Below are positions 1 through 64,000 of a DNA stretch of 64,000 nt, one piece after another. Origin of the DNA: Planctomycetota bacterium (GTDB taxonomy: Bacteria > Planctomycetota > Planctomycetia > Planctomycetales > Planctomycetaceae); assembly GCA_016872645.1 (NCBI GenBank), contig VGZH01000008.1, positions 1 to 64,000 of the forward strand. The letters run 5' to 3'. Positions within the stretch are counted from its first letter, which is position 1; the number at the start of each line of letters is the position of its first letter. Both the position numbers and the translations under genes were made by a program. The notes beneath the pieces are model-generated. The model was not told the DNA's origin. It saw only the letters and a list, made by a program, of their open reading frames with translations, and ran no database searches.

Positions 1-2
1 AG

Positions 3-75
3 CTCCTCGACTTGGACTCGAACCAAGAACCTAGCGGTTAACAGCCGCTCGCTCTACCGATTGAGCTATCGAGGA
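3..75 (-). tRNA. tRNA-Asn (anticodon GTT)
   Basis: Read on the minus strand, the stretch folds as a cloverleaf. The seven-base acceptor arms TCCTCGA and TCGAGGA pair, the T arm carries GGTTCGAGTCC, and the anticodon loop is CTGTTAACC with GTT in the centre. The discriminator base is G, as expected for Asn. CCA is not encoded. The gene lies 92 bases downstream of the alaC-like gene on the same strand. Confidence 0.95.
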
Positions 76-167
76 ATTGTCACGAACGCGGATGATCGTG
101 AATGAGGCGGGCTGTGTACCGGATGCCACAAGGTGTTGCAAGCCTTTCTGCGATTCGGTTTTGACCA

Positions 168-1400
168 TCAAACAACGGCCGGTTCGGGTTTGAGGCAACG
201 GCCGATTTCTCGGACGGCCTGGCGAAGACGTTGGGTGTTCTCGACGATCGCCAGACGCAGGTAGCCTTCCCCTTCTTCGCCGAAACCTCGGCCGGGGCTG
301 ACGGCGACACCGGCATCGTTGAGCAATTTCATCGCGAACGGAATTGAACCCATTTCGGACCACGGTTCGGGAATTTTCGCCCAAACAAACATGCCGGCTT
401 TAGGAGCATCGATATCCCAGCCTTGGCGGTTGAGGCCGTCGACCAACGAGTCGCGGCGGTGTTGGTATTCCACACAGAGTCGTTCAATCGCCTCGTCGCC
501 GTGCCGCATCGCAACGATCGCGGAGATTTGGATCGCCTGGAAGATGCCGTAGTCGTAGTAGCCCTTGATCGTACCGAGCGCCCGAACCATTTCTGAATTG
601 CCGCTGCAAAAACCGATGCGCCAGCCGGCCATACTGTAGCCTTTGCTCATCGTCGTCAGTTCCACGCCGACATCGATCGCTCCGGGAGTCGCCAAAAAGC
701 TGGGAGCCTGATATCCGTCGTAGCAGATGTCCGCGTAGGCAAAGTCGCTGATAACCAGGAAGCCGTACTTCTTCGCCAGCGCGACCAGGTCGACATAAAA
801 GTTTTGCTCGATGCAGGTGCCGGACGGGTTGTGCGGGAAGTTGACGATGACCAGCTTCGGCTTGGGGAAAAGGTGCTCGCAGGTGTAGGCGATGTTGGAA
901 AGAAACTCTTGCGGGTTGCGAACGTCGAGCGCGATCACGTTGCCGGACGCGAGCATTACGGAATACGAGTGAATCGGGAACGTCGGCGCTGGAACGATTG
1001 CTGTGTCCCCCGGTCCCATCAAGGCCAGGCACATGTGGCTGAAGCCTTCCTTGGAGCCGATGCAGGCAATCACCTCCGATTGCGGATTGAGCGACACGCC
1101 GTACTTTCGGTCGTAGCGTTTGGCGACTTCTCGGCGCAGGTTCTCGACACCGTTACTGACGGAGTAGCGGTGATTCCGGGCGTCGGACAGCGCCTCGATC
1201 ATCTTATCGATGATGAACTGTTCGGGTGGGTCGGTGGGATTACCCATGCCGAGGTCGATCACGTCGACGCCGTCTTGTCGCTTTTTGTGCTTAAGCTTGT
1301 TGATCTTGCCGAAGAGGTACGGCGGCAGACGCTTGACGCGGTCGGCCACCGGGATCTTGAAAGGCTCGTCGGAAAAAGACGCTTCGGTTTCACTTCTCAT
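168..1400 (-). CDS. alaC: AlaC-like PLP-dependent aminotransferase (class I/II)
   Basis: This is a 410-residue fold-type I aminotransferase, probably making alanine from pyruvate and glutamate in the cytoplasm. The N-terminal RLPPYLF stretch, GMGNPT near residue 50, NFPHNPSG near 187-194 and the PLP lysine in [12 protein letters not shown] near 253 run through the whole length as in E. coli AlaC and related LL-diaminopimelate aminotransferases. The frame is open 45 codons further upstream, but that part looks unlike the family, so I chose the ATG at 1400. No strong ribosome-binding site precedes it. LL-diaminopimelate aminotransferase is the main alternative, since the two families are close. 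Confidence 0.88.
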
Positions 1401-1635
1401 AGTGGCAGGGAGCGCAAAGTGAGGCGAGGGAATGGAACCAGCCAAGGTCGGGCACGGCTCCGCAGACATTGGAGGGTGAACGGATTCTACCAATCTGTCG
1501 ATTGATGAGAAGTTCGTCGTCGGCACCGAAGACATGCACGCCTCAAGATGACGGAAGTCGGCGATTCAAATCATGGGACCGCAGCCCCCGTAACATTGAC
1601 CGGCAATGCTTCGTGATCAGCAGACTTTGGAATGA

Positions 1636-2916
1636 TTACTGGGAAGTGGCCGTTGATCGTTTTGGCGTTGTCCGAGTTGCGGGTTGTCCGATTTCATCGT
1701 TGTCATTGCTGGTTGCGGTGGCTGGTTTCACGCTTTTGTTGTTGGCTGGCCCCTTCGCACTGGCCTGACGGATCGGGTTGGCATTGTCCGAGGCCGAGTT
1801 GATCTTCGAGGCTGGCCGGGTTCCAGTGGGCTTTGTGCCATCCGGTCGAGCGACGTTCGTAGGCTTCGATCCGCCGGTAGCCTCACCGGTGTAGTAGTTG
1901 TGAACCTGCGTTTCTTTTTTCAGATTGTCGAAGACAATCGCGACCTGTTCCTGAGTCTTTTGCCGTTTGATTTGATCTTCGAGTTCCGCCTGGATCTCCT
2001 GATCGAGTTCTTCAACAACCGGTTTCGTGCGACCTTCGCACTTCAAGATGACGTATCGCTGTGCCGCGTCGTCAAGCTGCACGACGGCGGAGACCTCGCC
2101 TGGTTTCAGTTTGAAGGCAGCCGTTTCGATGTTTGGGCTGCCAGAGTGTCGTGGAATTGGCGGGACGCTGCCGTCCAGCGACTTGCTGGATTGGTCAATG
2201 GAGAATTCTTGGACGTACTTTTCAAAGTTTTCTGGGTCTTCCTTGGCTTTCTGCCAAGCCGCCTGAGCTCGCCTCAAATTGTCACACAGGATCATGCGAA
2301 CCTTGACGCGCGGGCCGTACTCGCGTTGAAACGCTTTATCGACTTCCGCTTTTGTGACTTGGATCTCAGTGCCCGCGAGTTTTCGCAAGGCGAGCATTGG
2401 CCAAATGACGTCTCGTTGGTACTGCGTCGGGTTGATGTTCCGTTCGGCCTGCAGCATTTGCAGGTATTGCTCGGTCGGAATTTTGAATTCAGCGGCGATG
2501 CGCACAATCTCTTTGTTGACCTCGGCGGAGGTCACTTCAATTCCCCGGGCCTGGCAGGCGAGTTGAATTGTCGCGCGATTGATCATGTTGTCGAGCACTT
2601 CTTTTCCCAGCCGTGCCACGCATTCCTTCGCGACCTCGTCATCGCTGATCGTGAGCACCTTGCCATCCAGGCTAATCCGGGCGGCAAAATTATTTTTTTG
2701 CGCGGCAGGCGACGCAGCGGAGGGCGTTCCCGTCTTGTTCAGTGAAACCTTGCCGGACGTGCCGTCCTTCGCGCTCGCGCGAGTTCCTTGCTCTTCGGCG
2801 GCAGTGCCCGGCGAGGCGCGGAAACACTGAAAGATGATCGCGGCTCCGAGCACAGCGGCTCCGGTTCCGGCGGCGACCCACAAAATTTTGGAGTGCGAAC
2901 GAATCTGACCTGTCAT
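1636..2916 (-). CDS. Membrane-anchored PpiC/SurA-type peptidyl-prolyl isomerase
   Basis: This is a 426-residue protein with one N-terminal membrane segment at about residues 10-32, so it is probably anchored in the inner membrane facing the periplasm. A SurA-like N-terminal helical part (about 75-200) is followed by a parvulin rotamase domain at about 203-297 (RVKVRMIL start, LKPGEVS and YVILKCEGR near the end). The last 100 residues are Pro/Ala/Thr/Asn-rich and look disordered. It likely folds envelope proteins, and its downstream neighbours in the genome are other exported proteins. I chose the ATG at 2916 because the membrane segment follows directly and AGGGA lies upstream; the frame is open a further 44 codons of basic sequence. 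Confidence 0.85.
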   Translation of the reverse strand: MTGQIRSHSKILWVAAGTGAAVLGAAIIFQCFRASPGTAAEEQGTRASAKDGTSGKVSLNKTGTPSAASPAAQKNNFAARISLDGKVLTISDDEVAKECVARLGKEVLDNMINRATIQLACQARGIEVTSAEVNKEIVRIAAEFKIPTEQYLQMLQAERNINPTQYQRDVIWPMLALRKLAGTEIQVTKAEVDKAFQREYGPRVKVRMILCDNLRRAQAAWQKAKEDPENFEKYVQEFSIDQSSKSLDGSVPPIPRHSGSPNIETAAFKLKPGEVSAVVQLDDAAQRYVILKCEGRTKPVVEELDQEIQAELEDQIKRQKTQEQVAIVFDNLKKETQVHNYYTGEATGGSKPTNVARPDGTKPTGTRPASKINSASDNANPIRQASAKGPANNKSVKPATATSNDNDEIGQPATRTTPKRSTATSQ

Positions 2917-3080
2917 GGCTTTGCATCCCTGCCGCCATGTGCGGCGTCTGTGTACGAGACGATCAGCCGATTTCCCCCGGCCGATTTGAGGCGGCGGGTT
3001 ATAGGCCAGCCTCGAAAAACGGGTCAATGGGTGTTCGCAGCAGGGCAAGGCGTCGCAACCGCCCCCGCATTTCCTCTGTG

Positions 3081-4028
3081 TTATTTGCTCTTCGGCGGCG
3101 ATTCCGGCGACTTGCGGCGCGGAGCGTCGAGGTAGCGAAAGCCAGCGTTCGGGTTGTTCTTGTCGAACGCGAAGGCATCAACATTGTCGAGGAAGTGTTT
3201 CACGTAAACCAGCGGGATCGCGAAGCCCAAGCCCTCACCGAACAGCACTTTCATGTTGGTTACGCCGATGACTTCACCGCGTGCGTTGAACAGCGGTCCG
3301 CCGCTGTTGCCCGGATTGATTTGCGTCGTCGTTTGAATGTAGGTCAGCCCCTCGCGATTGCGGTTCTTCGTGCTGACGATCCCTTTCGAGACCGAGCGTT
3401 CCAGTCCCAGAGGGTTGCCGATCGCGAAGACTTCTTCCCCTTCCTTTTGGTCGTCGGCCTCGGATAACAAAACCGGCTTGAACACCAAATCTTTTTGTTC
3501 AGGGATTTGCAGCAGAGCCAGATCGAGGAACTGGTTCATGGCGACGATCTTCACCTCGTCGATGCGCCGCCGAGCGTATCCGCCCTTCGTATCCTTCATG
3601 AACAGCGTCACGGCGATGCGAGTTTCCTTTTCAATCACGTGGTAGTTCGTCACGCAGTGCCCGCGTGCATTCACGATGAACCCGGAGCCGAGTCCGCCCG
3701 GCGTTTGTACCAGCACGACACCGTCGCCGAATTCGTTGGCGAGTTCTTTGACCGGCTTCAGCGGCAGTTTCGCAACCGAGTACAGGTCACCCTTTTTGAC
3801 CTCGGCTTTCGCTCCGACTTTGTCGAAGCTGGCTGACCGGGACTTGATGCGGTCGGTCGGAATCTTGAGGACATCGACCCCGATGTCGATCACGACGATT
3901 TCCGCACCGTCTTTGAGGATCTCCCCCTCAATGCGACTGCCGTTGGTCAGTTCGATGACTTCGGCGAATGAAACGGTCGCGGTCAGGGCCACGATCAGGC
4001 AAGCGAGCCTTCCAGAATGACGCGGCAT
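3081..4028 (-). CDS. Exported HtrA/DegP-like trypsin-fold serine protease without PDZ
   Basis: This is a 315-residue protein with a signal peptide ending near residue 22 (SFA). Residues 23-62 form a small beta-rich module (VIELTNGSRIEG). The S1C catalytic triad is complete: His130 in TNYHV, Asp169 in FLDLALL and Ser242 in NPGNSGGP. No PDZ domain follows, so substrate choice probably differs from classical DegP. A good AAGGGA site precedes the ATG. The gene sits between the PpiC isomerase and a haem lipoprotein on the same strand, which suggests envelope quality control. The N-terminal module resembles the start of the HEAT-repeat protein at 24466-25767. Confidence 0.88.
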   Translation of the reverse strand: MPRHSGRLACLIVALTATVSFAEVIELTNGSRIEGEILKDGAEIVVIDIGVDVLKIPTDRIKSRSASFDKVGAKAEVKKGDLYSVAKLPLKPVKELANEFGDGVVLVQTPGGLGSGFIVNARGHCVTNYHVIEKETRIAVTLFMKDTKGGYARRRIDEVKIVAMNQFLDLALLQIPEQKDLVFKPVLLSEADDQKEGEEVFAIGNPLGLERSVSKGIVSTKNRNREGLTYIQTTTQINPGNSGGPLFNARGEVIGVTNMKVLFGEGLGFAIPLVYVKHFLDNVDAFAFDKNNPNAGFRYLDAPRRKSPESPPKSK

Positions 4029-4062
4029 GAGTTCCCTTTTGAATGCAGGTTCACAATCAAAA

Positions 4063-5166
4063 TTACGGTTTGAATTTCGGATGGCAGTCGTTGCAGGACT
4101 TGGAAACTTTGATGATCCCTTCGCCGTACAACGCGAAGTTGCCTGATTTGGCGGCCTCGGAGATTTGCTTGCCCCCTTCGATCAGCGGCTTCGCGAAGCT
4201 GGCGAATTCCGCATCGCCGTCCCAGCCGAATCCTGGTTCGGACAGGATTGAACCCAAGAACGTGAGGACCGCTCCTTCTTGGGCCGTCTTATCGGCTTCC
4301 TTCTTCAGGATCGCCTCGCTGGAGACGATGGACTTCAGAACCTCTTCCGATTTCTTGATCCGCTTCATGATCGCGACCAAGTTGCCACCGACCGCGTCGC
4401 CAAAAGCCTTTTCGGCTTCGGCATCGGGCAAGCCAGCCGGCTCGGAGCCTTTCAGGATGTCATCGATCTTTGCAAAAGCCTCCGAGACTGCTTCGAAGCT
4501 GTTCTTGGTCTTTCCATCCTTTGACAATGTGATTTCGCCAATCTTCCAGGAGAGGTCACGAACGTATTTGGCGTTCTTCTTCCAGGAGACTTCATCCGGA
4601 TGCTTCGAGGCTGCGACAGCGAGTACGGCCAACGTCGCCGCTTCGGGAGCGATCTCCAGCAGGCTGGAGTTGTAGGCGGTGACCGACGCGGTCTTACCTG
4701 CCAAATAATTGCGAACGTTCTTGATCTCGTTGGTCAGCGAATCTTTGTCGATGAGGTCTTTGATTGACGCTCCACCGCCGGACTCTTTCGGTGTCTCCTT
4801 TGCAGGTGTCGTTGTCTCTGCAGTCGAAGTTCCTTTAGGGGCATCGTTTGTGGCAACGGCACTGTCTGGCGCAGTTCCCGTTTGAGTGTTGGCAGCGATC
4901 GTCAGGGGCTTGTCAAAGAAGACATCGTACGGAATGCCGTCAATCATCTTCGGACCGCCGGCGCTGCCTTCGGCTTTGATGCCGTCCGACTTCGGGCGTT
5001 TTGATTCACTCTGGTTTGGGTTGGACTGCGTTTCATTCGTGTTCGCGGTCCCTTTGGCGACTCCTTCGCTCGAGCCGCCGCACCCGGCGATCGAGACCAA
5101 CAAACCGCACACCCCGGTGAGCAACACGCCGCAGCAACATCGCTGGAGGGACGATGACAGGTTCAT
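4063..5166 (-). CDS. Lipoprotein with C-terminal cytochrome c' type haem site
   Basis: This is a 367-residue lipoprotein. The signal peptide ends in a lipobox with Cys29 (SIAGC). Residues 30-130 are low-complexity Ser/Thr/Pro/Ala. The rest is mostly helical and closes with CNDCH at residues 358-362, a c-type haem binding site only five residues from the C-terminus, as in class II cytochromes c'. The long helices before it fit a four-helix bundle, and an earlier part (about 150-240) looks similar in length, so two bundles are possible. The role may be electron transfer or gas binding at the envelope. GAGGA precedes the ATG. Confidence 0.75.
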   Translation of the reverse strand: MNLSSSLQRCCCGVLLTGVCGLLVSIAGCGGSSEGVAKGTANTNETQSNPNQSESKRPKSDGIKAEGSAGGPKMIDGIPYDVFFDKPLTIAANTQTGTAPDSAVATNDAPKGTSTAETTTPAKETPKESGGGASIKDLIDKDSLTNEIKNVRNYLAGKTASVTAYNSSLLEIAPEAATLAVLAVAASKHPDEVSWKKNAKYVRDLSWKIGEITLSKDGKTKNSFEAVSEAFAKIDDILKGSEPAGLPDAEAEKAFGDAVGGNLVAIMKRIKKSEEVLKSIVSSEAILKKEADKTAQEGAVLTFLGSILSEPGFGWDGDAEFASFAKPLIEGGKQISEAAKSGNFALYGEGIIKVSKSCNDCHPKFKP

Positions 5167-5262
5167 GCAATGGTTTCCTCAAAAGATTGCGTTGGCAGGA
5201 TTATGAAGGCTGAGCCTGCGACGACGCAACGCCGTGCCGTCGACCGGACGTGGGCAATCGGT

Positions 5263-5913
5263 CTATAAATCGCAAACGAGCGGCACGAATGAAAACCTCC
5301 CCAGCGACTCTTCCCGCAGTTCACCGTATTGCCGAGTAAATCGGATCATTGTCTGTCCGCTCCCCGAGTCGCCGATCGGGATGATGATTCGGCCTCCCTC
5401 GGTCAGTTGGTTCAGAAACGCAGCTGGCAATCGCTCGGCTGCGGCCGTCACGACGATCACATCGAACGGAGATTGCTCCGCCCAGCCAAGCGATCCGTCC
5501 TCCAACTTGGTGCAAACGTTTTCAAAACCGAGACGATTTAGTCGCGGCGTTGCAGTTTCCAGCAGGGCTGGCCATCGCTCGATGGTGAAAACCTCCTTTG
5601 CCAAGCAGGCCAGCACGGCGGCTCCGTAGCCAGTTCCCGTGCCGATTTCGAGGACTCGTTCGTCGCCATGCAACTGCGCCGCTTGAGCCATGAAGGCGAC
5701 CGTGTACGGTTGCGAGATGGTCTGGCCCAACTCGACCGGCAATGCACGATCGTCGTAGGCGTGCGATCGCAGCGGCCCGGGCACGAACTCCTCGCGTGGG
5801 ACTCGTTGCATCGCGGCGAGCACACGTTCGTCCGAGATGCCACGTGCTTTCAAATGCTTCTCGAGCATTCGGAGTTTCGAGGCGGCAAGGTGATCCGAAA
5901 CGGCCATCGACAT
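5263..5913 (-). CDS. pcm: Protein-L-isoaspartate O-methyltransferase
   Basis: This is a 216-residue cytosolic SAM-dependent enzyme that methylates isoaspartyl residues in damaged proteins. Family marks are VPREEFVP, the LGQTISQPYTVAFM stretch and the SAM-binding loop VLEIGTGTGYGAAVL. Length is normal for the family. GGAG lies four bases before the first ATG and ten before an in-frame ATG two codons later, so either may be used. The DUF486 gene ends 16 bases upstream on the same strand. Confidence 0.95.
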   Translation of the reverse strand: MSMAVSDHLAASKLRMLEKHLKARGISDERVLAAMQRVPREEFVPGPLRSHAYDDRALPVELGQTISQPYTVAFMAQAAQLHGDERVLEIGTGTGYGAAVLACLAKEVFTIERWPALLETATPRLNRLGFENVCTKLEDGSLGWAEQSPFDVIVVTAAAERLPAAFLNQLTEGGRIIIPIGDSGSGQTMIRFTRQYGELREESLGRFSFVPLVCDL

Positions 5914-5929
5914 CCGACTCCGATCAGGA

Positions 5930-6337
5930 TCAAGTTTCGTCGGAGTGCATCACTTCCGCATGGGATTGCAGTGCGGATGACTCTGGCTGCCACTTGTCGA
6001 AGAAGGCAAAGAACACGGCGGCGAAGACACATCCGAACGCCACGAGGTAATTCCACTTCAACGACTCACGCAGAAACAGCATCGAGAATCCGCAGAACAC
6101 CACCAGCGTGATCGCCTCTTGCATGATCTTGAGCTGTGCAACCGGGAACTCGCGATGTCCAATCCGATTGGCCGGCACTTGCAGGCAGTATTCAAAGAGC
6201 GCGATGCCCCAACTGACGCCGATAGCGATCCAGATCGGCCCGGTCTTGATCTGCGGCCACTTCAGATGACCGTACCACGCGAACGTCATGAAGATGTTCG
6301 ACAGCGTCAGCAACAGCGTCGTCCAAAAAAGAGTCAT
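5930..6337 (-). CDS. DUF486 family small membrane protein (DMT-like)
   Basis: This is a 135-residue protein with four predicted membrane helices and the family signatures TFAWYGHLK, REFPVAQLKIMQE and FAFFDKWQPE. Its function is unknown; the fold resembles small drug/metabolite transporter halves. I chose the ATG at 6337 because GAGGGA lies seven bases upstream. A start 30 bases further upstream would overlap the preceding gene. It lies between a cysteine-cluster protein gene and pcm on the same strand with short gaps, so co-transcription is likely. Confidence 0.9.
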   Translation of the reverse strand: MTLFWTTLLLTLSNIFMTFAWYGHLKWPQIKTGPIWIAIGVSWGIALFEYCLQVPANRIGHREFPVAQLKIMQEAITLVVFCGFSMLFLRESLKWNYLVAFGCVFAAVFFAFFDKWQPESSALQSHAEVMHSDET

Positions 6338-6351
6338 AGCCGATCCCTCGC

Positions 6352-7632
6352 TTACTGAGAGTACCACCGAATGAGTCTGGGAATCTCGTCCATCTGGGCT
6401 AGCGTACGGACACGTTTACGGAAACCGAATGAGCCGAAGATGGGGGAGTACCCGTGATGATGGTCAGAAATCGTCAACGCCTGCGAGACATCGTCGGCAG
6501 TGAGTTGTGTTCTACCCTGGCTGGCGGCAAGCCATCGGGCGATCCACATCGTCGCTGGGAAGATCAACGCGAGGCTCTGAAATCCTTCGACCAATGGAAC
6601 GCCGTAGTACGCCGGCCCGCAGAAGTGCAGGCCTTGGACCTTCACTCGGAAGTAGCGTGTCCAAAGCTCTTCGCTCTCGGCTGGAATTCCAAATGATTGT
6701 TCGAGCGACTCGAAGGAGACCTCTCGAAAGATTGTCTGCAACGGCGGGGTGTTGCCGATTCCGCGAGCGAACTTCGTCGCCGCGCGAAACAGTTTCCAAC
6801 GGCCGCGCCAACCGGACGCCAGATCGGCGGCAGTGTCTTTGCGAGCGTATTGCGCGGTCAGCATTCGAAATTGCATTCGTGCGAGTGCGCCCGGAGGACC
6901 GCCAGTGAGTTTCCATTGTCCTTCCGCCATCGGCAGGCCAACTTCGTGGACCGATTGACGAATGATGTCGAGAAACTCGGTCAGGAGCGTGCCGCTGAGT
7001 TTGTCAAAGCGGCTTTCGCCGACGATATCTAGCCAGAGCAAGATCAGTTGCAGTTTGACTCCAATCGAAGCAGTCGTTGATGCCAAGTCATAGTCGATCG
7101 CATCCACGAAGCGACGGAAGTCTGGCCAATCGACTCGCTCGCGCGCGGATACGGCAGGGGGAGGGGTACGCTCATGGCCTTCGGGGACGATGGCTCGCGC
7201 GAGTTGCTTGATCTCGTCCGCGTTCTGTTTCATCGAACGGCCACGATTGGCGACAACCGACGGACAACTGAATCGCAGGCTGACCGTCGCCTGCTTGCCC
7301 GCGGGATGAACCGCATACGGGTAGATGCGACACGCGAGCGGTTTCGCGGCCTCGCCAAACTTAGCATGAATGCGGCAGAGTCCTTGCTCGTTCAGGAACA
7401 CACAGGCTCCGTCGGCTTGATGCGCGAGCCGATATCGCTTCGCCCATGGTGGCCCGCCTTGCCGCTCGAACAGCGCGTTGCCGGTTGGCGTGCCATCATT
7501 TGCAGTCCAGCCTTGAGACAGGATTCGCTGCCGTTCCTCCTCAGTGACTTCGATCGCGTGTTGCCGACAACAACCTCCACAGTTGTGACAACTCCAGTTC
7601 TGAATCGTTGGCAGGGTGAGCGAGATGGCCAT
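6352..7632 (-). CDS. YkgJ-family cysteine cluster protein (FliB-like)
   Basis: This is a 426-residue protein. The N-terminal SCHNCGGCCRQH (Cys15, 18, 21, 22), a later GLCRIH, and KPLACRIYPY near residue 105 form the cysteine pattern of the YkgJ family, which includes flagellin lysine N-methylase FliB and probably binds metal or an Fe-S cluster. The remaining 300 residues are helical and without a recognised domain. GAGG lies seven bases before the ATG. No flagellar gene is nearby, so methylation of flagellin is not supported here. It follows trpA by 22 bases. Confidence 0.8.
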   Translation of the reverse strand: MAISLTLPTIQNWSCHNCGGCCRQHAIEVTEEERQRILSQGWTANDGTPTGNALFERQGGPPWAKRYRLAHQADGACVFLNEQGLCRIHAKFGEAAKPLACRIYPYAVHPAGKQATVSLRFSCPSVVANRGRSMKQNADEIKQLARAIVPEGHERTPPPAVSARERVDWPDFRRFVDAIDYDLASTTASIGVKLQLILLWLDIVGESRFDKLSGTLLTEFLDIIRQSVHEVGLPMAEGQWKLTGGPPGALARMQFRMLTAQYARKDTAADLASGWRGRWKLFRAATKFARGIGNTPPLQTIFREVSFESLEQSFGIPAESEELWTRYFRVKVQGLHFCGPAYYGVPLVEGFQSLALIFPATMWIARWLAASQGRTQLTADDVSQALTISDHHHGYSPIFGSFGFRKRVRTLAQMDEIPRLIRWYSQ

Positions 7633-7654
7633 GATCGTGCCTCAACGCTCGACC

Positions 7655-8491
7655 TTAGCGAGTGGCGTGCGTGGCGGCGACCATCTTCGCCGCGAAGTCG
7701 CCAATGTCACGCAGCACGTGAAGCGTGGCCTCTGAGTTGTTCGACAGGCGTTCGAGTTGTCGCACGATCGCCGAACCCACAATGACTCCGTCGGCCAAGC
7801 CACGCAGCGTTCCGACTTGTTCCGGCTTGCTGACTCCGAACCCGACAGCAAGCGGCAGACTCGTTTTGCCGCGCAGACGCTTGAGTTGGCCAGAGAGTTC
7901 TTCCGGTAGTTGATCTCGCGCGCCGGTCGTGCCGGCGATCGAGATACAGTACACGAAGCCGCTGCCGGTCTCGGCGATGCGGTCCTCTCGGACGGGAGTT
8001 GTGGTTGGTGCCACAAGTTGAACGGCATCTAGCCCAGCCTTGCGAATCTCGCTCGCGACTTCACCCGCCTCATCGGCGGGAAGATCAGGGATGATGAGTC
8101 CAGAGAAGCCGGCCGTCTTCGCGCCCTCCACGAAGGCCGCGGTTCCGATTCGGAAGACGATCGCGTAGCTGACCATCGCGACCAGCGGGGGGATCTTGCC
8201 GCCATCCGGACCGCTCGTGAGTTGTTGGATCCCGGAGAAGATGTCGTTGACTTGCAGGCCGCGGGACAATGCTCGTGTGTAACTGGCTTGAATCACTGGG
8301 CCGTCAGCAATCGGATCGCTGTATGGGAAGCCGACCTCGATCAGGTCGACACCTCGGCTGGCAAGTTCACGGATCAATGCCATCGACGTCGCGACGTCAG
8401 GGTCACCGACGGTGACGAATGGCATGAAGGCCATATGGCCTTGAGCCTTCAAGGCCGCAAACGTGGCGGCGATGCGTGTCGGTGTGGTCAT
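7655..8491 (-). CDS. trpA: Tryptophan synthase alpha chain
   Basis: This 278-residue TIM-barrel cleaves indole-3-glycerol phosphate to indole and glyceraldehyde 3-phosphate, the first half of the last step of tryptophan synthesis. The catalytic Glu52 and Asp63 lie in EVGFPYSDPIADGP, and the phosphate loop GFGVSKPEQV is near the end. AGGA precedes the ATG, which is only six bases after the FabZ-like stop codon, so trpA probably shares the mRNA of the acyl-lipid genes. No trpB is next to it; trpC lies alone 12 kb away. Confidence 0.96.
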   Translation of the reverse strand: MTTPTRIAATFAALKAQGHMAFMPFVTVGDPDVATSMALIRELASRGVDLIEVGFPYSDPIADGPVIQASYTRALSRGLQVNDIFSGIQQLTSGPDGGKIPPLVAMVSYAIVFRIGTAAFVEGAKTAGFSGLIIPDLPADEAGEVASEIRKAGLDAVQLVAPTTTPVREDRIAETGSGFVYCISIAGTTGARDQLPEELSGQLKRLRGKTSLPLAVGFGVSKPEQVGTLRGLADGVIVGSAIVRQLERLSNNSEATLHVLRDIGDFAAKMVAATHATR

Positions 8492-8497
8492 GCTGTC

Positions 8498-8971
8498 CTA
8501 CGCACCCGCCTTGCCGACTTCCATGACGCTCAGCAGGCCGCCGATCGAGAAGACGAAATTCTTTTGGTCGAGATGTTTGAAATCGCCGCTCTGGTCGATG
8601 TGCGAAAAGATGATCTCGGCCTCCGCGACCAGTCGTTCGCCGACATGAGCGGTGACTTCGACCGAGCCACCTTCCGCGCTGTCGTTTATCAGCTTGGCAG
8701 TGTAGGTCAGCGTGTCGCCGGGGACGACGAAGCCGTGGTAGGTGACGTTTGGAACTTTCGCCAGGATGACAATGTGTGCAAAATTGTTCTTTTCGCCGAG
8801 CAGGATGCCGCCCGTCTGAGCCATACCCTCGAGCATCAGCGACCCCGGCATCACCGGGAAACCGGGGAAATGGTCGTGTAAATGCTCTTCGGCCAAGGTG
8901 ACGTTCTTGATCGCCTTGGCGTACTGACCGCTTTGCAGTTCGGTGAAGCGATCAATCCAGAACCAACGCAT
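8498..8971 (-). CDS. fabZ: FabZ-like hotdog 3-hydroxyacyl-ACP dehydratase
   Basis: This is a 157-residue single hotdog domain. The active-site pair of the FabZ family is present: His34 in HDHFPGFPVMPG and Glu48 in MLEGMAQ. It should dehydrate 3-hydroxyacyl chains on acyl carrier protein. I chose the ATG at 8971, with AGG six bases upstream; a TTG two codons earlier is also open. It is the last acyl-chain gene of a four-gene minus-strand cassette (second FabZ-like, FabG, ACP, this gene) that runs on into trpA. Confidence 0.87.
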   Translation of the reverse strand: MRWFWIDRFTELQSGQYAKAIKNVTLAEEHLHDHFPGFPVMPGSLMLEGMAQTGGILLGEKNNFAHIVILAKVPNVTYHGFVVPGDTLTYTAKLINDSAEGGSVEVTAHVGERLVAEAEIIFSHIDQSGDFKHLDQKNFVFSIGGLLSVMEVGKAGA

Positions 8972-9102
8972 GAGCAACCTTTAGAGTGCGGCTTGACGCC
9001 GATTTCCTCTGCGGCCGAGCCGCGTTCTTTCGTTGAGACATTCACGAAACAAAAACGGCTCCGCCGCAATCCAAAGCAGCGTCAAGCCGCCGCAACCCCA
9101 AT

Positions 9103-9489
9103 CTAGGCCGCCAATTTTCGCTGCACGAATTTGATGAGCATCTGGACGGTGAACATGTCTTTGATGTTCTCGACCTTCGGGTCCTTGGCGAAGGTGTCGA
9201 TGTCGATGTGCGGCACTTTCGTGCGCAGAGCGGCGATCCCTTCGGCGGTGACGAGCCCGTCTTTGACAAAGCCGGCATCGGCCGACGCAAGATCTTCCGG
9301 GAACAACTCACCGCGCGGAATCTTGATGCTGAAGTTCTTTTCCAGTCGAAACACGATGTCGAGAAAGTCGATCGACTCAGCACCGAGATCAGCCTCCAAG
9401 CGTGATTCGAGCGTCACCTCGTCGTCATCGACTCCCAAAGCGTCAACCAGGGTGTCACGGACCTTCGTGAAGATTTCGTCGGACGTCAT
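9103..9489 (-). CDS. acpP: Acyl carrier protein with long C-terminal extension
   Basis: This 128-residue protein begins with a normal ACP fold: RLEADLGAESIDFLDIV contains Ser39, the phosphopantetheine site, with the usual DSL written as ESI. Typical ACPs are about 78 residues; here roughly 40 extra residues follow (TAEGIAALRTKVP onwards), partly inserted as a longer helix region. GAGAGG precedes the ATG. The partners FabG and two FabZ-like enzymes lie on either side, so it probably carries chains for them. Because of the extension I would not assume it is the housekeeping ACP. Confidence 0.85.
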   Translation of the reverse strand: MTSDEIFTKVRDTLVDALGVDDDEVTLESRLEADLGAESIDFLDIVFRLEKNFSIKIPRGELFPEDLASADAGFVKDGLVTAEGIAALRTKVPHIDIDTFAKDPKVENIKDMFTVQMLIKFVQRKLAA

Positions 9490-9667
9490 TCCAACCTCTC
9501 TTGGCCTGTCGCGCGGCCGGCCTGTTTCCAGCCAGCCTGCCGCTCAACGCAGCCGAACCGTTCTCGCAGTTCGTCACGGCCACCGGCCTCGCGAGCCGAC
9601 CGGCAACCACCCACTATGAATCAAGAACCTCGGCTTCCCAGGAAACCGGGGTTCTGGACACGCTCCG

Positions 9668-10423
9668 TTATAATCCCGCTCCTAAAGTCAATCCGCCATC
9701 GACCGTCACGACATTACCCGTGACGTAGGACGCTCCTTCGCTGGCGAGGTATAGCACCGCTGCCGCGATGTCTTCGGGTTGACCGAGTCGTCGCAGCGGA
9801 ATTTGCTTTTTGATCGTGTCTTCGGCCGCATTACGGATCGCCTCGGTCATGTCGGTCGAGATAAACCCCGGAGCAATCGCGTTGACAGTAATCCCACGGC
9901 GACCGACTTCGTTAGCCAGGCAGCGAGTGAAGCCTTCAATGCCCCCCTTGCTGGCCGCGTAATTCGATTGACCGGGATTGCCGAAGTTTGCCGCCACGCT
10001 GGAGACATTGATGATCCGTCCCGAACGAGCTGACATCATTGGCCGAGTCACCGCTTGGCAGTAATTGAAGACACTATTGAGGTTCGTATTGATGACGGCG
10101 GACCAGTTTTCCGCGGTCATTGTCGCCAGCAGTCCGTCTTTGATGATGCCGGCGTTGTTGACCAGAACGTAGATACCGCCCCATTTTTCGCAGATTTCTT
10201 CAACGATCCGATCGGCGTCCGACTTGCTGCTGACGTCGGCCTGGTAGCCGACAATCTCATGTCCCTCGCTCTTGAGTTCGCTGACCAGGGCGTCGGCAGC
10301 AGTGGAATTGGAATGGTAGACAAACGCGACCTTGGCTCCAGCACGCGCGAGCGCTTGCACGATCGCCTTGCCAATGCCTCGGCTGCCGCCTGTCACCAAC
10401 GCCACCTTGCCGGACAAACTCAT
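9668..10423 (-). CDS. fabG: 3-oxoacyl-ACP reductase
   Basis: This is a 251-residue classical short-chain dehydrogenase. It has the NADPH-binding TGGSRGIGKA at 11-20, NNAG near 89-92, and the catalytic Ser142, Tyr155 and Lys159 (YAASK). The YVTGNVVTVDGG end is typical of FabG. It reduces 3-oxoacyl-ACP to 3-hydroxyacyl-ACP. The frame is open 66 codons further upstream, but that sequence is not FabG-like, and AAGG lies seven bases before the ATG at 10423. A 178-base gap separates it from the ACP gene. Confidence 0.94.
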   Translation of the reverse strand: MSLSGKVALVTGGSRGIGKAIVQALARAGAKVAFVYHSNSTAADALVSELKSEGHEIVGYQADVSSKSDADRIVEEICEKWGGIYVLVNNAGIIKDGLLATMTAENWSAVINTNLNSVFNYCQAVTRPMMSARSGRIINVSSVAANFGNPGQSNYAASKGGIEGFTRCLANEVGRRGITVNAIAPGFISTDMTEAIRNAAEDTIKKQIPLRRLGQPEDIAAAVLYLASEGASYVTGNVVTVDGGLTLGAGL

Positions 10424-10493
10424 GCTGAACCTTAATGAGACATTGGAGGAAATGGTTTCTTTTCGGTCACTTTGGCAAGCGTCTTGAGGCCAA

Positions 10494-10973
10494 TCAAGCC
10501 GTTGGACTGTTCCAAATTTGCGCAAACTGTTCTCGCAGACGAGCCACGAGCATTTCGTCGGTCTTCGCGAGACCCGGATTGCGGTCGCGCAAATTGATTC
10601 TCTGCAGGACAATTCGAGCACTCACTGCCGACTGTCCGTCGACTGTCCCCTCTCCCTTGAAGGTGCATTCCGTTTCTTCGAGTTTGTGAATGGTTGAGGT
10701 CACGGTCAAAGTCTTTCCGGGCGTCACGAAGTTGTTGAACTTCAAGGCCTTAGCTTGCTTGAGCGTGATCGTGCTGAAGCGGAAATCCTCCGTGTGCCGC
10801 AGTAGCCAAGCACTGGCTTGAACCAGCGACTCGACCATCATGACTCCTGGCAGAACCGGGAATCCGGGGAAGTGGTCTTGCAGGTACTCCTCAGCCAGCG
10901 ACACGTTCTTAACGGTCGTGATCGACTTCCCCGCCTCGAGAGCGATGATGCGATCCACTAAGGAGAATTTCAT
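10494..10973 (-). CDS. Second FabZ-like hotdog dehydratase
   Basis: This is a 159-residue hotdog domain with His34 (QDHFPGFPVLPG) and Glu48 (MVESLVQ) at the same spacing as the FabZ-like protein at 8498-8971. The pair may act on different chain lengths, or this copy may have lost catalysis; the SAWLL helix end differs from standard FabZ. It is 70 bases upstream of fabG and probably starts the cassette. No clear ribosome-binding site precedes the ATG at 10973, and the frame is open for another 404 codons upstream, so a longer protein cannot be excluded. Confidence 0.82.
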   Translation of the reverse strand: MKFSLVDRIIALEAGKSITTVKNVSLAEEYLQDHFPGFPVLPGVMMVESLVQASAWLLRHTEDFRFSTITLKQAKALKFNNFVTPGKTLTVTSTIHKLEETECTFKGEGTVDGQSAVSARIVLQRINLRDRNPGLAKTDEMLVARLREQFAQIWNSPTA

Positions 10974-12185
10974 GAAGACACCGTCTCGGACAAGATCCGC
11001 CAGAACCAAAGGGGGCGGAGTATATTGGGCGCGAAAGAGTGCCTCAAGAGTTTCTCCGAAACCGTAAGATCGGCCAAAACACTGAGCGTTGGTCCGAAAA
11101 ACAGCGGCGGAGAAGTAAATCCACAGTCGAAAGTGCCCCCAGGGCCGAAATGGCTCAACCAATAGCCGTGTTTGTAGCTGCCGACTGGGCTGAGTCTCCG
11201 AGATTGGCTCGTCCGATGCGTAACTTATTTCAGCCAAATGGTTAGTGCCAACGGGAGTCGCGAAAGCCGGTTTGAGGCTTGTGCTAGCAGATGTGTTTGA
11301 GTTCTCAACTTGCGTCGAAAGAGCTTGCTGGTGATGGTTTAACTCGTCGAGGCGAAGGGCGAGTTCTGGTTCTTCGTGGCGCAGGGGATCCTCCCGTTCC
11401 GCCATGCGAGCTTCGTCGCGAGTTAGTTCGGCAACCAGGGTGCGGCAATTGTCTCGTTGTTTGAGCACCGCTTGCCGTTGGGTTTTAAGTTCTGCCATCT
11501 GAAATTCCAGAGTTTGCAGCCGTTGCGACCAATCTCGTTGTTGGTGCTGCCACCGAACCTGTTCCTCGGCCAGTAGCGAACGTTCCAGCACGAGCTGATC
11601 ACGTTTCGACTTCGGCAATCGCAAGACGTACTCGTATTCCGAGCGAACCGCCGGAGGGAATGCGGCAACGCTCAAAGTGGCTGAGTCGGAAGCGTTCGAT
11701 GGTAGTCCGAGTCCCTGAAGGTCGGTGACTTCACGCTGTGACCGAAGTTGTGCATTGAGCTCTGCCTCGTTGTCTTGCAGCGCGAGCATCTGGCTTTGCA
11801 AATCGCCGAGCAGTTTTGAGATGTGTTGAGTCAGTCGTTCGGGGCTGTCCGCGTCCGATCTGGCGGAGGTATCGCGAATCAGTTCGGAGAACAGATCGAG
11901 TGCCGGTTCACTTATGGTTGTCGCCACAACGGCGGCGTTGTCCCGACCAGAGTTTTCGATCGCTCGTTTGAGCCGCGGGAAATTGTCAGCCTTGTTCGCG
12001 TTACCCGGTTCGCGTTCGCGAAGTTTGGCGTAAAACAATTCGTCGGCCGAGGCGGTCTGCACTCGAAATTCGCAAGGTGTATCCGCGACAAAACGAACGT
12101 GAGTGCCTGTAACTTGGAAAACCGTGGTCGGCAGAGCGGGCGTTGGCGGGGGGATACAACGGGGCCTCGGTCGTGATGGTCGCAC
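10974..12185 (-). other. Open coiled-coil-like frame continuous with FabZ; possible decayed gene or N-terminal extension
   Basis: From a GTG at 12185 the frame is open for 404 codons and runs without a stop into the FabZ-like gene. Codons for residues from about 45 to 300 give a charged Glu/Gln/Arg-rich sequence with heptad character (SLLAEEQVRWQHQQRDW, RTLVAELTRDEARMAERED), which looks like a real coiled coil. The last 100 codons before the FabZ ATG look like non-coding translation. Upstream a TAG lies at about 12229; another minus frame from 12333 (MLGPQSEESRTTEQ) reads plausibly up to that point, so a frameshift near 12200-12240 would join them. I think a damaged or misjudged hypothetical gene is more likely than a true fusion. 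Confidence 0.4.
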
Positions 12186-12331
12186 GGATTCTTTGCTCGG
12201 AACGCGGTCTTCCGGCGTTTCTGGAATTGGCTACAATCCCACCCGGCTGCGGAGCCTCGTTGACAAGCGTTTCTGATTGGCAGGAGGCCGATTGCTCCGT
12301 GGTTCGTGACTCTTCTGATTGAGGTCCAAGC

Positions 12332-14557
12332 ATGTCCCGTGGATGGTGGAACGCATTGTGGATCGTCTTGGTGTGCTCGAGCTGGGCGTGTTCGAAGCCC
12401 GAAGCCCCCGCAAAAAATACGGCCGAGGCGGATAACGCCACCGGCGGTCTCAAGCTGGCACCACCCGAACCGGATGATGCCGGTGACGATTCGGGCAAGG
12501 CTCGCATCTCTGACAAGTCGAAAACGTCCGCCGGAATTGATGGCAAGAATCCCTTCCAGGACTCGGCGAAGAATTCGCCGGTCGAGGAGGGCGTTCCCCG
12601 AAAATCGTTGGATGGCCGCTGGATTCTGGTGCTGACTCGCCCGGCCCAAGAGCAGCAATTCATTGATTTTCACACAGGGATCGTGGCGGTTTCGGCCGCG
12701 AAGGACGACGAAGGCAAGTTGGTCGCCAAATGGACCGCTCCGACCGAGGTGCTGCCTCCCGCGAAGTTGGTCTCGTCAGAAATCAACAACAAGTCCATTC
12801 GTCTCATATTCAACATCGACGGCGGCACAAAGCTGGATTTCCAAGGAACGTTGAAGGATGGTGTCGTCTATGGCAACGCGCTGTTTGGCAATTGTTTGCC
12901 CGCTCGTTTGCTGCCGACCAAGGCGGAAGCGTTGGATGCTTTCAACGTGTCTCCCGAACCGACCGACGCGCGCGAGCTTAGCCAAGCATTCAGCAAGAAA
13001 GACCCGAAGGCGGCGTTGAAGGCCTTGGACGATTTTGTCGCCGATCATCCCCAAAGCCCGTTGGGCATGATGGCGTGGGAAACGCGAGTGCTAATCTCCG
13101 CGAGGCTCGACGTTGCCGCCGAAGACCTCGAGCAACTGATCGCCGACTACCAACAAGCGATGGCCATGTGGGGGCCGCGCTTGCAGCAAACTTCGCAAGG
13201 GAACATCGGCATCATCCTCGCACAGGAAAAATACAACCCCGAGTTCTCGCTGAAATTTGTCTCGACGGCCGACAAGAGCATTACGGACGAGTCGCTCAAG
13301 GAACTGAAAGACCAACTCAAGCCGGTTCGTGAAGCCATCCTCACGGTGCAGGCGTTGAGCTATGTCGAGTCGGATGATGCGGATCGTGCCGACAAGGCCT
13401 TCAACTTTCTGACAAAGCTGCGCGGCAAGAAACCGTTCGATCCGGCTGTGCTGTACGGCCTCGCCCGCTATCAGGAGAAGGCGAAACAAACGGACGAAGC
13501 GATCGCGATGTACGCCGAGCTTGTCAGCTTGCCGATGCTCGAAGCGTTCTTGCAGCGCGAGTGGGCGCAAAAGCCCGACGCCCCGAAGCGTGATCTCCCC
13601 AGTGCGACGCTCGCGAAACTTTGGGAGGCCAAGCACGGAAAAACTGAGGGGCTCGACGAATTCAAAGACGAGACCTATCGCCAACGAGTCGTCGCGTTCG
13701 CGGACAAGCCGTCCGCCGAGGCTCCTGCCGGCAACAAGCTGGTGTTGTGCGAGTTGTTCACTGGGTCGTCCTGCCCGCCGTGTGTTGGAGCGGACATCGC
13801 CACGGGAGCACTCGAATTCACCTACCCGAAAACGCAGGTAATTGTCCTGCGATATCACCAGCACATCCCCGGCCCCGACCCGCTGACGAATGCCGACGGC
13901 GAAGACCGTTTTTCAAACTACTACCACGGTCAGGGAACTCCCACCGTCGTGCTCAATGGTGCTCCGGTCAACAACGTCGGAGGCTACCTGCCGAACTCAC
14001 CGGACATTTATCGTGGCTTGAAGACGCTGATCAATCAGCAGCTTGAAGCCAAAGCGACCGTCCAAGTCGGCGTCAACGCGCGAGTCGTCGACGGCACGCT
14101 GCAACTGGTTGCCAACGTTACCGGACTTGAACAACTCGGCGACGAAGCCAATGACGTTCGCCTGCGAGTCGTCATTGCCGAAGACGAAGTTCACTTCCTT
14201 GCCCGCAACGGAGTCCGCGGTCACGAGATGGTCGTCCGCCGCATGGTCGGCGGCCCCGCCGGCGTTGAACCCAAGGAGGGCAAGCTGGCGATCAAAGAAT
14301 CGATCCCGCTGTCTGAATTGAAATCGTCACTCGCGACTTACTTGAAGAAGTACGAGGAAGACGAAGGGATCGACTTCCCGGCCAAGCCGCTTGATCTGAA
14401 GCGACTGCATGTCGTGGCCTTCGCGCAGAACGACGAATCGAAAGAGATTCTGCAGACCAACGCGATCGCCGTCACCGCCGGAGATTCGACGACCTCTAAT
14501 GCAATCACGCCCGCCAGCGGCAAGGCCACCGCCAAGAAGCCGTCGACGGACAATTGA
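12332..14557 (+). CDS. Large lipoprotein with thioredoxin-like CPPC domain
   Basis: This is a 741-residue lipoprotein with lipobox Cys20 (CSSWAC). Residues 30-90 are a Lys/Ser/Ala-rich linker. About 90-170 is a beta-rich module starting LDGRWILVL, and about 200-400 is helical with TPR-like spacing. A thioredoxin-like domain begins near 470 (KLVLCELFTGSSCPPC), with the redox pair at about 481-484 and TPTVVLNG as the cis-Pro region. A beta domain ends the protein. It is probably an envelope thiol-disulfide or redox-sensing protein. GAGGT lies six bases before the ATG. A strong terminator follows at 14582-14618. Confidence 0.82.
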   Translation: MSRGWWNALWIVLVCSSWACSKPEAPAKNTAEADNATGGLKLAPPEPDDAGDDSGKARISDKSKTSAGIDGKNPFQDSAKNSPVEEGVPRKSLDGRWILVLTRPAQEQQFIDFHTGIVAVSAAKDDEGKLVAKWTAPTEVLPPAKLVSSEINNKSIRLIFNIDGGTKLDFQGTLKDGVVYGNALFGNCLPARLLPTKAEALDAFNVSPEPTDARELSQAFSKKDPKAALKALDDFVADHPQSPLGMMAWETRVLISARLDVAAEDLEQLIADYQQAMAMWGPRLQQTSQGNIGIILAQEKYNPEFSLKFVSTADKSITDESLKELKDQLKPVREAILTVQALSYVESDDADRADKAFNFLTKLRGKKPFDPAVLYGLARYQEKAKQTDEAIAMYAELVSLPMLEAFLQREWAQKPDAPKRDLPSATLAKLWEAKHGKTEGLDEFKDETYRQRVVAFADKPSAEAPAGNKLVLCELFTGSSCPPCVGADIATGALEFTYPKTQVIVLRYHQHIPGPDPLTNADGEDRFSNYYHGQGTPTVVLNGAPVNNVGGYLPNSPDIYRGLKTLINQQLEAKATVQVGVNARVVDGTLQLVANVTGLEQLGDEANDVRLRVVIAEDEVHFLARNGVRGHEMVVRRMVGGPAGVEPKEGKLAIKESIPLSELKSSLATYLKKYEEDEGIDFPAKPLDLKRLHVVAFAQNDESKEILQTNAIAVTAGDSTTSNAITPASGKATAKKPSTDN

Positions 14558-14581
14558 TCTGAAGGTCTCTTCCAAAATGAC

Positions 14582-14618
14582 AAAAGCCCGGTGTCTTCAT
14601 GTCGCCGGGCTTTTTTTG
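14582..14618 (+). terminator. Rho-independent terminator
   Basis: A nine-base stem AAAGCCCGG / CCGGGCTTT encloses a 12-base loop and runs into seven T residues. It lies 25 bases after the stop of the large thioredoxin-like lipoprotein gene and before a convergent minus-strand gene. Confidence 0.9.
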
Positions 14619-14646
14619 TTGGCTTCGAAGTGCATCACTCCACGGA

Positions 14647-15297
14647 TTACGGCGCGTCGAATGGCTTGTCGGCCTCTTCGAGTGGAATGTTGTTGAGCTT
14701 GAAGAGGCGAATCTTTTCGGCCTTGTCCTCCACCACAACGATGCCTCCGGTCTTGGCGTCGTAGGCGTACATCTGATATGGCGGCAACGTGGCGGCCAGT
14801 TCGATATTGAGCTGCTTCATCAGCTTTTGAGCCTCTTTGAATGTCGGATACTTGTCGTCGTTGGTCGCCTTGAGAATGTCCATCTGATGTTTGAAATTCA
14901 GGACGCTGGCTCGCGAGGTGATGGAGACGTAGGCATTGAACGTCACCGTCAGCGGATCGTTGCCGGTGACGTTGTTTTCGATTTCGACGATCTTGGGATT
15001 CTTTTTGGCTTCGGCGAGGTCCACGAGGGTTTTGGTCGTCTTGCCAATGACGGCCGCAGTTGGTTGAGCAGGTGCAGTCGCGGGAGCATTCGTGTCGGGT
15101 GCTGCCACAGGTTGTGGGTTCACCGCCGGAGTAACGGCTCCACCTCCAGTGGCGTTTTGGACTGCCGAGACGTCTCCAGCGGACGCAATCCCCGCAGGAG
15201 CCGTTACCGTTTGTCGAGGCGGCTCATTCACCGCCTTGTCGAAATCATCGCAGCCCAAAAAACCAATTGCCGCCAAACAGACCCACAAACGACGCAT
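14647..15297 (-). CDS. Small lipoprotein of unknown function
   Basis: This is a 216-residue protein with a short signal peptide and lipobox Cys16 (GFLGC). Residues 25-85 are Ala/Pro/Thr-rich and probably disordered. The rest is a compact domain with PLTVTFNAYVSITSRAS and YPTFKEAQKLM that I do not recognise. GAGGAG precedes the ATG. The gene is divergent from the FG-GAP lipoprotein at 15461, with 163 bases between the two starts. Confidence 0.75.
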   Translation of the reverse strand: MRRLWVCLAAIGFLGCDDFDKAVNEPPRQTVTAPAGIASAGDVSAVQNATGGGAVTPAVNPQPVAAPDTNAPATAPAQPTAAVIGKTTKTLVDLAEAKKNPKIVEIENNVTGNDPLTVTFNAYVSITSRASVLNFKHQMDILKATNDDKYPTFKEAQKLMKQLNIELAATLPPYQMYAYDAKTGGIVVVEDKAEKIRLFKLNNIPLEEADKPFDAP

Positions 15298-15460
15298 GGC
15301 AAGACTCCTCGACGAGGATGATCAAATTTGCAACCGCGGGTATTCTCCAACCGACTGTTGTCCGGCACAAGCGAGTCTGAGAAAGGATGGCCGTCACGAT
15401 CCGTTTCGATCGCAGTTGTCCCTACAATCTGTGCCGATGTTTTCGACAGGAAGGGACAGC

Positions 15461-17023
15461 ATGAGTCGAATATTTTCCGCCACTGGCGTGGCTCTGGCCG
15501 CGCTGTGGCTTGTTGGATGCGGATCACCGGCGGCGGTTTCGCCGCCAACGGTTACCTCACCCGCGACAAACGCGGTCACGCCCATCAGCACGCCGGAAGA
15601 TGAAGCTTTGCTCAAGAAGGTGTGCCTGCAATGTCATCAGTTTTCTGATCCCGGCACGCTGGCGAAATCGGATTGGGACGAGGCAATCCCACGCATGGTG
15701 TCGATGCCCGGCTACGGCAAAGTGATTGCTCCCAAACGTTTTGAAATGGAAGCGGTCAAACGCTGGTTTGTCGATCGGGCCCCTGGCTCGCTGACGCTGA
15801 CTGACCGAGGCGACGTTGCGGAGCAAACTCCGCCGCTCCGCCAGGTGCTTCTGAATTCTCCGAATCCTGAAAAGGTGTCATTTGTCTCGCAGGTCAAGCT
15901 GCTGACTGCGCCGGCGGGCGAGCGGCGATTGCTCACCTGCGACATGCGGAATGGCTGGGTTTGCGAGGTGACCGCCCTCGACCGCCAGCCTCAGCTCCGA
16001 TTGCTCAGCGAGCAAGTCTCCAATGCCTGCCGACTGGAATCGGTGGTCTTGAGCGAATTGGGTGGCAGCGAGTTGGTAGTCGCCAACCTCGGCACCTTCG
16101 TGGCGATGGATCACAACCTCGGCAGTGTCGATTTGCTTCGCCGGCAAAAAGACAGTTGGGAACACCGCAGTCTGGTCAGCAATCTCGGCCGCGTTGCTGA
16201 TCTCAAGCCACTCGACTTCGATCGTGACGGCGACGTTGATTTCGCTGTCGCGGAGTTCGGCTGGCGAACGACCGGTCATGTGCTGCTTCTGGAAAACACA
16301 ACTCGCGAATCGAGCACGCCGGTCGAGCCGCAGTTTGCCGTGCGGACGCTCGACGAACGGCATGGTGCCGTGCAGTTGGAAATCGCCGACATCGACGGCA
16401 ATGGTCGCCTCGACGTGATCGCGCTGCTGGCTCAAGAACACGAGATGTTCGTCGCGTATCTCAACCAGCCGGATGGGTCCTTCAAACCGCGCGAATTGTT
16501 TCGGGCGCCGCATCCCACCTGGGGCTTCTCCGGTTTTCAGCTGCTGGATTTCGACGGCGATCAAGACCTGGACGTACTCTTGTCCAATGGCGACATGATG
16601 GATGGTCCAACGCTCAAGCCGTATCACAGTGTCACTTGGCTGGAGAACGTCGCCGACTTGAAATTCGAACCGCACACCCTGGCCGAACTTCCCGGAGCAC
16701 ACCGCGCCGAAGCGGCTGACCTCGATGGGGACGGCGACTTCGACATCGTCGCCTGCACGCTGGTTCCGATTGGGACGGACATACAAGCGAAACGCCAGCA
16801 GAGTTCTCTTCCACCCGCACTCGTGTGGCTCGAACAGACAACGCCGGGAAAGTTCGATTTTCACGTTTGGAAACGGGGACCGGGCCGCTATCCAACCTTG
16901 ACCACTGGCGACTTCGACGGTGACGGAAAAACGGATGTCGCACTCGGCATCGGTCTGTGGCAGAAGCCCAGCGCCACAGAAGTGGACACCGGCTATCTGG
17001 AACTTTGGCTGAGCAACCCCTAA
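15461..17023 (+). CDS. FG-GAP/VCBS repeat lipoprotein with CxxCH site
   Basis: This is a 520-residue lipoprotein with lipobox Cys20 (LVGC). A c-type haem motif CLQCH at 55-59 sits in a short cytochrome-like region. From about 250 a beta-propeller follows with at least five calcium-type loops (DFDRDGDVDFA, DIDGNGRLDV, DFDGDQDLDV, DLDGDGDFDI, DFDGDGKTDV). It may bind a ligand or partner at the outer membrane. AGGAAGGGA lies just before the ATG; the frame is open 123 codons upstream, but that part overlaps the divergent gene. Such haem plus VCBS proteins are common in planctomycetes and lack a known role. Confidence 0.87.
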   Translation: MSRIFSATGVALAALWLVGCGSPAAVSPPTVTSPATNAVTPISTPEDEALLKKVCLQCHQFSDPGTLAKSDWDEAIPRMVSMPGYGKVIAPKRFEMEAVKRWFVDRAPGSLTLTDRGDVAEQTPPLRQVLLNSPNPEKVSFVSQVKLLTAPAGERRLLTCDMRNGWVCEVTALDRQPQLRLLSEQVSNACRLESVVLSELGGSELVVANLGTFVAMDHNLGSVDLLRRQKDSWEHRSLVSNLGRVADLKPLDFDRDGDVDFAVAEFGWRTTGHVLLLENTTRESSTPVEPQFAVRTLDERHGAVQLEIADIDGNGRLDVIALLAQEHEMFVAYLNQPDGSFKPRELFRAPHPTWGFSGFQLLDFDGDQDLDVLLSNGDMMDGPTLKPYHSVTWLENVADLKFEPHTLAELPGAHRAEAADLDGDGDFDIVACTLVPIGTDIQAKRQQSSLPPALVWLEQTTPGKFDFHVWKRGPGRYPTLTTGDFDGDGKTDVALGIGLWQKPSATEVDTGYLELWLSNP

Positions 17024-17043
17024 CCCGACCCTTTGTGGGTCGG
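17024..17043. terminator. Hairpin between convergent genes
   Basis: CCCGACC and GGGTCGGG pair around a six-base loop directly after the stop codon of the FG-GAP lipoprotein gene. There is no T tract, so termination strength is uncertain. Confidence 0.45.
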
Positions 17044-17088
17044 GCGAGTCGATTTCTCATTGGATCATCCAGACCACAAGGGCCTGGG

Positions 17089-18195
17089 CTAAAGGAGCGT
17101 CAACGGATTCACTCGTGTCTTCAGCGGTAGGTCAACGGAACCGCCAACGCGATGTGATTCAAAGATGGCCGCGATCATTTCGATGATCGCTCGCGAGTCG
17201 GCTGCCGAACACCTTGGTTGGCGATCCTTTTCGATGCAGTCGATCAAGTCGGTAATCGCGGCGATGTGACCCGCTTCGTAGGTCAGGTCGTTGCGCGGTT
17301 CCGGCTTGCCGATCCCGGCTGAAGTGACCGGCTCCCATTTCTTGCCAGTGCGGCCGGGAGACCAACTGCTGTCCTTGAGGATGTGCGTCTTCGCGCCGTA
17401 GCCGCTCTCGGTTTCGATGATCCCCTTGCTGCCGAAGATTTGCAGAGCGAACCGCGTCGGATTGCCGGCCGCTCCGCGATGCGATCCAAAGTAACCGGTG
17501 ATGTCGTTGGCGAACGAGTAGGTCGCGTCGATCGCGTCTCCGGCGAGCGGGCCGATCCCTTCGTTGCCCTCGGCGACGTCAGACTTCGTGACTTTGTGTT
17601 TCTTCTGCATCACTGTCGCGTAGCAACTGGTCGCATTGCCCCCGATGGCTCGCATCAACCCGAAGATGTGCGATCCGAGCACCCACAAGTCCTCGCCGCC
17701 GCCACGACTGGCGTCCTCTTTGCCCCGGCCGCGCAGTTCGAGAACGTCGCCGATCTCGCCGGAGTGAATCAGCGATTTCACGACATCGAGCACCGGCGAC
17801 CACTGGCTGATGTGCGCGATCGCGAGCTTCAAGTGCCGCATCTCAAGCTGCCGCATCGCGTCATCGCATTCGGCGAGCGTTCGGCAGAACGGTTTCTCCA
17901 TGTAGACGTGGCAGCCATGCTCGGCCGCCGCGACGATCATATCGTGATGCTGGTCGATCCAGCGCGGACAGATCGCGACGATGTCGAGCTTTTCTTTATC
18001 GAGCATCTCACGGTAACTGGCGTACGTCGTCTTCGGATTCGTCCGCTTGGCGGCGGCGGTTCGCCCCGCTTCATTCTCGTCCGCCAGGGCGACGATCTCG
18101 ACATTCGGCACCTTCGAAATAGCGACGTCCACGCCGTGTCCGTAATCCCCTTTGCCCGTACGTCCGATGATGCCCGCTCGATAAGTCTTCGCCAT
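17089..18195 (-). CDS. Gfo/Idh/MocA family oxidoreductase
   Basis: This is a 368-residue cytosolic NAD(P)-dependent oxidoreductase. The N-terminal Rossmann half begins AGIIGRTGKGDYGHG, where the usual GxGxxG is stretched, and includes the family EKPFCRT (Glu-Lys-Pro) near residue 99. The C-terminal half is the alpha/beta sheet substrate domain. The substrate cannot be told from sequence; sugars or inositols are typical. There is no Tat signal, unlike the relative at 29352-30623. AGGAGA lies eight bases before the ATG. It converges on the FG-GAP lipoprotein gene. Confidence 0.9.
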   Translation of the reverse strand: MAKTYRAGIIGRTGKGDYGHGVDVAISKVPNVEIVALADENEAGRTAAAKRTNPKTTYASYREMLDKEKLDIVAICPRWIDQHHDMIVAAAEHGCHVYMEKPFCRTLAECDDAMRQLEMRHLKLAIAHISQWSPVLDVVKSLIHSGEIGDVLELRGRGKEDASRGGGEDLWVLGSHIFGLMRAIGGNATSCYATVMQKKHKVTKSDVAEGNEGIGPLAGDAIDATYSFANDITGYFGSHRGAAGNPTRFALQIFGSKGIIETESGYGAKTHILKDSSWSPGRTGKKWEPVTSAGIGKPEPRNDLTYEAGHIAAITDLIDCIEKDRQPRCSAADSRAIIEMIAAIFESHRVGGSVDLPLKTRVNPLTLL

Positions 18196-18290
18196 GATGG
18201 GTCTCCTGAGTTTGAGAGGCCGGGGATTATGCCGCGTTCCGCCCGTTGAGTCACCCTCGCAGCAGAACTAACATCGCGCGGCTGTGGCGT

Positions 18291-18380
18291 GCGGTGTGTC
18301 AGCACCGCATTAAATGTCTTTGGCTCCCTTCGATTTCCAGGCTCAACTGCAAAAGATCCAAAGCGGTGTTGACACACCGC
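18291..18380. repeat. Inverted repeat, 18-base arms
   Basis: Arms at 18291-18308 and 18363-18380 are inverted copies (GCGGTGTGTCAGCACCGC type) with one mismatch, 54 bases apart. Each arm is also a small palindrome (GCGGTG...CACCGC). The element fills the gap between the oxidoreductase start and ispF and resembles a REP-type mobile repeat. Confidence 0.75.
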
Positions 18381-18396
18381 AGTCCAAGGATGAACC

Positions 18397-18879
18397 ATGT
18401 CCTTCCGCGTCGGCCTAGGCCACGACACACACCGATTGATTGCCGGACGTCCGCTGATTCTCGGCGGTGTGCGGATCGAGCATGATCTCGGTCTCGACGG
18501 CCACAGCGACGCCGACGTGCTGCTGCACGCGATCACCGATGCACTGCTCGGAGCGGCGGGACTCGGCGACATCGGCGAGCTGTTTCCGAACACCGACCCG
18601 CAGTGGCACAACGCTGACTCCGGCATCTTTCTTCGCGAGGCTCACCGACGGCTGACCGAATTCGGCTGGAAGATCGTCAACCTCGACTGCACGATCCACG
18701 CCGAACGCCCGAAGTTGTCGGCTCACAAACCGGCCATCGCTGCTCGTATCGCCGAACTGCTTGGCCTCGACCGCAGCCAAGTGAACGTCAAAGCCAAAAC
18801 CGGCGAGAAGGTCGGCCCCATCGGCCGACAAGAAGCGATCAACGCGGACGCTGTCGTGCTCATCGAGAAAAGTTCATAG
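18397..18879 (+). CDS. ispF: 2-C-methyl-D-erythritol 2,4-cyclodiphosphate synthase
   Basis: This is a 160-residue enzyme of the MEP isoprenoid pathway, which cyclises CDP-ME 2-phosphate to MEcPP. The zinc ligands Asp10 and His12 lie in GLGHDTHRL, and HSDADVLLHAITDALLGA and AKTGEKVG are intact. Length is normal. AAGGA precedes the ATG. No other MEP gene is adjacent; cysS follows after 149 bases. Confidence 0.97.
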   Translation: MSFRVGLGHDTHRLIAGRPLILGGVRIEHDLGLDGHSDADVLLHAITDALLGAAGLGDIGELFPNTDPQWHNADSGIFLREAHRRLTEFGWKIVNLDCTIHAERPKLSAHKPAIAARIAELLGLDRSQVNVKAKTGEKVGPIGRQEAINADAVVLIEKSS

Positions 18880-18881
18880 TC

Positions 18882-18919
18882 TCGCCTCGAGGTGGAACGC
18901 AGTCGCCTCAAGGCGGAAC
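18882..18919. repeat. Two short palindromic direct repeats
   Basis: Two 17-base copies (TCGCCTCAAGGCGGAAC type) at 18882-18898 and 18903-18919 differ at two positions. Each contains the palindrome CGCCT...AGGCG or its variant. They lie just after the ispF stop codon. Confidence 0.6.
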
Positions 18920-19028
18920 TACGAACTTCCGTCTTGAACCGCTCGGCCATTTTGCACGACTCTCCCGGCCGTGAAGTCGCCTGTGGCGAACTTTGAATTT
19001 CTAGTCTCGAGTTTCGGATTTCCTCACC

Positions 19029-20618
19029 ATGCCCATTCGCGTCTACAGCACACTGAGTCGTCAGAAGGAAGAGTTTCAAACGGTCGAGCCGGGGAAGGTC
19101 TCGATGTATCTGTGCGGGCCGACGGTTTACAAGCCGGCTCACATTGGGCACATGGTCGGGCCGGTCATCTTCGACACGATCAAGCGGTATCTGGCGTACT
19201 CCGGATATCAGGTGACGTGGGTCGTCAACATCACCGACGTGGATGACAAGCTCATCGTGAAGGCGGCAGAGAAAGGGACGACGGTTGAGGCTCTAGCCAA
19301 GCTGATGACCGAGGATTACCTCGACAACCTGCGAACGCTCGGCGTGGATGGCATCGACCACATGCCGTACGCGACGCAGTACATCAAGGAGATGCAGGAG
19401 ATCATCGGTGGGCTGATCGAGAAGGGTTTCGCGTACCCGCTCAACGGCGACGTCTATTTTGAATGCACGAAGGACGCCGACTACGGCAAGCTCAGCGGAC
19501 GCAACCTGACCGAGATGCTGGCCGGCACGCGAGCGGAGACTCGCGATGGCAAGCACAACCCGGCCGACTTCGCCATGTGGAAAGGCTCGAAGCCGGGCGA
19601 GCCGGCGTGGGATAGCCCGTGGGGACCGGGGCGGCCGGGCTGGCACATCGAGTGCTCGGCGATGGCTCGCAAGCTGCTCGGCGACACGATCGACATTCAC
19701 GGCGGCGGACTCGACCTGATGTTCCCGCATCACGAGAACGAACTTGCTCAATCCGAGTCCTGCACCGGCAAGCCGTTCGCTCGCTACTGGCTGCACAACG
19801 GCCTGCTGCGAAAGAGCGGAGCCGGCGGCAAGATCGGCGGCGATCATTCGCGGCATGGCGATAGCGCCGACATGATGGCCGAGAAGCAGGCCCAGGAAGA
19901 ACAAAAGTTGGCCGGCTCGAAGGGAGCCGAATCGGTGAAGACCGCCGTCTTCGCCAAGTTCGATCCTGAAACGGTCCGCTTTTTCCTGATGGCGACACAC
20001 TACCGTAGCCCGGTCGACTTTGGCGATGACCGCTTGGCCGAGACCGCAAAGAGTATCGATGGCTTCTATCGCCTGATCGACTCGTTCGGCCGAGCGACCG
20101 GGAAGGATTTTTATTCGCTCGCTGTTCCGGCGACGCGAGCCGAGTCCGACAAGACCTGGGCCACGACCGCCTCGGCGAATGCCAGCTGCGAGGCCGAATT
20201 CACGGCGCTGCGAACGCGGTTCCTCGACGCGATGGACGACGACTTCAACACCGGAGCCGCGACCGCCGCGTTATTCGATCTTCGTAAGACGCTCAACAGC
20301 TTCATCACGGATGAGAAGCTCGAAGGCGAAGGCAAATTGAACGCGGCCGCTCAAGCCGTGTTGCTGCGAGGCGCCACGCTGTTCAAAGAGCTGGCGAACA
20401 TTCTTGGCGTGTTCCGCAAGCCGCTTGAAAAGAAATCCGCTGGCGGTAGCCACGACAAGTTCATCGACAGCCTGATGCAATTGCTGATCTCACTCCGAGC
20501 GGACGCTCGCAAAGCCAAGCAATTCGAGATCGCCGACAAAGTTCGCAAGGGGCTGACCGAGCTGAAAGTCACCCTCGAGGACCGCCCGGAAGGAACGCTT
20601 TGGCGACGAGATGCGTGA
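19029..20618 (+). CDS. cysS: Cysteinyl-tRNA synthetase with atypical signature loop
   Basis: This is a 529-residue class I synthetase that charges tRNA-Cys. The HIGH motif is intact (KPAHIGHMVG), as are the zinc-site residues in LCGPTVY, HIECSAM and HHENELAQSE. The second signature KMSKS is missing: after YWLHNGLL the sequence runs RKSGAGGKIGGDH, then about 35 charged residues, and only a weak match KLAGSKG before FDPETVRFFLM. The C-terminal helical domain and DDDFNT are present. Other planctomycete enzymes, as I recall them, share an altered loop here. No strong ribosome-binding site is visible before the ATG. Confidence 0.93.
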   Translation: MPIRVYSTLSRQKEEFQTVEPGKVSMYLCGPTVYKPAHIGHMVGPVIFDTIKRYLAYSGYQVTWVVNITDVDDKLIVKAAEKGTTVEALAKLMTEDYLDNLRTLGVDGIDHMPYATQYIKEMQEIIGGLIEKGFAYPLNGDVYFECTKDADYGKLSGRNLTEMLAGTRAETRDGKHNPADFAMWKGSKPGEPAWDSPWGPGRPGWHIECSAMARKLLGDTIDIHGGGLDLMFPHHENELAQSESCTGKPFARYWLHNGLLRKSGAGGKIGGDHSRHGDSADMMAEKQAQEEQKLAGSKGAESVKTAVFAKFDPETVRFFLMATHYRSPVDFGDDRLAETAKSIDGFYRLIDSFGRATGKDFYSLAVPATRAESDKTWATTASANASCEAEFTALRTRFLDAMDDDFNTGAATAALFDLRKTLNSFITDEKLEGEGKLNAAAQAVLLRGATLFKELANILGVFRKPLEKKSAGGSHDKFIDSLMQLLISLRADARKAKQFEIADKVRKGLTELKVTLEDRPEGTLWRRDA

Positions 20619-20626
20619 CGAACACC

Positions 20627-20692
20627 GTACTGCGACCGGAAGGGAGTTGCCTGCCGACCGATGGCACGGCCGCTCCCTGACGGTCGCGGTAC
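20627..20692. repeat. REP-like palindrome, 20-base arms
   Basis: Arms at 20627-20646 and 20673-20692 pair at 17 of 20 positions (GTACTGCGACCG... with ...CGGTCGCGGTAC) around a 26-base loop. It lies between the convergent genes cysS and trpC, touching neither reading frame. The GTACTGCGACC core also occurs inside bioF at 61478. Confidence 0.8.
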
Positions 20693-20695
20693 GGC

Positions 20696-21487
20696 CTACT
20701 TCCCCAGCAACATACGCACGCTCGCGCCAATGTCGGCGGACTTCATCAGCGATTCGCCAACGAGAATCGCTCGGCAGCCGGCGGTGGTGAGGCGTTCGAC
20801 GTCGGCTCGCGTACGGATGCCGCTTTCGGCCACCAGCAACGATTGAGCGGCGATACGAGGAGCCAGCCGGATCGTCTGGTCGAAGTCCGTGATCATCGTC
20901 TTCAAGTTACGATTGTTGACACCGACCAGCGGCGGTTGCAGCTTGAGCACTCGGTCGAGGTTGTCCGGTTCATAAAGCTCGATCAAACATTCCATGCCCA
21001 GTTCGCTGGCATAGAAATAGAGATCGCGCATCGTGCAGTCATCGAGACATTCAGCGATCAGCAGAATCGCATCCGCCCCCGCCGTGCGAGCCTCCAGCAC
21101 TTGATAGCGATCGACGATGAAATCCTTTCGCAGCACCGGCAACGAGACCGCTCGCTTGATCGCCGTCAGATATTCGAGCCGCCCTTGAAAATACTTCTCG
21201 TCGGTCAGGCAACTGATGCACGCGGCTCCGTTGGCTTCGTAAGTCTTTGCGATCGCGACCGGATCGAAGTCCGCTCGAATCAACCCCGCCGACGGCGACG
21301 CCTTCTTCACCTCGGCAATCATGCCAATACCAATTCGCTCGGCGGACGACTGCAATGCGGCGACGAAGTCACGAACCGGCGGCGCGGATTTCAATTCCGA
21401 CTCCAAAACAGCGGCGGGCCTTCGCTGTTTCGCTTCCGCAATTTCCGTGCGCTTGTCAGCGACAATTTCATCTAAGACGTTAGGCAT
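20696..21487 (-). CDS. trpC: Indole-3-glycerol phosphate synthase
   Basis: This is a 263-residue TIM-barrel enzyme that closes the indole ring in tryptophan synthesis. Typical marks are MPNVLDEIVADKR, EVKKASPSAG, CLTDEKYFQG, LPVLRKDFIVD, VGVNNRNLKTM and LVAESGIRT. In-frame ATGs exist at 21505 and 21508, but those codons lie inside an inverted repeat arm (21494-21528), so I prefer the ATG at 21487, where the family N-terminus begins. It stands alone, away from trpA. Confidence 0.95.
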   Translation of the reverse strand: MPNVLDEIVADKRTEIAEAKQRRPAAVLESELKSAPPVRDFVAALQSSAERIGIGMIAEVKKASPSAGLIRADFDPVAIAKTYEANGAACISCLTDEKYFQGRLEYLTAIKRAVSLPVLRKDFIVDRYQVLEARTAGADAILLIAECLDDCTMRDLYFYASELGMECLIELYEPDNLDRVLKLQPPLVGVNNRNLKTMITDFDQTIRLAPRIAAQSLLVAESGIRTRADVERLTTAGCRAILVGESLMKSADIGASVRMLLGK

Positions 21488-21493
21488 GAGGAG

Positions 21494-21625
21494 CAAAGTA
21501 GCCATCATCGTTCCGCATGACGAGCCTTCCCGACGGGATGATCGAATCGAATAAGAGACTCGCGTTCGCCAGTTGAAAGGCGTGTCGCGAAAGGCTCATC
21601 ACGCGGAACGATGATGGCTACTTTG
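21494..21625. repeat. MITE/REP-like element with 35-base inverted arms
   Basis: Arms at 21494-21528 and 21591-21625 are inverted copies with 33 of 35 identities (core GTAGCCATCATCGTTCCGC), around a 62-base spacer that contains no gene. The element sits immediately upstream of trpC and must be part of, or insulate, its leader. No transposase is present, so movement would need a helper in trans. Confidence 0.85.
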
Positions 21626-21781
21626 ATCTGGAACGATCCGCACACTCGGAGAACTGGTCGGCGAAAATGACCGCTCAGGCATCGAGTCTGCTTGATGTGA
21701 GTCGTTTTATCCGATACCAATTGCGTCCCTGCCAATGATCCCGCCTCGTTTTCGCCGACCGTTGTCTTGAGGACACCGCTC

Positions 21782-23155
21782 ATGGCCGCGACGAACCGCC
21801 TCGGTTGCACTGAGTTTCAGCGCACGCTGCTCAATCGCCGCAGCTTTTTGAAGGCTGGGGCGTTGGGTTTTGCGGCGGGTGGGCTGTCGCTGGCGGATGT
21901 GCTGCGCGGCGAAGCGGCGACGGACGGGGCGACTCGCAAAAACAACGTGATCATTCTCTGGATGCGCGGCGGGCCTGCTCATCAGGATATGTGGGATCCC
22001 AAGCCGGACGCTCCGGTCGAGTACCGCGGTGAGTTCGGCGTTATCCCGACCAAAGTCCCCGGCATCATCCTCTCTGACATGCTGCCGATGTCGGCGGCGA
22101 TCCAGGACAAGTATTCGATCATCCGCAGCCTGAACCATCACGACGCGGGGCATTCGACCGGGGATCAGATCTGCTTCACGGGTTACAACTCCGGCCCGAA
22201 CGCCGACGAGAACATTCATCCGAGCTGCGGCAGCATCGCCTCCGAGCAACTCGGTCACTTGAACCCGGACCTGCCGGCCTACGTCATGATTCCGAAGCTG
22301 CTGCCGGGAGCGAACTCGGCGTATCTCGGCGTGGCTCATAAGCCGTTCGAGACGCTGGCTGATCCGGCTCAAGAAGGTCCGTTCAAGGTTCCGAATTTCG
22401 CGTTGCCTGAAGGTCTGACGGCGGATCGACTCGGCTCGCGACGCGAAGTCCTGCAAGGCTTCGACCGCATCAAGTCGGAGATCGATCGCAGCGGCCAAAT
22501 GTCGGCGATGGACCGATTCCAAAACAGTGCGTGGGGCATTCTGAGCTCCGACAAGGCGCGTGCCGCGTTCGATCTCAATGCTGAGCCACACGCGATTCGC
22601 GAGCGTTACGGATTCATGCCCGCATTCGATCCGAAGGCCGCCGACCGCTGCGGAGCTCCCGCTTGGAGCCAGCGGATTCTGTTGGCTCGTCGATTGGTCG
22701 AGGCGGGCGTGCGCATCGTGACGGTCGATCTCCGCTGGTGGGACACGCACGTCAAAGGGTTCGAGTCATTGCGACTCGGCTTCCTGCCGCGCTGGGACCG
22801 AGCGTTCTCGGCATTGATCGAAGACCTCGAGCAGCGCGGGTTGCTCGACACGACGCTGGTGGTCGGTTGGGGCGAGTTCGGTCGCACTCCCCGAGTCAAC
22901 AACAACGCCGGGCGCGACCATTATCCGAATGTGTTCAGCGCGGTGCTGGCCGGCGGCCCGGTGCAGGGTGGCCGAGTGGTCGGTTCATCGGACGCCTACG
23001 CGGCGTTTCCCAAGAGCAATCCAAAGTCGCCGCAAGACGTGCTGGCCTTGATGTATCGCCATCTCGGCGTGGACATTCACCGGAACTACGTCAACCGCGC
23101 CGGTCGCCCGATCCCGGTCCTGCCCTTCGGCACGCCGGTTGATGAGCTGTGTTAG
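21782..23155 (+). CDS. DUF1501 domain exported protein
   Basis: This is a 457-residue protein with a Tat-type signal (NRRSFLKAGALGFAAGG) followed by the DUF1501 sulfatase-like fold: VIILWMRGGPAHQDMWDPK, HHDAGHSTGD and WGEFGRTPRVN. The family is abundant in planctomycetes and usually pairs with a DUF1553 cytochrome; here the nearest DUF1553 gene is 9 kb away. TTGAGGA lies eight bases before the ATG at 21782. Its biochemical role is not established; an exported hydrolase is the common guess. Confidence 0.93.
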   Translation: MAATNRLGCTEFQRTLLNRRSFLKAGALGFAAGGLSLADVLRGEAATDGATRKNNVIILWMRGGPAHQDMWDPKPDAPVEYRGEFGVIPTKVPGIILSDMLPMSAAIQDKYSIIRSLNHHDAGHSTGDQICFTGYNSGPNADENIHPSCGSIASEQLGHLNPDLPAYVMIPKLLPGANSAYLGVAHKPFETLADPAQEGPFKVPNFALPEGLTADRLGSRREVLQGFDRIKSEIDRSGQMSAMDRFQNSAWGILSSDKARAAFDLNAEPHAIRERYGFMPAFDPKAADRCGAPAWSQRILLARRLVEAGVRIVTVDLRWWDTHVKGFESLRLGFLPRWDRAFSALIEDLEQRGLLDTTLVVGWGEFGRTPRVNNNAGRDHYPNVFSAVLAGGPVQGGRVVGSSDAYAAFPKSNPKSPQDVLALMYRHLGVDIHRNYVNRAGRPIPVLPFGTPVDELC

Positions 23156-23157
23156 CC

Positions 23158-23709
23158 ATGAGCGATTCAACTCGAACATTCGGTCGCGTCATCTGTGAAT
23201 TCGAGTATCGTCCCAATCGCCTTCAAACGCTCGTGTTGTTTCTGCTTGCCTGCGGAGGCGAGGTGATGTTCTGCTATCTCGCCGTGAAAATCGACCAGCC
23301 GGTAAATGTTCGGGGATTCCAAATCACGCCCCAGCAGGCTCGTTTGTTGATGACGGCGTTGGCATTGCTCGCACCAACTGGTGTGCTGGCCTTGGGCGGT
23401 CTGATGGTCAGTAGCTTATTTCAACAACGGCGTCTCGTGCTTACTGACGAATCTGTGATCCTGCCCAAGCCAAGTTGGCATGGTTTGTCATCAGCGGAAA
23501 TCGAACTGCCGTTCGAGGCTATCAAGGCCACTGCCATTTGTCCGTTTATCGGAAGTACTCGGTTGCTGCGTTTGGATCGCGAGATTGGTGCGATTTCGAT
23601 TCCGAGCAACATGTTTCCTAATCGACGGGATTTTGAGGAACTTGTCGTCCTGCTTTCGGACGCTCGCAATGCAGCGGCCGAACGAACGTCTGCAGATAAG
23701 CCCGAGTGA
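23158..23709 (+). CDS. Two-helix membrane protein of unknown function
   Basis: This is a 183-residue protein with two predicted membrane helices at about 24-44 and 66-88, then a C-terminal cytoplasmic beta-rich part (RRLVLTDESVILPKPSWHG) that resembles a PH-like domain. The ATG starts two bases after the DUF1501 stop codon, so the genes are probably co-translated. No function is known to me. It converges on the minus-strand gene at 23719 with nine bases between stops. Confidence 0.8.
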   Translation: MSDSTRTFGRVICEFEYRPNRLQTLVLFLLACGGEVMFCYLAVKIDQPVNVRGFQITPQQARLLMTALALLAPTGVLALGGLMVSSLFQQRRLVLTDESVILPKPSWHGLSSAEIELPFEAIKATAICPFIGSTRLLRLDREIGAISIPSNMFPNRRDFEELVVLLSDARNAAAERTSADKPE

Positions 23710-23718
23710 AAGGCTTCC

Positions 23719-24423
23719 CTACGGCTTGATCGCCTTATCGATCGCTTTTTCCAGTTCGTCGGCGATGTTGACCTCGAACGGTTCGTCGGGGACAGATGCG
23801 GCATCGGCTTTCTCTTTGGCTTTTTCGAGGAATGCTTTGAGTTCGTCGTCGGTGAGTCGTTCTTTGAGCTGCTGGCTGCCATCGGGTTGATGTTGCATGA
23901 CCAGTTGCATCGCTTCTTGAACCTCATTTTCGGGAATGGTTTTCTCGAAGGCTCCCCGAGCTAAGCGTTGCAGTGTGCGGCGTGCCGCGTCCTGGTCGTC
24001 ATTCGAGAGTCCGGACGGCTTCACGTACTTTTCGTCGGCCGCCATCACCAGCCCCAACGGCAGCAGCGGGCTTTTGGCGATCTGCTCCATCACGTGCCCG
24101 AGTTGCTGAGTGCTGACTTTGCCGGCCTGGAAATCGTCCGCAAGCTGATTGATTCGTTTGAGAATCCGCGCTTTGTCTTCCGCGGGAAGTGAAGACTTGG
24201 CGACGGCATCAGCGGCGACTTTCTTGGTGATGTCGGCGGCCCATCCCTTCCAGTTGAAAGCGATCCAGACGCCGATTCCGGCGACGATCAGCAGCAAGCA
24301 TCCGGCAGCACAACCGCATCCCAGAGCGAAGTTGCGGCAGCCGCTCGGTCGCTGCGGAGCAGGCTCATCCCGATCAAATGTGTTGTCGGATTCCAGGACG
24401 TGTTCGTCGAGAGTGTTGGACAT
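23719..24423 (-). CDS. Single-pass membrane protein, unknown function
   Basis: This is a 234-residue protein with a cytoplasmic N-terminus containing a Cys-rich patch (CRNFALGCGCAAGC), one membrane helix at about 34-54 and a helical, charged outer domain (KVAADAVAKSSLPAED onwards). I see no known domain. It lies 42 bases downstream of the HEAT-repeat gene on the same strand, so it may be in one operon. Confidence 0.78.
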   Translation of the reverse strand: MSNTLDEHVLESDNTFDRDEPAPQRPSGCRNFALGCGCAAGCLLLIVAGIGVWIAFNWKGWAADITKKVAADAVAKSSLPAEDKARILKRINQLADDFQAGKVSTQQLGHVMEQIAKSPLLPLGLVMAADEKYVKPSGLSNDDQDAARRTLQRLARGAFEKTIPENEVQEAMQLVMQHQPDGSQQLKERLTDDELKAFLEKAKEKADAASVPDEPFEVNIADELEKAIDKAIKP

Positions 24424-24465
24424 TGCGAGTTTTCTAATCGAGAGGCGACGGCCCGCCGCCGAGGG

Positions 24466-25767
24466 CTACAACTGTGCTTGCCACCACAAACGCCAGGCGC
24501 GTTGGTCGTATCCGAAGTCTTGCTGAGAAAGCGTGCGCAAGGCGTCGAGAACTTCGGGATTCTGAAGCGGGACGCGAACCGTGACCCATTTGACCGGCGG
24601 CGTACGGACGTTGGAATTGTCGACGACCGCGCCGTTGGGAAGCTGGCCAGTTCGCAGTGCCGCCTCGACGTCTGGTGGCAGCCCACTGCTCGAATTGCCC
24701 TGCGAGCCATCGCGATTGAATCCCACGGCGAAGGCGGGAGCTTGCGGGACGCGTATTTTGTGCGAGGTCGCCAGCGCCTCGACCAGAGATGGAATTGCCT
24801 GGCGAACGCCGCACTTACCGAGCAGGATAGCGGCACGCCTCACAATCAAATTGGATTCGTCGCGCAAGGCACGCTCGATGATCGGCACAGCGGCGGCGCG
24901 TTGTTCCGCAGTGAACGCTCCGAACGCACTGGTTTGCAATGTCGGGTCTGCATCGGAAAGTGCGACGCGCACCAGCGCCGGGATGGGAGGTTGTCCTTCA
25001 AATTGTGCGAGCGTCTGCACGGCGAGGCGACGAACTTCGACATTCGCATCGCCGAGCAGAAAATCGACAATCGCCGGTACGGCGTCGGGGTCACGCAATT
25101 CGCGGAAATTCGCGACCGCGTCTGCCCGCCTCGGCGCATTCCGGCCGGTCAACCAGCCGAGCCACAAGCGAATCTTGGGGCGCCAGTCATTTTGCTCACG
25201 GTGGCGCGTCGTGTTCGATTCCAGTAAATCGCGTTCGAGCGTCGTGATGATTCGTCCCTTGTAACGCACATAACCGGCCGCAAGCAGTTGGGCCTCTTCT
25301 TCATCCGGACTCGTCCACGTGGTCCCCTGACGGCGATGTCCAAGTCCGTAATGAGCCGGCTTGTGTTCGGGATCAAGCTCCAGAATGCGTTGCAGTTGTT
25401 CCTTGCGCGGTTGGGTGAGACCATGCTGGCGACACCATTCGGCGAGTTGCCAGCGGCCATCAATCGTGTCGGCGACGCGCCGGGCGAGCGATTCGTACTC
25501 TTCGAGGGCTCGAGGTCGTCGGGTGATGAATGCGACTTGCTCGCGAGCGACAACGATCTCCGCACCGGTCAACGATTCGACGACGACTTCTTCCGATTCC
25601 GCGACTTGATTCTTTCGTGGTTTGGCAGCCGGAAACTTGACAAGACCGCGAATTTCGCCACCGTCGGTCAACTTGACCACATCAGCGGGGAGGTCGGCGG
25701 AAGCCAACAACGACAAGCCCGCGAACCACAGCGAGAGCAACCAGCGATGTGTCGTTGCGGGGAACAT
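24466..25767 (-). CDS. Exported HEAT-repeat protein
   Basis: This is a 433-residue protein with a signal peptide (about 1-24). A beta module follows, starting VVKLTDGGEIRG, like the one in the protease at 3081-4028. Residues 90-200 are helical. About 215-350 carries HEAT repeats (AVPAIVDFLLGDANVEVRR, PALVRVALSDADP, AVPIIERALRDESNLIVRR, AIPSLVEAL). It probably acts as a protein-binding scaffold in the periplasm. The C-terminus contains DYRAWRLWW-like WRLWWQ, common in planctomycete proteins of this kind. Confidence 0.82.
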   Translation of the reverse strand: MFPATTHRWLLSLWFAGLSLLASADLPADVVKLTDGGEIRGLVKFPAAKPRKNQVAESEEVVVESLTGAEIVVAREQVAFITRRPRALEEYESLARRVADTIDGRWQLAEWCRQHGLTQPRKEQLQRILELDPEHKPAHYGLGHRRQGTTWTSPDEEEAQLLAAGYVRYKGRIITTLERDLLESNTTRHREQNDWRPKIRLWLGWLTGRNAPRRADAVANFRELRDPDAVPAIVDFLLGDANVEVRRLAVQTLAQFEGQPPIPALVRVALSDADPTLQTSAFGAFTAEQRAAAVPIIERALRDESNLIVRRAAILLGKCGVRQAIPSLVEALATSHKIRVPQAPAFAVGFNRDGSQGNSSSGLPPDVEAALRTGQLPNGAVVDNSNVRTPPVKWVTVRVPLQNPEVLDALRTLSQQDFGYDQRAWRLWWQAQL

Positions 25768-26081
25768 TCGGCGAACTTGAGCCTGATTTTGAAAAAATAG
25801 TCCGGCGACGAAAAACCGTTACCGGAATTTCGGAGCGGGAGCATCGTATCCGGTACGCCGGTCATTTCGACAGCAGAGGTTTCGCAAATTTTGCACAGGC
25901 TTGACCGTGGGAGGGGGGTACGGGCAACCTGCACTGGCAGCACGTTCGGCAGTTTAGTCCGCTTTCCGAGACGAAGCTCGCTTGTCGGCTCACGAATTGT
26001 CCGAGCGATCGATTCGCGAGGTTAAACTCAGACGCGACCGACAGACTTCTGCGAAAGTTGCTCCGGCGACACGAGGTTCCC
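25768..26081. other. Divergent intergenic region, 314 bases
   Basis: This separates the minus-strand HEAT-repeat gene from the plus-strand PQQ-propeller gene and must hold both promoters. I see no convincing paired -35/-10 boxes, hairpins or short gene; GAGG at about 26073 is the ribosome-binding site of the plus gene. Confidence 0.5.
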
Positions 26082-27350
26082 ATGAAAACGATTCGTCTCC
26101 TCTTCTTCATCGGCCTGGCGTTTGGCTTGATGTGCCTGACGGATTCCCGGTCTGCACCCGCACAATCGTCATCCGCGAACGTCTCTTCGGAGCTGCCGAC
26201 CTCACGCATGCTCAGCCGTTTGGGATTGGAACGGTCGTGGTGGAGCCAAGCCACATTGAACCCCAAGCGGGACAAAGTGAAGTACATGGTGCTTGATGAG
26301 GAGAACATTTACTTGCAAGGGACCGGCGGAACGGTCACGGCCTTCGATGCGGAATCCGGCAAGCGACTTTGGTCTGTGCAACTCGGCAATCGCGACGAGC
26401 CGATTTATCCAGGCGTATCCAACGAAAAATATTTTCTGACCGTCAACGGAATGTCACTGTACTGCATCGAACGGTTCAACGGAAAAGTCCTGTGGGAACT
26501 GACGCTACCCGCGATGCCCTCGGTCGGTCCCTCTGTGGATGATCAGCACATCTATATCGGAGCATTAGACGGCAGCATCTATTCGTTCGAGTTGCAGAAG
26601 ATCAACGAGATGTATCTCAAGCGGATGCTGCCGCAGTGGTCCTATCAGGCCCTGCGCTGGCGATATCGGACCAGCAAAGACATCACGACGAAAGCGTATT
26701 CGACAGGACGTCTGGTGAACTTCGCCAGCCGTGACGGTTCGCTCTACGCCGTGAGTGCCCTGGAACGCGACCTGAATTGGCAGTTCGAGACCAATGCCCC
26801 CATCACGGCTCCGCTGGCGACCACACTCGATTCACTCATCCTGGCCTCCGAAGATTATTTCGTCTACTGCCTGAATCGCGACAACGGACTGGTGCGTTGG
26901 GAGTTTGCTTCGGGCTTTGCGATCCGCAAAGCTCCGGTTGTGATCGAACAGGATCTTTACATCATGCCGGATCGCGGCGGTCTGTTTAACCTCGATGTTC
27001 GCACTGGCTCAGAAAAGTGGGAGCGTCCCGGCATCACCGATTTGCTCGGTGCCACAAAGAGCCGGATTTTCGGCTCGGATATGACAGGCGACATCGTTTT
27101 GTTGCAACGCAGCACCGGTCGTCCGTTGGGGACGTTGCCGCTACGGCCATTCAGTGTCCGATTGCAGAACGATCGCACCGACCGACTTTATTTCGCAACA
27201 CCGTCCGGCTTGATCGTGTGCCTGCGGGAACAAGGATCGGAATTTGCAAATTACCACAAATATCCCGAACGTGCTCCGATTGTCCCAGACGTCGAACCCG
27301 ACGAGCCAATGACTCCGGTCCCCATGCCGGATGCGGCCGCCAACCAATGA
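26082..27350 (+). CDS. Exported PQQ-like beta-propeller protein
   Basis: This is a 422-residue protein with a signal peptide (MKTIRLLFFIGLAFGL, ending about residue 26). It has PQQ-propeller repeats: VTAFDAESGKRLWSVQLG, LYCIERFNGKVLWELTLP, LYAVSALERDLNWQFE, YCLNRDNGLVRWEF and NLDVRTGSEKWERPG. It resembles the BamB-type scaffold more than a quinoprotein enzyme, as no dehydrogenase active-site motif is visible. A Pro-rich tail (PDVEPDEPMTPVPMP) ends it. GAGG lies before the ATG at 26082. A terminator follows at 27384. Confidence 0.87.
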   Translation: MKTIRLLFFIGLAFGLMCLTDSRSAPAQSSSANVSSELPTSRMLSRLGLERSWWSQATLNPKRDKVKYMVLDEENIYLQGTGGTVTAFDAESGKRLWSVQLGNRDEPIYPGVSNEKYFLTVNGMSLYCIERFNGKVLWELTLPAMPSVGPSVDDQHIYIGALDGSIYSFELQKINEMYLKRMLPQWSYQALRWRYRTSKDITTKAYSTGRLVNFASRDGSLYAVSALERDLNWQFETNAPITAPLATTLDSLILASEDYFVYCLNRDNGLVRWEFASGFAIRKAPVVIEQDLYIMPDRGGLFNLDVRTGSEKWERPGITDLLGATKSRIFGSDMTGDIVLLQRSTGRPLGTLPLRPFSVRLQNDRTDRLYFATPSGLIVCLREQGSEFANYHKYPERAPIVPDVEPDEPMTPVPMPDAAANQ

Positions 27351-27383
27351 GGCAGAGAATTCCCCCTGATCCTCTGGAAATCG

Positions 27384-27421
27384 ACGGCCTGCTCTCTCGG
27401 CGAGAGATCAGGCCGTTTTCG
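27384..27421 (+). terminator. Rho-independent terminator
   Basis: CGGCCTG and CAGGCCG pair around an inner CTCTC...GAGAG stem, with a TTTT tail. It lies 34 bases after the stop codon of the PQQ-propeller gene. Confidence 0.85.
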
Positions 27422-27519
27422 TTTGTCTGGCTTCGTTGTCGAGCCAAAAACACGCGGATAGGATGCCCGCCTCTTTCAGGTTGGATACCTTAACTTCGGC
27501 TCACAACGAAAAGGGCATC

Positions 27520-29214
27520 ATGTCAGACACAGCGCAAGGTCCAGCAGAAGCTTCCAACGCCAAACGGTTGTTGTGGGCGGGGTTCATGGCGATTCTCGCG
27601 GCCGGAATCGGGTTTTCGATTCGCGGCGGATTTCTCGACAACTGGATCACCGAGTACGGTTTCACCGCTAAAGAAGTCGGTGACATTAACGGCATCGGGT
27701 TCACCGGGTTCTGCTTCGGCATCATCATCGGTGGAATCGTCTGCGACAAAGTCGGCTACGGGAAATTGGTCCTCACGGCGTTCGCATTGCATATGTTGTC
27801 AGCGGTGATCACGTTCGCCCCGAATGCCAGCATGAGCAAAGAGACGGTTGGCCAATTGCTGACCGCTGGTTCGTTCCTCTTTGCTTTGGCGAACGGAGTG
27901 CTGGAAGCGGTGGCGAATCCGCTGGTCGCGACGCTCTTCTTTAGGAATCGCACGCACTACCTCAACATTCTGCACGCAAGCTGGCCGGCTGGATTGGTGC
28001 TCGGCAGCGCGTCGGGCTGGGTGCTCGACGACATCATGCACGTCGGCTGGAAGATGCAATTCGCGCTGTTCCTGATCCCGACCGTTCTCTACGGCCTGAT
28101 GTTCTTCGGTCAGAGCTTCCCGAAGTCGGAAGCCTCGCAGAAGGGCTTGAGTCTCGGTGAGATGTTTAAAGACGTCGGTATTCTCGGCGCGCTGGTCGTG
28201 GGAGGTTTGCTGGCGATGTTCTTCGCGAGCGTGCTGCCTCAGTTCATTACTCCGGCCAATGCAACCGACGTGCAGATCGCATCGGCTGCGGGCATGGCGA
28301 CGAACATCGGCTATGTGGTCGGCGGAGCGTTCCTGATCGGTGTCGGTGTGATGACTCGGTTCTCACTCGGCTCGATCTTGTTGTTCGTGTTGTTCGTGAC
28401 GCACGGATTGGTCGGAGCGGTCGAACTCGGCACGGACAGTTGGATTCAGAACATCACGGGCAACATCCTGACATCGCAGGAAGGCAAATGGCTGTTTGTG
28501 TTCACTTCGTTGCTGATGTTCGGACTCCGGTTCTGTGCCGAATTCATTGAGAAGAAGATTGGCTTGTCACCCGTTGGAATTCTGTTGGTCTGTGCCGTGC
28601 TGGGCTGCCTGGGCCTGAATCTCGCTAGCGGCATCGCGACGTTCGGCGGTGCGTTGGTTGCTCTGACCGTGTATGGAATCGGCAAGACCTTCTTCTGGCC
28701 GACGATGTTGGCCGTCGCGTCTGATCGATTCCCGCGTACCGGTGCGTTGGCCATCTCGATCATGGGTGGCGTCGGCATGATGTCCGCCGGTTTGATCGGC
28801 GCTCCTGGTTTGGGTTATGCGAAAGATCGCTTCTCTGGGGAAGCGCTGGCCAAGGCAAGTCCCGCCGCGTTCGAGGCCTACAAAGCCGCGAAACCGAGTA
28901 AGTTCCTGGTGTTTGCCGACGCGACGGGCTTGGATGGCAAGAAGCTCGGCGACGTGCAGAAGAAGCTCGAAGACGCCCAGAAAGAAATCGCAGCATCGGG
29001 CGGCAAAGACCCGCAAGCCGCTCTGCAAAAGCTCAGCGACGAAGAACGCGCCGTCCAAGCCGCCAGTATCCAAGGTGATCGCGACACGCTCGTTGCCGAC
29101 TCGACGATTCCTGCGACAATGGCCGCGATCTACCTGTTGCTGCTGATCTACTTCAAGACGATCGGCGGTTACAAACCGGTCCACATCGACGGCGGACAAG
29201 CTGGAGGCCACTAA
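27520..29214 (+). CDS. MFS transporter with hydrophilic insert near the C-terminus
   Basis: This is a 564-residue transporter with about 12 membrane helices, starting [23 protein letters not shown]. Between the last two helices lies a hydrophilic, helical insert of about 90 residues ([19 protein letters not shown]), which makes it longer than the usual 400-450 residues. The substrate is unknown; the FucP-like sugar group is plausible because a Gfo/Idh/MocA enzyme gene follows 138 bases downstream. I chose the ATG at 27520; the frame is open 28 codons upstream, but the membrane domain starts only after this ATG. Confidence 0.85.
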
Positions 29215-29257
29215 GCCTCGGCGAGGTCCGATCGAAAAACTTCAGTAAGGATCCCCC

Positions 29258-29293
29258 GCAGCCCGGCTCGTCTTAACCCTACGACCGGGCTGC
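29258..29293. terminator. Hairpin after the transporter gene
   Basis: GCAGCCCGG and CCGGGCTGC pair around an 18-base loop, 43 bases after the MFS stop codon. There is no T tract, so it may be an attenuating or mRNA-stabilising hairpin rather than a full terminator. Confidence 0.5.
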
Positions 29294-29351
29294 GATCGTC
29301 TTCACGACTGATCATTGCCTCAATCACACAGGCTGTTCGAGAATCGCAAAC

Positions 29352-30623
29352 ATGTCTCATCAAAATCGACGTCAGTTTTTGGCTCAAGCTGCATCAGCCA
29401 CTACTGCCGCATTCGCCGCGCCGTGGATCGTTCCGAGTTCCTGCTTTGGAGCCAACGAGCGGATCGTCACCGGGCACATCGGTGTCGGCGGGCAGGGGAA
29501 TAGCAATCTTGGAGCGTTCTTAAAGCTCGCGTCGCCGGTCGCCGTTTGCGATGTCGATAAAACACATCTCGCTAAGGCGGTTGAGCGAGTGGAGAAGGAC
29601 ACGCAAAAGAAATGCGAAGGCTTCGGCGACTACCGCAAGCTGCTCGATCGGAAGGACATCGACGCCGTTGTGATTTCGACGCCAGATCACTGGCACGCTC
29701 TGACCACGATTCACGCCTGCCAGGCGGGCAAAGACGTGTACTGCGAGAAGCCGCTTTCGCTCACCATCGTCGAAGGTCGCAAGATGGTTGAGGCGGCTCG
29801 TAAGAATCAGCGGATCGTGCAGACCGGTTCGCAGCAGCGATCAGATAATCGGTTTCGCCAGGCGTGCGAACTGGTTCGCAACGGCCGACTTGGAAAACTA
29901 GAGCGAGTGATGGTGGGACTCCCCGGCTCGAACTTCAACGCCAAGCCGGTGCCGGACAGCGATCCGCCGCCGGAGCTTGATTACGACATGTGGCTCGGCC
30001 CCGCGCCGCAGCGGCCCTACAACGTCAATCGAGTCCATTACAAGTTCCGCTTCTTCTGGGATTACTCCGGCGGACAAATGACAAACTTCGGGGCGCATCA
30101 CATCGACATCGCGCAGTGGGGACTCAGCATGGACGACTCCGGCCCCGTCGCCACTGAGGGAACCGCCACATTTCATCCAGAGAAGCACTACGAAGTCACG
30201 CAATCGTGCCGAGTCACTCACACCTATGCCAATGGAGTCATCCTGATCGTCGGCCAAGGTGAGAAGGATTGCCCCGGCGGAGTGACGTTCATCGGCAGTG
30301 AAGGGACGATCTTCGTCGATCGCGGCAAGATCAAGAGCACGCCCGAAGAGATCGTCAAACAGCCGATGACCGACAGTGACGAGCGGCTCTATGTCAGCAC
30401 GAATCACCATCAGAACTTCCTGGACTGTCTGAAGACCCGCAAGCTGCCGATCTGCGATGTCGAGATTGGCCATCGCGCCGCGACGATTTGTCATCTCGGC
30501 AACATCGCGATACGACTTGGCCGCCGCATTCAATGGAACCCCGCTACCGAGCAAATTGTCGGCGACGACGAAGCGGCAAAATGGGTCTCGCGACCGTACC
30601 GCGCGCCGTGGACTTTGGGGTAA
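29352..30623 (+). CDS. Tat-exported Gfo/Idh/MocA family oxidoreductase
   Basis: This is a 423-residue protein with a Tat signal (NRRQFLAQAASA), then the NAD(P)-binding half (GHIGVGGQGNSN, VISTPDHWHA, YCEKPLSLT) and the substrate half (NFGAHHIDIAQWG). It is one of the exported sugar or polyol oxidoreductases frequent in planctomycetes, which keep their cofactor bound. It lies just downstream of an MFS transporter, which suggests joint use of a carbohydrate. The substrate cannot be told from the sequence. Confidence 0.93.
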   Translation: MSHQNRRQFLAQAASATTAAFAAPWIVPSSCFGANERIVTGHIGVGGQGNSNLGAFLKLASPVAVCDVDKTHLAKAVERVEKDTQKKCEGFGDYRKLLDRKDIDAVVISTPDHWHALTTIHACQAGKDVYCEKPLSLTIVEGRKMVEAARKNQRIVQTGSQQRSDNRFRQACELVRNGRLGKLERVMVGLPGSNFNAKPVPDSDPPPELDYDMWLGPAPQRPYNVNRVHYKFRFFWDYSGGQMTNFGAHHIDIAQWGLSMDDSGPVATEGTATFHPEKHYEVTQSCRVTHTYANGVILIVGQGEKDCPGGVTFIGSEGTIFVDRGKIKSTPEEIVKQPMTDSDERLYVSTNHHQNFLDCLKTRKLPICDVEIGHRAATICHLGNIAIRLGRRIQWNPATEQIVGDDEAAKWVSRPYRAPWTLG

Positions 30624-30802
30624 AGTTGAGGGCGAAATAGGCTGATAGCTATTTCGCTCAATCATCATGAAACAGCTCGAACACTTGACCCTCTCTTTTA
30701 CAACAATGGCCGTGGGCTGCAGCGTTGATAAGCCTTTGTCCCCTCGCGAACGTGTTGTTTCGAACGTCCACGACAAGCCAAGACGAGGAGAAGCCCAAGG
30801 CT

Positions 30803-31078
30803 ATGATTTGGCCGTTTCCGGTTGTTGAGAATACAGACGTCATCACCTTGACTCGGATCACGAATGGTTCTCAACCGATTCTTTACGTCGTTCACGATGA
30901 AGATGGTGATTGGCAATTCCTCGATGGCGGCGATGTCTTGGATGACGATGCCGCCACAATCGCGCTGAAGAAAGTTGTTGAACTGGATCCGTCCATTAAG
31001 ACTTTGGCTGACCTCCCTGCAGGATGGGCGGCCGAGAGCGCAGATATCAAAAAGCCGTGGGAGCGATCCCAACGATAG
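30803..31078 (+). CDS. Small acidic protein of unknown function
   Basis: This is a 91-residue cytosolic protein: a beta-rich first half (VITLTRITNG, PILYVVHDEDGDWQFLDGG), then an acidic stretch and a helix (ALKKVVELDPSIKTLADLPAGW). The layout looks like that of small DUF2185-type or immunity-like proteins, but I cannot assign it. The frame is open 26 codons upstream; AAGG lies just before the ATG at 30803. It ends 31 bases before the cysteine desulfurase-like gene. Confidence 0.65.
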   Translation: MIWPFPVVENTDVITLTRITNGSQPILYVVHDEDGDWQFLDGGDVLDDDAATIALKKVVELDPSIKTLADLPAGWAAESADIKKPWERSQR

Positions 31079-31109
31079 CGGCAGACAATCGCAGACATCG
31101 GTTACCTTT

Positions 31110-32261
31110 ATGCAAAGCTGCTATCTCGACAATGCCGCGACCAGTTGGCCGAAACCGGAATTGGTGTTGGAAGCGATGGCTCGCTACCACCAAGAACTGG
31201 GCGTTGCCGCGGGTCGCGGTGCGACGCGGGCCGCTTCCGAAGTCGAGGCGACGATCGCTCGCTGCCGGCTGCGAGCCGCTCGGCTCTTTGACGCAGGATC
31301 GTCCGACCGGATTATCTTTACGTTTAACGGCACAGACAGTTTGAACTTAGCGATTCACGGATGTCTCAAGCCCGGCGATCACGTCATCGCTTCGACGCTG
31401 GAACACAACTCGGTCCTGCGTCCACTGAACGAACTGCGCCAGCGCATTGGCATCGAGACGACGTTCATCGAACCAGCGGCCCAGGGTCGGGTCGAGCCGG
31501 CACGATTTCGCGATGCTTTGCGACCGAACACAAAGTTGATCGCGCTGCTGCATGCGTCCAACGTGACCGGCGTTGTTCAACCGATCGACGACGTCGGCAC
31601 AATCGCGCGAGATGCCGGCGCATTGATGTTGGTCGATGCGGCGCAGACGGCGGGACATCTGCCGATCGATGTGCGCAACAGCCCCATCGACATGCTGGCC
31701 TGTCCGGGACACAAAGGGTTGCTCGGCCCGCTGGGGACGGGACTGCTGTATCTGCGACCGGGCATCGAGCAGCATGTCGCCAGCGTCCGGCAAGGTGGGA
31801 CCGGATCGCTCAGCGAGGATGACCAGCAACCCGATCGCCTGCCCGACAAATACGAGTCTGGCAATCACAATGTTCCGGGTCTGTTCGGTCTGGAATCGGC
31901 GTTGAATTGGTTGGAACAACACAACATCTCCGAACGACACGCTCACGAATTAAAGTTGCGTCGCCGTTTGATTGACGGGATCGCCAGCTCGAAGTCCGTG
32001 AGACTCTTCGCGGCAGAACTTTCCGACGAGCTCGTCGTCGGTGTGGTCAGCTTCGTCGTGGACGGCTTTGATCCGCAGGAGATGGCGGCGATCCTCGATC
32101 AGGACTTTCAGATTCAAGTGCGTGCTGGCTTGCATTGTGCTCCCGGAGCCCATCGTAGTCTCAACACATTGGCATCGGGTGGTACGATTCGCGTCAGCTT
32201 CGGGCCGACGACGACCGTAGAAGAAGTGGATCGGTTGCTGGATGCGTTGCGTCAGTTTTGA
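31110..32261 (+). CDS. Cysteine desulfurase-like class V aminotransferase
   Basis: This is a 383-residue fold-type I PLP enzyme of the NifS/SufS/CsdA group. It has YLDNAATSWPKPE at the start, ASNVTGVVQP and LVDAAQTAGHLPIDV, the PLP lysine in CPGHKGLLGPLG, and a catalytic-type cysteine in AGLHCAPGAH near residue 347. It probably releases sulfur from cysteine. No Fe-S scaffold gene is adjacent. The frame is open upstream, but the family N-terminus begins at the ATG at 31110. Confidence 0.9.
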   Translation: MQSCYLDNAATSWPKPELVLEAMARYHQELGVAAGRGATRAASEVEATIARCRLRAARLFDAGSSDRIIFTFNGTDSLNLAIHGCLKPGDHVIASTLEHNSVLRPLNELRQRIGIETTFIEPAAQGRVEPARFRDALRPNTKLIALLHASNVTGVVQPIDDVGTIARDAGALMLVDAAQTAGHLPIDVRNSPIDMLACPGHKGLLGPLGTGLLYLRPGIEQHVASVRQGGTGSLSEDDQQPDRLPDKYESGNHNVPGLFGLESALNWLEQHNISERHAHELKLRRRLIDGIASSKSVRLFAAELSDELVVGVVSFVVDGFDPQEMAAILDQDFQIQVRAGLHCAPGAHRSLNTLASGGTIRVSFGPTTTVEEVDRLLDALRQF

Positions 32262-32294
32262 AACGGGCGGCTGACGGGAAATGAACAGCGAAAA

Positions 32295-35117
32295 ATGAAG
32301 ATGGTCAGACAACTTTGCATTTCATTTTTCGTCCTCACCTTGCTGAGCAGCCAATCGGCTCGCGCGGCGGACGAGCAGCGAGACTTTGAAAACAAGGTGC
32401 GGCCAATTCTCGTTGCGAGATGTCAGTCCTGTCACGGCGCAAAGAAGCAAGAATCGAACTTGAGGCTCGACACGAAAGCCGGCTTCGAGAAAGGTGGTGA
32501 TAACGGAGCGGTGATTGACTCGAAGCAGCTTGATCAAAGCGAGCTGTTGTTAGCGATCCGTCGTGAAGGTGGCCGCAAGATGCCTCCCGACAAACCACTG
32601 GCGGCTGAAGAACTCGATGTGCTCACCGAATGGATTCGTCACGGCGCATTCTGGCCGGATGATTCCGCCACACCGGCAGCCGATGCGGCCGCTAAACATT
32701 GGGCGTTTCAACCAATTGTCTTGCCCCCTGTGCCTTGGCTGCCGAACGAAGAATGGTCGATGACGCCGATCGATCGGTTCGTGCGAGCCAAGCTGCGCGG
32801 GGCCGGTTTGACACCGTCTCGCTCCGCCGACAAACGAACGTTACTGAGACGAGTGTCGTTCGATTTGATTGGCTTGCCGCCCACGTCGGAAGAGCTGGAA
32901 GAATTCCTCGCAGATGATTCCCCCAATGCGTTCGAGAAAGTCGTGGATCGGTGGCTTTCCTCGCCGCACTACGGCGAGCGTTGGGGAAGGCATTGGCTGG
33001 ATGTGGCCCGGTACTCAGACACGAAGGGCTACGTCTTCTTTGAAGAGAAGAAATTTCCGTGGGCTTGGACCTACCGCGATTACGTCATCCGCTCGTTCAA
33101 CGACGACTTGTCGTTTGAAAGATTTGTAATTGAGCAGCTTGCGGCGGATCAGCTTGAGCTTGGCGACGACAAGCGACCGCTCACGGCGATGGGGTTCCTG
33201 ACGCTCGGCGGGCGGTTCATGAACAACTTGCACGACGTGCTTGATGACCGCATCGACGTCGTCACGCGCGGGCTGCTGGGGCTGACGGCAACGTGTGCTC
33301 GGTGTCACGACCACAAGTTCGATCCGATTCCACAGGCGGATTACTATTCGTTGTACGGCGTCTTCCGCAGTTCAATCGAGCCGACGTTGCCTCCCGAATT
33401 CCTGCGGCCTCCTGCCACTGAAGAGTACGCGAAATTCTCGACCGAGATGAACGCTCGGTTGAAGAAGCTCACCGATTTCGTGACCGGCAAACATGCGGCG
33501 CTCGTGTCGTCTTCGCGGACCCGCGCGGCGGAGTACCTGCTAGCGGCACAAGCTCAAATGACGAAGCCGCCGACCGACGACTTCATGTTGCTGGCCGATA
33601 CGAACGACGTGAACCCCACAATGACGCTCCGCTGGCAGGTCATGCTGGAAGCCGCTCGCAAGAAGCCGCATCCCGTCTGGCAGCCGTGGACCAAATTCGC
33701 CGCGCTTGCAGGCGATCAATTTGCTTTGAGGTCGAAGGAAGTCTCCGACCGACTCAAGTCCGGCCATGAGCCGATGACCGATAGCCGAAAGCCTTCATCT
33801 TTTTTCTGTAATCCGCTCGTCATCGCCGCGATCTGCGAACCGCCGCCGATCACGCTCAACGAAGTCGCGACCCGCTACGGCGAACTGCTCAAACGGATCG
33901 AGACGAAATGGCAAGAAGCTCTGAAGCAACAACCGCCGCTCATCGCGTTGCCCGATCCGCAGGAAGAAGAAATCCGCCGAGTCCTCTACGGCCCGGATGC
34001 CCCGCCTGACGTGCCGCTGGCGATGGGTTGGGGATTCTTGTCGCTGTTCCCCGATCGGCCAACGCAAGGCGAATATCAAAAGCTCATCAAGGAAGTCGAG
34101 CAGTGGAGCATGACCACCGCGGGAGCACCGGCTCGCGCGATGGTCTTGGTCGATGACGCGACGCCGTTCGATCCACAGGTGTTTCTGCGAGGAAATCCGA
34201 ACCGGTTGGGAGCGTTCGTGCCACGACAGTCGCTCGCCATCGCAACTGCAGATCGCAAACCATTTGCGACCGGCAGCGGGCGATTAGAATTGGCGAGATC
34301 GATCGTCGATCCGCGCAATCCGCTGACCGCACGCGTCTTCGTCAATCGCGTTTGGATACACCACTTCGGCACCGGACTTGTGAAGACTCCCAGCGACTTC
34401 GGTTTACGGAGCGATCCGCCGTCGCATCCCGAATTGCTCGACTGGCTGGCCGCCAACTTTGTTAAGTCGGGCTGGTCGATGAAGTGGCTGCATCGACAGA
34501 TTCTGCTGTCGGCGACGTATCAACAAAGTGCGGAGAGCGGAATGCGAAGTGCGGAGCACAATACATCCGCATTCCGCACTCCGAAAGCCGTACTCACCAA
34601 TGATCCCGACAACAAATGGTTGTCGCACGCGAATCGCCGCCGTCTGGAATGGGAGTCGCTGCGTGATTCGTTGCTGTTTGTCTCCGGCGACTTCGATCGC
34701 CGAGTCGGCGGCGAATCGGTCGAACTGCTCAACGGCTTCGTCTCGCGACGATCGCTCTATGGTTCACTCGATCGGCTCGATGTTCCAAATCTGTTGACGA
34801 CGTTCGACTTTCCGACTCCCGCCTCGACGAATCCGCAACGAGACTCGACCACCGTTGCTCCGCAAGCACTGTTCTTGATGAACGGCGATCTGACGTTCGA
34901 GGTCGCCTCGCGATTGCTTCGCCGGCCTGAGATCGCGTCCACCAACGATCTGCCCATCCGCGTGCGGAAACTCTTTCAGATTTGCTTCCAGCGACTGCCC
35001 ACCGACGCCGAACAGCAGGCCGCTCGCCAGTTCCTGAGCGACGCGCCAACGCCGGAGCGCTGGACCGCGTTCGCACAATCGTTGCTGTTGGCAAACGAGT
35101 TCGCATTCGTCGATTGA
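32295..35117 (+). CDS. PSCyt1/DUF1549/DUF1553 planctomycete cytochrome-like protein
   Basis: This is a 940-residue exported protein with a signal peptide (ending about residue 24). A cytochrome-like PSCyt1 domain carries CQSCHGAK near 43-47. DUF1549 (PSCyt2) at about 150-360 has RHWLDVARYSDTKGY and CARCHDHKFDPI. DUF1553 (PSD1) fills the C-terminus, with ARVFVNRVWIHHFG, NRRRLEWESLRDSLL and STTVAPQALFLMN. It likely transfers electrons during polymer or C1 breakdown, but the role is not established. A DUF1501 partner does not follow. A hairpin-forming insert lies in frame at 34531-34583 (residues about 746-764). Confidence 0.92.
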   Translation: MKMVRQLCISFFVLTLLSSQSARAADEQRDFENKVRPILVARCQSCHGAKKQESNLRLDTKAGFEKGGDNGAVIDSKQLDQSELLLAIRREGGRKMPPDKPLAAEELDVLTEWIRHGAFWPDDSATPAADAAAKHWAFQPIVLPPVPWLPNEEWSMTPIDRFVRAKLRGAGLTPSRSADKRTLLRRVSFDLIGLPPTSEELEEFLADDSPNAFEKVVDRWLSSPHYGERWGRHWLDVARYSDTKGYVFFEEKKFPWAWTYRDYVIRSFNDDLSFERFVIEQLAADQLELGDDKRPLTAMGFLTLGGRFMNNLHDVLDDRIDVVTRGLLGLTATCARCHDHKFDPIPQADYYSLYGVFRSSIEPTLPPEFLRPPATEEYAKFSTEMNARLKKLTDFVTGKHAALVSSSRTRAAEYLLAAQAQMTKPPTDDFMLLADTNDVNPTMTLRWQVMLEAARKKPHPVWQPWTKFAALAGDQFALRSKEVSDRLKSGHEPMTDSRKPSSFFCNPLVIAAICEPPPITLNEVATRYGELLKRIETKWQEALKQQPPLIALPDPQEEEIRRVLYGPDAPPDVPLAMGWGFLSLFPDRPTQGEYQKLIKEVEQWSMTTAGAPARAMVLVDDATPFDPQVFLRGNPNRLGAFVPRQSLAIATADRKPFATGSGRLELARSIVDPRNPLTARVFVNRVWIHHFGTGLVKTPSDFGLRSDPPSHPELLDWLAANFVKSGWSMKWLHRQILLSATYQQSAESGMRSAEHNTSAFRTPKAVLTNDPDNKWLSHANRRRLEWESLRDSLLFVSGDFDRRVGGESVELLNGFVSRRSLYGSLDRLDVPNLLTTFDFPTPASTNPQRDSTTVAPQALFLMNGDLTFEVASRLLRRPEIASTNDLPIRVRKLFQICFQRLPTDAEQQAARQFLSDAPTPERWTAFAQSLLLANEFAFVD
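34531..34583. repeat. Palindromic repeat inserted in frame in the DUF1553 gene
   Basis: Arms at 34531-34548 and 34566-34583 pair at 16 of 18 positions (CGGAGAGCGGAATGCGAA with TCCGCATTCCGCACTCCG). The repeat adds residues such as AESGMRSAEHNTSAFRT between ATYQQS and the conserved NKWLSHANRRRLEWE, a place where the family usually has only a few residues. Confidence 0.7.
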
Positions 35118-35130
35118 GCCAACGTCGCCG

Positions 35131-35859
35131 TCACGCGGAAATGAAGTCATGCCAGTCGAAGCCGTCGGGCAGTTGCGGCAGTCCAGTAAATTCCAAGTGC
35201 AAGATACGGCGGTGTTGATTCGTCCCTTCCCGTGACGAAATGCTGCGATGAGCCAACATTGGTCGCATCGCCAGGACGTCGCCCCGCGAACCAAGAATGG
35301 TTCTTGCTGTTTCGAAACTCGCGACCGGCTCTTTGCCGAGCCGATGCGAACCGGGCACGACCAGCAACGGGCCGTTCTCATCGGTCATGTCGTCGAGGTG
35401 GATGCGCAGCGTCAGCATCGCTTCGAGCACCTCGCGGCTGGCTTCGACGTGCGGCACTCCGGCTTTCAGCGTCGGCTTGCTGAAGACGGTGCTCTCGCCG
35501 ACGTGCGGCTTCACGGCGATGGTCAAATCCTTGTGCCATGGCAACGCCCACGTCCGCTCCGGCGGTTTGTCGAAGAACAACACTCGGACCAAGCCGAAGT
35601 CAGGGCCGAGCACTCCGTTGAGCAATTCGAGCAGCGGCGAGCGTCGCCAAATCGTCTTCGCCGGCTCGAACAACCGCAGCAGATTACGTCCGGCATAGAC
35701 AGTCCCGGCTTTGTCGCGGATCGGCCCCTGAACTTCGGTAACGCGAGTCATGACGGCATCGAGACCAACAACCAACTCATCGGTTTCAGAGGCGGAGAAA
35801 ACACCCGGCAGAATGGCGAAGCCCGATTTGAGAATCTCGCGTTGCCAGTCAGCGGTCAT
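35131..35859 (-). CDS. Phytanoyl-CoA dioxygenase (PhyH) family protein
   Basis: This is a 242-residue Fe(II)/2-oxoglutarate oxygenase. The iron ligands are probably His and Asp in LPWHKDL and the distal His in MLAHRS; the Arg in HRRILHLEF would bind 2-oxoglutarate. The substrate is unknown. It starts six bases after the apgM stop codon, so the two are probably one operon, though no functional link is known. Confidence 0.88.
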   Translation of the reverse strand: MTADWQREILKSGFAILPGVFSASETDELVVGLDAVMTRVTEVQGPIRDKAGTVYAGRNLLRLFEPAKTIWRRSPLLELLNGVLGPDFGLVRVLFFDKPPERTWALPWHKDLTIAVKPHVGESTVFSKPTLKAGVPHVEASREVLEAMLTLRIHLDDMTDENGPLLVVPGSHRLGKEPVASFETARTILGSRGDVLAMRPMLAHRSISSREGTNQHRRILHLEFTGLPQLPDGFDWHDFISA

Positions 35860-35865
35860 AAGTCG

Positions 35866-37080
35866 TCACGCTCCGAACTTGTCGAGCCGACCCGCGTGAG
35901 CGAGCGCGAAGCCCATCAGGTACTTCGCGGGGAATTGGCCGAGACCGCCTTTCAGACATTCGCGTTCGCCGAACCTGTCGCACAAGTCGGGGCGGCAGCG
36001 CTCCTCGGCGGCGAGCAGCACAGGGACCGGGTGCCAACTGTGCGATTTCATTTTGCTCGGCGTGCTGTGGTCGCCGGTGACGATCAGGACATCGGGCTTC
36101 AGCGCGGTGATGCGCGGGATCGCGGCGTCGAGTTCTTCGATGCGGCGGACTTTCTCCGGGAAGTTGCCGTCCTCGCCGGTGGAGTCGGTGTACTTGAAGT
36201 GGACGAAGAAGAAATCGAAATCGTTCCACGCCTGTTCGAGCCGCGACATTTGATCGGAGAGCGTCTGCCCGGCGTCGAGCACGTTCATGCTGACCAGCCG
36301 CGCGAGGCCGCGGTACATCGGGTAGACGGCGATCGCTCCGGGCTTCAGGCCGTACATCTCTTCAAAGGTCGGGATCGGCGGCTTCTTGTCGATGCCTCGC
36401 AATGTGAGCAGGTTCGCTTTCGGTTCGTGCTTCAAAATCTCGCGAGCTTGCCGAATAAATTCTTTGAGCAACTCAGCGGTTCGTTGCGAACCGGCGCTGC
36501 GAGCGGTCGGATCAAGCGGCGCGACGCCGGTCTTCTGCGGATCAGTATCCTCGACATCCCCGCCAAGTCCCTCGGCACGCAGGACGATGACGAGTCGATA
36601 CTCCTTGACGTGCCGCACGAAGACTTCGATGCCGGGAATCTTGATCGCGGCTGCCAGCTTCGCGACGACTCGTTCCCCTTCAGGCGTCGCGATGCGACCG
36701 GCTCGGCGATCGGTGATCAGGCCGTTGCCGTCGATCGTGCAGAAGTTGCCTCGGATCGCCACGTCGTTAGGGCCAAGCTCAAAGTCGATGCCCAGCGCTT
36801 CCAGCACGCCGCGACCGATCTGATATTCGAGCGGATCGTAACCGAAGAGCCCCAGATGCCCCGGCCCGCTCCCCGGCGTGATGCCCGGTAGAACGGGAGT
36901 GCTCAAGCCGAGCGTGCCGCGCTTTGCGAGGGCATCGAGATTCGGCGTTTTCGCGGTTTCGAGTTCCGTCAGTCCATCCGGCGTCAACGGCAGTCCGCCG
37001 AGTCCGTCGGCGACGAGCAGCACAATCTTTGAGCCGTTGTTCGTGTTGAGTTTCCGAGTCAAGTCTTGCAGGTCAGGCAT
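35866..37080 (-). CDS. apgM: 2,3-bisphosphoglycerate-independent phosphoglycerate mutase, archaeal type
   Basis: This is a 404-residue alkaline-phosphatase-fold enzyme that interconverts 3- and 2-phosphoglycerate in glycolysis. It has VLLVADGLGGLP (metal Asp), TPGSGPGHLGLFGYD with the phosphoserine loop, VHFKYTDSTGEDG and VTGDHSTPSKMKSHSWHP. It belongs to the archaeal ApgM group, not to GpmI. Its start lies 17 bases from the ATG of a divergent glycosyltransferase gene. Confidence 0.95.
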   Translation of the reverse strand: MPDLQDLTRKLNTNNGSKIVLLVADGLGGLPLTPDGLTELETAKTPNLDALAKRGTLGLSTPVLPGITPGSGPGHLGLFGYDPLEYQIGRGVLEALGIDFELGPNDVAIRGNFCTIDGNGLITDRRAGRIATPEGERVVAKLAAAIKIPGIEVFVRHVKEYRLVIVLRAEGLGGDVEDTDPQKTGVAPLDPTARSAGSQRTAELLKEFIRQAREILKHEPKANLLTLRGIDKKPPIPTFEEMYGLKPGAIAVYPMYRGLARLVSMNVLDAGQTLSDQMSRLEQAWNDFDFFFVHFKYTDSTGEDGNFPEKVRRIEELDAAIPRITALKPDVLIVTGDHSTPSKMKSHSWHPVPVLLAAEERCRPDLCDRFGERECLKGGLGQFPAKYLMGFALAHAGRLDKFGA

Positions 37081-37097
37081 GATGTCTTCGCGAGTGA

Positions 37098-38321
37098 ATG
37101 AGTTTCAGGACACGGGTCGTTAAGTTGCGCGGATTGTTGAGAAGCCTCAGAGGGGTTGCAACCTTGCAGACGATCGAAGTGCTGGGCTGGGTTCTGTTCG
37201 CGATTTGGGCGGTGGTGTCGGGAATCCCGACCGTGTGGCTGCTTGGTCGGTCACTCAATCGGCAATCGGATCGGCTGGCTGATCCGGCATCGTGGCCGCG
37301 CGTGTCGGTCATCGTGCCGGCTCGTGACGAAGGTCCGAAGATTGAAGCCGGGTTGAAGTCACTGCTGGCATCGGACTACCCGAACATCGAGATCGTCGCG
37401 ATCGACGACCGCTCGCGCGACGACACCGGCGCGATCATGGATCGGCTGGCGAACGAGAGCGACGGGAAGCTGCGAGTCATCCACATCACCGATCTGCCGG
37501 AGGGTTGGCTCGGCAAGAATCATGCGTTGCAGGTTGGCGCTCAACAGTCCGACGGCGAATGGGTGCTGTTTACGGATGGTGATGTGGTTCACGCTCCGCA
37601 GACATTACGGCAGACGATTCGGTTCGTGGTGGCTCGCGGCACGGATCATCTGGCGATGTTCCCGGATTTTGAGTCGGGAGGAGTGTTCGAGACGGCGTTC
37701 GTGATCGGCTTTGGTGTCATGTTCGCGGCGGGGACTCAGCCGTATCTGATCCCGACGAAATTCACGCGAGCGTACTGCGGAGTTGGAGCGTACAACCTCG
37801 TGCGACGCTCGGCGCTCGACCGGGCGGGTGGTTTCGAGCCAATCAAGCTGGACATCATGGACGACGTGAAGCTCGGCAAACTGCTGAAGCGGACGGGGGC
37901 TCGCTGCGAAATCCTGCGTGCCGAAGGCGGACTGCGCATCCGCTGGCAAGCCGGAGCCTGGGCCTGCATCACGGGCTTGGAGAAAAATGCGTTCGCTTCG
38001 GCGAATTATGCGGTCATGCAATTGCTCTGGATTTGCGGAGTGACCACGCTGGTGTTCTGCGGGCCAGCCATCGGAGCAGTCTTGGTTGGGGAGTCTCGCA
38101 CCGGCTTCGTCGCGGCGACGATCCTGTCGCATGTTCTTTACGGGCTGACGGCCTGGCTGCACGGGTACTCGTTCTGGCTGTTTCCGATGCTGATGCCGGC
38201 GGGTTTGGCGTTTGTATTTGCGTTTCTGAGGTCCGGTTGGGTCACGATGCGGCAGGGTGGAGTCCGTTGGCGCGATACCTTTTACTCGTTGGAAGTCCTG
38301 CGAGGCGGTCTGTTTCGTTAA
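37098..38321 (+). CDS. Membrane-associated family 2 glycosyltransferase
   Basis: This is a 407-residue protein with an N-terminal membrane helix (about 27-48) and a GT-A catalytic domain: VSVIVPARDEGPKIE, IVAIDDRSRDDTG, LFTDGDVVHAP (DxD-like) and DIMDDVKLGKLLK. At least three membrane helices end it. It resembles the HpnB/CrtQ group acting on lipid acceptors. The ATG at 37098 has a weak site; a TTG at 37164 follows AGAGGGG by eight bases and matches the start of the hydrophobic part, so it may be the true start. Confidence 0.88.
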   Translation: MSFRTRVVKLRGLLRSLRGVATLQTIEVLGWVLFAIWAVVSGIPTVWLLGRSLNRQSDRLADPASWPRVSVIVPARDEGPKIEAGLKSLLASDYPNIEIVAIDDRSRDDTGAIMDRLANESDGKLRVIHITDLPEGWLGKNHALQVGAQQSDGEWVLFTDGDVVHAPQTLRQTIRFVVARGTDHLAMFPDFESGGVFETAFVIGFGVMFAAGTQPYLIPTKFTRAYCGVGAYNLVRRSALDRAGGFEPIKLDIMDDVKLGKLLKRTGARCEILRAEGGLRIRWQAGAWACITGLEKNAFASANYAVMQLLWICGVTTLVFCGPAIGAVLVGESRTGFVAATILSHVLYGLTAWLHGYSFWLFPMLMPAGLAFVFAFLRSGWVTMRQGGVRWRDTFYSLEVLRGGLFR

Positions 38322-38602
38322 GGCCTTCATGTCGTGACGATTGTGCTGACTCGACTCGGAGGGTCGCATCGGTCGCAGGGAGACTCCGCGAGAGAGGGGC
38401 TTTCTGAACGGTCGGTTCGGTTGCAATCGAGGGGTCGGCCACGTCTAATCCGGCCGCTTTCCAGGCTGGAAAGCTTCGGGCGACTGGCGGATTGATCAAA
38501 CCGACGCCAGTTGATTCCACCGAAAATCGGCGGAACAAGGAGCTGGGAAGTTCGGCCGAGTGGGTTATGGTTTGATCGTTCTCACACGAAAGGAATCAGC
38601 CA

Positions 38603-38890
38603 ATGAAACTTGGCTGGAATTTCATGAAGTTCACAGCGTTAGTGAGTGTTTTGGGACTCTCGATTTGGACGATCGGCTGCGGCGAACCCGCGTCGCCGGT
38701 CAAGCCGATCTCCCCCGCGAAGGCAACCAGCGGCGAAGCCGGTTCAACCAAGGGTGGCGGAACCGACGTTCCGGCCGCTCCTGAGGGAGACGCCGGAGCC
38801 GTGAAACCGGCCGATGCAGGCGACAAGAAAGAAGAGCCGAAGGCTGAAGAAGCCAAAAAGGAAGAGGCTCCCGCCGAGAAAAAAGAGTAG
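38603..38890 (+). CDS. Small Ala/Glu/Lys-rich lipoprotein
   Basis: This is a 95-residue lipoprotein with lipobox Cys26 (WTIGC). The mature part is all low-complexity, Ala/Gly/Pro then Lys/Glu (KKEEPKAEEAKKEE), with no fold expected. AAAGGAA precedes the ATG and a terminator follows at 38928. It may be a spacer or cell-surface protein; no function is known. Confidence 0.8.
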   Translation: MKLGWNFMKFTALVSVLGLSIWTIGCGEPASPVKPISPAKATSGEAGSTKGGGTDVPAAPEGDAGAVKPADAGDKKEEPKAEEAKKEEAPAEKKE

Positions 38891-38927
38891 CCTGAACGGC
38901 CATCCGGCCACACGCAGACGCTCACGA

Positions 38928-38953
38928 CGCCGCGGTTTAATCCGCGGCGTTTT
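38928..38953 (+). terminator. Rho-independent terminator
   Basis: A perfect eight-base stem CGCCGCGG / CCGCGGCG with a six-base loop is followed by TTTT. It ends the small lipoprotein transcript, just before the convergent gene at 38960. Confidence 0.9.
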
Positions 38954-38959
38954 CGTTAA

Positions 38960-39205
38960 TTAGCCGCTCATTTTCTCGTCGTACAGACGCTCGATGTCGG
39001 CAATCGTCACGGTGATCGTCCGGGTGAATCCGGTGTGAGCCCGGTCGTATTGTACGTTGCTCGCCTTTTCCGGGTGGCGATGCACGGCATCGGCCAGCCA
39101 GTGTTTGTCAGCGTCGGCCAGCTTGCCGATCGCGGCGTCCCAAATGGTTTTGGTTTCAATGACCAGCGAATCGACTCGCGGATCGAATTTGTTGAAGTCG
39201 GCCAT
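38960..39205 (-). CDS. Small conserved-looking hypothetical protein
   Basis: This is an 81-residue soluble protein with FDPRVDSLVIETKTIWDAA, then a charged helix and the end IADIERLYDEKMSG. No domain is recognised. It is bounded by a terminator on one side and a short gap before the SDR gene on the other. Base usage is like its neighbours, which supports it being real. Confidence 0.65.
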   Translation of the reverse strand: MADFNKFDPRVDSLVIETKTIWDAAIGKLADADKHWLADAVHRHPEKASNVQYDRAHTGFTRTITVTIADIERLYDEKMSG

Positions 39206-39295
39206 GGTGGTCTTCGCGGTGCGGAAAACGAGGGTTTAAGACGGGCCGCAGTATAGTCGCGGGACGTGAGGTTGGTAGCCAATGGAATCGACGTC

Positions 39296-40078
39296 TCACC
39301 AAAGCGTGTAGCCGCCGTCGATGACGATAGCCGCTCCGGTGACATAGCGGGCCGCGTCGCTGGCAAGGTAAACCGCCAGCGGGCCGAGATCCTCTGGTTT
39401 TCCAAAGTCCCCCGCGGGGATTTGCTGCTTGAAGGTGTCGATGATCGCTGGATTCTGAGCGGCCCAGCGAACGTTCGGTTCGGTCATGAATCCGCCAGGG
39501 CAAATCGAATTGACTGTGATCCGATGCGGAGCCCAATCAGTGGCAAGTGCTCGCGTAAACTGAATGACCGCCGCCTTCGAGGTCTCGTAGCTGCGGCCGC
39601 CGATCCCACGATTGGCTATCATCCCGGAGATCGACGCAATGTTGATGACTCGGCCACCAGTCCCGCGTTTGACCATTGCTCCGCCGATCAGCTTCGTGCA
39701 GAGAAACGTGCTCGTCAGGTTGATATCCAGAATCTGCTGCCACTGTTCGAGTGTCTGATCCTCGACCGGCACGTTCATCCGCCGTCCGCCGACGTTGTTG
39801 ATCAGAATGTCAAACGTCCCGAACTGATCAAGCGCTCGCTGACAGACTTGCTCGCACTCACTGGGGACGCCGACATCGCCGGCCAGAATGTCCGCCTTCC
39901 GACCGAGCTGTCGAATGTCGGCAGCGGTTTTTTCCAAGCTCTCACGATCGCGACCGACCAGCACGACCTCAGCACCCACATCGGCAATCGCCAAAGCCAT
40001 CTCACGCCCAAGTCCACGGCTTCCACCGGTGATGAACAGCCGCTGGCCGTCTAAGCGAAATCGATCAAGCACGCTCAT
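39296..40078 (-). CDS. Short-chain dehydrogenase/reductase
   Basis: This is a 260-residue classical SDR with TGGSRGLGREMALA near residues 18-31, NNVGG in place of the usual NNAG, the catalytic Ser in NIASISG and YETSKAAV (Tyr-x-x-x-Lys). The end YVTGAAIVIDGG is typical. It may be a gluconate 5-dehydrogenase-like enzyme; the substrate is not certain. Its ATG overlaps the rsmD stop codon (ATGA), so the two are translationally coupled. Confidence 0.9.
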   Translation of the reverse strand: MSVLDRFRLDGQRLFITGGSRGLGREMALAIADVGAEVVLVGRDRESLEKTAADIRQLGRKADILAGDVGVPSECEQVCQRALDQFGTFDILINNVGGRRMNVPVEDQTLEQWQQILDINLTSTFLCTKLIGGAMVKRGTGGRVINIASISGMIANRGIGGRSYETSKAAVIQFTRALATDWAPHRITVNSICPGGFMTEPNVRWAAQNPAIIDTFKQQIPAGDFGKPEDLGPLAVYLASDAARYVTGAAIVIDGGYTLW

Positions 40079-40752
40079 ACAAAGTGCTCCGGTGGTGAAA
40101 GGGAATTCGAGTCGATGGATTCAGCGACGGGTGTCGGTTGTTCTTCGAGAGTTGCCGGCTCAGGTGGCTTCGCCTTCTGATAGATGAAGATTTCCATGTG
40201 TGAGAAAGGCCAGTGATGCGCAAGTTCCCAAACATCGGGCATGACGAATTTCGCCTGCGCCGGTGTCCGAAAGACCAATCGTGTATCGGGAGAGCTGACG
40301 TCGTCGCGGGCAAGCTGCTTCAGAACTCGAAACAACTCTGAGGTGGGAGACAGATCTTTCACCATCGCGAACGGCGGATCAAAAAAGATCCAATCGAACG
40401 GGACAAACTGGGCCGATCCCCCTTTGGGGCGAAACGAGCAACGAAAAATGTCCGTCTGCCAGCACAAGCACGCGGTCTGAGCCTCCTCACCCAACGAGGC
40501 GACATTGTGTTTCAGTAATTCGAACGCTTTGCGGTCTTTTTCGAGGAACACAACGCTCGCCGCCCCGCGGCTGAGGGCCTCAAGACCAATCGTTCCCGTA
40601 CCGGAGAAGATATCCGCGACACGCTGTCCCTCGATCCAGTCACCGAGCCTCGTAAACAGCGATTCCTTCACAAAGTCGCTGATCGGCCGCGTCGTCAGTC
40701 CGGGATTCGCCAACAGTTTTCGCCGACGAAATCGTCCTGCAATGATCCGCAT
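40075..40752 (-). CDS. rsmD: 16S rRNA (guanine(966)-N2)-methyltransferase
   Basis: This is a 225-residue SAM methyltransferase of 16S rRNA. Marks are RIIAGRFRRRKL, RPISDFVKESLF, VADIFSGTGTIGLEALSRGA and the catalytic FFDPPFA (DPPF). A 40-residue Pro/Glu/Ser-rich tail after the usual end is unlike E. coli RsmD. GGAAGG precedes the ATG, and the FHA gene lies 18 bases upstream of it. Confidence 0.93.
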   Translation of the reverse strand: MRIIAGRFRRRKLLANPGLTTRPISDFVKESLFTRLGDWIEGQRVADIFSGTGTIGLEALSRGAASVVFLEKDRKAFELLKHNVASLGEEAQTACLCWQTDIFRCSFRPKGGSAQFVPFDWIFFDPPFAMVKDLSPTSELFRVLKQLARDDVSSPDTRLVFRTPAQAKFVMPDVWELAHHWPFSHMEIFIYQKAKPPEPATLEEQPTPVAESIDSNSLSPPEHFV

Positions 40753-40770
40753 GTGCCGATGCCTTCCGCC

Positions 40771-41361
40771 TTAATTGCCTGTTTTCAGAGCGGGAATCTG
40801 TTTCGGCAGCTTGCCAGCTTGAACCAATTCAAAGTGCCGCCGGATGATGTCTGCCCCCTCGTCACCGACCGTTTTGAATTTCTTCTGTCGGGGCAGTGGC
40901 ACGGGAGGTTCTTCTGGGATTGGTGTCGGCGGGGCGGAGCGCGCTGGTGCGGGATCACGCCGGACAATGGTCGTGTCTCCCGTTTCGCTTTCGCCCTCTT
41001 CATCCGCCAGCCAGTCCAAAATGCTGTCGTCGCAGGCAGATTTGTTGGAGGGCGTAGTTACCCCCGTTTTCTTTCCGGCAAGTTGAAACGTAATTGGGCC
41101 GACTCTCAAAATATCCCCTGGTTGCAGTTCCGCTTTGCCATTGATTGCAACGTCATTGATCAAGGTGCCGTTACGGCTGCCGAGATCATGAACCACCACG
41201 TGATCTCCCTCGCACACCAAACGACAATGTTGACGGCTGATTTGGTTGGTCGCCAGCCGGATCTGGCAAGACTCATCCCTGCCAACGACGACCTCTCCTT
41301 CGGGAAGCGTCATCCGCTTTCCTTGATGTTTTCCAGAGAGAATAATGAGGATCGCAGGCAT
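40771..41361 (-). CDS. FHA domain protein
   Basis: This is a 196-residue protein. The N-terminal half is a forkhead-associated domain that binds phosphothreonine: VVVGRDESCQIRL, ISRQHCRL and DLGSRNGTLIND, with the conserved Gly-Arg, Ser-x-x-His and Asn-Gly. The C-terminal half is Pro/Glu-rich with ADIIRRHFELV near the end. It lies between rsmD and the degenerate-receiver gene on the same strand, so a link to phospho-signalling is possible. A kinase partner is not in the window. Confidence 0.9.
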   Translation of the reverse strand: MPAILIILSGKHQGKRMTLPEGEVVVGRDESCQIRLATNQISRQHCRLVCEGDHVVVHDLGSRNGTLINDVAINGKAELQPGDILRVGPITFQLAGKKTGVTTPSNKSACDDSILDWLADEEGESETGDTTIVRRDPAPARSAPPTPIPEEPPVPLPRQKKFKTVGDEGADIIRRHFELVQAGKLPKQIPALKTGN

Positions 41362-41453
41362 CGAAAACGGCGCTCATTCCGTTGCTCGTATCCACGAACT
41401 TCGGACGGAAAGAATCAGGAACTGCGACGCTGCCCCCTCCGTCGCCCATGGAC

Positions 41454-42011
41454 TTACTCGTGCCGCGGAACAATCAGCGGCGCACCACAATCCGTACATG
41501 TTAGTGTCCGGCCGCGATGCACGGGACTCACTTTGAATTTCTTTCCGCAGCGGCAATTAAAGCGGATACGTTTCTCTTCTTTTGGGCCCCCGAGGTGCGT
41601 TCGCTCCCAAACACGCTGAACGATATCTCTGATCTCGGCGAGCAAGTTGTCTGGTGCGGCAGGCTTCGTCAAATAACCGTCGGCTCCCAGCCGCTCGGAA
41701 AGAGCGCGTGAGTCCTCCAGCGAGATTGCCGACAATACCAGGATAGGAACTGATTCGTCGGAGCGTTTCATTCTGTCGATCAACTCAAAACCATTTTCTC
41801 CCGGCAGGATCAATTCGGTGATTACGAAGTCCGGGCGCCGCATCCGAAATGCAGAGTGCGCTTGTCCGCCGTCTTTTGCAACTTGCACTCGGTATCCGTG
41901 CTGTTCGAGCAATGCCTTCAGCGAATCAGCCGCCGCGGAATCATCCTCAACCAGCAAAATATGATGAGCCAGCGCTCCAGCCGAAACGCTTTCAAGATGG
42001 CTGAACGGCAT
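41454..42011 (-). CDS. Degenerate receiver domain fused to a zinc ribbon
   Basis: This is a 185-residue protein. Residues 17-135 form a response-regulator receiver: acidic pocket VEDDS, switch Ser in VLSAIS and Lys in YLTKPA. At the phosphoacceptor position the sequence is VITELILPGENG, with Glu in place of the usual Asp, so it may mimic the phosphorylated state. A short tail follows with CRCGKKFKVSP and CTDCGAPLIVP, four cysteines fit for one zinc. There is no DNA-binding output domain. GAGGAGG precedes the ATG. It is divergent from csrA, with 457 bases between. Confidence 0.88.
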   Translation of the reverse strand: MPFSHLESVSAGALAHHILLVEDDSAAADSLKALLEQHGYRVQVAKDGGQAHSAFRMRRPDFVITELILPGENGFELIDRMKRSDESVPILVLSAISLEDSRALSERLGADGYLTKPAAPDNLLAEIRDIVQRVWERTHLGGPKEEKRIRFNCRCGKKFKVSPVHRGRTLTCTDCGAPLIVPRHE

Positions 42012-42468
42012 TGCTCGGCCTCCTCACCCTGATCCAGCACGGATTGCAGAACAGGTTTTTGCAAGGAATTCGGATTGTCAAGCGCCGCCGATAAAGTACC
42101 GAAAAATCCAAAGCTCAGCGAGGCTTGTGTCAGATGAATTCGAGTTCATGCAGTCAATACGAGCTACGAAAACTCAAGTCCAATGAAGCCTGACTCCCGC
42201 AGATATCGGAAAACTTAAGCAACGGCCTTACCGCTCGTTGCACCTGTTTATCCGGAAAAATGGCGAGGGACGAACCAACTCGGAGGCGGTTGCACTGGAA
42301 ATGTCAAGTCAACAGGAGGCCGAAGCGGCTTGACCGTGCGATTAAATTCTCTAATATTCGGGAAGAGATGTCTGGTGTCAGCGTTTTTTTGGTACCTCCT
42401 TGGTGGTGAGTCCGAAGAAACACCGCACATGCAGATTTGGAAGACCGAGGTTTGGAGATTCACGCCCC
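42012..42468. other. Region between receiver gene and csrA
   Basis: This 457-base divergent gap contains the csrA promoter at 42330-42357 and a leader of about 105 bases with GGA motifs. I see no gene in the rest. Confidence 0.5.
42330..42357 (+). promoter_or_regulatory. Sigma-70-type promoter of csrA
   Basis: TTGACC at 42330-42335 and TAATAT at 42352-42357 are separated by 16 bases. This puts a transcription start near 42364, about 105 bases before the csrA ATG. The leader contains two GGA motifs (ATTTGGAAG and GTTTGGAGA), the second overlapping the ribosome-binding site, as expected if CsrA represses its own translation. Confidence 0.6.
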
Positions 42469-42687
42469 ATGTTAGTCCTGTCCCGCAAACGCAATGAAAG
42501 CGTGGTTATCAACGACCAGATCTTTGTGACCGTGATCGAAGTTCGAGGCGACAAGGTTCGCTTGGGCATTCAGGCGCCTCGCGATGTTGTAATTCATCGC
42601 AGCGAAGTCATGGCGGCGATTCAAAGAGCGCAGTCGGTTGGAGCGGCCGAAGTCGATGAGTCTGGCGGCGAATCGGCAGGGACGTAA
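42469..42687 (+). CDS. csrA: Carbon storage regulator CsrA
   Basis: This is a 72-residue RNA-binding dimer that represses or activates translation at GGA sites. MLVLSRKRNESVVIN, IEVRGDKVRLGIQAP and EVMAAIQ are canonical. The last 18 residues are Gly/Glu/Ser-rich and not conserved. GGAG is 11 bases before the ATG. tRNA-Glu follows 61 bases downstream but has its own promoter. Confidence 0.97.
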   Translation: MLVLSRKRNESVVINDQIFVTVIEVRGDKVRLGIQAPRDVVIHRSEVMAAIQRAQSVGAAEVDESGGESAGT

Positions 42688-42705
42688 TGTGTTGATCGGG
42701 GCGGC

Positions 42706-42733
42706 TTGACAGTCATCATTGAGGCTCTAAAGT
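42706..42733 (+). promoter_or_regulatory. Promoter of tRNA-Glu
   Basis: TTGACA at 42706-42711 and TAAAGT at 42728-42733 are 16 bases apart, ending 15 bases before the tRNA 5' end. Spacing and the perfect -35 box fit a strong sigma-70-type promoter. Confidence 0.7.
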
Positions 42734-42748
42734 GTGCCCCCGCTTTAC

Positions 42749-42823
<75 letters not shown>

Positions 42824-43256
42824 GTCAGAAATGAAAACCCGAGCAGCTGCTGGCTGCTCGGGTTTTTTCTTGCTGTTGCAATGAAAGTGGCAGAGAGGTG
42901 TGCCGACGGATGCGAGGACGGATCATCGTCCGATAGGAGTGTCTGCGATGGAAATAAGCCTTTGTTAGCAGGGGTTGTTTCAGCTTTGGCCCCAGTTCAT
43001 TTCCAAGGTGGGGATTGCGGCCACTTCCCTCGATGAGTCGATTACCTACTCCAATTTTCAAATCTCCAACTAGGCGCCGCTCTTTGAGCGAAATCGGCCA
43101 GATTTGATGGGAGTTGGTACGGAGACAATGCGTTGTTAGGAAATTATCACCGTGAAGTTGAAGTCGCCAATGGAGTCGACTCAGTTCCGGGATATGGGTT
43201 TTCAGCGTTTCGGAAAAGGCAGCTGGATTGGCAGTTGCGGAGCCTTTAAGCCTTCT
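42824..43256. other. Region after tRNA-Glu
   Basis: Apart from the terminator at 42835-42868 I see no gene or repeat in these 430 bases up to the end of the convergent UbiA-family gene. Confidence 0.5.
42835..42868 (+). terminator. Rho-independent terminator of tRNA-Glu
   Basis: A ten-base perfect stem CCCGAGCAGC / GCTGCTCGGG with a five-base loop runs into six T residues, 12 bases after the tRNA. Confidence 0.92.
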
Positions 43257-44171
43257 TCAGGTCATCGCGATAAGGCGGCTCAGGCCGACAGCTGGAATCA
43301 GTAAGCTTACGGTTACGATGGCCAATTCTTGTCGACCGTTGAATGCGAATATCAGCGTCGCATCAAGCACCACGAGTGACAACAGCAAGACCTTAATCGC
43401 CAGTTGGACATGCTGTGGGCTCGGTCGAGTGATCGCGACCGCCAAGCGGCGGTCCAACGAGAACAGGATCATGGCCAGGATTGCCAATGCCGGCAGTCGC
43501 TGTTCGGCCAGACCCGCCTTGTTGACGAACATCGCCAAAACAACCACGCCGAAATTGATGACAGTGGCTGCACCCAGCAATGCTGCGCGTTTGCTGTCGG
43601 TGGCTTCCTGCCGGGCGAACAACGTCACGCCGACGATGTAGGTGCCCAGTCCAAACGCGATCGGCAACTGCGGTTTTTGAAAAACATCTGCGACGGAGAC
43701 CACCGCGCTGGCACCAAGCAGCACATTGCCCAGCCGACAGCTACCCATCACAAGCGGCCCCAGCAATGTCTTCTTCATACCCCCGTCGTAGCTGAGAATG
43801 AGCACACACAATCCCATCGCGATTAGCAGGCTTGGCATACCGGCGTAAAAGGAGGCCAAAAGACCAACCAGCATCAGTACGACGGCTAGGCGGAACGCTG
43901 ATGCAGGTGAAATCATTCCAGAAGGAATCGGCCGAGTGGGCCGTTCTTGGGCATCGATCAGGCGGTCGAAGTAATCGTTGAAGACCATGCCGGAGAGATA
44001 TAACCCGGCGGAGGCGAGGCATAACAGCAAGAACGACGGCAACAGATTGGGGCCTTCGTCACTGATCAGCGTCGAGTGATTTAAGAAAAAGCCAAGAAAA
44101 ATATCAGCGAGCGCCGTAAACAACGTTGGCAGGCGGAGCAATCGCAGATAGGCCATGACGTGCGGATTCAT
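43257..44171 (-). CDS. UbiA-family prenyltransferase, EboC-like
   Basis: This is a 304-residue membrane protein with about eight to nine helices. The first metal motif is NDYFDRLIDAQERPTRPIP. The second region is YDGGMKKTLLGPLVMGSCR; the MGxCR pattern fits the EboC branch of UbiA proteins rather than ubiquinone or menaquinone enzymes. The ATG overlaps the TGA of the inositol phosphate synthase gene, so the two are co-translated. An inositol- or sugar-headed prenyl product is possible but unproven. An in-frame ATG five codons later is an alternative start. Confidence 0.85.
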   Translation of the reverse strand: MNPHVMAYLRLLRLPTLFTALADIFLGFFLNHSTLISDEGPNLLPSFLLLCLASAGLYLSGMVFNDYFDRLIDAQERPTRPIPSGMISPASAFRLAVVLMLVGLLASFYAGMPSLLIAMGLCVLILSYDGGMKKTLLGPLVMGSCRLGNVLLGASAVVSVADVFQKPQLPIAFGLGTYIVGVTLFARQEATDSKRAALLGAATVINFGVVVLAMFVNKAGLAEQRLPALAILAMILFSLDRRLAVAITRPSPQHVQLAIKVLLLSLVVLDATLIFAFNGRQELAIVTVSLLIPAVGLSRLIAMT

Positions 44172-45382
44172 TGCTGGGCCGCCACTGCATCGGTCCATTT
44201 TTCGAGGGCAATGAATTGCTTTGCGAACTCTGGCTCGTGCGGCCCCATCGGGCTTTTGAAGAAGGCGGCCAGATGATTCATCACGCCCGATTTGCCTCGG
44301 CGCTGTTCGCGTTCGGTGAGACGCACCAAGTCCAGCGCCAGCGGCGCGGCCAGCAGCGAATCGCAGCCCTGCCAGGTGAACTGCAGAGTCATTTTCGTGC
44401 CGAGGAAGCCCTCAAAATGGATATGGTCCCAGGCGGTTTTCCAATCTCCCATCGATTCGATGTACTCGATACTCACCAGCGTCTGTGGCTTGTAGCCCAG
44501 AATTTCAGTGAGCAGGTGATCCTTTGACCGCACCTTGTTGGCCTTATTGATCGGATCGTCGAGCACCTTGCCGTCCATGTTGCCAAAGATGTTGTGTCCC
44601 ACCCAACTCATGACCTTCAGGTTCCGCGCGGCGAACATCGGGGCGAGCACTGCTTTCATCAGCGTTTCGCCGGTCTTGCCGTCACGGCCGACGTGCAGAC
44701 ACTTTTGCTTGATCGCGAATTCTTCCAGAGCCGGCAGATTCGACCCGACACTCGGAGTAAAGTTCACAAAGCTGCAACCGGTCTCGAATGCGGCGATGGC
44801 GTACAGTGTACTTGCCGGGACTGGCGAGGCGGCGTTGCTGGCCAACGCAGCGGAAATCTGAGCCCAACTCCACGAACTGGCATCGGTTGCGAGCGGCGGT
44901 TCGGTAGATGACAAGTACAAGACGACGACGTGGCCAAGGTTGTTGGCTTTTTTGAACGCGTCGATGTCGGCTCGCAATCGCTTCACTGCGGCGAGCGGGG
45001 TTTCCCCCTTCGTAGCGAGTGCTTTGGGCCCCGCAAATTTCTCAATGGTTGGGCCGACGTTGATTAGGCACCCAGGGCGGATGTTCTTGTCCCATTCGGC
45101 GAGTCGTGACGCAGTTGCATTCAGCAAATCTCGATCGAACACGCGCGACTTGTCGCGCAGGACTTCCGCTTCGGCGGCGTAGTTGGTCTCGCGAATTTCG
45201 TGGCCGCCGATCACGAACTGCGACCAATCGGCCAAGTTCAGTCGTGTGAATCTCGGCAATGACGTGACCAGCGCCGTTTCGGGAGCAACGCCTGCCTGCA
45301 ACCCGGCCAGTCCGACGGCGACAGTCGTCGATACGCCGCCCCAAGCTCCAATCAACCACAGTCCAATTCGTTCTTGCGACAT
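44168..45382 (-). CDS. ino1: myo-Inositol-1-phosphate synthase
   Basis: This is a 404-residue NAD-dependent enzyme that converts glucose 6-phosphate to inositol 1-phosphate. It has GAWGGVSTTVAVGLAGL, NVGPTIEKF, FVNFTPSVGSNLPAL, KTGETLMKAVLAPMF and SWVGHNIFGNMDG. The frame is open 41 codons upstream, but the family start and NAD loop begin at the ATG at 45382. It is translationally coupled to the UbiA-family gene. The phosphohexomutase upstream on the same strand may supply glucose 6-phosphate. Confidence 0.93.
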   Translation of the reverse strand: MSQERIGLWLIGAWGGVSTTVAVGLAGLQAGVAPETALVTSLPRFTRLNLADWSQFVIGGHEIRETNYAAEAEVLRDKSRVFDRDLLNATASRLAEWDKNIRPGCLINVGPTIEKFAGPKALATKGETPLAAVKRLRADIDAFKKANNLGHVVVLYLSSTEPPLATDASSWSWAQISAALASNAASPVPASTLYAIAAFETGCSFVNFTPSVGSNLPALEEFAIKQKCLHVGRDGKTGETLMKAVLAPMFAARNLKVMSWVGHNIFGNMDGKVLDDPINKANKVRSKDHLLTEILGYKPQTLVSIEYIESMGDWKTAWDHIHFEGFLGTKMTLQFTWQGCDSLLAAPLALDLVRLTEREQRRGKSGVMNHLAAFFKSPMGPHEPEFAKQFIALEKWTDAVAAQQ

Positions 45383-45551
45383 TATCTGAGCCAATCCAAT
45401 CCGGAAGGAAATTCGAAGGCGGGAGTATTCTGGCAGGAGGAAAATCTTCAAAAAAGCTGACGCAGAGGCGCGAACGCGCAGAGTTCGGGAAGAATCCGTT
45501 CCCATCCCTCTTCGTCTGGGTGCCTCTACGTGACCGTCGTCTTCTTAGTTT

Positions 45552-47390
45552 TTACGCGACGGTCACGTCGATCCACTTTGACAGAGCGTTCTGAACGGAC
45601 ATGAGAACCTCTTCGCGAACCTTTTTCAATTCGGTCAGAGGTAGTTGATCGCGACTTCCTTCGGCCGGATGCGCGAATAAGTAGAATTTTATTTTCGGCT
45701 CAGTGCCGGATGGCCGGGCCGCGATTCGAATTCCAGTGGTCGCTCCGGGCAAATCCGCTATGCCGTCAAAGATCACGACGTCACCAGTGGGTTGTTGTAT
45801 TTGGCCGACGACTCGGTTGTCGGGCAGCGTTCGGACTTCATGTTGCTTGTAGTCCTCGACGCGAGTCAGCCGCGCCGGGCCGACCGTTGCAGGCGGAGTT
45901 GAGCGAAATGTTTCGCTGAGTTTTTGGATTTGCTGCCGCCCGGTTTCGCCAGTGCAAGTTTTCGAAAGTTGTCCGTCGCAGAAGTAGCCGTGTTCGACAA
46001 AGAGTTCATCCAGCCTGTCGAGCAATGTCTTGCCGTTCGATTTGAGCTCCGCAGCCAACTCTAACAGGTGCAGCGACGCGATCGTGGCATCCTTGTCGCG
46101 AACGTGCGTGCCGGACAAAAAACCGATCGATTCCTCGAAGCCGAACACGAACTGGTCTGGTCCTTCACGGTCCATGACTTCGGCGATGTATTTGAACCCG
46201 GTCAACAGATCGCGAATGCAACGGACTCCTTGTGATTGAGCGATCGGCTCGATCATCGGCGAGCTGACCAGCGTCGTGGCCACATAATGACGCGGCGACA
46301 GAGATCCCACAGCGCGACGTTTCCGCAAGAGGTAATCCGCCAGCAAAATTCCAGTGCGGTTGCCGTTGATGATCGTGTAGCTGCCGTCGGCCGCTCGCGA
46401 GGAAAGGCCGACTCGATCGGCATCCGGATCGGACGCGAGGATCAAATCGGCGTTGATCGCCTTGGCCACCGAAACGAGCGCTTCGAGCACCACTTTTCGT
46501 TCAGGGTTCGGAAAGTGGTCGGGAGCAAACGGGAAATTGCCGTCCGGCAAGCGTTGAAACGGATGAATCTTGACCTGCGTGAAACCGGCTTCGAGAACTG
46601 CTCGATAGACCGAAGTCTCGCCGACGCCGTGACAGGGGCTGAAGAGAGCGATGACGTCGCGCTGGTCCGACAGTGAGTGGTCGATGACCGCGCGAATGAA
46701 GGGCGAGTCGATTTCCTCGCCGACCAGTTCGACGCGGCCGTCTCCGAGCGCAGTCAAGAGGTCGACCGTCGGAATGTTTACCGCCGAATTGACAGCGGCA
46801 GTGATTCTCGTCGCTTCGTCGTCCAGCACTTGTCCACCGGTTTGCGAATAAACCTTGAAGCCGTTGTCCGCCGGCGGATTGTGCGAGGCGGTGATCATCA
46901 CACCGGTCCCACACTTCAACTGTCGCACTGCAAACGACAACTCTGGCGTCGAGCGATGTGACGGAAACAAGAACGTCTTGATTCCGTGAGCGGCGAAGAC
47001 GCTCGCCGTGATGCGAGCGAACTCCTGCGAGCGGTTCCGTGTGTCGTGTCCGATCACCGCTCGATGCCATTCCGTCGGCAATGACTGTTTGACGTGGACC
47101 GCGACGCCGTGAGCCGACTCGGCGATCGTCCGTTCGTTCATCGTCGCTGTGCCAAGTTCCCCCATCGGCCCGCGCCGACCGGCTGTGCCGAACGGAATAC
47201 GCTCCCAAAACGAATCTTGCAGAATCGACCAACTGCCGCCAGCGATCAGTTGCGAGAGTCGCGGAAAATACGCCGCATACTGCGGCTGAGTCAGCCACGT
47301 GCGTAGGTTGTCTGCCGCGGCCTGAGTGAGTTTGCCACTCTGCACGGCTGCCACGACTTGTGCTGCCGATTCGTCCAAATTGTTCGTCAT
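45552..47390 (-). CDS. Phosphoglucomutase/phosphomannomutase family protein
   Basis: This is a 612-residue cytosolic hexose phosphate mutase of the PgcA type. It has the phosphoserine loop TASHNPPADNGFKVY near residue 140, the metal loop DPDADRVG, the sugar loop GFEESIGFL and the phosphate site RPSGTEPKIKFY. It probably interconverts glucose 1- and 6-phosphate. The ino1 gene lies 169 bases downstream on the same strand. Confidence 0.93.
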   Translation of the reverse strand: MTNNLDESAAQVVAAVQSGKLTQAAADNLRTWLTQPQYAAYFPRLSQLIAGGSWSILQDSFWERIPFGTAGRRGPMGELGTATMNERTIAESAHGVAVHVKQSLPTEWHRAVIGHDTRNRSQEFARITASVFAAHGIKTFLFPSHRSTPELSFAVRQLKCGTGVMITASHNPPADNGFKVYSQTGGQVLDDEATRITAAVNSAVNIPTVDLLTALGDGRVELVGEEIDSPFIRAVIDHSLSDQRDVIALFSPCHGVGETSVYRAVLEAGFTQVKIHPFQRLPDGNFPFAPDHFPNPERKVVLEALVSVAKAINADLILASDPDADRVGLSSRAADGSYTIINGNRTGILLADYLLRKRRAVGSLSPRHYVATTLVSSPMIEPIAQSQGVRCIRDLLTGFKYIAEVMDREGPDQFVFGFEESIGFLSGTHVRDKDATIASLHLLELAAELKSNGKTLLDRLDELFVEHGYFCDGQLSKTCTGETGRQQIQKLSETFRSTPPATVGPARLTRVEDYKQHEVRTLPDNRVVGQIQQPTGDVVIFDGIADLPGATTGIRIAARPSGTEPKIKFYLFAHPAEGSRDQLPLTELKKVREEVLMSVQNALSKWIDVTVA

Positions 47391-47500
47391 AGCTGATTGT
47401 CTCTGAGGACTTCGCCGAACGGAGGACGGCGTACTCTCTCAGAGCGTATGCGGAGTCTCAAGCCAGTGCCGGCAAGACACGATCCTTGATCGTACTGTGA

Positions 47501-47545
47501 AAACAAAAAGGGCCGCCGCGAACTCCCGCCATCCGCGACGGCCCC
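47501..47545 (-). terminator. Rho-independent terminator of the secretin gene
   Basis: Read on the minus strand, GGGCCGTCGCG and CGCGGCGGCCC pair around a 13-base loop and are followed by TTTTTGTTTT. It lies 56 bases after the secretin stop codon. Confidence 0.9.
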
Positions 47546-47600
47546 GGACCCTGAGTGACAATGAGACAGTTGGCCTCAGGGTTATGGGAATGACTCTGAA

Positions 47601-50600
47601 TTAGTCGGGGATTCCCAACAGTTCTTCCTCTTCTTCGAGGATCACGATGCGGGGGGTGACCATCATCATCAAGCTTTGTGTTTCACGACCGACGCCGGTG
47701 TTCTTGAACAGTCGGCTGAGGTACGGGATCTTGTTGAGGATCGGCACGCCTGCCATGTTGCGGCTTTCGCTCAACCGTTTGACGCCGCCGAGCAGCACTG
47801 TGCCACCGTCAGGTACGGCGACAGTTGTCAAGATGTTTGTTTGGGAGACCACCGGCTGCTGCACAGTAATTTCACCAGCACCGGCCGCTTGGAAGCCGCC
47901 TTGGCCTTGTTGGCCGCCACCGCCACCGCCGAAGCCACCGCCGCCACCGCCGAATCCACCACCGCCACCACCGAAACCACCACCGCCGATGCCGCCGAAC
48001 CCGGACTGCGCGGCCATCGCTAGATCACTTCGATCACCCATCGCTTGGCCGAATAGGCCGTGGTTGTAGACGCCTCCATATTCCATGCCGGCACCACCAC
48101 CGATTCCGCCAAAACCTTGTTGGCCGCCACCACCACCGCCACCACCGCCGCCTTGTTGACCACCACCTTGTTGTTGTTGGCCGCCAGAGACGAACGTGAA
48201 GGCGGTAATTTCGCGGATGGTTGAGAAGGTTGGCGTTACCGCCAAACGAACGTAACGACGGTCCGCCGAGATCACGGCCTGCACCGACATGCCGACACCT
48301 TCAAATATCTGAGTAATGACAGGTTGATAGCCCACGGCGAACGCCCCTACGACGGGAACCAATGCGGTCACAAATGGACGCTGCGCTCCATCAAAGACCG
48401 TCCCAGTTTGACCGTTGAAGAGCGTCACCTTTGGAGCGCTCATGATGTTGTTGCGGCGATCACCTTGAGCGGCATTGATGAAGAAGAATGTCTCGATGTC
48501 GCTGAGGATCGCGAAACCAACATTTAGGCCTGCGTTGGCGTCGAATCGCCCGAAGTCTGGCACACCGATGCCGAACGAGCCTTGGCGAAAGGCGATGTCC
48601 ATGTCCTGGGTGAACGACTCCGAGCTTCCCAAGCCGATAACTTGGCCTCTGCCGTAGTTGTCGCGATCCGTCAATTCTCTCTGTGGCGAAGGCGCGAAAA
48701 AGTTTCCGCCCTGTCCTTGCTGTCCTTGCTGTCCTTGTTGTCCTTGTTGTCCTTGTTGTCCTTGTTGTCCTTGTTGTTGAGTCGACAATAGTGAGCCGAA
48801 TGGCGGCAGTGGAATCAGGCCACCTTGTTGCTGACCTTGTTGGCCACCACCACCGCCACCGCCTTGTTGCTGACCCTGTTGCTGACCGCTGTAGAAATTC
48901 GGTCCACCCAGGCTGTCCTGGATATCAAAGTCAAAGTCGACACCGATTCGCTCGAAGAAGTTATCCGATACGGACACGAATCGAACTTCAATGGTCACTT
49001 GCAGGTCTTGCAATCGACGCAATTGTTCCAGCAGATCCTTAATTTCGTCATGAACGTTTTGTGTCTGCCGGATCACGAGGCTCAACGTGGTCTCGTTTCC
49101 TTTAATGTGACCATTGCCAGCCACTTCTTCCCAGGAGTTGGGATCGCATGTCGAAGTAATCAGATCGATCAAGTTGCGGAAGTCATGTCCTGCCGCTGCT
49201 CCGCCGCCATTGACTTGCCACTGCTGGCCATTGTTCGCCATCCATGGGCTGCCGGCATTTGCGTCCCCTACTTGGAATTGTCCCCCTTGCAGGCCGCCGG
49301 TGGAGGGCACGCTCATCTGTCCCGCGACATTGCCGGGAACCGTGCTCGAACCGGCAAAGTTGATCGGTTGAGCCTGGCCGGGCTGAATGTTCACCACTAA
49401 ATCCGCGACCGAGTAAGTCACGACAATAGCCTGACCTTGCAGCCGCTGTTCACTGGTGATCTTCAGCACTTCATTCTTGATCGTGTAACCCAGGTTGAGT
49501 GGTTCGAGCAGCAGTGCCAAGGCATTCTTCAGTTGAATCCCAGAGACATCGATCGACACCGGAGTTGTTTTCGTGTGGCTTTCATCTGCCAAGCCAGACT
49601 CATCGAGGACGACGTTGACGTCGGCCAGGGCACCAATGTGCGCAATCACTTTAACGAGCGGCTCACTCTCAAATCTCAGGGTGACCGGCCGGGAAAGACT
49701 GTTTTCGATCCGTTGCTCTTCCGGAGTGCGGATGCGCACGTCGGTGTTGTACTTTCCACGCCGTCGGTCGGTGATGTCCTTCCAATCCTTGCCGAACTCG
49801 ACGGACATGCGATCGTCAAACGGAATGGCCGAGTGTTCGACACTGTCGAGCGCCGTCCAGAAGCCCCGCTCTTTCGAATCCTTCAAGTTCTCATTGCTGT
49901 CGACGCGGCGGGCGAGGACAGACTTCAAAATCAACGTCTCCGAAACGGGATTCTCCGGAGCCAGTTCCTTCGCTTGCTTGGCAATGACTTCGGCCTCGGC
50001 GTACCGCTTCTGTTCCATCAGTTCGTTGAATTCTTTGACGAGGTTGGCGAACTCTCGCTCGACTCGCACCTTTGTATTGCGACCGCGGTCGATAGCCTCT
50101 TTGACTTCGTCATTGCGCTTGGATTGCAAGAGATTGGGCTCCATCTGTTTCTGGAAGCTTTCAATCTCGGAGCGTGTCTTTCGGAGGGTCGTGGCCAACG
50201 AAGCGGTGACCTGCTTCTCGAGCGGAGCGCTTTCGACGTTGGCCAGTGCCTGGTCGAGAATCTCGATGGCCTTGGCCGGGTCTTTTTCACGCAATCGGTC
50301 GGCGCGGAAGACGGCGTTGAGGACTTCGCTGCGAAGCCGATCCACTTGGACTTTCTGTCGCTCGGCCGCGATGTCGATTGGTCGTTGCGGATCGAGTGTG
50401 CCTGGTTCAGTGCTTTTATCCGGGGTGTCGCCATCTGCCAGTTGTCCCGCCTGACCGCTCGTCAGTTGGATTGGCTTGCGTCGCGGACTCAGTTCTCGCA
50501 GATACTCCTGCAATTGTTGGCTGCGTCGGCCATCCAATTTCTGGCCTGACTGATAGGCTCGGACGAACGCTTGATGCGCAGCGGCCCTGTTGCCACTTTG

Positions 50601-51986
50601 CAAATGAATCTGTCCTTCGCGGAAGAGTTGCTCGGCGGATGGCCCTTCCGGGTGAATCACGGCAACATTACTCGGTTCCGAGTCTTCATCGGCAGCCGGA
50701 ACTTGCAGCACGTCGATTTCGGATTTGGTCTCAACGTTCGTTGCAGGTTTCGAGGGCGAATCTGGTTCCGGTTCGGGAGACGCGGCCGTCGCGGCCGTAT
50801 TGCGAGTGGCTCGCCGAATTCCGGCCAACACCGATTCAGGCCGATCCTCGAACACATCGTAGGCAACGTTGAGTTCAGAGGCCTGGGTGGCTTTCTGTTG
50901 AGCATCCGCGACTCGGCCTGCTGCCAGATCGGCGCGAGCTTGCTTCAACAAGGCCAGCGCTTGGGCCTTTGAGTCGCTGGGCTCCAGTCTCTCTCCTACA
51001 GCTGGCTTCTGGGAATCGGTGATTTGGTCGATCTCGTCTTCGAGCGTTTTTGCCGGCGCGGCTTCTCGACGGATCGACTCGGTCGCCTGATCGTTTGCCG
51101 AGTTGTCGGCTGTCCTGGCGTCGGCAGCGAATGTCGACTTAGTCGCTGGCACCTTCTCTTTATCAAAGGGAAATTCGAGGAAACTTAAGGGCTGTTTCGT
51201 GGCTGGCTCCGCTGAGCCGGACAATTCTTTCGCGGCGGACTTTGCCTTCGAGTTACCCTTCAAAATTGTCAGGTTGTTCGACGCGCGATCGACTTGAGCC
51301 AACACTTGTTCCGGACGCACGTCGAACAAGTTGTACCTGACGTCCAACTCCTTGGCTTCCAATGCCAGTGATCGAGCTTGCTCCAAGTCTCCCTTGCTGG
51401 CGGCGATCTGAGCCTGGTTCAACAAATGCTGAGCCATTTCCTTGTCGTTGTTGACGGAGGGCAAATCATCCGTTTCGGCGGGTTGCTTTTCTTCCGAAGC
51501 GTCTTCGCTTGCGGGACTCCCCTCGACAATCGTCGAGGCAGTCAATTTCTTTTTCGTCATTGCCGCCGGCTTCACCGGGATCGCAGACTCCTGCTTGTGG
51601 AACGAAGTTCTGGCGTCCAACTGCGCGATGAACTTCTCCGGCGAGCGATCCTTGGGACCCCATTCGACTGGGAATGACTCTGCGCGCTCGGCTAATTTGC
51701 GAGCACCGGCGAGATCCCCTCGCAGTGCCAACGCCTGAGCTTCCTTGAGCAGCTTTTCAGCCTGCTCGCGAAATGCCGCCTTGTCCTCCTCTGTCGTCGA
51801 AGCCTTGTTCGAACGAGACCGCGAGAATGGATTGATTCGGCTGAGCGACGAGTTGCGCTCCGCAGCGGGAGTCGTAGACGCCGGCTGATCGGCCGACACG
51901 GGTCGCGTGGTCCCTCCAGGAAGAGTGGCCCACAGGCCGGATGCGGCCAACGACGTCCAGGCGAGAAGTCCGAGTGCCTTACGCAA
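47601..51986 (-). CDS. Giant secretin-family outer membrane protein with N-terminal repeats
   Basis: This is about 1461 residues. A signal peptide (RKALGLLAWTSLAASG) leads into three related 48-residue helical units (LLKEAQALALRGDLAGARK, LLNQAQIAASKGDLEQARS, LLKQARADLAAGRVADAQQ), then a fourth weaker one and a coiled region. An STN/N0 domain (VTLRFESEPLVKVIAHIG) follows, then an N-type domain (VTIEVRFVSVSDNFFERIG) and the secretin core, ending VPDGGTVLLGG and GVPILNKIPYLSRLFKN. Two Gln/Gly-rich inserts interrupt it. I chose the TTG at 51986: GGAGGA lies seven bases before it, while the ATG at 52001 has no site. No pilus or type II genes adjoin. Confidence 0.9.
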   Translation of the reverse strand: MRKALGLLAWTSLAASGLWATLPGGTTRPVSADQPASTTPAAERNSSLSRINPFSRSRSNKASTTEEDKAAFREQAEKLLKEAQALALRGDLAGARKLAERAESFPVEWGPKDRSPEKFIAQLDARTSFHKQESAIPVKPAAMTKKKLTASTIVEGSPASEDASEEKQPAETDDLPSVNNDKEMAQHLLNQAQIAASKGDLEQARSLALEAKELDVRYNLFDVRPEQVLAQVDRASNNLTILKGNSKAKSAAKELSGSAEPATKQPLSFLEFPFDKEKVPATKSTFAADARTADNSANDQATESIRREAAPAKTLEDEIDQITDSQKPAVGERLEPSDSKAQALALLKQARADLAAGRVADAQQKATQASELNVAYDVFEDRPESVLAGIRRATRNTAATAASPEPEPDSPSKPATNVETKSEIDVLQVPAADEDSEPSNVAVIHPEGPSAEQLFREGQIHLQSGNRAAAHQAFVRAYQSGQKLDGRRSQQLQEYLRELSPRRKPIQLTSGQAGQLADGDTPDKSTEPGTLDPQRPIDIAAERQKVQVDRLRSEVLNAVFRADRLREKDPAKAIEILDQALANVESAPLEKQVTASLATTLRKTRSEIESFQKQMEPNLLQSKRNDEVKEAIDRGRNTKVRVEREFANLVKEFNELMEQKRYAEAEVIAKQAKELAPENPVSETLILKSVLARRVDSNENLKDSKERGFWTALDSVEHSAIPFDDRMSVEFGKDWKDITDRRRGKYNTDVRIRTPEEQRIENSLSRPVTLRFESEPLVKVIAHIGALADVNVVLDESGLADESHTKTTPVSIDVSGIQLKNALALLLEPLNLGYTIKNEVLKITSEQRLQGQAIVVTYSVADLVVNIQPGQAQPINFAGSSTVPGNVAGQMSVPSTGGLQGGQFQVGDANAGSPWMANNGQQWQVNGGGAAAGHDFRNLIDLITSTCDPNSWEEVAGNGHIKGNETTLSLVIRQTQNVHDEIKDLLEQLRRLQDLQVTIEVRFVSVSDNFFERIGVDFDFDIQDSLGGPNFYSGQQQGQQQGGGGGGGQQGQQQGGLIPLPPFGSLLSTQQQGQQGQQGQQGQQGQQGQQGQGGNFFAPSPQRELTDRDNYGRGQVIGLGSSESFTQDMDIAFRQGSFGIGVPDFGRFDANAGLNVGFAILSDIETFFFINAAQGDRRNNIMSAPKVTLFNGQTGTVFDGAQRPFVTALVPVVGAFAVGYQPVITQIFEGVGMSVQAVISADRRYVRLAVTPTFSTIREITAFTFVSGGQQQQGGGQQGGGGGGGGGGQQGFGGIGGGAGMEYGGVYNHGLFGQAMGDRSDLAMAAQSGFGGIGGGGFGGGGGGFGGGGGGFGGGGGGQQGQGGFQAAGAGEITVQQPVVSQTNILTTVAVPDGGTVLLGGVKRLSESRNMAGVPILNKIPYLSRLFKNTGVGRETQSLMMMVTPRIVILEEEEELLGIPD
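48711..48773. repeat. Nine-base tandem repeat, seven copies, in the secretin gene
   Basis: Seven uninterrupted units, three CTGTCCTTG then four TTGTCCTTG, read on the minus strand as Gln-Gly-Gln. Each gain or loss of a unit keeps the frame. Confidence 0.95.
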
Positions 51987-52001
51987 AGTAAGTTCCTCCA
52001 T

Positions 52002-52467
52002 GAAACCAATTGGCGGGAGAGATCAGCGACTTTGCAGCATCGACGGTCAACGATGACAGTCTCAGGGGTGTGTGATGCCGGCGAGTCGCCGCGGGTGGGG
52101 GTGGTTCTGAGGGCAGGAAAATGGAAATGGATCGACAGGAAACAGTGGCGCGAACGGGAATGCCCGCGCCGGAGAGATGTGCGGGGGGAACCTATGACAT
52201 CCTCACGAAAAGGGTCAACGGGTTTTGCTCTACTTTTTCAAGACTTTTTTTCAGATTCGCAAAAAGGCCAAATTCACGGCAAATCCTGCCGGAGAAAAAT
52301 CCCCAAGTCCAAGGAACGGCCAAATTCCAACGAACAATTACATGTCAAGAACGTGCGAATTCCGAGCGATCCTTGCTGATCGCGGCGAATCGCGCTGCAA
52401 GTTTCGGATTTGAGATTTGATCCTTGGGATTTTCGTGGGGATTGGGTTTTGGAAATTCAGCTTTGAT
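52002..52467. other. Intergenic region upstream of the secretin gene
   Basis: This 466-base gap lies between the secretin start and the sialidase-like stop, on the same strand. It is richer in A and T from about 52225, with several T and A runs, and presumably carries the secretin promoter. I see no gene, repeat or clear promoter boxes. Confidence 0.5.
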
Positions 52468-53643
52468 TCAAACCACTCGCCACTTTGCTTGACGCAATTG
52501 TGAATTCGGCGAACCTGCCAGCAACTCGTACCAAACGGTGACGAGCGTTCCATCATCGCACTCAATGGTCGAGGGATATCCCATGTCACCGGACTTTGCG
52601 TCATCGCTGATCGTGAGTGGCTCACACCAAGTTTGACCGTTGTCGTCGCTGACTCGCGCGAGATTTCCAATTGGCGGGCGTCGATGTCCGTAGCTCATCA
52701 GCAAGCGGCCGTCGCGTAATCGAAGCAAATGCGAAGGCAATCCCCACACGCCAATCGAATGCGGTACCGACCACGTTCGTCCGCCATCCAACGATTCCGA
52801 TTGCAGCGTCTCGCGCTCGTTCGGTTTGTTGTGATTGCGGATGTGCGCGAGCAATGTCCCGTTCGAGGCCTCGACCGCGTGCAGTTCGTGATACTGCTTT
52901 GGATCATCACCCGGACGAGCTGGTATCGTCGCAAGCCACTCCCACGTCACGCCATCATCTTTCGACTCGCACACACCGACGCGGTCATCCTTCCACAACG
53001 CTTTTCCTGCGTAAATCAGCCGCCCATCACGCAACACGGTCGGCCCATGCGGGCTGTTGAGCGGCACTGGATACCGCGCGGACCACGTCACGCCGCCATC
53101 GGTCGAACGAATCATCCAGGTGCCGAGTTCCTGCTGCCGTTGCTCGGCGCTGATGCGGTTGTGAGCCGCACGCCACTCCAGCAGCAGCAGGTCGTGCTCC
53201 AGTTTTTCTTTCCCCGGAGGCAGCCACCTTTTTTCCATCTTCTGCAACTCGGCCTCATAGGCCAGCGACGTAAACGTTGTTACCAGAATCGAACCCTTCG
53301 CCGTCTCAACCACACCGGCATCGCGATCATCAATCGGCCCGTCGAGCAACACTTGCGGCCAGCCCCACGACTTTCCGTCATCATGCGAACGCATCAGCTC
53401 GACTCGCCCAAACGGGCAGACATGCCTTTCACGTCCGCCGGAAAACACCAGCAACAGTTCGCCGTTCTTCCGCCGAGCCAACGTCGGCCAACCGTGATAC
53501 AGCGGAGGCTTCCAGCTTATGATCCGCCGCTCCAAGATTTCGATCGCCGGAGCCGCCGCTTGGCCAACTCGTGGAACCATTATCGTTCCGATAGAAACAG
53601 CTCCGGCAAACAGAAAGTCGCGTCGGGTGCATTGAGTCGTCAT
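52468..53643 (-). CDS. Tat-exported sialidase-like protein with Asp-boxes
   Basis: This is a 391-residue protein with a Tat signal (TRRDFLFAGAV), then a six-bladed propeller of the sialidase fold. Five Asp-boxes are visible: SHDDGKSW, STDGGVTW, SKDDGVTW, SLDGGRTW and SDDNGQTW. Whether it cleaves sialic acid is unclear, since many planctomycete members are of unknown activity. AAAGGG precedes the ATG. It is transcribed away from the macro-domain gene. Confidence 0.9.
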   Translation of the reverse strand: MTTQCTRRDFLFAGAVSIGTIMVPRVGQAAAPAIEILERRIISWKPPLYHGWPTLARRKNGELLLVFSGGRERHVCPFGRVELMRSHDDGKSWGWPQVLLDGPIDDRDAGVVETAKGSILVTTFTSLAYEAELQKMEKRWLPPGKEKLEHDLLLLEWRAAHNRISAEQRQQELGTWMIRSTDGGVTWSARYPVPLNSPHGPTVLRDGRLIYAGKALWKDDRVGVCESKDDGVTWEWLATIPARPGDDPKQYHELHAVEASNGTLLAHIRNHNKPNERETLQSESLDGGRTWSVPHSIGVWGLPSHLLRLRDGRLLMSYGHRRPPIGNLARVSDDNGQTWCEPLTISDDAKSGDMGYPSTIECDDGTLVTVWYELLAGSPNSQLRQAKWRVV

Positions 53644-53779
53644 GGAGCCCTTTCCTATCGAATCGGAAAACGTGTTTGATGGTCATCGTACCAATTGACC
53701 AAGCGAAACTCAGGCGTCCAAAATCGCAGGCATCCTTAAGGTTAACATGGGCTCGTGTTGCCAACGAATTGAGAACCGG

Positions 53780-54259
53780 ATGAACCTTTCCGTTGTTGAG
53801 GGTGACTTGCTGGATCAAAACGTCGAAGTGATCGTCAACACCTGGAACCGCAACGTAATCCCGTGGTGGCTGCTGTTTCCGCAAGGTGTGTCGGGAGCCA
53901 TTAAGCGGCGTGCAGGCCTGGAACCTTTCCGAGAATTGGGACGGATGCGTGCCATTCCTCTGGGCGAAGCCGTCATCACCAGTGCCGGTCGTCTGCCGTT
54001 CAAGGGGATCATCCATGTTGCCGGAATCAATTTGCTCTGGCGATCTTCGGAACGCTCCATCCGTGACGCTGTGCGAAACGCGATGGCATTGGCGACGAAA
54101 AATGGATACAGGTCGGTGGCTTTCCCGCTGATTGGGGCCGGTTCTGGAGGGGCCAAAGCCGTGCGAGTGCTCGAGTGGATGCAAAGCGAACTCGCGTCCA
54201 TCCATTTCGATGGCGCAGTACGGATCGTCCAATTCCGGCGGTCGGCAAAATCAAATTGA
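53780..54259 (+). CDS. Macro domain protein with atypical loop
   Basis: This is a 159-residue macro domain, expected to bind or hydrolyse ADP-ribose derivatives. The Asn-rich start VIVNTWNRN and the later FPLIGAGSGG fit the fold. The usual GGGV loop is replaced by PWWLLFPQGVSGAIKRRAG. The frame is open 11 codons upstream with no ribosome-binding site, so I chose the ATG at 53780. An M28 peptidase gene follows after 15 bases. Confidence 0.85.
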   Translation: MNLSVVEGDLLDQNVEVIVNTWNRNVIPWWLLFPQGVSGAIKRRAGLEPFRELGRMRAIPLGEAVITSAGRLPFKGIIHVAGINLLWRSSERSIRDAVRNAMALATKNGYRSVAFPLIGAGSGGAKAVRVLEWMQSELASIHFDGAVRIVQFRRSAKSN

Positions 54260-54274
54260 GAACGGAGTCAGGCT

Positions 54275-55213
54275 GTGTACCGAAGACTGATTTTCTGGGC
54301 GACGACACTCGGGCTATTTCCCGTAATTTTGTGCGCGGACGAAAAGCCGAGCATCCAACTCGATGAACGTCGGGCGTTCGGCTATCTCGAAGACATCTGC
54401 AAGATGGGGCCACGGCCGAGTGCATCGGTCGGAATGACCAAGCAACAGGAGTTGCTCGATACGCACTTCACAAAGTTGGGTGCTGAGATCCGCTTGCAGG
54501 AATTCGACACGCCGCATCCGCTGAAGGGAACGCCGGTGCGAATGAAGAATTTTCTTGTGTCGTGGCATCCACAGGCAAAAGAGCGAGTGTTGCTCTGTTG
54601 CCATTACGATACACGACCGTTTCCGGATCGCGATCAGTTTCGTCCGAAGGGGACGTTTCTCGGCGCGAACGACGGCGGTAGCGGCGTAGCGTTGTTCATG
54701 GAGATGGGGCACTCGCTGCCGGCCATTCAGCCGACGTTCGGCGTGGACATGATCTTCTTTGACGGCGAGGAGTTCATCTTCCAGCGCGATGGCGGCAAAT
54801 TCTTTTTGGGGAGCGAGCACTTTGCTCGGCAATATCGTGACCAGCCGCCTCAACATCGGTACGTCTGCGGAGTGCTGGTGGACATGATCGGCGATAAGAA
54901 TCTCAATATTCGGCCGGAACTGCTCAGCCAAAAGTTCGCACCGAAGGTCTCCAGCAGCCTCTTCGAAACGGCGTGGAGACTGGGATTCAGGAAGGAATTT
55001 CTCGCCAAGCCGTATCCGACCGAAATCAACGATGATCATGTGCCGCTCAACGAGATCGCCAAGATTCCGACGGCCGATTTGATCGACTTCGACTACCCGC
55101 ACTGGCACACGACGAATGACAAACCGATTCAGTGCAACGGTGCGAGCCTCGTCAAAGTCGGTCGCGTGTTACTGGAATGGTTGCAGCATGTTCCAGAAGA
55201 CGTCAGGCGTTGA
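54275..55213 (+). CDS. Exported M28-family metallopeptidase
   Basis: This is a 312-residue protein with a signal peptide (YRRLIFWATTLGLFPVILCA). Zinc ligands are visible: His in CCHYDTRP, Asp in GANDGGSG, Glu in FFDGEEFI, Asp in LVDMIGDK and His in YPHWHTTND. It resembles the glutaminyl-peptide cyclotransferase branch of M28. The start is GTG with ACGGAG ahead. It lies 15 bases downstream of the macro-domain gene, so the two may share a transcript. Confidence 0.9.
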   Translation: MYRRLIFWATTLGLFPVILCADEKPSIQLDERRAFGYLEDICKMGPRPSASVGMTKQQELLDTHFTKLGAEIRLQEFDTPHPLKGTPVRMKNFLVSWHPQAKERVLLCCHYDTRPFPDRDQFRPKGTFLGANDGGSGVALFMEMGHSLPAIQPTFGVDMIFFDGEEFIFQRDGGKFFLGSEHFARQYRDQPPQHRYVCGVLVDMIGDKNLNIRPELLSQKFAPKVSSSLFETAWRLGFRKEFLAKPYPTEINDDHVPLNEIAKIPTADLIDFDYPHWHTTNDKPIQCNGASLVKVGRVLLEWLQHVPEDVRR

Positions 55214-55291
55214 TGCGACAGCGATTCTCATCACGCCCCTTCTCCCTTTGGAAGAGGTGCGAAAGGCGGGGCATCTGCTGTTTCGCATCGT

Positions 55292-57016
55292 CTACCGGAA
55301 GAAGCTGCGGTCGCGACGAGACTCGAAATCAGTTGGAGCACGCAGCCTCGGCGGCGAGACTGGCGTTGGCTTGGAGCGGAACTGTTCGACCGGCACATAT
55401 TCCTCCGGCATCGGCTGACGAAGTTGCGGTTCGTGAACCGGCTGAGCGGCGGCACCGACCGCCAAAGAAAACGTCAACCAGCCGGATGACGCATCCGCAC
55501 TGGCAAGTCGCAATTCCGACAACGGCTGGTTCGGAGAAATCCTCGGCAACGGGAACGCCTCGGGGAATGTGATCTCCGGGATCGCGGCCGCCAATTGTGT
55601 GCGAGCCATCGTCTCGACCATGCCAACCAGCGACACACCGGTGTCCGCTTTCGCGAACTCCAATTTGCCCGGTGTCAACCGCCACTCGCCACGTTGCAGG
55701 CTCGACGACCACGGCAGCGTGATCTCGTCTTGGGCCAAGACCGTTTGCCCGGCGACTTCGATGCTGGCAACGACGATCAGTTGCAACTGCCCGTCGGCGA
55801 TCGTGACGCGGACGGGGTCTTTGTCACCAAGCCGAATCAGGGGAGCGGCGCCCGGCAGCGGCTGTGCGGCGAGTTTTTTATCGCGCGGCAGCACGCGACC
55901 GCCGAACTTTGCAACGAACGATTCCAGAACCTCTCGGAATTGCGCTTCGGTCATCGTCTTGCTGTCGAGATCGAGTTTCCGCAGCCAGGCATTCACGACC
56001 GACTCGTGCAGCCAGGCGGTGACGGAATCGGTGTTGGAAACGTGACGGCTGGCAGAACCCGACTTGTTGACCTCTTGCCAGCTCATCTCCGGAGCATCCG
56101 CCCATGCGGCGGAGACCACCAGTTCCGAATCGGTCGAGCGAGCCGTTAATCGCTGCGGCCAGAGATCGCCAAACTGCGACCGCAAACCCTCTCGCCATTC
56201 GCGATTGAACTGCGCGAGTTGCCGATCCGCCTCCCGATTGAACTGCGGGCCGAGTTGTGCCTTGAGATGCTCGGCCGTTTCGGCATCGACTTGTTTCTTC
56301 TGCTTCTTCGCCGTTTTAAGTGCGGTGCTGCGGGCTATTCCCCCGAACAGCGTTCCGTCGAAGACAGTCGCCGCGTCAACATGTTCGTTGCGAACATCGA
56401 CCCACACCTGCGGACGCTTAGTCGTGATCTGATAGCCGTCGAACATCACCGGCTTTACCGCCAGCACGTCGTGCCGGCCGAGCGTTTTAACAGCGGCTTG
56501 CGAAGTCATGCCAACCGTGTTGCTGTGAACGTTTCCGGTCAGCACGAGATGCAGTTCGGCGTCGTCGGAACTCGGCTTCAGATCGACGACGACTCGCGTC
56601 GAGGTCAATTGCCGTCCGGTCACGTCCGCCTTCGCGATGACATCGCGAACCGGAGCGATCTCCGATCGCTCATCGGTCAGAAACCGATTAAGCAACCCTT
56701 CCGGAAAACTGATTTGCAGTGGAGCACAACCCGCAACGGCCCGCACTGGTGTCGGCTCAAACTGCTCGGCACGCGCGACCGAGTGCATCGTGGTCGGAGC
56801 ACGTGTCCCTCGCGACGTCGAAAAGAAGGGATCAGCGCTGCTAGGAGTCTGACTCCGAATCGTCGGCGAAAAGAATCTCGCCTCCGGCGAGGCGTATCGC
56901 GGCGAGTGATCCGCGCCGCACGCGCATTTCGGGCCGTGCGGTTCGCGCGATTGGGCACTTGCGACCGAAGCTGACAAAAAACCAAGTCCACTAACCAGAA
57001 CCAAAAACCACTTCAT
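55292..57016 (-). CDS. Large exported protein of unknown function
   Basis: This is a 574-residue protein with a clear signal peptide (MKWFLVLVSGLGFLSASVASA). Three cysteines follow early (CACG, AGC). The rest is a mixed beta/helix protein with no domain I recognise; repeated elements such as VTGRQLTSTRVVVDL and SIEVAGQTVLAQDEITL suggest two beta domains around a helical middle (KTAKKQKKQVDAETAEHLK). A Pro/Arg-rich tail ends it. I chose the ATG at 57016 because GGGAG lies eight bases upstream and the signal peptide starts there. Confidence 0.82.
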   Translation of the reverse strand: MKWFLVLVSGLGFLSASVASAQSREPHGPKCACGADHSPRYASPEARFFSPTIRSQTPSSADPFFSTSRGTRAPTTMHSVARAEQFEPTPVRAVAGCAPLQISFPEGLLNRFLTDERSEIAPVRDVIAKADVTGRQLTSTRVVVDLKPSSDDAELHLVLTGNVHSNTVGMTSQAAVKTLGRHDVLAVKPVMFDGYQITTKRPQVWVDVRNEHVDAATVFDGTLFGGIARSTALKTAKKQKKQVDAETAEHLKAQLGPQFNREADRQLAQFNREWREGLRSQFGDLWPQRLTARSTDSELVVSAAWADAPEMSWQEVNKSGSASRHVSNTDSVTAWLHESVVNAWLRKLDLDSKTMTEAQFREVLESFVAKFGGRVLPRDKKLAAQPLPGAAPLIRLGDKDPVRVTIADGQLQLIVVASIEVAGQTVLAQDEITLPWSSSLQRGEWRLTPGKLEFAKADTGVSLVGMVETMARTQLAAAIPEITFPEAFPLPRISPNQPLSELRLASADASSGWLTFSLAVGAAAQPVHEPQLRQPMPEEYVPVEQFRSKPTPVSPPRLRAPTDFESRRDRSFFR

Positions 57017-57138
57017 CGACTCATCTCCCTGGGCCCTTGGGGAAGGCCAAAGCATTCTGACAACCGCACTGGCTGACAGGAATCGTCAATGCGAAAAACT
57101 TTGGGAGTTCGTACCTCTTCGGCTCGTCATGCAGAGCG

Positions 57139-58608
57139 ATGACGGGTACTTTGTTGGGCATGTTGCCGATTCGCCACGAATTACAGAGGGTGCCGCGCCG
57201 CGAGTTTCTCGTGACCACCGGTGGTGGATTCGGATCGCTCGCGCTCACGGGATTGCTGGCGGCGGACGAAGCGACGCCCCGAAATGTGCGTCCGGCTCCC
57301 AAACCGGACTACAACGGCGGGCTGCATCATAAAGCCAGGGTCAAGCGAGTCATTCAGCTCTTCATGAATGGCGGCGCGAGCCCGATGGACACATTCGACT
57401 ACAAGCCGGAGCTCATCAAAAAGCATGGCGAGAAGGTCGACTTCGGCCTGAAGTCAGCCGCGACCAGCGCCCCCGGTGCCGTGATGAAGTCGCCGTTCGA
57501 ATGGAAGCAGCACGGTGAATCCGGCCGCTGGGTCACGAGTGTCCTGCCGCAGATGGCGACAATCGTCGACGAACTCGCCTTTCTGATGGCGATGACCACC
57601 AAGACGAACGTGCATGGCCCCGCCAGCTACATGCAGAACACCGGTTTCACACAACCCGGCTTCCCGTGTTTGGGAGCCTGGATTTCGTACGGCCTTGGCC
57701 GGCTGACCGACAACCTGCCGATGTTCGTCGTGCTGCCGGATCTTCGCGGGCTGCCGTACAACAACACCGGCAATTTCTCTTCGGCGTTTCTGCCGATGGA
57801 ATTTCAAGGGACGATCATCAAGGCCAACGCCCCGACGCCGATCAATGATCTTTTTCCGCCGAAGTCCGCCAAGTTCATCACGCCTGACAGCGAACTCGCC
57901 GGACTGCGAGTCCTCGATGAACTCAACCGCGAGCATCAGAAGTCGCGGCCGGGAGACTCGCGGCTCGACGCGCGGATCGCCAGTTACGAGCTCGCGGCAA
58001 AGATGCAACTCTCTGCGCCCGAGGCTCTCGATCTGGCGAAGGAGTCCGAAGAGACGCACAAGGCGTACGGGACCGGCAACGCGCCGACGGCGGACTTCGC
58101 AAAGAGTTGTTTGACCGCTCGGCGATTAATCGAGCGAGGTGTCCGATTCGTCCAAGTTTGGAGCGGGGCAGGGGGAGCCTCGAATAACTGGGACAACCAC
58201 ACCAATATCGACAAGGAATTGCCGTCGATCTGCAGCCAAGTGGATCAGCCGATCACTGCGCTGATTCGTGACCTCAAACAACGCGGCTTGTTCGAGGACA
58301 CGCTGGTGATCTGGACGTCCGAGTTTGGTCGGATGCCATTCACTCAAGGAGCGACCGGCCGGGACCACAACGGCGGCACGTTTGTGACCTGGCTCGCTGG
58401 AGCCGGCATCAAGGCGGGAGCGACTCACGGCGAGAGCGACGAGTTTGCCTACAAAACCGCGAAGGACGAGACCTGGAGCTACGACCTGCACGCGACCGTT
58501 TTGTATCTGATGGGGATCGACCACACGAAGTTGACGGTTCGCCAAAACGGCATCGACCGCCGCATCACCGACGTGCATGGGCATGTGATTGAAGACGTGC
58601 TGGCGTAA
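57139..58608 (+). CDS. DUF1501 domain exported protein
   Basis: This is a 489-residue Tat-exported protein (PRREFLVTTGGGFGSLAL) of the DUF1501 family: RVIQLFMNGGASPMDTFDYKP, PASYMQNTGFTQPGFPCLG and WTSEFGRMPFTQGATGRDHN. It is a longer relative of the protein at 21782. The DUF1553 partner usual in planctomycetes is not beside it; the partner may lie elsewhere or have been separated. An ATG seven codons later is an alternative start. Confidence 0.93.
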   Translation: MTGTLLGMLPIRHELQRVPRREFLVTTGGGFGSLALTGLLAADEATPRNVRPAPKPDYNGGLHHKARVKRVIQLFMNGGASPMDTFDYKPELIKKHGEKVDFGLKSAATSAPGAVMKSPFEWKQHGESGRWVTSVLPQMATIVDELAFLMAMTTKTNVHGPASYMQNTGFTQPGFPCLGAWISYGLGRLTDNLPMFVVLPDLRGLPYNNTGNFSSAFLPMEFQGTIIKANAPTPINDLFPPKSAKFITPDSELAGLRVLDELNREHQKSRPGDSRLDARIASYELAAKMQLSAPEALDLAKESEETHKAYGTGNAPTADFAKSCLTARRLIERGVRFVQVWSGAGGASNNWDNHTNIDKELPSICSQVDQPITALIRDLKQRGLFEDTLVIWTSEFGRMPFTQGATGRDHNGGTFVTWLAGAGIKAGATHGESDEFAYKTAKDETWSYDLHATVLYLMGIDHTKLTVRQNGIDRRITDVHGHVIEDVLA

Positions 58609-58627
58609 CGCATGCGAACCGCGTGCG

Positions 58628-59749
58628 CTACGACAAGACCTCGCGATACACCCGCGCGTGCGCCGCGACCATTTTGTCGATGCTGAAGTGTAGCCGCATT
58701 TGCTCGCGGCCGGCGTTGCCGAGTCGGCGGGCCAACTCTGGATCGGCTAAAATTCGTTCGGCGAATTGCTGGAACCCCGCGCGGTCACCGACACGCACCA
58801 AGAAGCCGGTCTCGCCATCGACGACCAATTCGCGATTCGGCGGGATGTCGCTCGCAATCACTGGCAGCCCGGCAGCCATTGCCTCCATGATGCTGTTGGA
58901 TTGTCCTTCGAAATCGCTGGCGATCCAGAACAGCTCCATGATTCGAAGTAGCTTCGCAACATCGGTTCGATGGCCGGTGAACCGCGTGTGGCTGTCGATG
59001 TTGATGTCGCGAGCGAACTTCATCAGCTTGTCCCGTTCCGAACCCTCGCCGACGATCAGCATGTGAGCGTCTGGCCGCAGAATTGCCACCAACGCCATCG
59101 CGAAAACTAAATCATCCACTCGCTTTTGCCTGGCCAGGCGTCCGACAAAACCGATCACCGGCACGCCATTCGGAATTTCGAGTTCCGCCAGCAGGGCGTC
59201 ACGCTCGAACGGATCTGGATCGGAAACCTCGATGCCGTTCGGGATGACGGTTATGCGATCTTCTGGAAAGCCGATCGACTTGTAGAACTCGGAAACCGCG
59301 ACTGAGTTCCCAATCAGCCGATCCGTTCGCGCGATCAGTTTTTGATCGAGCCACAGTTGCCAGCCCGCCTTCCAAACATCGACGCACCGTTCCGACACAA
59401 TCAGCTTCGGCCGCGAACTTCTGCGTCGTCCGACCATCAGCCGTCCGTAGGCATTCGCGGCGAACAGCCAAGTGTGAACGATATCGGGTTGCTCATCCCG
59501 GATCAGCCGCCGCAAGCGCCACATCGCCACTGGATCGAACTTCCAACGCTTCCCGAGCACCGTCAATCGCACACCGTGTTGAGCCAAATCGTCGGCAAAT
59601 GCTCCGCCGCGAGTCAGCGCAACGACATGCACTTCGAACTCGTCACGCGGTAACCGAGTCGCCAGCAGAGTCAATTGCTTCTCGGCCCCCGACTGGTCAA
59701 GCGTCGGTACCAGCAGCATCAGTTTCGTGCGTCGCGCCGCGAGAGACAT
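58628..59749 (-). CDS. Family 4 glycosyltransferase
   Basis: This is a 373-residue GT-B enzyme. The N-terminal half has QSGAEKQLTLLATRL. The C-terminal nucleotide-sugar half has IGFVGRLARQKRVDDLV, MLIVGEGSERDKL and the FEGQSNSIMEAMAAGLPVIASD glutamate motif. It probably adds a sugar to a lipid or polysaccharide precursor. It starts six bases after the queC stop codon, so the genes are likely co-transcribed although their roles differ. Confidence 0.9.
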   Translation of the reverse strand: MSLAARRTKLMLLVPTLDQSGAEKQLTLLATRLPRDEFEVHVVALTRGGAFADDLAQHGVRLTVLGKRWKFDPVAMWRLRRLIRDEQPDIVHTWLFAANAYGRLMVGRRRSSRPKLIVSERCVDVWKAGWQLWLDQKLIARTDRLIGNSVAVSEFYKSIGFPEDRITVIPNGIEVSDPDPFERDALLAELEIPNGVPVIGFVGRLARQKRVDDLVFAMALVAILRPDAHMLIVGEGSERDKLMKFARDINIDSHTRFTGHRTDVAKLLRIMELFWIASDFEGQSNSIMEAMAAGLPVIASDIPPNRELVVDGETGFLVRVGDRAGFQQFAERILADPELARRLGNAGREQMRLHFSIDKMVAAHARVYREVLS

Positions 59750-59755
59750 GAAATC

Positions 59756-60454
59756 TCAACCTTGATACGTCAAAGGATCGACCAGTCCCGCTTCGGCGAA
59801 GCCCTTCAAACGGAGTTGGCACGAGTCGCAGTGTCCGCACGGTCGGCCGATCGCGTCCGGGTCGTAGCAACTGGTGGTAAGTCCGTAATCGACTCCCAGC
59901 GAGACCCCTCGGCGGATGATGTCCGCTTTGCTGAGCGAGATCAGCGGCGAGTGAACCACGAACCGTCCCGTCTGTTCGACTCCGGCTTTTGTGGCCAGCC
60001 GAGCCAATTCAGCGAATGCTTTGATGAACTCCGGCCGGCAATCGGGGTAGCCGCTGTAGTCCACCGCGTTGACGCCAATGAACAAGTCGAACGCGCCGAG
60101 CACCTCGGCCCAGCCGAGCGCCAGCGACAAGAAGATCGTGTTGCGAGCCGGGACGTAAGTGATCGGGATTCCACCACTGAGTTCTGATTCACTGCGGTCC
60201 TTCGGAACGTCGATGTTGTCAGTCAACGCCGAACCGCCGAACTGCCGTAAGTCGATTTGAAACTTGCGATGCTGTTTGACGCCGAGCGACTCACAGACGC
60301 GCCGCGATGCTTCCAGCTCAAATCGATGTCGCTGACCATAATCGATCGACAGAGCGAACAGCTCAAAGCCCTGCTGTCGAGCGATCGCCAGCACCGTCGC
60401 CGAGTCGAGCCCGCCGCTCACCAGGACGACAGCTTTCGGGGGATTGGAGTTCAT
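59756..60454 (-). CDS. queC: 7-cyano-7-deazaguanine synthase
   Basis: This is a 232-residue enzyme of the queuosine pathway that converts 7-carboxy-7-deazaguanine to preQ0. It has the PP-loop [32 protein letters not shown] and the zinc site [17 protein letters not shown]. The frame is open 30 codons upstream, but the family start is at the ATG at 60454. It is divergent from the bioF-like gene with a 93-base gap. Confidence 0.95.
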
Positions 60455-60547
60455 GGCCAGCATTCTGGTGGCCGGAGTGCTCGGACGAAAGCGATCGCTC
60501 CTGGCTGCTCGCCGGATTTGATCGAGTCCTTTAGCATCTGCCACGTC

Positions 60548-61771
60548 ATGCCAACTCCGTTTCCATGGATGTCTGAAGAGCTCGCTGCCCTTGAATCGGC
60601 CGGGCTGCGTCGCGCGCGGCTAGTCGTCCGACCGTTCGCGGACGGAGCGTGCGAGATCGAAGGACGGCGGTTGTGGAACTTTGCGGGGAACGACTACCTT
60701 GGCTTGGCTGGTGATCCGCGAGTCGTCGCTGCGGCACAGGCCGCACTCGCTGAATCGGGAGTTGGCGCGAGAGCGAGTGCTCTGGTTGCCGGACGAAGCG
60801 AGTGGCATGCTCGACTGGAACAAACACTGGCGGCGTTCGAGGGGCAAGAGGCTGCGATTCTTTTTCCGACCGGGTACGCGGCGAACGTCGGCATAATTGC
60901 CGCGCTGGTTGATGAGCATGACGTCGTCTTCTGCGATCGGCTCAATCATGCCAGCTTGATCGACGGCTGTCGTTTGAGCGGTGCAAAGCTGCGCGTCTTT
61001 CGGCATTCGGAATTGGAGACGCTCGAACGCGAATTGCACAAAGCGGCCGAAGCTCGGCGGCGGCTGATCGTCACCGATGCCGTCTTCAGCATGGATGGCG
61101 ACGTCGCTCCGCTGCGCGAACTGTGCGATTTGGCCGAGCGATTCCAGGCGGACTTGCTGGTCGATGAGGCGCACGGCACGGGGGTCTTCGGCGAGCAGGG
61201 CCGCGGCGTCTGCGAATCTCTCGACGTCGAAAGTCGAGTCGCGGTGCGAGTCGGGACGCTCAGCAAAGCGATCGGCACGCTGGGGGGATTCGTCGCGGGG
61301 CGACAGTCGCTGGTCGATTGGTTGTGGAACAAGGCTCGGACACAGGTATTCTCAACGGCGTTGTCCCCCGCGATCTGCGCTGCGGCGACGACCGCGGTCG
61401 AGATCATTCGCAGCGAGCCGGACCGGCGAGCGAAGCTGTGGCGAAACTGCGAGTTCGTGCGACAGGAGTTGGATGCCGTACTGCGACCTTCAGAGAGCAG
61501 TGCGGTGCGAGACTCCGATCAGGCCGTTTTGTTACGGTTGCAGTACGGGAGGTCAGTTGGTCCGATCATCCCGATTCTGTTGGGTGATCCCGACGCCGCG
61601 GTTGCCGCACAACGCAAACTGGAAGATCGGGGTTGTCTCGTCGCGGCGATTCGATCGCCGACTGTGCCGCAGGGGACGTCTCGATTGCGGATTTCGTTGT
61701 CGGCCGCTCACGATGAGTCGGCGTTGCAAACTTTGGTGGGTGCGTTGCAGGAGGTACTGTCCGTTTCATGA
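60548..61771 (+). CDS. bioF: 8-amino-7-oxononanoate synthase-like enzyme
   Basis: This is a 407-residue alpha-oxoamine synthase, probably joining alanine and pimeloyl thioester in biotin synthesis. It has [61 protein letters not shown], the Asp in VDEAHGTG and the PLP lysine in [11 protein letters not shown]. Near 311-330 it carries about 15 extra residues ([16 protein letters not shown]) that coincide with a palindromic repeat at 61478-61546. It overlaps the next gene by four bases. No other bio gene is in the window, so a related oxoamine synthase is possible. Confidence 0.87.
61478..61546. repeat. REP-like palindrome within bioF
   Basis: GTACTGCGACCT at 61478-61489 pairs at 10 of 12 positions with CGGTTGCAGTAC at 61535-61546. 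The core GTACTGCGACC is the same as in the intergenic repeat at 20627. It codes for the extra residues in the bioF-like protein. Confidence 0.6.
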
Positions 61772-62682
61772 CGAGTCCCCTTCCGAGTCGCGACGGTTTC
61801 GCTGACGAATACCCGTTTGAATCTCATTGGCTGGACCTCGACGGCGTGCGGATGCACTTCGTAGACGAGGGACCGCGCGACGGTGAACCAATTCTATGCG
61901 TGCATGGTAATCCGACGTGGAGTTTCATTTGGCGGCGACTGATTCGCGAACTGTCTCCGAATCGCCGAGTCATCGCGGTCGATCACATCGGCTGCGGATT
62001 CTCAGACAAGCCGCAGGTTTACCCGTATCGGCTGGAACAACACGTCTCGAATCTGCGGCGGCTGATCGAGTCCCTCGACCTGTGGAACATCACGCTGGTT
62101 GGCCACGACTGGGGGGGCTGCATCGGCATGGGAGCAGCGACCGATGTGCCCAATCGGTTCTCGCGTTTCGTGCTGATGAACACTGGAGCGTTTCGATCAA
62201 AACAAATCCCGCTGCGGATTGCCGTCTGTCGCATCCCGGTGCTCGGACCATTAGTTCTGCGCGGCTTCAACGCCTTCAGCCGAGCGGCACTTACGATGGC
62301 GGTCGCTCGGCAGCCATTATCGGCGGCGGCGAAGCGCGGACTGCTCGCGCCCTACGGTTCATGGCGCAGTCGGGTGGCGGTGTCGAGCTTCGTGCAGGAC
62401 ATCCCGCTGCGACCGTCGCATCCGAGCTACGCGAAGTTGGCCGCCATCGAAGAGGGACTCGCTCAATTCTGCGTTCGACCCATGCTGTTGGTGTGGGGGG
62501 CAAGGGATTGGTGCTTCACGCTCGACTTCCATCGCGAGTTTCAAAGGCGATTTCCACAAGCTGAATCGCACGTCCTTGCAGACGCGGGGCATTACGTGTT
62601 TGAAGACGCCGCGGACGAAGTCGCGAGTTCGGTGCGCGAATTTCTGGATCGGACATCCGTCCGGTCAGCTTGGAAAGGCTGA
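61768..62682 (+). CDS. Alpha/beta hydrolase, haloalkane dehalogenase/OleB-like
   Basis: This is a 304-residue alpha/beta hydrolase. HGNPTWSFIW supplies the oxyanion-hole region, the nucleophile is Asp in VGHDWGG, and a C-terminal His lies in LADAGHYVFED. An Asp nucleophile with Trp next to it fits haloalkane dehalogenases, epoxide hydrolases and beta-lactone decarboxylase OleB rather than Ser esterases such as BioH. The gene overlaps the bioF-like gene by four bases (ATGA), so they are co-translated, but no OleA, OleC or OleD gene is near. The substrate is unknown. Confidence 0.87.
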   Translation: MTSPLPSRDGFADEYPFESHWLDLDGVRMHFVDEGPRDGEPILCVHGNPTWSFIWRRLIRELSPNRRVIAVDHIGCGFSDKPQVYPYRLEQHVSNLRRLIESLDLWNITLVGHDWGGCIGMGAATDVPNRFSRFVLMNTGAFRSKQIPLRIAVCRIPVLGPLVLRGFNAFSRAALTMAVARQPLSAAAKRGLLAPYGSWRSRVAVSSFVQDIPLRPSHPSYAKLAAIEEGLAQFCVRPMLLVWGARDWCFTLDFHREFQRRFPQAESHVLADAGHYVFEDAADEVASSVREFLDRTSVRSAWKG

Positions 62683-62694
62683 CTTAAAACCGAT

Positions 62695-62776
62695 TGCGGG
62701 AGGGGGGACTTGAACCCCCACGCCTTGCGGCACTGGATCCTAAGTCCAGCGCGTCTGCCAATTCCGCCACTCCCGC
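62695..62776 (-). tRNA. tRNA-Leu (anticodon TAG)
   Basis: On the minus strand the acceptor arms GCGGGAG and CTCCCGC pair. The anticodon loop CTTAGGA gives TAG. A short variable arm (TGCCGCAAGGCG) and the T arm GGGGGTTCAAGTCCCCC complete a class II tRNA. A TATTAT box lies about 20 bases upstream. CCA is not encoded. Confidence 0.95.
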
Positions 62777-62836
62777 GCGGTTCGTCTGCGGTTGAGATAA
62801 TAGAAGCAGTGAGCAGTCGACTCCAATGCGGACGAC

Positions 62837-63397
62837 TCAATCTTCTTTGAGCGGAATGAACTCGTCGTCCCGGCCATCGATGTCCAAACCGGGCGCTTTA
62901 TGGGAAGGTGGCGGGACGGCCAAGCCGTCGTCGTCGATCGGCACCGGAAACTCCATGCTCAACTCTGACTGAGGCGGGGTGACCAGAGCCTTTTTGCACG
63001 GGGGTGCTTCGGCAATCTGAGCCTTCACGGGAGATTTCGGTTTGCCAGCCGCAGCTCTGTCGGCTTCGAGGAGAAAACACACGTCACCGATCATCAGCTC
63101 ATCGCCGAATCCGACCGAGGCTTGATTTTCCACGCGTGTGCCGTTGACCCAGACTCCATTCATGCTGCCCAGATCGCGGACCACGAAGTGGTTGTTGACC
63201 AGCGCGACCGCGCAATGCTTGCGCGAAATTTTTCGGCTGTTAAGAATGACCGCGTCGCAATCGGGATGCCGACCGACGAGCACGATCGGCTTATCTAGCA
63301 CGATCGGCTTGCCTTGCTCGATGGGCACCAAGACTGCGGGCATGTCAGACTGCTCCCGAAACGGGCGAACTTTCACCACGAAATGCGGGTTGATCAT
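62837..63397 (-). CDS. FHA domain protein
   Basis: This is a 186-residue protein with an FHA domain (VLVGRHPDCDAVI, ISRKHCAV, DLGSMNGVWVNG) that should bind phosphothreonine, then a disordered Pro/Asp/Glu-rich tail. An internal ATG at residue 19 (MPAVLVPIEQG) matches the usual start better, so the first 18 residues are uncertain. It lies 61 bases upstream of tRNA-Leu on the same strand. It is separate from the FHA protein at 40771, which has a different tail. Confidence 0.87.
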   Translation of the reverse strand: MINPHFVVKVRPFREQSDMPAVLVPIEQGKPIVLDKPIVLVGRHPDCDAVILNSRKISRKHCAVALVNNHFVVRDLGSMNGVWVNGTRVENQASVGFGDELMIGDVCFLLEADRAAAGKPKSPVKAQIAEAPPCKKALVTPPQSELSMEFPVPIDDDGLAVPPPSHKAPGLDIDGRDDEFIPLKED

Positions 63398-63564
63398 AAC
63401 TCACGATTTCGCGCGAAGCGACTGATTGCCCAAGTCCGGTGGTAAGAATCGGACGCGGTGTACCGGTCACGCCGGTGACGTAGAGCAGGCATGGCGACAA
63501 CGGAGAGGTTGTCGTGCAGCGTTGCGGTCCCGCGAACGGCTACAGTTGGTTGCCTGGGAAAACC

Positions 63565-64000
63565 TCACTGACGTTGCGGTCCGTCAGCCGCCGCGAAACG
63601 CGACTGAGACTCCCACGAGCGATATACCGTGCGTGCCGGATTGAAGCGAACGCCACTCGACTTTTCACCGGCGGCGATCGAGTTCGCGGACTCACTCGAC
63701 TTGCCGGTCTTGGAGCCGACTGTGGTCCATGAATCTGGCGCCGCACCGGGGCTATCGAGAAACTTGGGATCCGGCACCGGTGTCGAATGCGAATGCGTGT
63801 CCGATGCAATCGAGGTCGACACGTTCGAGGTAGGTGGCAGTATCGTCACCGGATTTGCGACGATCGGAACTACTCCGATTGTTGAGACGCTCTGATAAAT
63901 CGGAGCGGGCGCGAACGCCAGTCCACCATACGGTCCGGCAGGAGCCAGCGCCAGCGGAGCATATCCCGTATAGACCGGCACGCTCGTCTGAGCAATGGGA
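63565..64000 (-). CDS. Exported-type low-complexity protein, 5' end outside the window
   Basis: This frame is open to the window edge, so the start is missing. The visible 145 residues are Pro/Ala/Tyr-rich (VYTGYAPLALAPAGPYGGLAFAPAP) and then Ser/Thr-rich, with VRFNPARTVYRSWESQ near the end. Composition suggests a surface or cell-wall protein. A GTG at 63981 could be a start, but the same composition continues upstream, so the gene is probably longer. Confidence 0.55.
   Translation of the reverse strand, partial: PIAQTSVPVYTGYAPLALAPAGPYGGLAFAPAPIYQSVSTIGVVPIVANPVTILPPTSNVSTSIASDTHSHSTPVPDPKFLDSPGAAPDSWTTVGSKTGKSSESANSIAAGEKSSGVRFNPARTVYRSWESQSRFAAADGPQRQ

What the first reader, a model, noticed from the sequence alone, without database searches (positions are those of the whole stretch)
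21494..21625. MITE/REP-like element next to trpC
Two 35-base inverted arms with 33 identities surround 62 bases without a gene and overlap two possible trpC start codons, which suggests insertion and a changed leader. Its symmetry would form a strong RNA hairpin upstream of trpC.
Basis: seen in the sequence. Interest (0 to 1): 0.5.

Follow-up and report, generated by a model that had tools for sequence, protein, structure and literature searches.

The report
Planctomycete REPIN in trpC leader
A tiny hairpin-shaped mobile DNA element, one of a scattered family that relies on a transposase encoded elsewhere, sits directly in front of a tryptophan-synthesis gene where related bacteria carry another gene, and it has probably changed how that gene's messenger begins.

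Summary
The inverted repeat is real: arms 21494-21528 and 21591-21625, 33 of 35 identical, 62-base spacer. Each arm is a REP (GTAG, then CATCAyCG-CTCCG-CGTGATG); together they form a head-to-head REP doublet (REPIN). The own genome holds at least 17 arms (E<=0.0013), including six clear dimers. The family occurs in 12 of 12 genomes searched in the genus, 3 of 14 outside it, and in other Planctomycetaceae and Verrucomicrobiota records. Two genomes hold a RAYT-like transposase gene with family dimers on both sides; a third has a truncated one ending in a dimer. Another own-genome dimer has a clean empty site in two congeners. At the focal site seven congeners carry a leucine-rich-repeat gene upstream of trpC; here it is gone and the REPIN fills the junction. 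Eight of eight compared congeners other than G004 start trpC with GTG behind a ribosome-binding motif; G000 and G004 have ATG and no such motif, and G000 has a long predicted hairpin ending a few bases before the start. It is a new member of a known kind; no intact RAYT for it was found in this genome. The effect on trpC is inferred.

The parts
21494..21528 (+). left REP arm, GTAG at its outer end; reads into the trpC leader; its own hairpin carries two changes against the right arm
21529..21590 (.). spacer of the REP doublet (62 nt)
   Evidence: spacers of other dimers
21591..21625 (-). right REP arm, GTAG at its outer end
20696..21487 (-). trpC (indole-3-glycerol phosphate synthase), ATG start at 21487; frame also open to ATGs at 21508 and 21505 inside the arm
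21631..21781 (.). intergenic stretch shared with G003, G006, G007 and G010 up to the edge of the element; presumed site of the trpC-direction promoter (not shown)
   Evidence: no sigma-70-like site found
21782..23155 (+). divergent DUF1501 gene, the conserved neighbour
57118..57152 (-). single decayed REP arm of the same family, shared with G005

Best explanation
The element is a GTAG-type REP doublet (REPIN): two REPs head to head around a spacer, a non-autonomous mobile unit moved by a RAYT-type HUH transposase. Shown here: the anatomy, the dispersed family, an empty site for another copy, RAYT-like genes flanked by the same dimers in two other genomes, and at trpC the presence of this copy where seven congeners have an ancestral leucine-rich-repeat gene. 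Inferred: a RAYT, now lost or not assembled in this genome, cut and joined single-stranded REP DNA; the gene was lost before, with or after the arrival; transcripts that reach trpC from the shared intergenic stretch now carry a long hairpin over the former ribosome-binding region, so trpC depends on the exposed ATG behind the hairpin or on RNA processing, for example by RNase III.
For: REP anatomy with GTAG head and bulged stem; at least 17 arms and six clear dimers in the own genome, 7 of the 17 arms not used to build the model; 12 of 12 genomes of the genus; C2 dimer of 123 nt against 14 nt in G004 and G006; dimers on both sides of RAYT-like genes in G045 and G040 and at the 3' end of a truncated one in G005, the stop codon TAG of all three lying in the REP's GTAG; related RAYTs carry REPs of the same layout with other stems; homology with four congeners ends at 21631, beside the element, and the LRR gene is found upstream of trpC in seven; loss of GTG and ribosome-binding motif, and a paired leader.
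Against: No intact cognate RAYT was found in the own genome. Most Y1/RAYT loci examined lack the family: 0 of 30, strong in 1 of 21, dimers on both sides in 2 of 46 sources. No congener shows a simple empty site for the focal copy. Only one stem pair covaries, and the number of covarying pairs does not exceed shuffles (311 of 500). The hairpin's contrast is weak right at the start codon: -15 to +3 is 25% unpaired against 29-47%. No promoter or transcript is known.
Confidence: 0.92

Rival explanations
1. A trpC-specific regulatory leader (attenuator-like or protein-bound hairpin) kept by selection.
For: It lies a few bases before the trpC start, is the best-preserved dimer of the genome and its arms still pair almost fully.
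Against: The same unit lies at many other places and the family model finds none near trpC in the congener loci searched (nine same-genus loci; G010 read). No Rfam match above threshold.
Confidence: 0.03
2. A miniature element of a DDE-transposase insertion sequence (classical MITE) with terminal inverted repeats.
For: Inverted arms and dispersed copies.
Against: Arms are GTAG-headed REPs, tied to Y1-type genes in three genomes; no target-site duplication at the one clean empty site. No search for DDE transposases was made.
Confidence: 0.03
3. A bidirectional terminator or a chance palindrome between divergent genes.
For: Strong hairpin.
Against: Not reported as terminator-like; the only such site in 21400-21900 is at 21679-21698. 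Chance is excluded. The flanking genes are divergent.
Confidence: 0.01

Closest known systems
REPIN (REP doublet forming hairpin), Pseudomonas fluorescens SBW25, Bertels and Rainey 2011 (PMC3116915; abstract and passages seen)
   Same: Two inverted REPs with a spacer predicted to fold as one hairpin, doublets as the unit, tied to RAYT genes
   Different: Other REP sequence and host phylum; here the copy abuts a start codon and stands where relatives have a gene; no excision data
GTAG-tagged REPs and their HH dimers (PMC3733652; passages seen)
   Same: GTAG at one end of a stem-loop, HH dimers with partners 20-100 bp apart; GTAG families already reported from Planctomycetes and Verrucomicrobia, several families in one genome (R. 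baltica, O. terrae)
   Different: Whether this consensus is among the printed families could not be seen (figures and supplements not held)
REPtron: tnpA-REP (RAYT) gene with flanking REPs, E. coli group 2 and others (PMC8266576 and PMC6006769; passages seen)
   Same: Y1 HUH gene with REPs on both sides (L384, L383); bulged stem as described for E. coli REPs
   Different: The proteins score 53-58 bits on NCBIfam REP_Tyr_transpos, below its cut-off of 80; subclass not determined; at the focal locus there is no transposase gene

Membership tests
GTAG-type REP | Tetranucleotide GTAG at the 5' foot of a short imperfect palindrome | tested here: met
   Both focal arms and most of 42 aligned arms
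GTAG-type REP | Multiple dispersed, mainly extragenic copies in the genome | tested here: met
   At least 17 arms on 10 contigs in the own genome; gene context judged only from open frames
REPIN / HH dimer | Two REPs in inverted orientation, GTAG outside, with spacer, able to form one hairpin | tested here: met
REPIN / HH dimer | Mobility of the doublet as a unit | tested here: met
   Shown for the C2 dimer by an empty site in G004 and G006; for the focal copy only replacement is seen
REPIN / HH dimer | Cognate RAYT gene in the same genome | tested here: not met
   Only a RAYT with another REP family, a sub-cut-off Y1 match and a decayed RAYT piece found; draft genome of 213 contigs. Families without their RAYT are described in PMC3733652 (passage), so this is not treated as excluding
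REPtron / RAYT | HUH motif and Tyr in a Y1_Tnp-like protein, gene flanked by REPs | tested here: met
   G045 and G040; Pfam Y1_Tnp cut-off passed by G045 and G005 proteins, not by G040; NCBIfam RAYT model matched below cut-off by all three. That the Tyr is catalytic is recalled
REPtron / RAYT | Binding and cleavage of single-stranded REP by the RAYT | not testable with these tools
   Needs purified protein
MITE of a DDE insertion sequence | Target-site duplication | tested here: not met
   None seen at the C2 insertion against its empty site
trp attenuator / leader regulator | Conservation of the hairpin upstream of trpC in relatives | tested here: not met
   No family match at trpC in the nine same-genus loci; G010 read

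The most novel reading that the evidence does not exclude
A REPIN has taken the place of both the upstream gene and the ribosome-binding region of a biosynthetic gene, so that trpC is now read from a leader whose long hairpin must be cut (for instance by RNase III) or bypassed: a selfish element turned into an expression element. The REP/RAYT pair behind it works in two phyla, Planctomycetota and Verrucomicrobiota, which would need transfer between phyla or a very old fixed specificity.
Probability: 0.2. Interest if true: 0.55.

Novelty: new member of a known kind. Interest (0 to 1): 0.36.

Why it matters
It gives a planctomycete genus a documented REPIN family with a matching transposase, an empty site and a polarised case in which a REPIN stands in place of a gene beside an amino-acid biosynthesis gene. 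REPs are described as predominantly downstream of coding regions (PMC3733652 abstract), so a copy abutting a start codon is a natural test of what such hairpins do to translation. The same REP sequence in records of two phyla makes it possible to ask whether REP/RAYT pairs cross phyla.

Tried and rejected
Rejected: a regulator conserved at trpC; a terminator; a known Rfam element (two matches far below their gathering scores, both of eukaryotic families); a plasmid-borne relative (no match). The only own-genome RAYT over the Pfam cut-off (C144) was first taken as the partner; it is flanked by a different REP family and has no focal-type REP. The weak Y1 match on C21 has no such REP either.

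A preference of the family for start codons was suspected from trpC, 57118 and the G045 RAYT. A count by open frames over 285 distinct arms gave 134 with a frame starting beside the arm, 124 with a frame ending there (41 of these running into the arm), 25 far and 2 without a frame, so no preference (frames only, no annotation).

Homogenisation of the two arms was considered because both focal arms carry T in the loop (CGTTCCG): among the loci held, two others have T in one arm with C in the partner (L288, L317), and a diverged match on C53 also has it. It stays unproved. The RAYT subclass was not settled; the 2017 paper on RAYT groups is not held.

Full report
Observation. The window holds an inverted repeat with arms 21491-21528 and 21591-21628 and 62 nt between them. 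The core 19-mer occurs twice in the window, 0.01 being expected, and the trpC-sense RNA folds at -90.4 kcal/mol, z = -14. The trpC frame is open from an ATG inside the arm (21508), but relatives align from the ATG at 21487.

What the arms are. A search of the own genome (G000, 5.76 Mb, 213 contigs) with the element gave partial copies on other contigs. Aligned, they show one unit: GTAG, then C-CATCA-y-CG-CTCCG-CG-TGATG-AGCC, a REP with a bulged base in its stem. In 42 arms (41 distinct) chosen from planctomycete and verrucomicrobial loci, one stem pair is A-U in 20, G-C in 19, G-U in 1 and unpaired in 1. Percentage paired and covariation score exceed all 500 shuffles, but the number of covarying pairs does not (311 of 500 reach it), and the rows are related. 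The stem is thus supported by one pair, the rest being nearly invariant.

Copies. A covariance model from ten arms (R1) finds 17 arms at E<=0.0013 in the own genome, seven of them not used to build it; only 150 of 7084 first-look candidates were scored, so this is a lower bound. Six clear head-to-head dimers are the focal one and those on C13, C63, C2, C1 and C31; C75 is a weaker pair; C8:57118, C70, C43 and C18 are single arms. Of 26 genomes searched, 15 match at E<=0.01: 12 of 12 of the genus (10 to 149 arms, same scoring limit) and 3 of 14 outside it with 5, 1 and 1 arms. Eight genomes picked from it hold 24 to 150 arms. These are mostly MAG records; binning was not checked, and some record names ('Kuenenia', 'Akkermansia') look doubtful to me.

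Mobility. The C2 dimer has an empty site: G004 and G006 have 14 nt where the own genome has 123 nt, with no target duplication. The frame upstream, which ends in TAA in G004, ends in the own genome at the TAG of the REP's GTAG. Five congeners show both flanks of this site and none has the dimer: G001 and G007 have other short tails, and G003 has a different GTAG palindrome pair. The single arm at 57118 is shared with G005, where it is better preserved, so older copies are inherited and decay.

Transposase. The own genome has one Y1 gene over the Pfam cut-off, on C144, a good RAYT by NCBIfam (187.6 bits) flanked on both sides by another REP family beginning GTAGGGTCGGC, and a decayed RAYT piece on C119. 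In G045 (the genome of L214, Planctomycetaceae bacterium AM_0621) and G040 (the genome of L245, Phragmitibacter sp.) an open RAYT-like gene lies between two dimers of the focal family. In G005 a RAYT fragment, cut at its 5' side by a stop, ends in the dimer that scores best among the 26 genomes. In all three the stop codon TAG lies in the REP's GTAG. The three proteins are 52-75% identical and keep HVH and Tyr motifs. They match NCBIfam REP_Tyr_transpos at 53-58 bits, below its cut-off of 80, and Pfam Y1_Tnp is passed by two of the three. Their kin on G006:C5 and G005:C473 carry REPs of the same layout with other stems. Against this, most Y1 or RAYT loci lack the family: 0 of 30 loci (30 of the 91 matches), strong in 1 of 21 loci and weak (E 0.0007-0.006) in 3, 46 partly overlapping sources drawn from the 92 matches, with dimers on both sides in 2, dimers 1.5-2.9 kb away in 1 (L385) and a weak arm in 1 (L388).

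The trpC site. Homology between the window and G003, G006, G007 and G010 runs through the DUF1501 gene to window 21631, beside the element, and stops; there the relatives continue into a leucine-rich-repeat gene (Pfam, for G006) read in the trpC direction, then trpC. Its homologue is also found upstream of trpC in G002, G005 and G009, with a further gene in between that is a GNAT acetyltransferase by Pfam (for G002). So it is probably ancestral in this group. It is missing in G000 and G004, which are sisters in a trpC tree at support 0.86 (one gene, G010 partial). G004 has another frame there, and a GTAGCAGCC palindrome. In G001 and G008 the 1500 and 729 nt examined show no such gene; G011 gave no trpC match. 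The REPIN therefore occupies the junction of a gene loss: two bases from the shared flank and three from the trpC start by the extended arms. Order of events is not known. A second dimer, C13, lies in a segment of about 2 kb that G006 and G011 lack (34 nt there), 13-17 nt from its right border; the rest of the segment matches other contigs in relatives. Of three dimers examined, one is a clean insertion and two sit at structural borders. That is too few for a rule.

Likely consequence. In one search eight of eight congeners other than G004 start trpC with GTG behind a GGAG- or GAGG-like motif (G010, read, fits too); G000 and G004 have ATG and no such motif. Since G004 lacks the dimer, the loss of the motif goes with the loss of the gene and not with the REPIN as such. 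In the predicted G000 leader bases -25 to -4 are 6% unpaired against 31-54% in the nine others; for -15 to +3 the contrast is small, 25% against 29-47%. If transcription still starts in the shared stretch 21631-21781 the message carries the hairpin. No sigma-70-like site was found there and no transcript is known, so this step is inference. RNase III processing is named from general knowledge of long double-stranded RNA; the enzyme was not looked for in this genome.

Place among known things. Anatomy, family behaviour and RAYT link are those of REPINs (PMC3116915, abstract and passages) and of HH dimers of GTAG REPs (PMC3733652, passages), already reported from Planctomycetes and Verrucomicrobia. 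Paper searches showed no listing that names this repeat family; figures and supplements were not seen, so the consensus may be printed there. Verdict: a new member of a known kind, in an unusual and informative place.

Noticed in passing
window 57118-57152: A single decayed arm of the same REP family ends ten bases before an ATG; the same arm, better preserved, stands at the same place in G005 (L286).
   Followed up: yes
L021:4093-4880: The own genome's RAYT (C144) is flanked on both sides by a second REP family, GTAGGGTCGGCTCCCGCC paired with GGCGGGAGCCTGCCCTAC.
   Followed up: partly
L144:1376-2386 and L152:1327-2353: Kin of the focal RAYT carry REPs of the same layout but other stems (GTAGCCCTGTCGCTCCGCGACAGG; GTAGCCGCCTCGCTCCCGCGAGGCGG), which suggests that stem and enzyme change together.
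   Followed up: partly
L178:1413-1500: At the C2 insertion site G003 has a different GTAG palindrome pair (GTAGGTTGGGACTCCGTCCCGACC), so two REP families entered the same short gap in different species.
   Followed up: partly
L185:245-2242: The C13 dimer lies at the right border of a segment of about 2 kb that G006 and G011 lack and whose parts lie on other contigs in relatives.
   Followed up: partly
L205:1900-2323: Between the leucine-rich-repeat gene and trpC G010 carries another insert of a few hundred bases with inverted ends (AGCCCAGGGTTGC...GCAACCCTGGGCT); the spot upstream of trpC differs from species to species.
   Followed up: no

Follow-up and report, generated by a model that had tools for sequence, protein, structure and literature searches.

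Repeated loss of the phosphoacceptor aspartate in a receiver–zinc-ribbon protein encoded beside an FHA gene in Planctomycetaceae

Receiver domains that lack the phosphoacceptor aspartate, including those with Glu in its place, are well known. These aspartate-less receivers or pseudo-receivers (ALR/PsR), such as ChxR, NblR, FrzS, WhiI, HP1043 and the plant PRRs, share the PF00072 receiver fold. Glu is their commonest replacement (26%), and the second metal-binding acid tends to be lost as well (PMC4395418, PMC12632262). How pseudo-receivers work and how they arise from phosphorylatable receivers is an open question according to a 2025 review, which also describes the pseudo-receiver of Myxococcus FrzS as a phosphorylation-independent docking surface for SgmX (PMC12632262). 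Two further systems bear on the locus described here. GarA and OdhI are small FHA proteins with a tandem-Thr motif (ETTS) outside the FHA domain (PMC5448819), and ArnA of Sulfolobus is a signalling protein with both an FHA domain and a four-Cys zinc domain (PMC6509490).

We analysed a window of 64,000 nucleotides from a Planctomycetota bacterium of the family Planctomycetaceae (contig VGZH01000008.1, positions 1 to 64,000), which encodes a receiver–zinc-ribbon protein next to an FHA protein. The receiver shares its fold and its missing Asp with the ALR/PsR proteins, but most orthologues in this family keep the Asp and its loss recurs among the syntenic orthologues of a single family; at the C terminus, a zinc ribbon linked to FHA takes the place of a DNA-binding domain. 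Unlike FrzS and SgmX, the window protein has other domains and another partner, and docking has been shown for FrzS whereas for the window protein we infer it. The FHA partner differs from GarA and OdhI in that its tandem-Thr motif (DTTI) is C-terminal and that it has a dedicated receiver-ribbon neighbour, whereas ArnA is archaeal, lacks a receiver domain and carries a RanBP2-type finger.

A receiver with Glu at the phosphoacceptor position

The gene (185 aa) occupies positions 41454..42011, as originally predicted, on the minus strand, which the prediction had left unstated, and has orthologues in 108 genomes of the family. Its receiver domain (residues 17-134; 41610..41963, minus strand) is identified by Pfam, by an AlphaFold model and by PDB matches. 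Pfam Response_reg covers residues 18-127 (E = 2.6e-24), and PF00072 scores 85.9 bits against a curated cut-off of 30.2. The AlphaFold model of the 185-aa protein (mean pLDDT 88) has a (beta-alpha)5 receiver fold that superposes on NtrC1, ArlR and other solved receivers with Z scores of 22-23 and an rmsd of about 1 Å. Codon 66 (41814..41816, minus strand) is GAA, encoding Glu, where most relatives have the Asp codons GAT or GAC. In the model E66 lies immediately past beta-3, and in the PDB alignments it stands opposite the phosphorylated Asp of MtrA and RegX3 (VITELILPG versus VLLDLMLPG). The other active-site residues, E22/D23, S94 and K116, are retained. The original prediction of Glu at the phosphoacceptor site, with the remaining acidic residues, the Ser and the Lys kept, is thus borne out by alignment and fold. 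With Glu66 in place of Asp, the window protein is not a canonical phosphorylatable receiver; it is structurally an aspartate-less or pseudo-receiver, a receiver fold without the phosphoacceptor Asp as defined in PMC4395418 and PMC12632262.

The prediction would have fallen had a nearby Asp been the true phosphoacceptor. The candidate, D61, is ruled out by alignment and fold: it lies five residues ahead of position 66 and belongs to the invariant 'PD' that opens beta-3. It is hardly credible that phosphorylation of Glu66 or of another residue continues to switch the protein. The remaining active-site residues are unaltered and the protein may contain Ser/Thr-kinase sites, but no other Asp is positioned for phosphotransfer and the Asp has been lost without a measurable cost in constraint. 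About 25 receivers were scored in the window genome, and Glu at the phosphoacceptor site was found in the window protein alone. Three other receivers of this genome (L353, L354 and L356) also lack the phospho-Asp, with Gly, Thr and Ser, respectively.

Pfam detected no DNA-binding output domain, of the OmpR type or similar, in agreement with the original prediction; the protein consists of just the receiver and a Cys ribbon (residues 149-182, CxC-x16-CxxC; 41466..41567, minus strand). The predicted four-cysteine tail is real, with Cys 153, 155, 172 and 175 invariant in 107/107 complete orthologues, and it folds into small beta-hairpins in the model of the whole protein. Four invariant Cys in paired knuckles class the tail, by sequence, as a zinc ribbon, and it would be expected to bind zinc. 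Pfam placed the ribbons in no family above its cut-off. One orthologue (L157, G031; L015) has an in-frame TAA between receiver and ribbon, representing either a split gene or a sequence error.

Recurrent loss of Asp at position 66

A profile search over 170 genomes of Planctomycetaceae, including metagenome-assembled genomes, Schlesneria, Gimesia, Planctomicrobium and Thalassoglobus, yielded 108 usable orthologues. Residue 66 is Asp in 89 of them, Glu in 14, Gly in four and Ser in one; the truncated copies L248 (Lys) and L249 (Glu) are not counted. A search for the same Glu in orthologues, as the original prediction had proposed, therefore finds it recurring without being fixed. An ancestral Glu was also considered for the family and is ruled out by the prevalence of Asp together with the tree. 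Among the nine same-genus orthologues other than the window copy, Asp is found in eight and Ser in one; in the latter the adjoining acid is replaced by Asn. The nearest same-genus relative, whose protein is 95% identical, has Asp at position 66, encoded by GAT rather than GAA. Since Asp prevails within the genus and the nearest species has GAT, Glu66 in the window species is, judging from these codons, a recent one-base Asp-to-Glu change.

It is also evident that the same Asp was lost repeatedly. When the active-site columns are masked for tree building, the distribution of Asp and non-Asp requires about 10 changes on the full tree, 8 of them forced by starred branches, and 8 changes on a careful tree from which 13 rows with long branches or many gaps had been removed (bootstrap range 8-8). 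The Asp has thus been lost independently about 8-10 times in the receiver-ribbon family. Several Asp-less clades comprise two or more species, and Glu is the outcome in approximately 8-9 of 11 Asp-less groups. Because the same Asp is lost repeatedly among orthologues, the observation of Glu66 is not a chance one. As a control, an OmpR-type regulator was scored in 60 of these genomes and has Asp in every one; 15 of the 60 are Asp-less at the receiver-ribbon gene (P = 0.0002, Fisher's exact test, uncorrected for kinship); this regulator was found with a hand-written 43-aa OmpR-like probe, and its orthology across genomes is likely but unproven. In 392 sampled genomes of the phylum, the receiver-ribbon profile had no match at E 1e-30 outside Planctomycetaceae.

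The window assembly is metagenome-derived and fragmented (213 contigs), and a single base (GAT to GAA) separates its codon from that of the nearest species, so a sequencing or assembly error concealing a true Asp has to be weighed. We regard such an error as very improbable. Completeness of the assembly is 99.99% and contamination 1.3%, and the same change appears in other lineages, each time in two or three genomes that agree (L152/L153/L169, L168/L175/L177 and L240/L242), so Glu at this position is a genuine state within the family.

The FHA partner and its fusions with the receiver

The gene next downstream (40771..41361, minus strand) encodes a 196-aa FHA protein (Pfam FHA, 8.4e-20). In 102 of the 108 loci the receiver-ribbon gene is followed immediately by an FHA gene on the same strand, usually with a gap of about 10-200 bases. 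Of the six unlinked loci, one ends at a contig edge, and for the other five a matching FHA gene was found at another place in the genome. The FHA neighbour noted in the original prediction is therefore conserved, and it recurs in fused paralogues. The FHA domain (41077..41343, minus strand) has the Arg, Ser and Asn of the phosphothreonine (pThr)-binding site intact, as have the partners in 17/17 Asp-less and 81/85 Asp-bearing genomes. By the presence of the domain and these three residues, the partner classes as a phosphothreonine-reading FHA protein.

Its tail, also on the minus strand, carries a conserved DDxIxxWL motif (41008..41034), a DTTI motif (40966..40977) and a helix motif F-[ST]-[VI]-x-[ED]-E-[AG]-x-x-I-I-R-R-H (40828..40878), the last of which also ends the fused paralogues. 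The first Thr of DTTI is present in 94% of partners, and the motif is a candidate phosphosite by comparison with GarA (PMC5448819). We treat its resemblance to the ETTS phosphosite of GarA as a lead; by score the partner is not OdhI or GarA, with 36.3 bits for the NCBIfam OdhI equivalog NF041660 against a cut-off of 200.

A csrA gene (42400..42687, plus strand; Pfam CsrA, 2.1e-23) lies divergently upstream of the receiver-ribbon gene and is found upstream in 43 loci, and an rsmD-like methyltransferase gene (40075..40752, minus strand; Pfam Cons_hypoth95) is next in the cluster, downstream in 59 loci. Several genera keep the FHA gene with rsmD (and csrA) but have no receiver gene. Upstream of the FHA gene, L389 (G173) holds a decayed receiver-ribbon remnant. 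Another copy upstream of an FHA gene, L395 (G184), is divergent, with the Asp kept and the second metal-binding acid replaced by Arg. From the FHA-rsmD arrangements without a receiver and the one decaying remnant, the FHA protein does not always depend on the receiver gene.

Fused paralogues of 420-630 aa occur in 21 genomes of the family (L403-L421, L423 and L424; also L250-L259) and unite the receiver, two ribbons, the FHA domain and the same tail helix in one protein; the window genome has no such fused copy. None of the 21 fused paralogues has the phospho-Asp (Lys 7, Glu 6, Gln 5, Thr 2, Ser 1). The FHA domains of all 21 are without the Asn, and mostly also without the Arg and Ser, leaving no complete pThr site in any of them, unlike the FHA of the two-gene form. 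In genus g76 (L241, L243 and L245) the genes are split, the receiver has Asp and the second ribbon of the fusions is part of the FHA protein, a form that is possibly intermediate. As Rosetta-stone evidence, the fusions suggest that the receiver-ribbon and FHA proteins act together, and their sequences further suggest that the assembly is able to exist without either phospho-input. No description of the receiver-ribbon/FHA pair was found in the open-access literature. As far as that literature shows, the unit itself, its repeated conversion in one syntenic orthologous family and these doubly blind fusions are new.

Constraint after Asp loss and the role of the receiver

Pairwise dN/dS in the receivers of Asp-less relatives is 0.01-0.06, equal to that of Asp-bearing pairs (nearly saturated pairs were not interpreted). 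Asp-less receivers are thus under strong purifying selection and, by that measure, still useful. Position 66 changed 12 times over the tree, and A45, G49, Q50, P60, D61, G74, E76, P89, L104, Y113, P117, L123 and all four Cys did not change at all. A family signature, A-x-D-G-G-Q-A-H, falls in the beta2-alpha2 region and includes A45, D47, G49 and Q50; this region has no role in classical phospho-switching and is flagged by covariation in pseudo-receivers (PMC12632262). The dN/dS values weigh against a receiver decaying neutrally towards a pseudogene once the Asp is gone, as do the ribbon Cys kept in every complete Asp-less copy and the Asp-less clades of two or more species. Decay would fit the genera that have FHA and rsmD without the receiver gene, the decayed L389 copy and the longer branch of the window copy than of its sister (0.08 versus 0.02), and we consider it improbable.

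The original prediction further suggested that, with Glu in place, the protein may be constantly active. As a family trait this does not stand, because 89 of 108 orthologues have Asp and the family is thus not built for constant activity; at best it is possible for the window species, where Glu66 would mimic phospho-Asp and lock the receiver active, the same state having been reached in other lineages. The outcome of Glu in 8-9 of 11 Asp-less groups exceeds the 26% in Asp-less receivers generally (binomial P of about 0.002 for 8 of 11), a rough yardstick since events are compared with static counts. The window protein also keeps the acidic pair, Ser94 and Lys116, and Tyr113, of the Y/T coupling, is unchanged over the tree. 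However, Asp-to-Glu is the most conservative one-base change and by itself often fails to activate receivers (PMC4395418), and Gly and Ser in orthologues and Lys, Gln, Thr and Ser in fused paralogues, none of which mimics phospho-Asp, substitute as well. Moreover, the second metal-binding acid is missing in 13 of 19 Asp-less copies versus 3 of 89 Asp-bearing copies (P = 6e-10, Fisher's exact test on raw counts). With relatedness controlled this co-loss is not significant (median P = 0.38), nor does counting a loss at DD1, DD2 or Lys make it so (P = 0.13), so that co-loss of the second metal acid with the Asp is suggestive only. Taken together, mimicry seems rather unlikely. Given the Gly, Ser, Lys and Gln replacements and the weak mimicry of Asp-to-Glu changes (PMC4395418), we argue that what evolution tolerates or selects is a receiver independent of phosphorylation, not one that is permanently active.

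The docking role contained in the original prediction remains the best reading of the evidence, and on balance we lean towards the receiver-ribbon protein being a docking subunit of an FHA module for which Asp phosphorylation is an optional, repeatedly lost input. The window protein, as the receiver–zinc-ribbon subunit, would form a conserved two-protein unit together with the adjacent FHA protein, its receiver fold serving mainly as a protein-docking surface and its ribbon as a second contact. Linkage and fusion suggest, and do not prove, such physical contact. The phosphothreonine-reading FHA partner would be the indispensable phospho-sensor, perhaps under Ser/Thr-kinase control, possibly via the DTT motif of its tail as in GarA. 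Because most orthologues have a complete phosphorylation site, Asp phosphorylation probably matters in most lineages; it would be an extra input there, dropped about 8-10 times. In the window species the recent one-base change would have left a receiver that is blind to phosphorylation and still constrained.

More broadly, and tentatively, Planctomycetaceae may possess a unit that joins a His-Asp receiver to a pThr-reading FHA protein, from which evolution repeatedly strips the Asp input, and both inputs in the doubly blind fused scaffolds, while the assembly is kept. The family offers about 8-10 natural, independent conversions in one syntenic gene, including sister species whose proteins are 95% identical and differ at the site, which makes it possible to study the effect of Asp loss on an almost unchanged protein background. 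In addition, the family suggests that two-component receivers and Ser/Thr-kinase signalling are connected through FHA.
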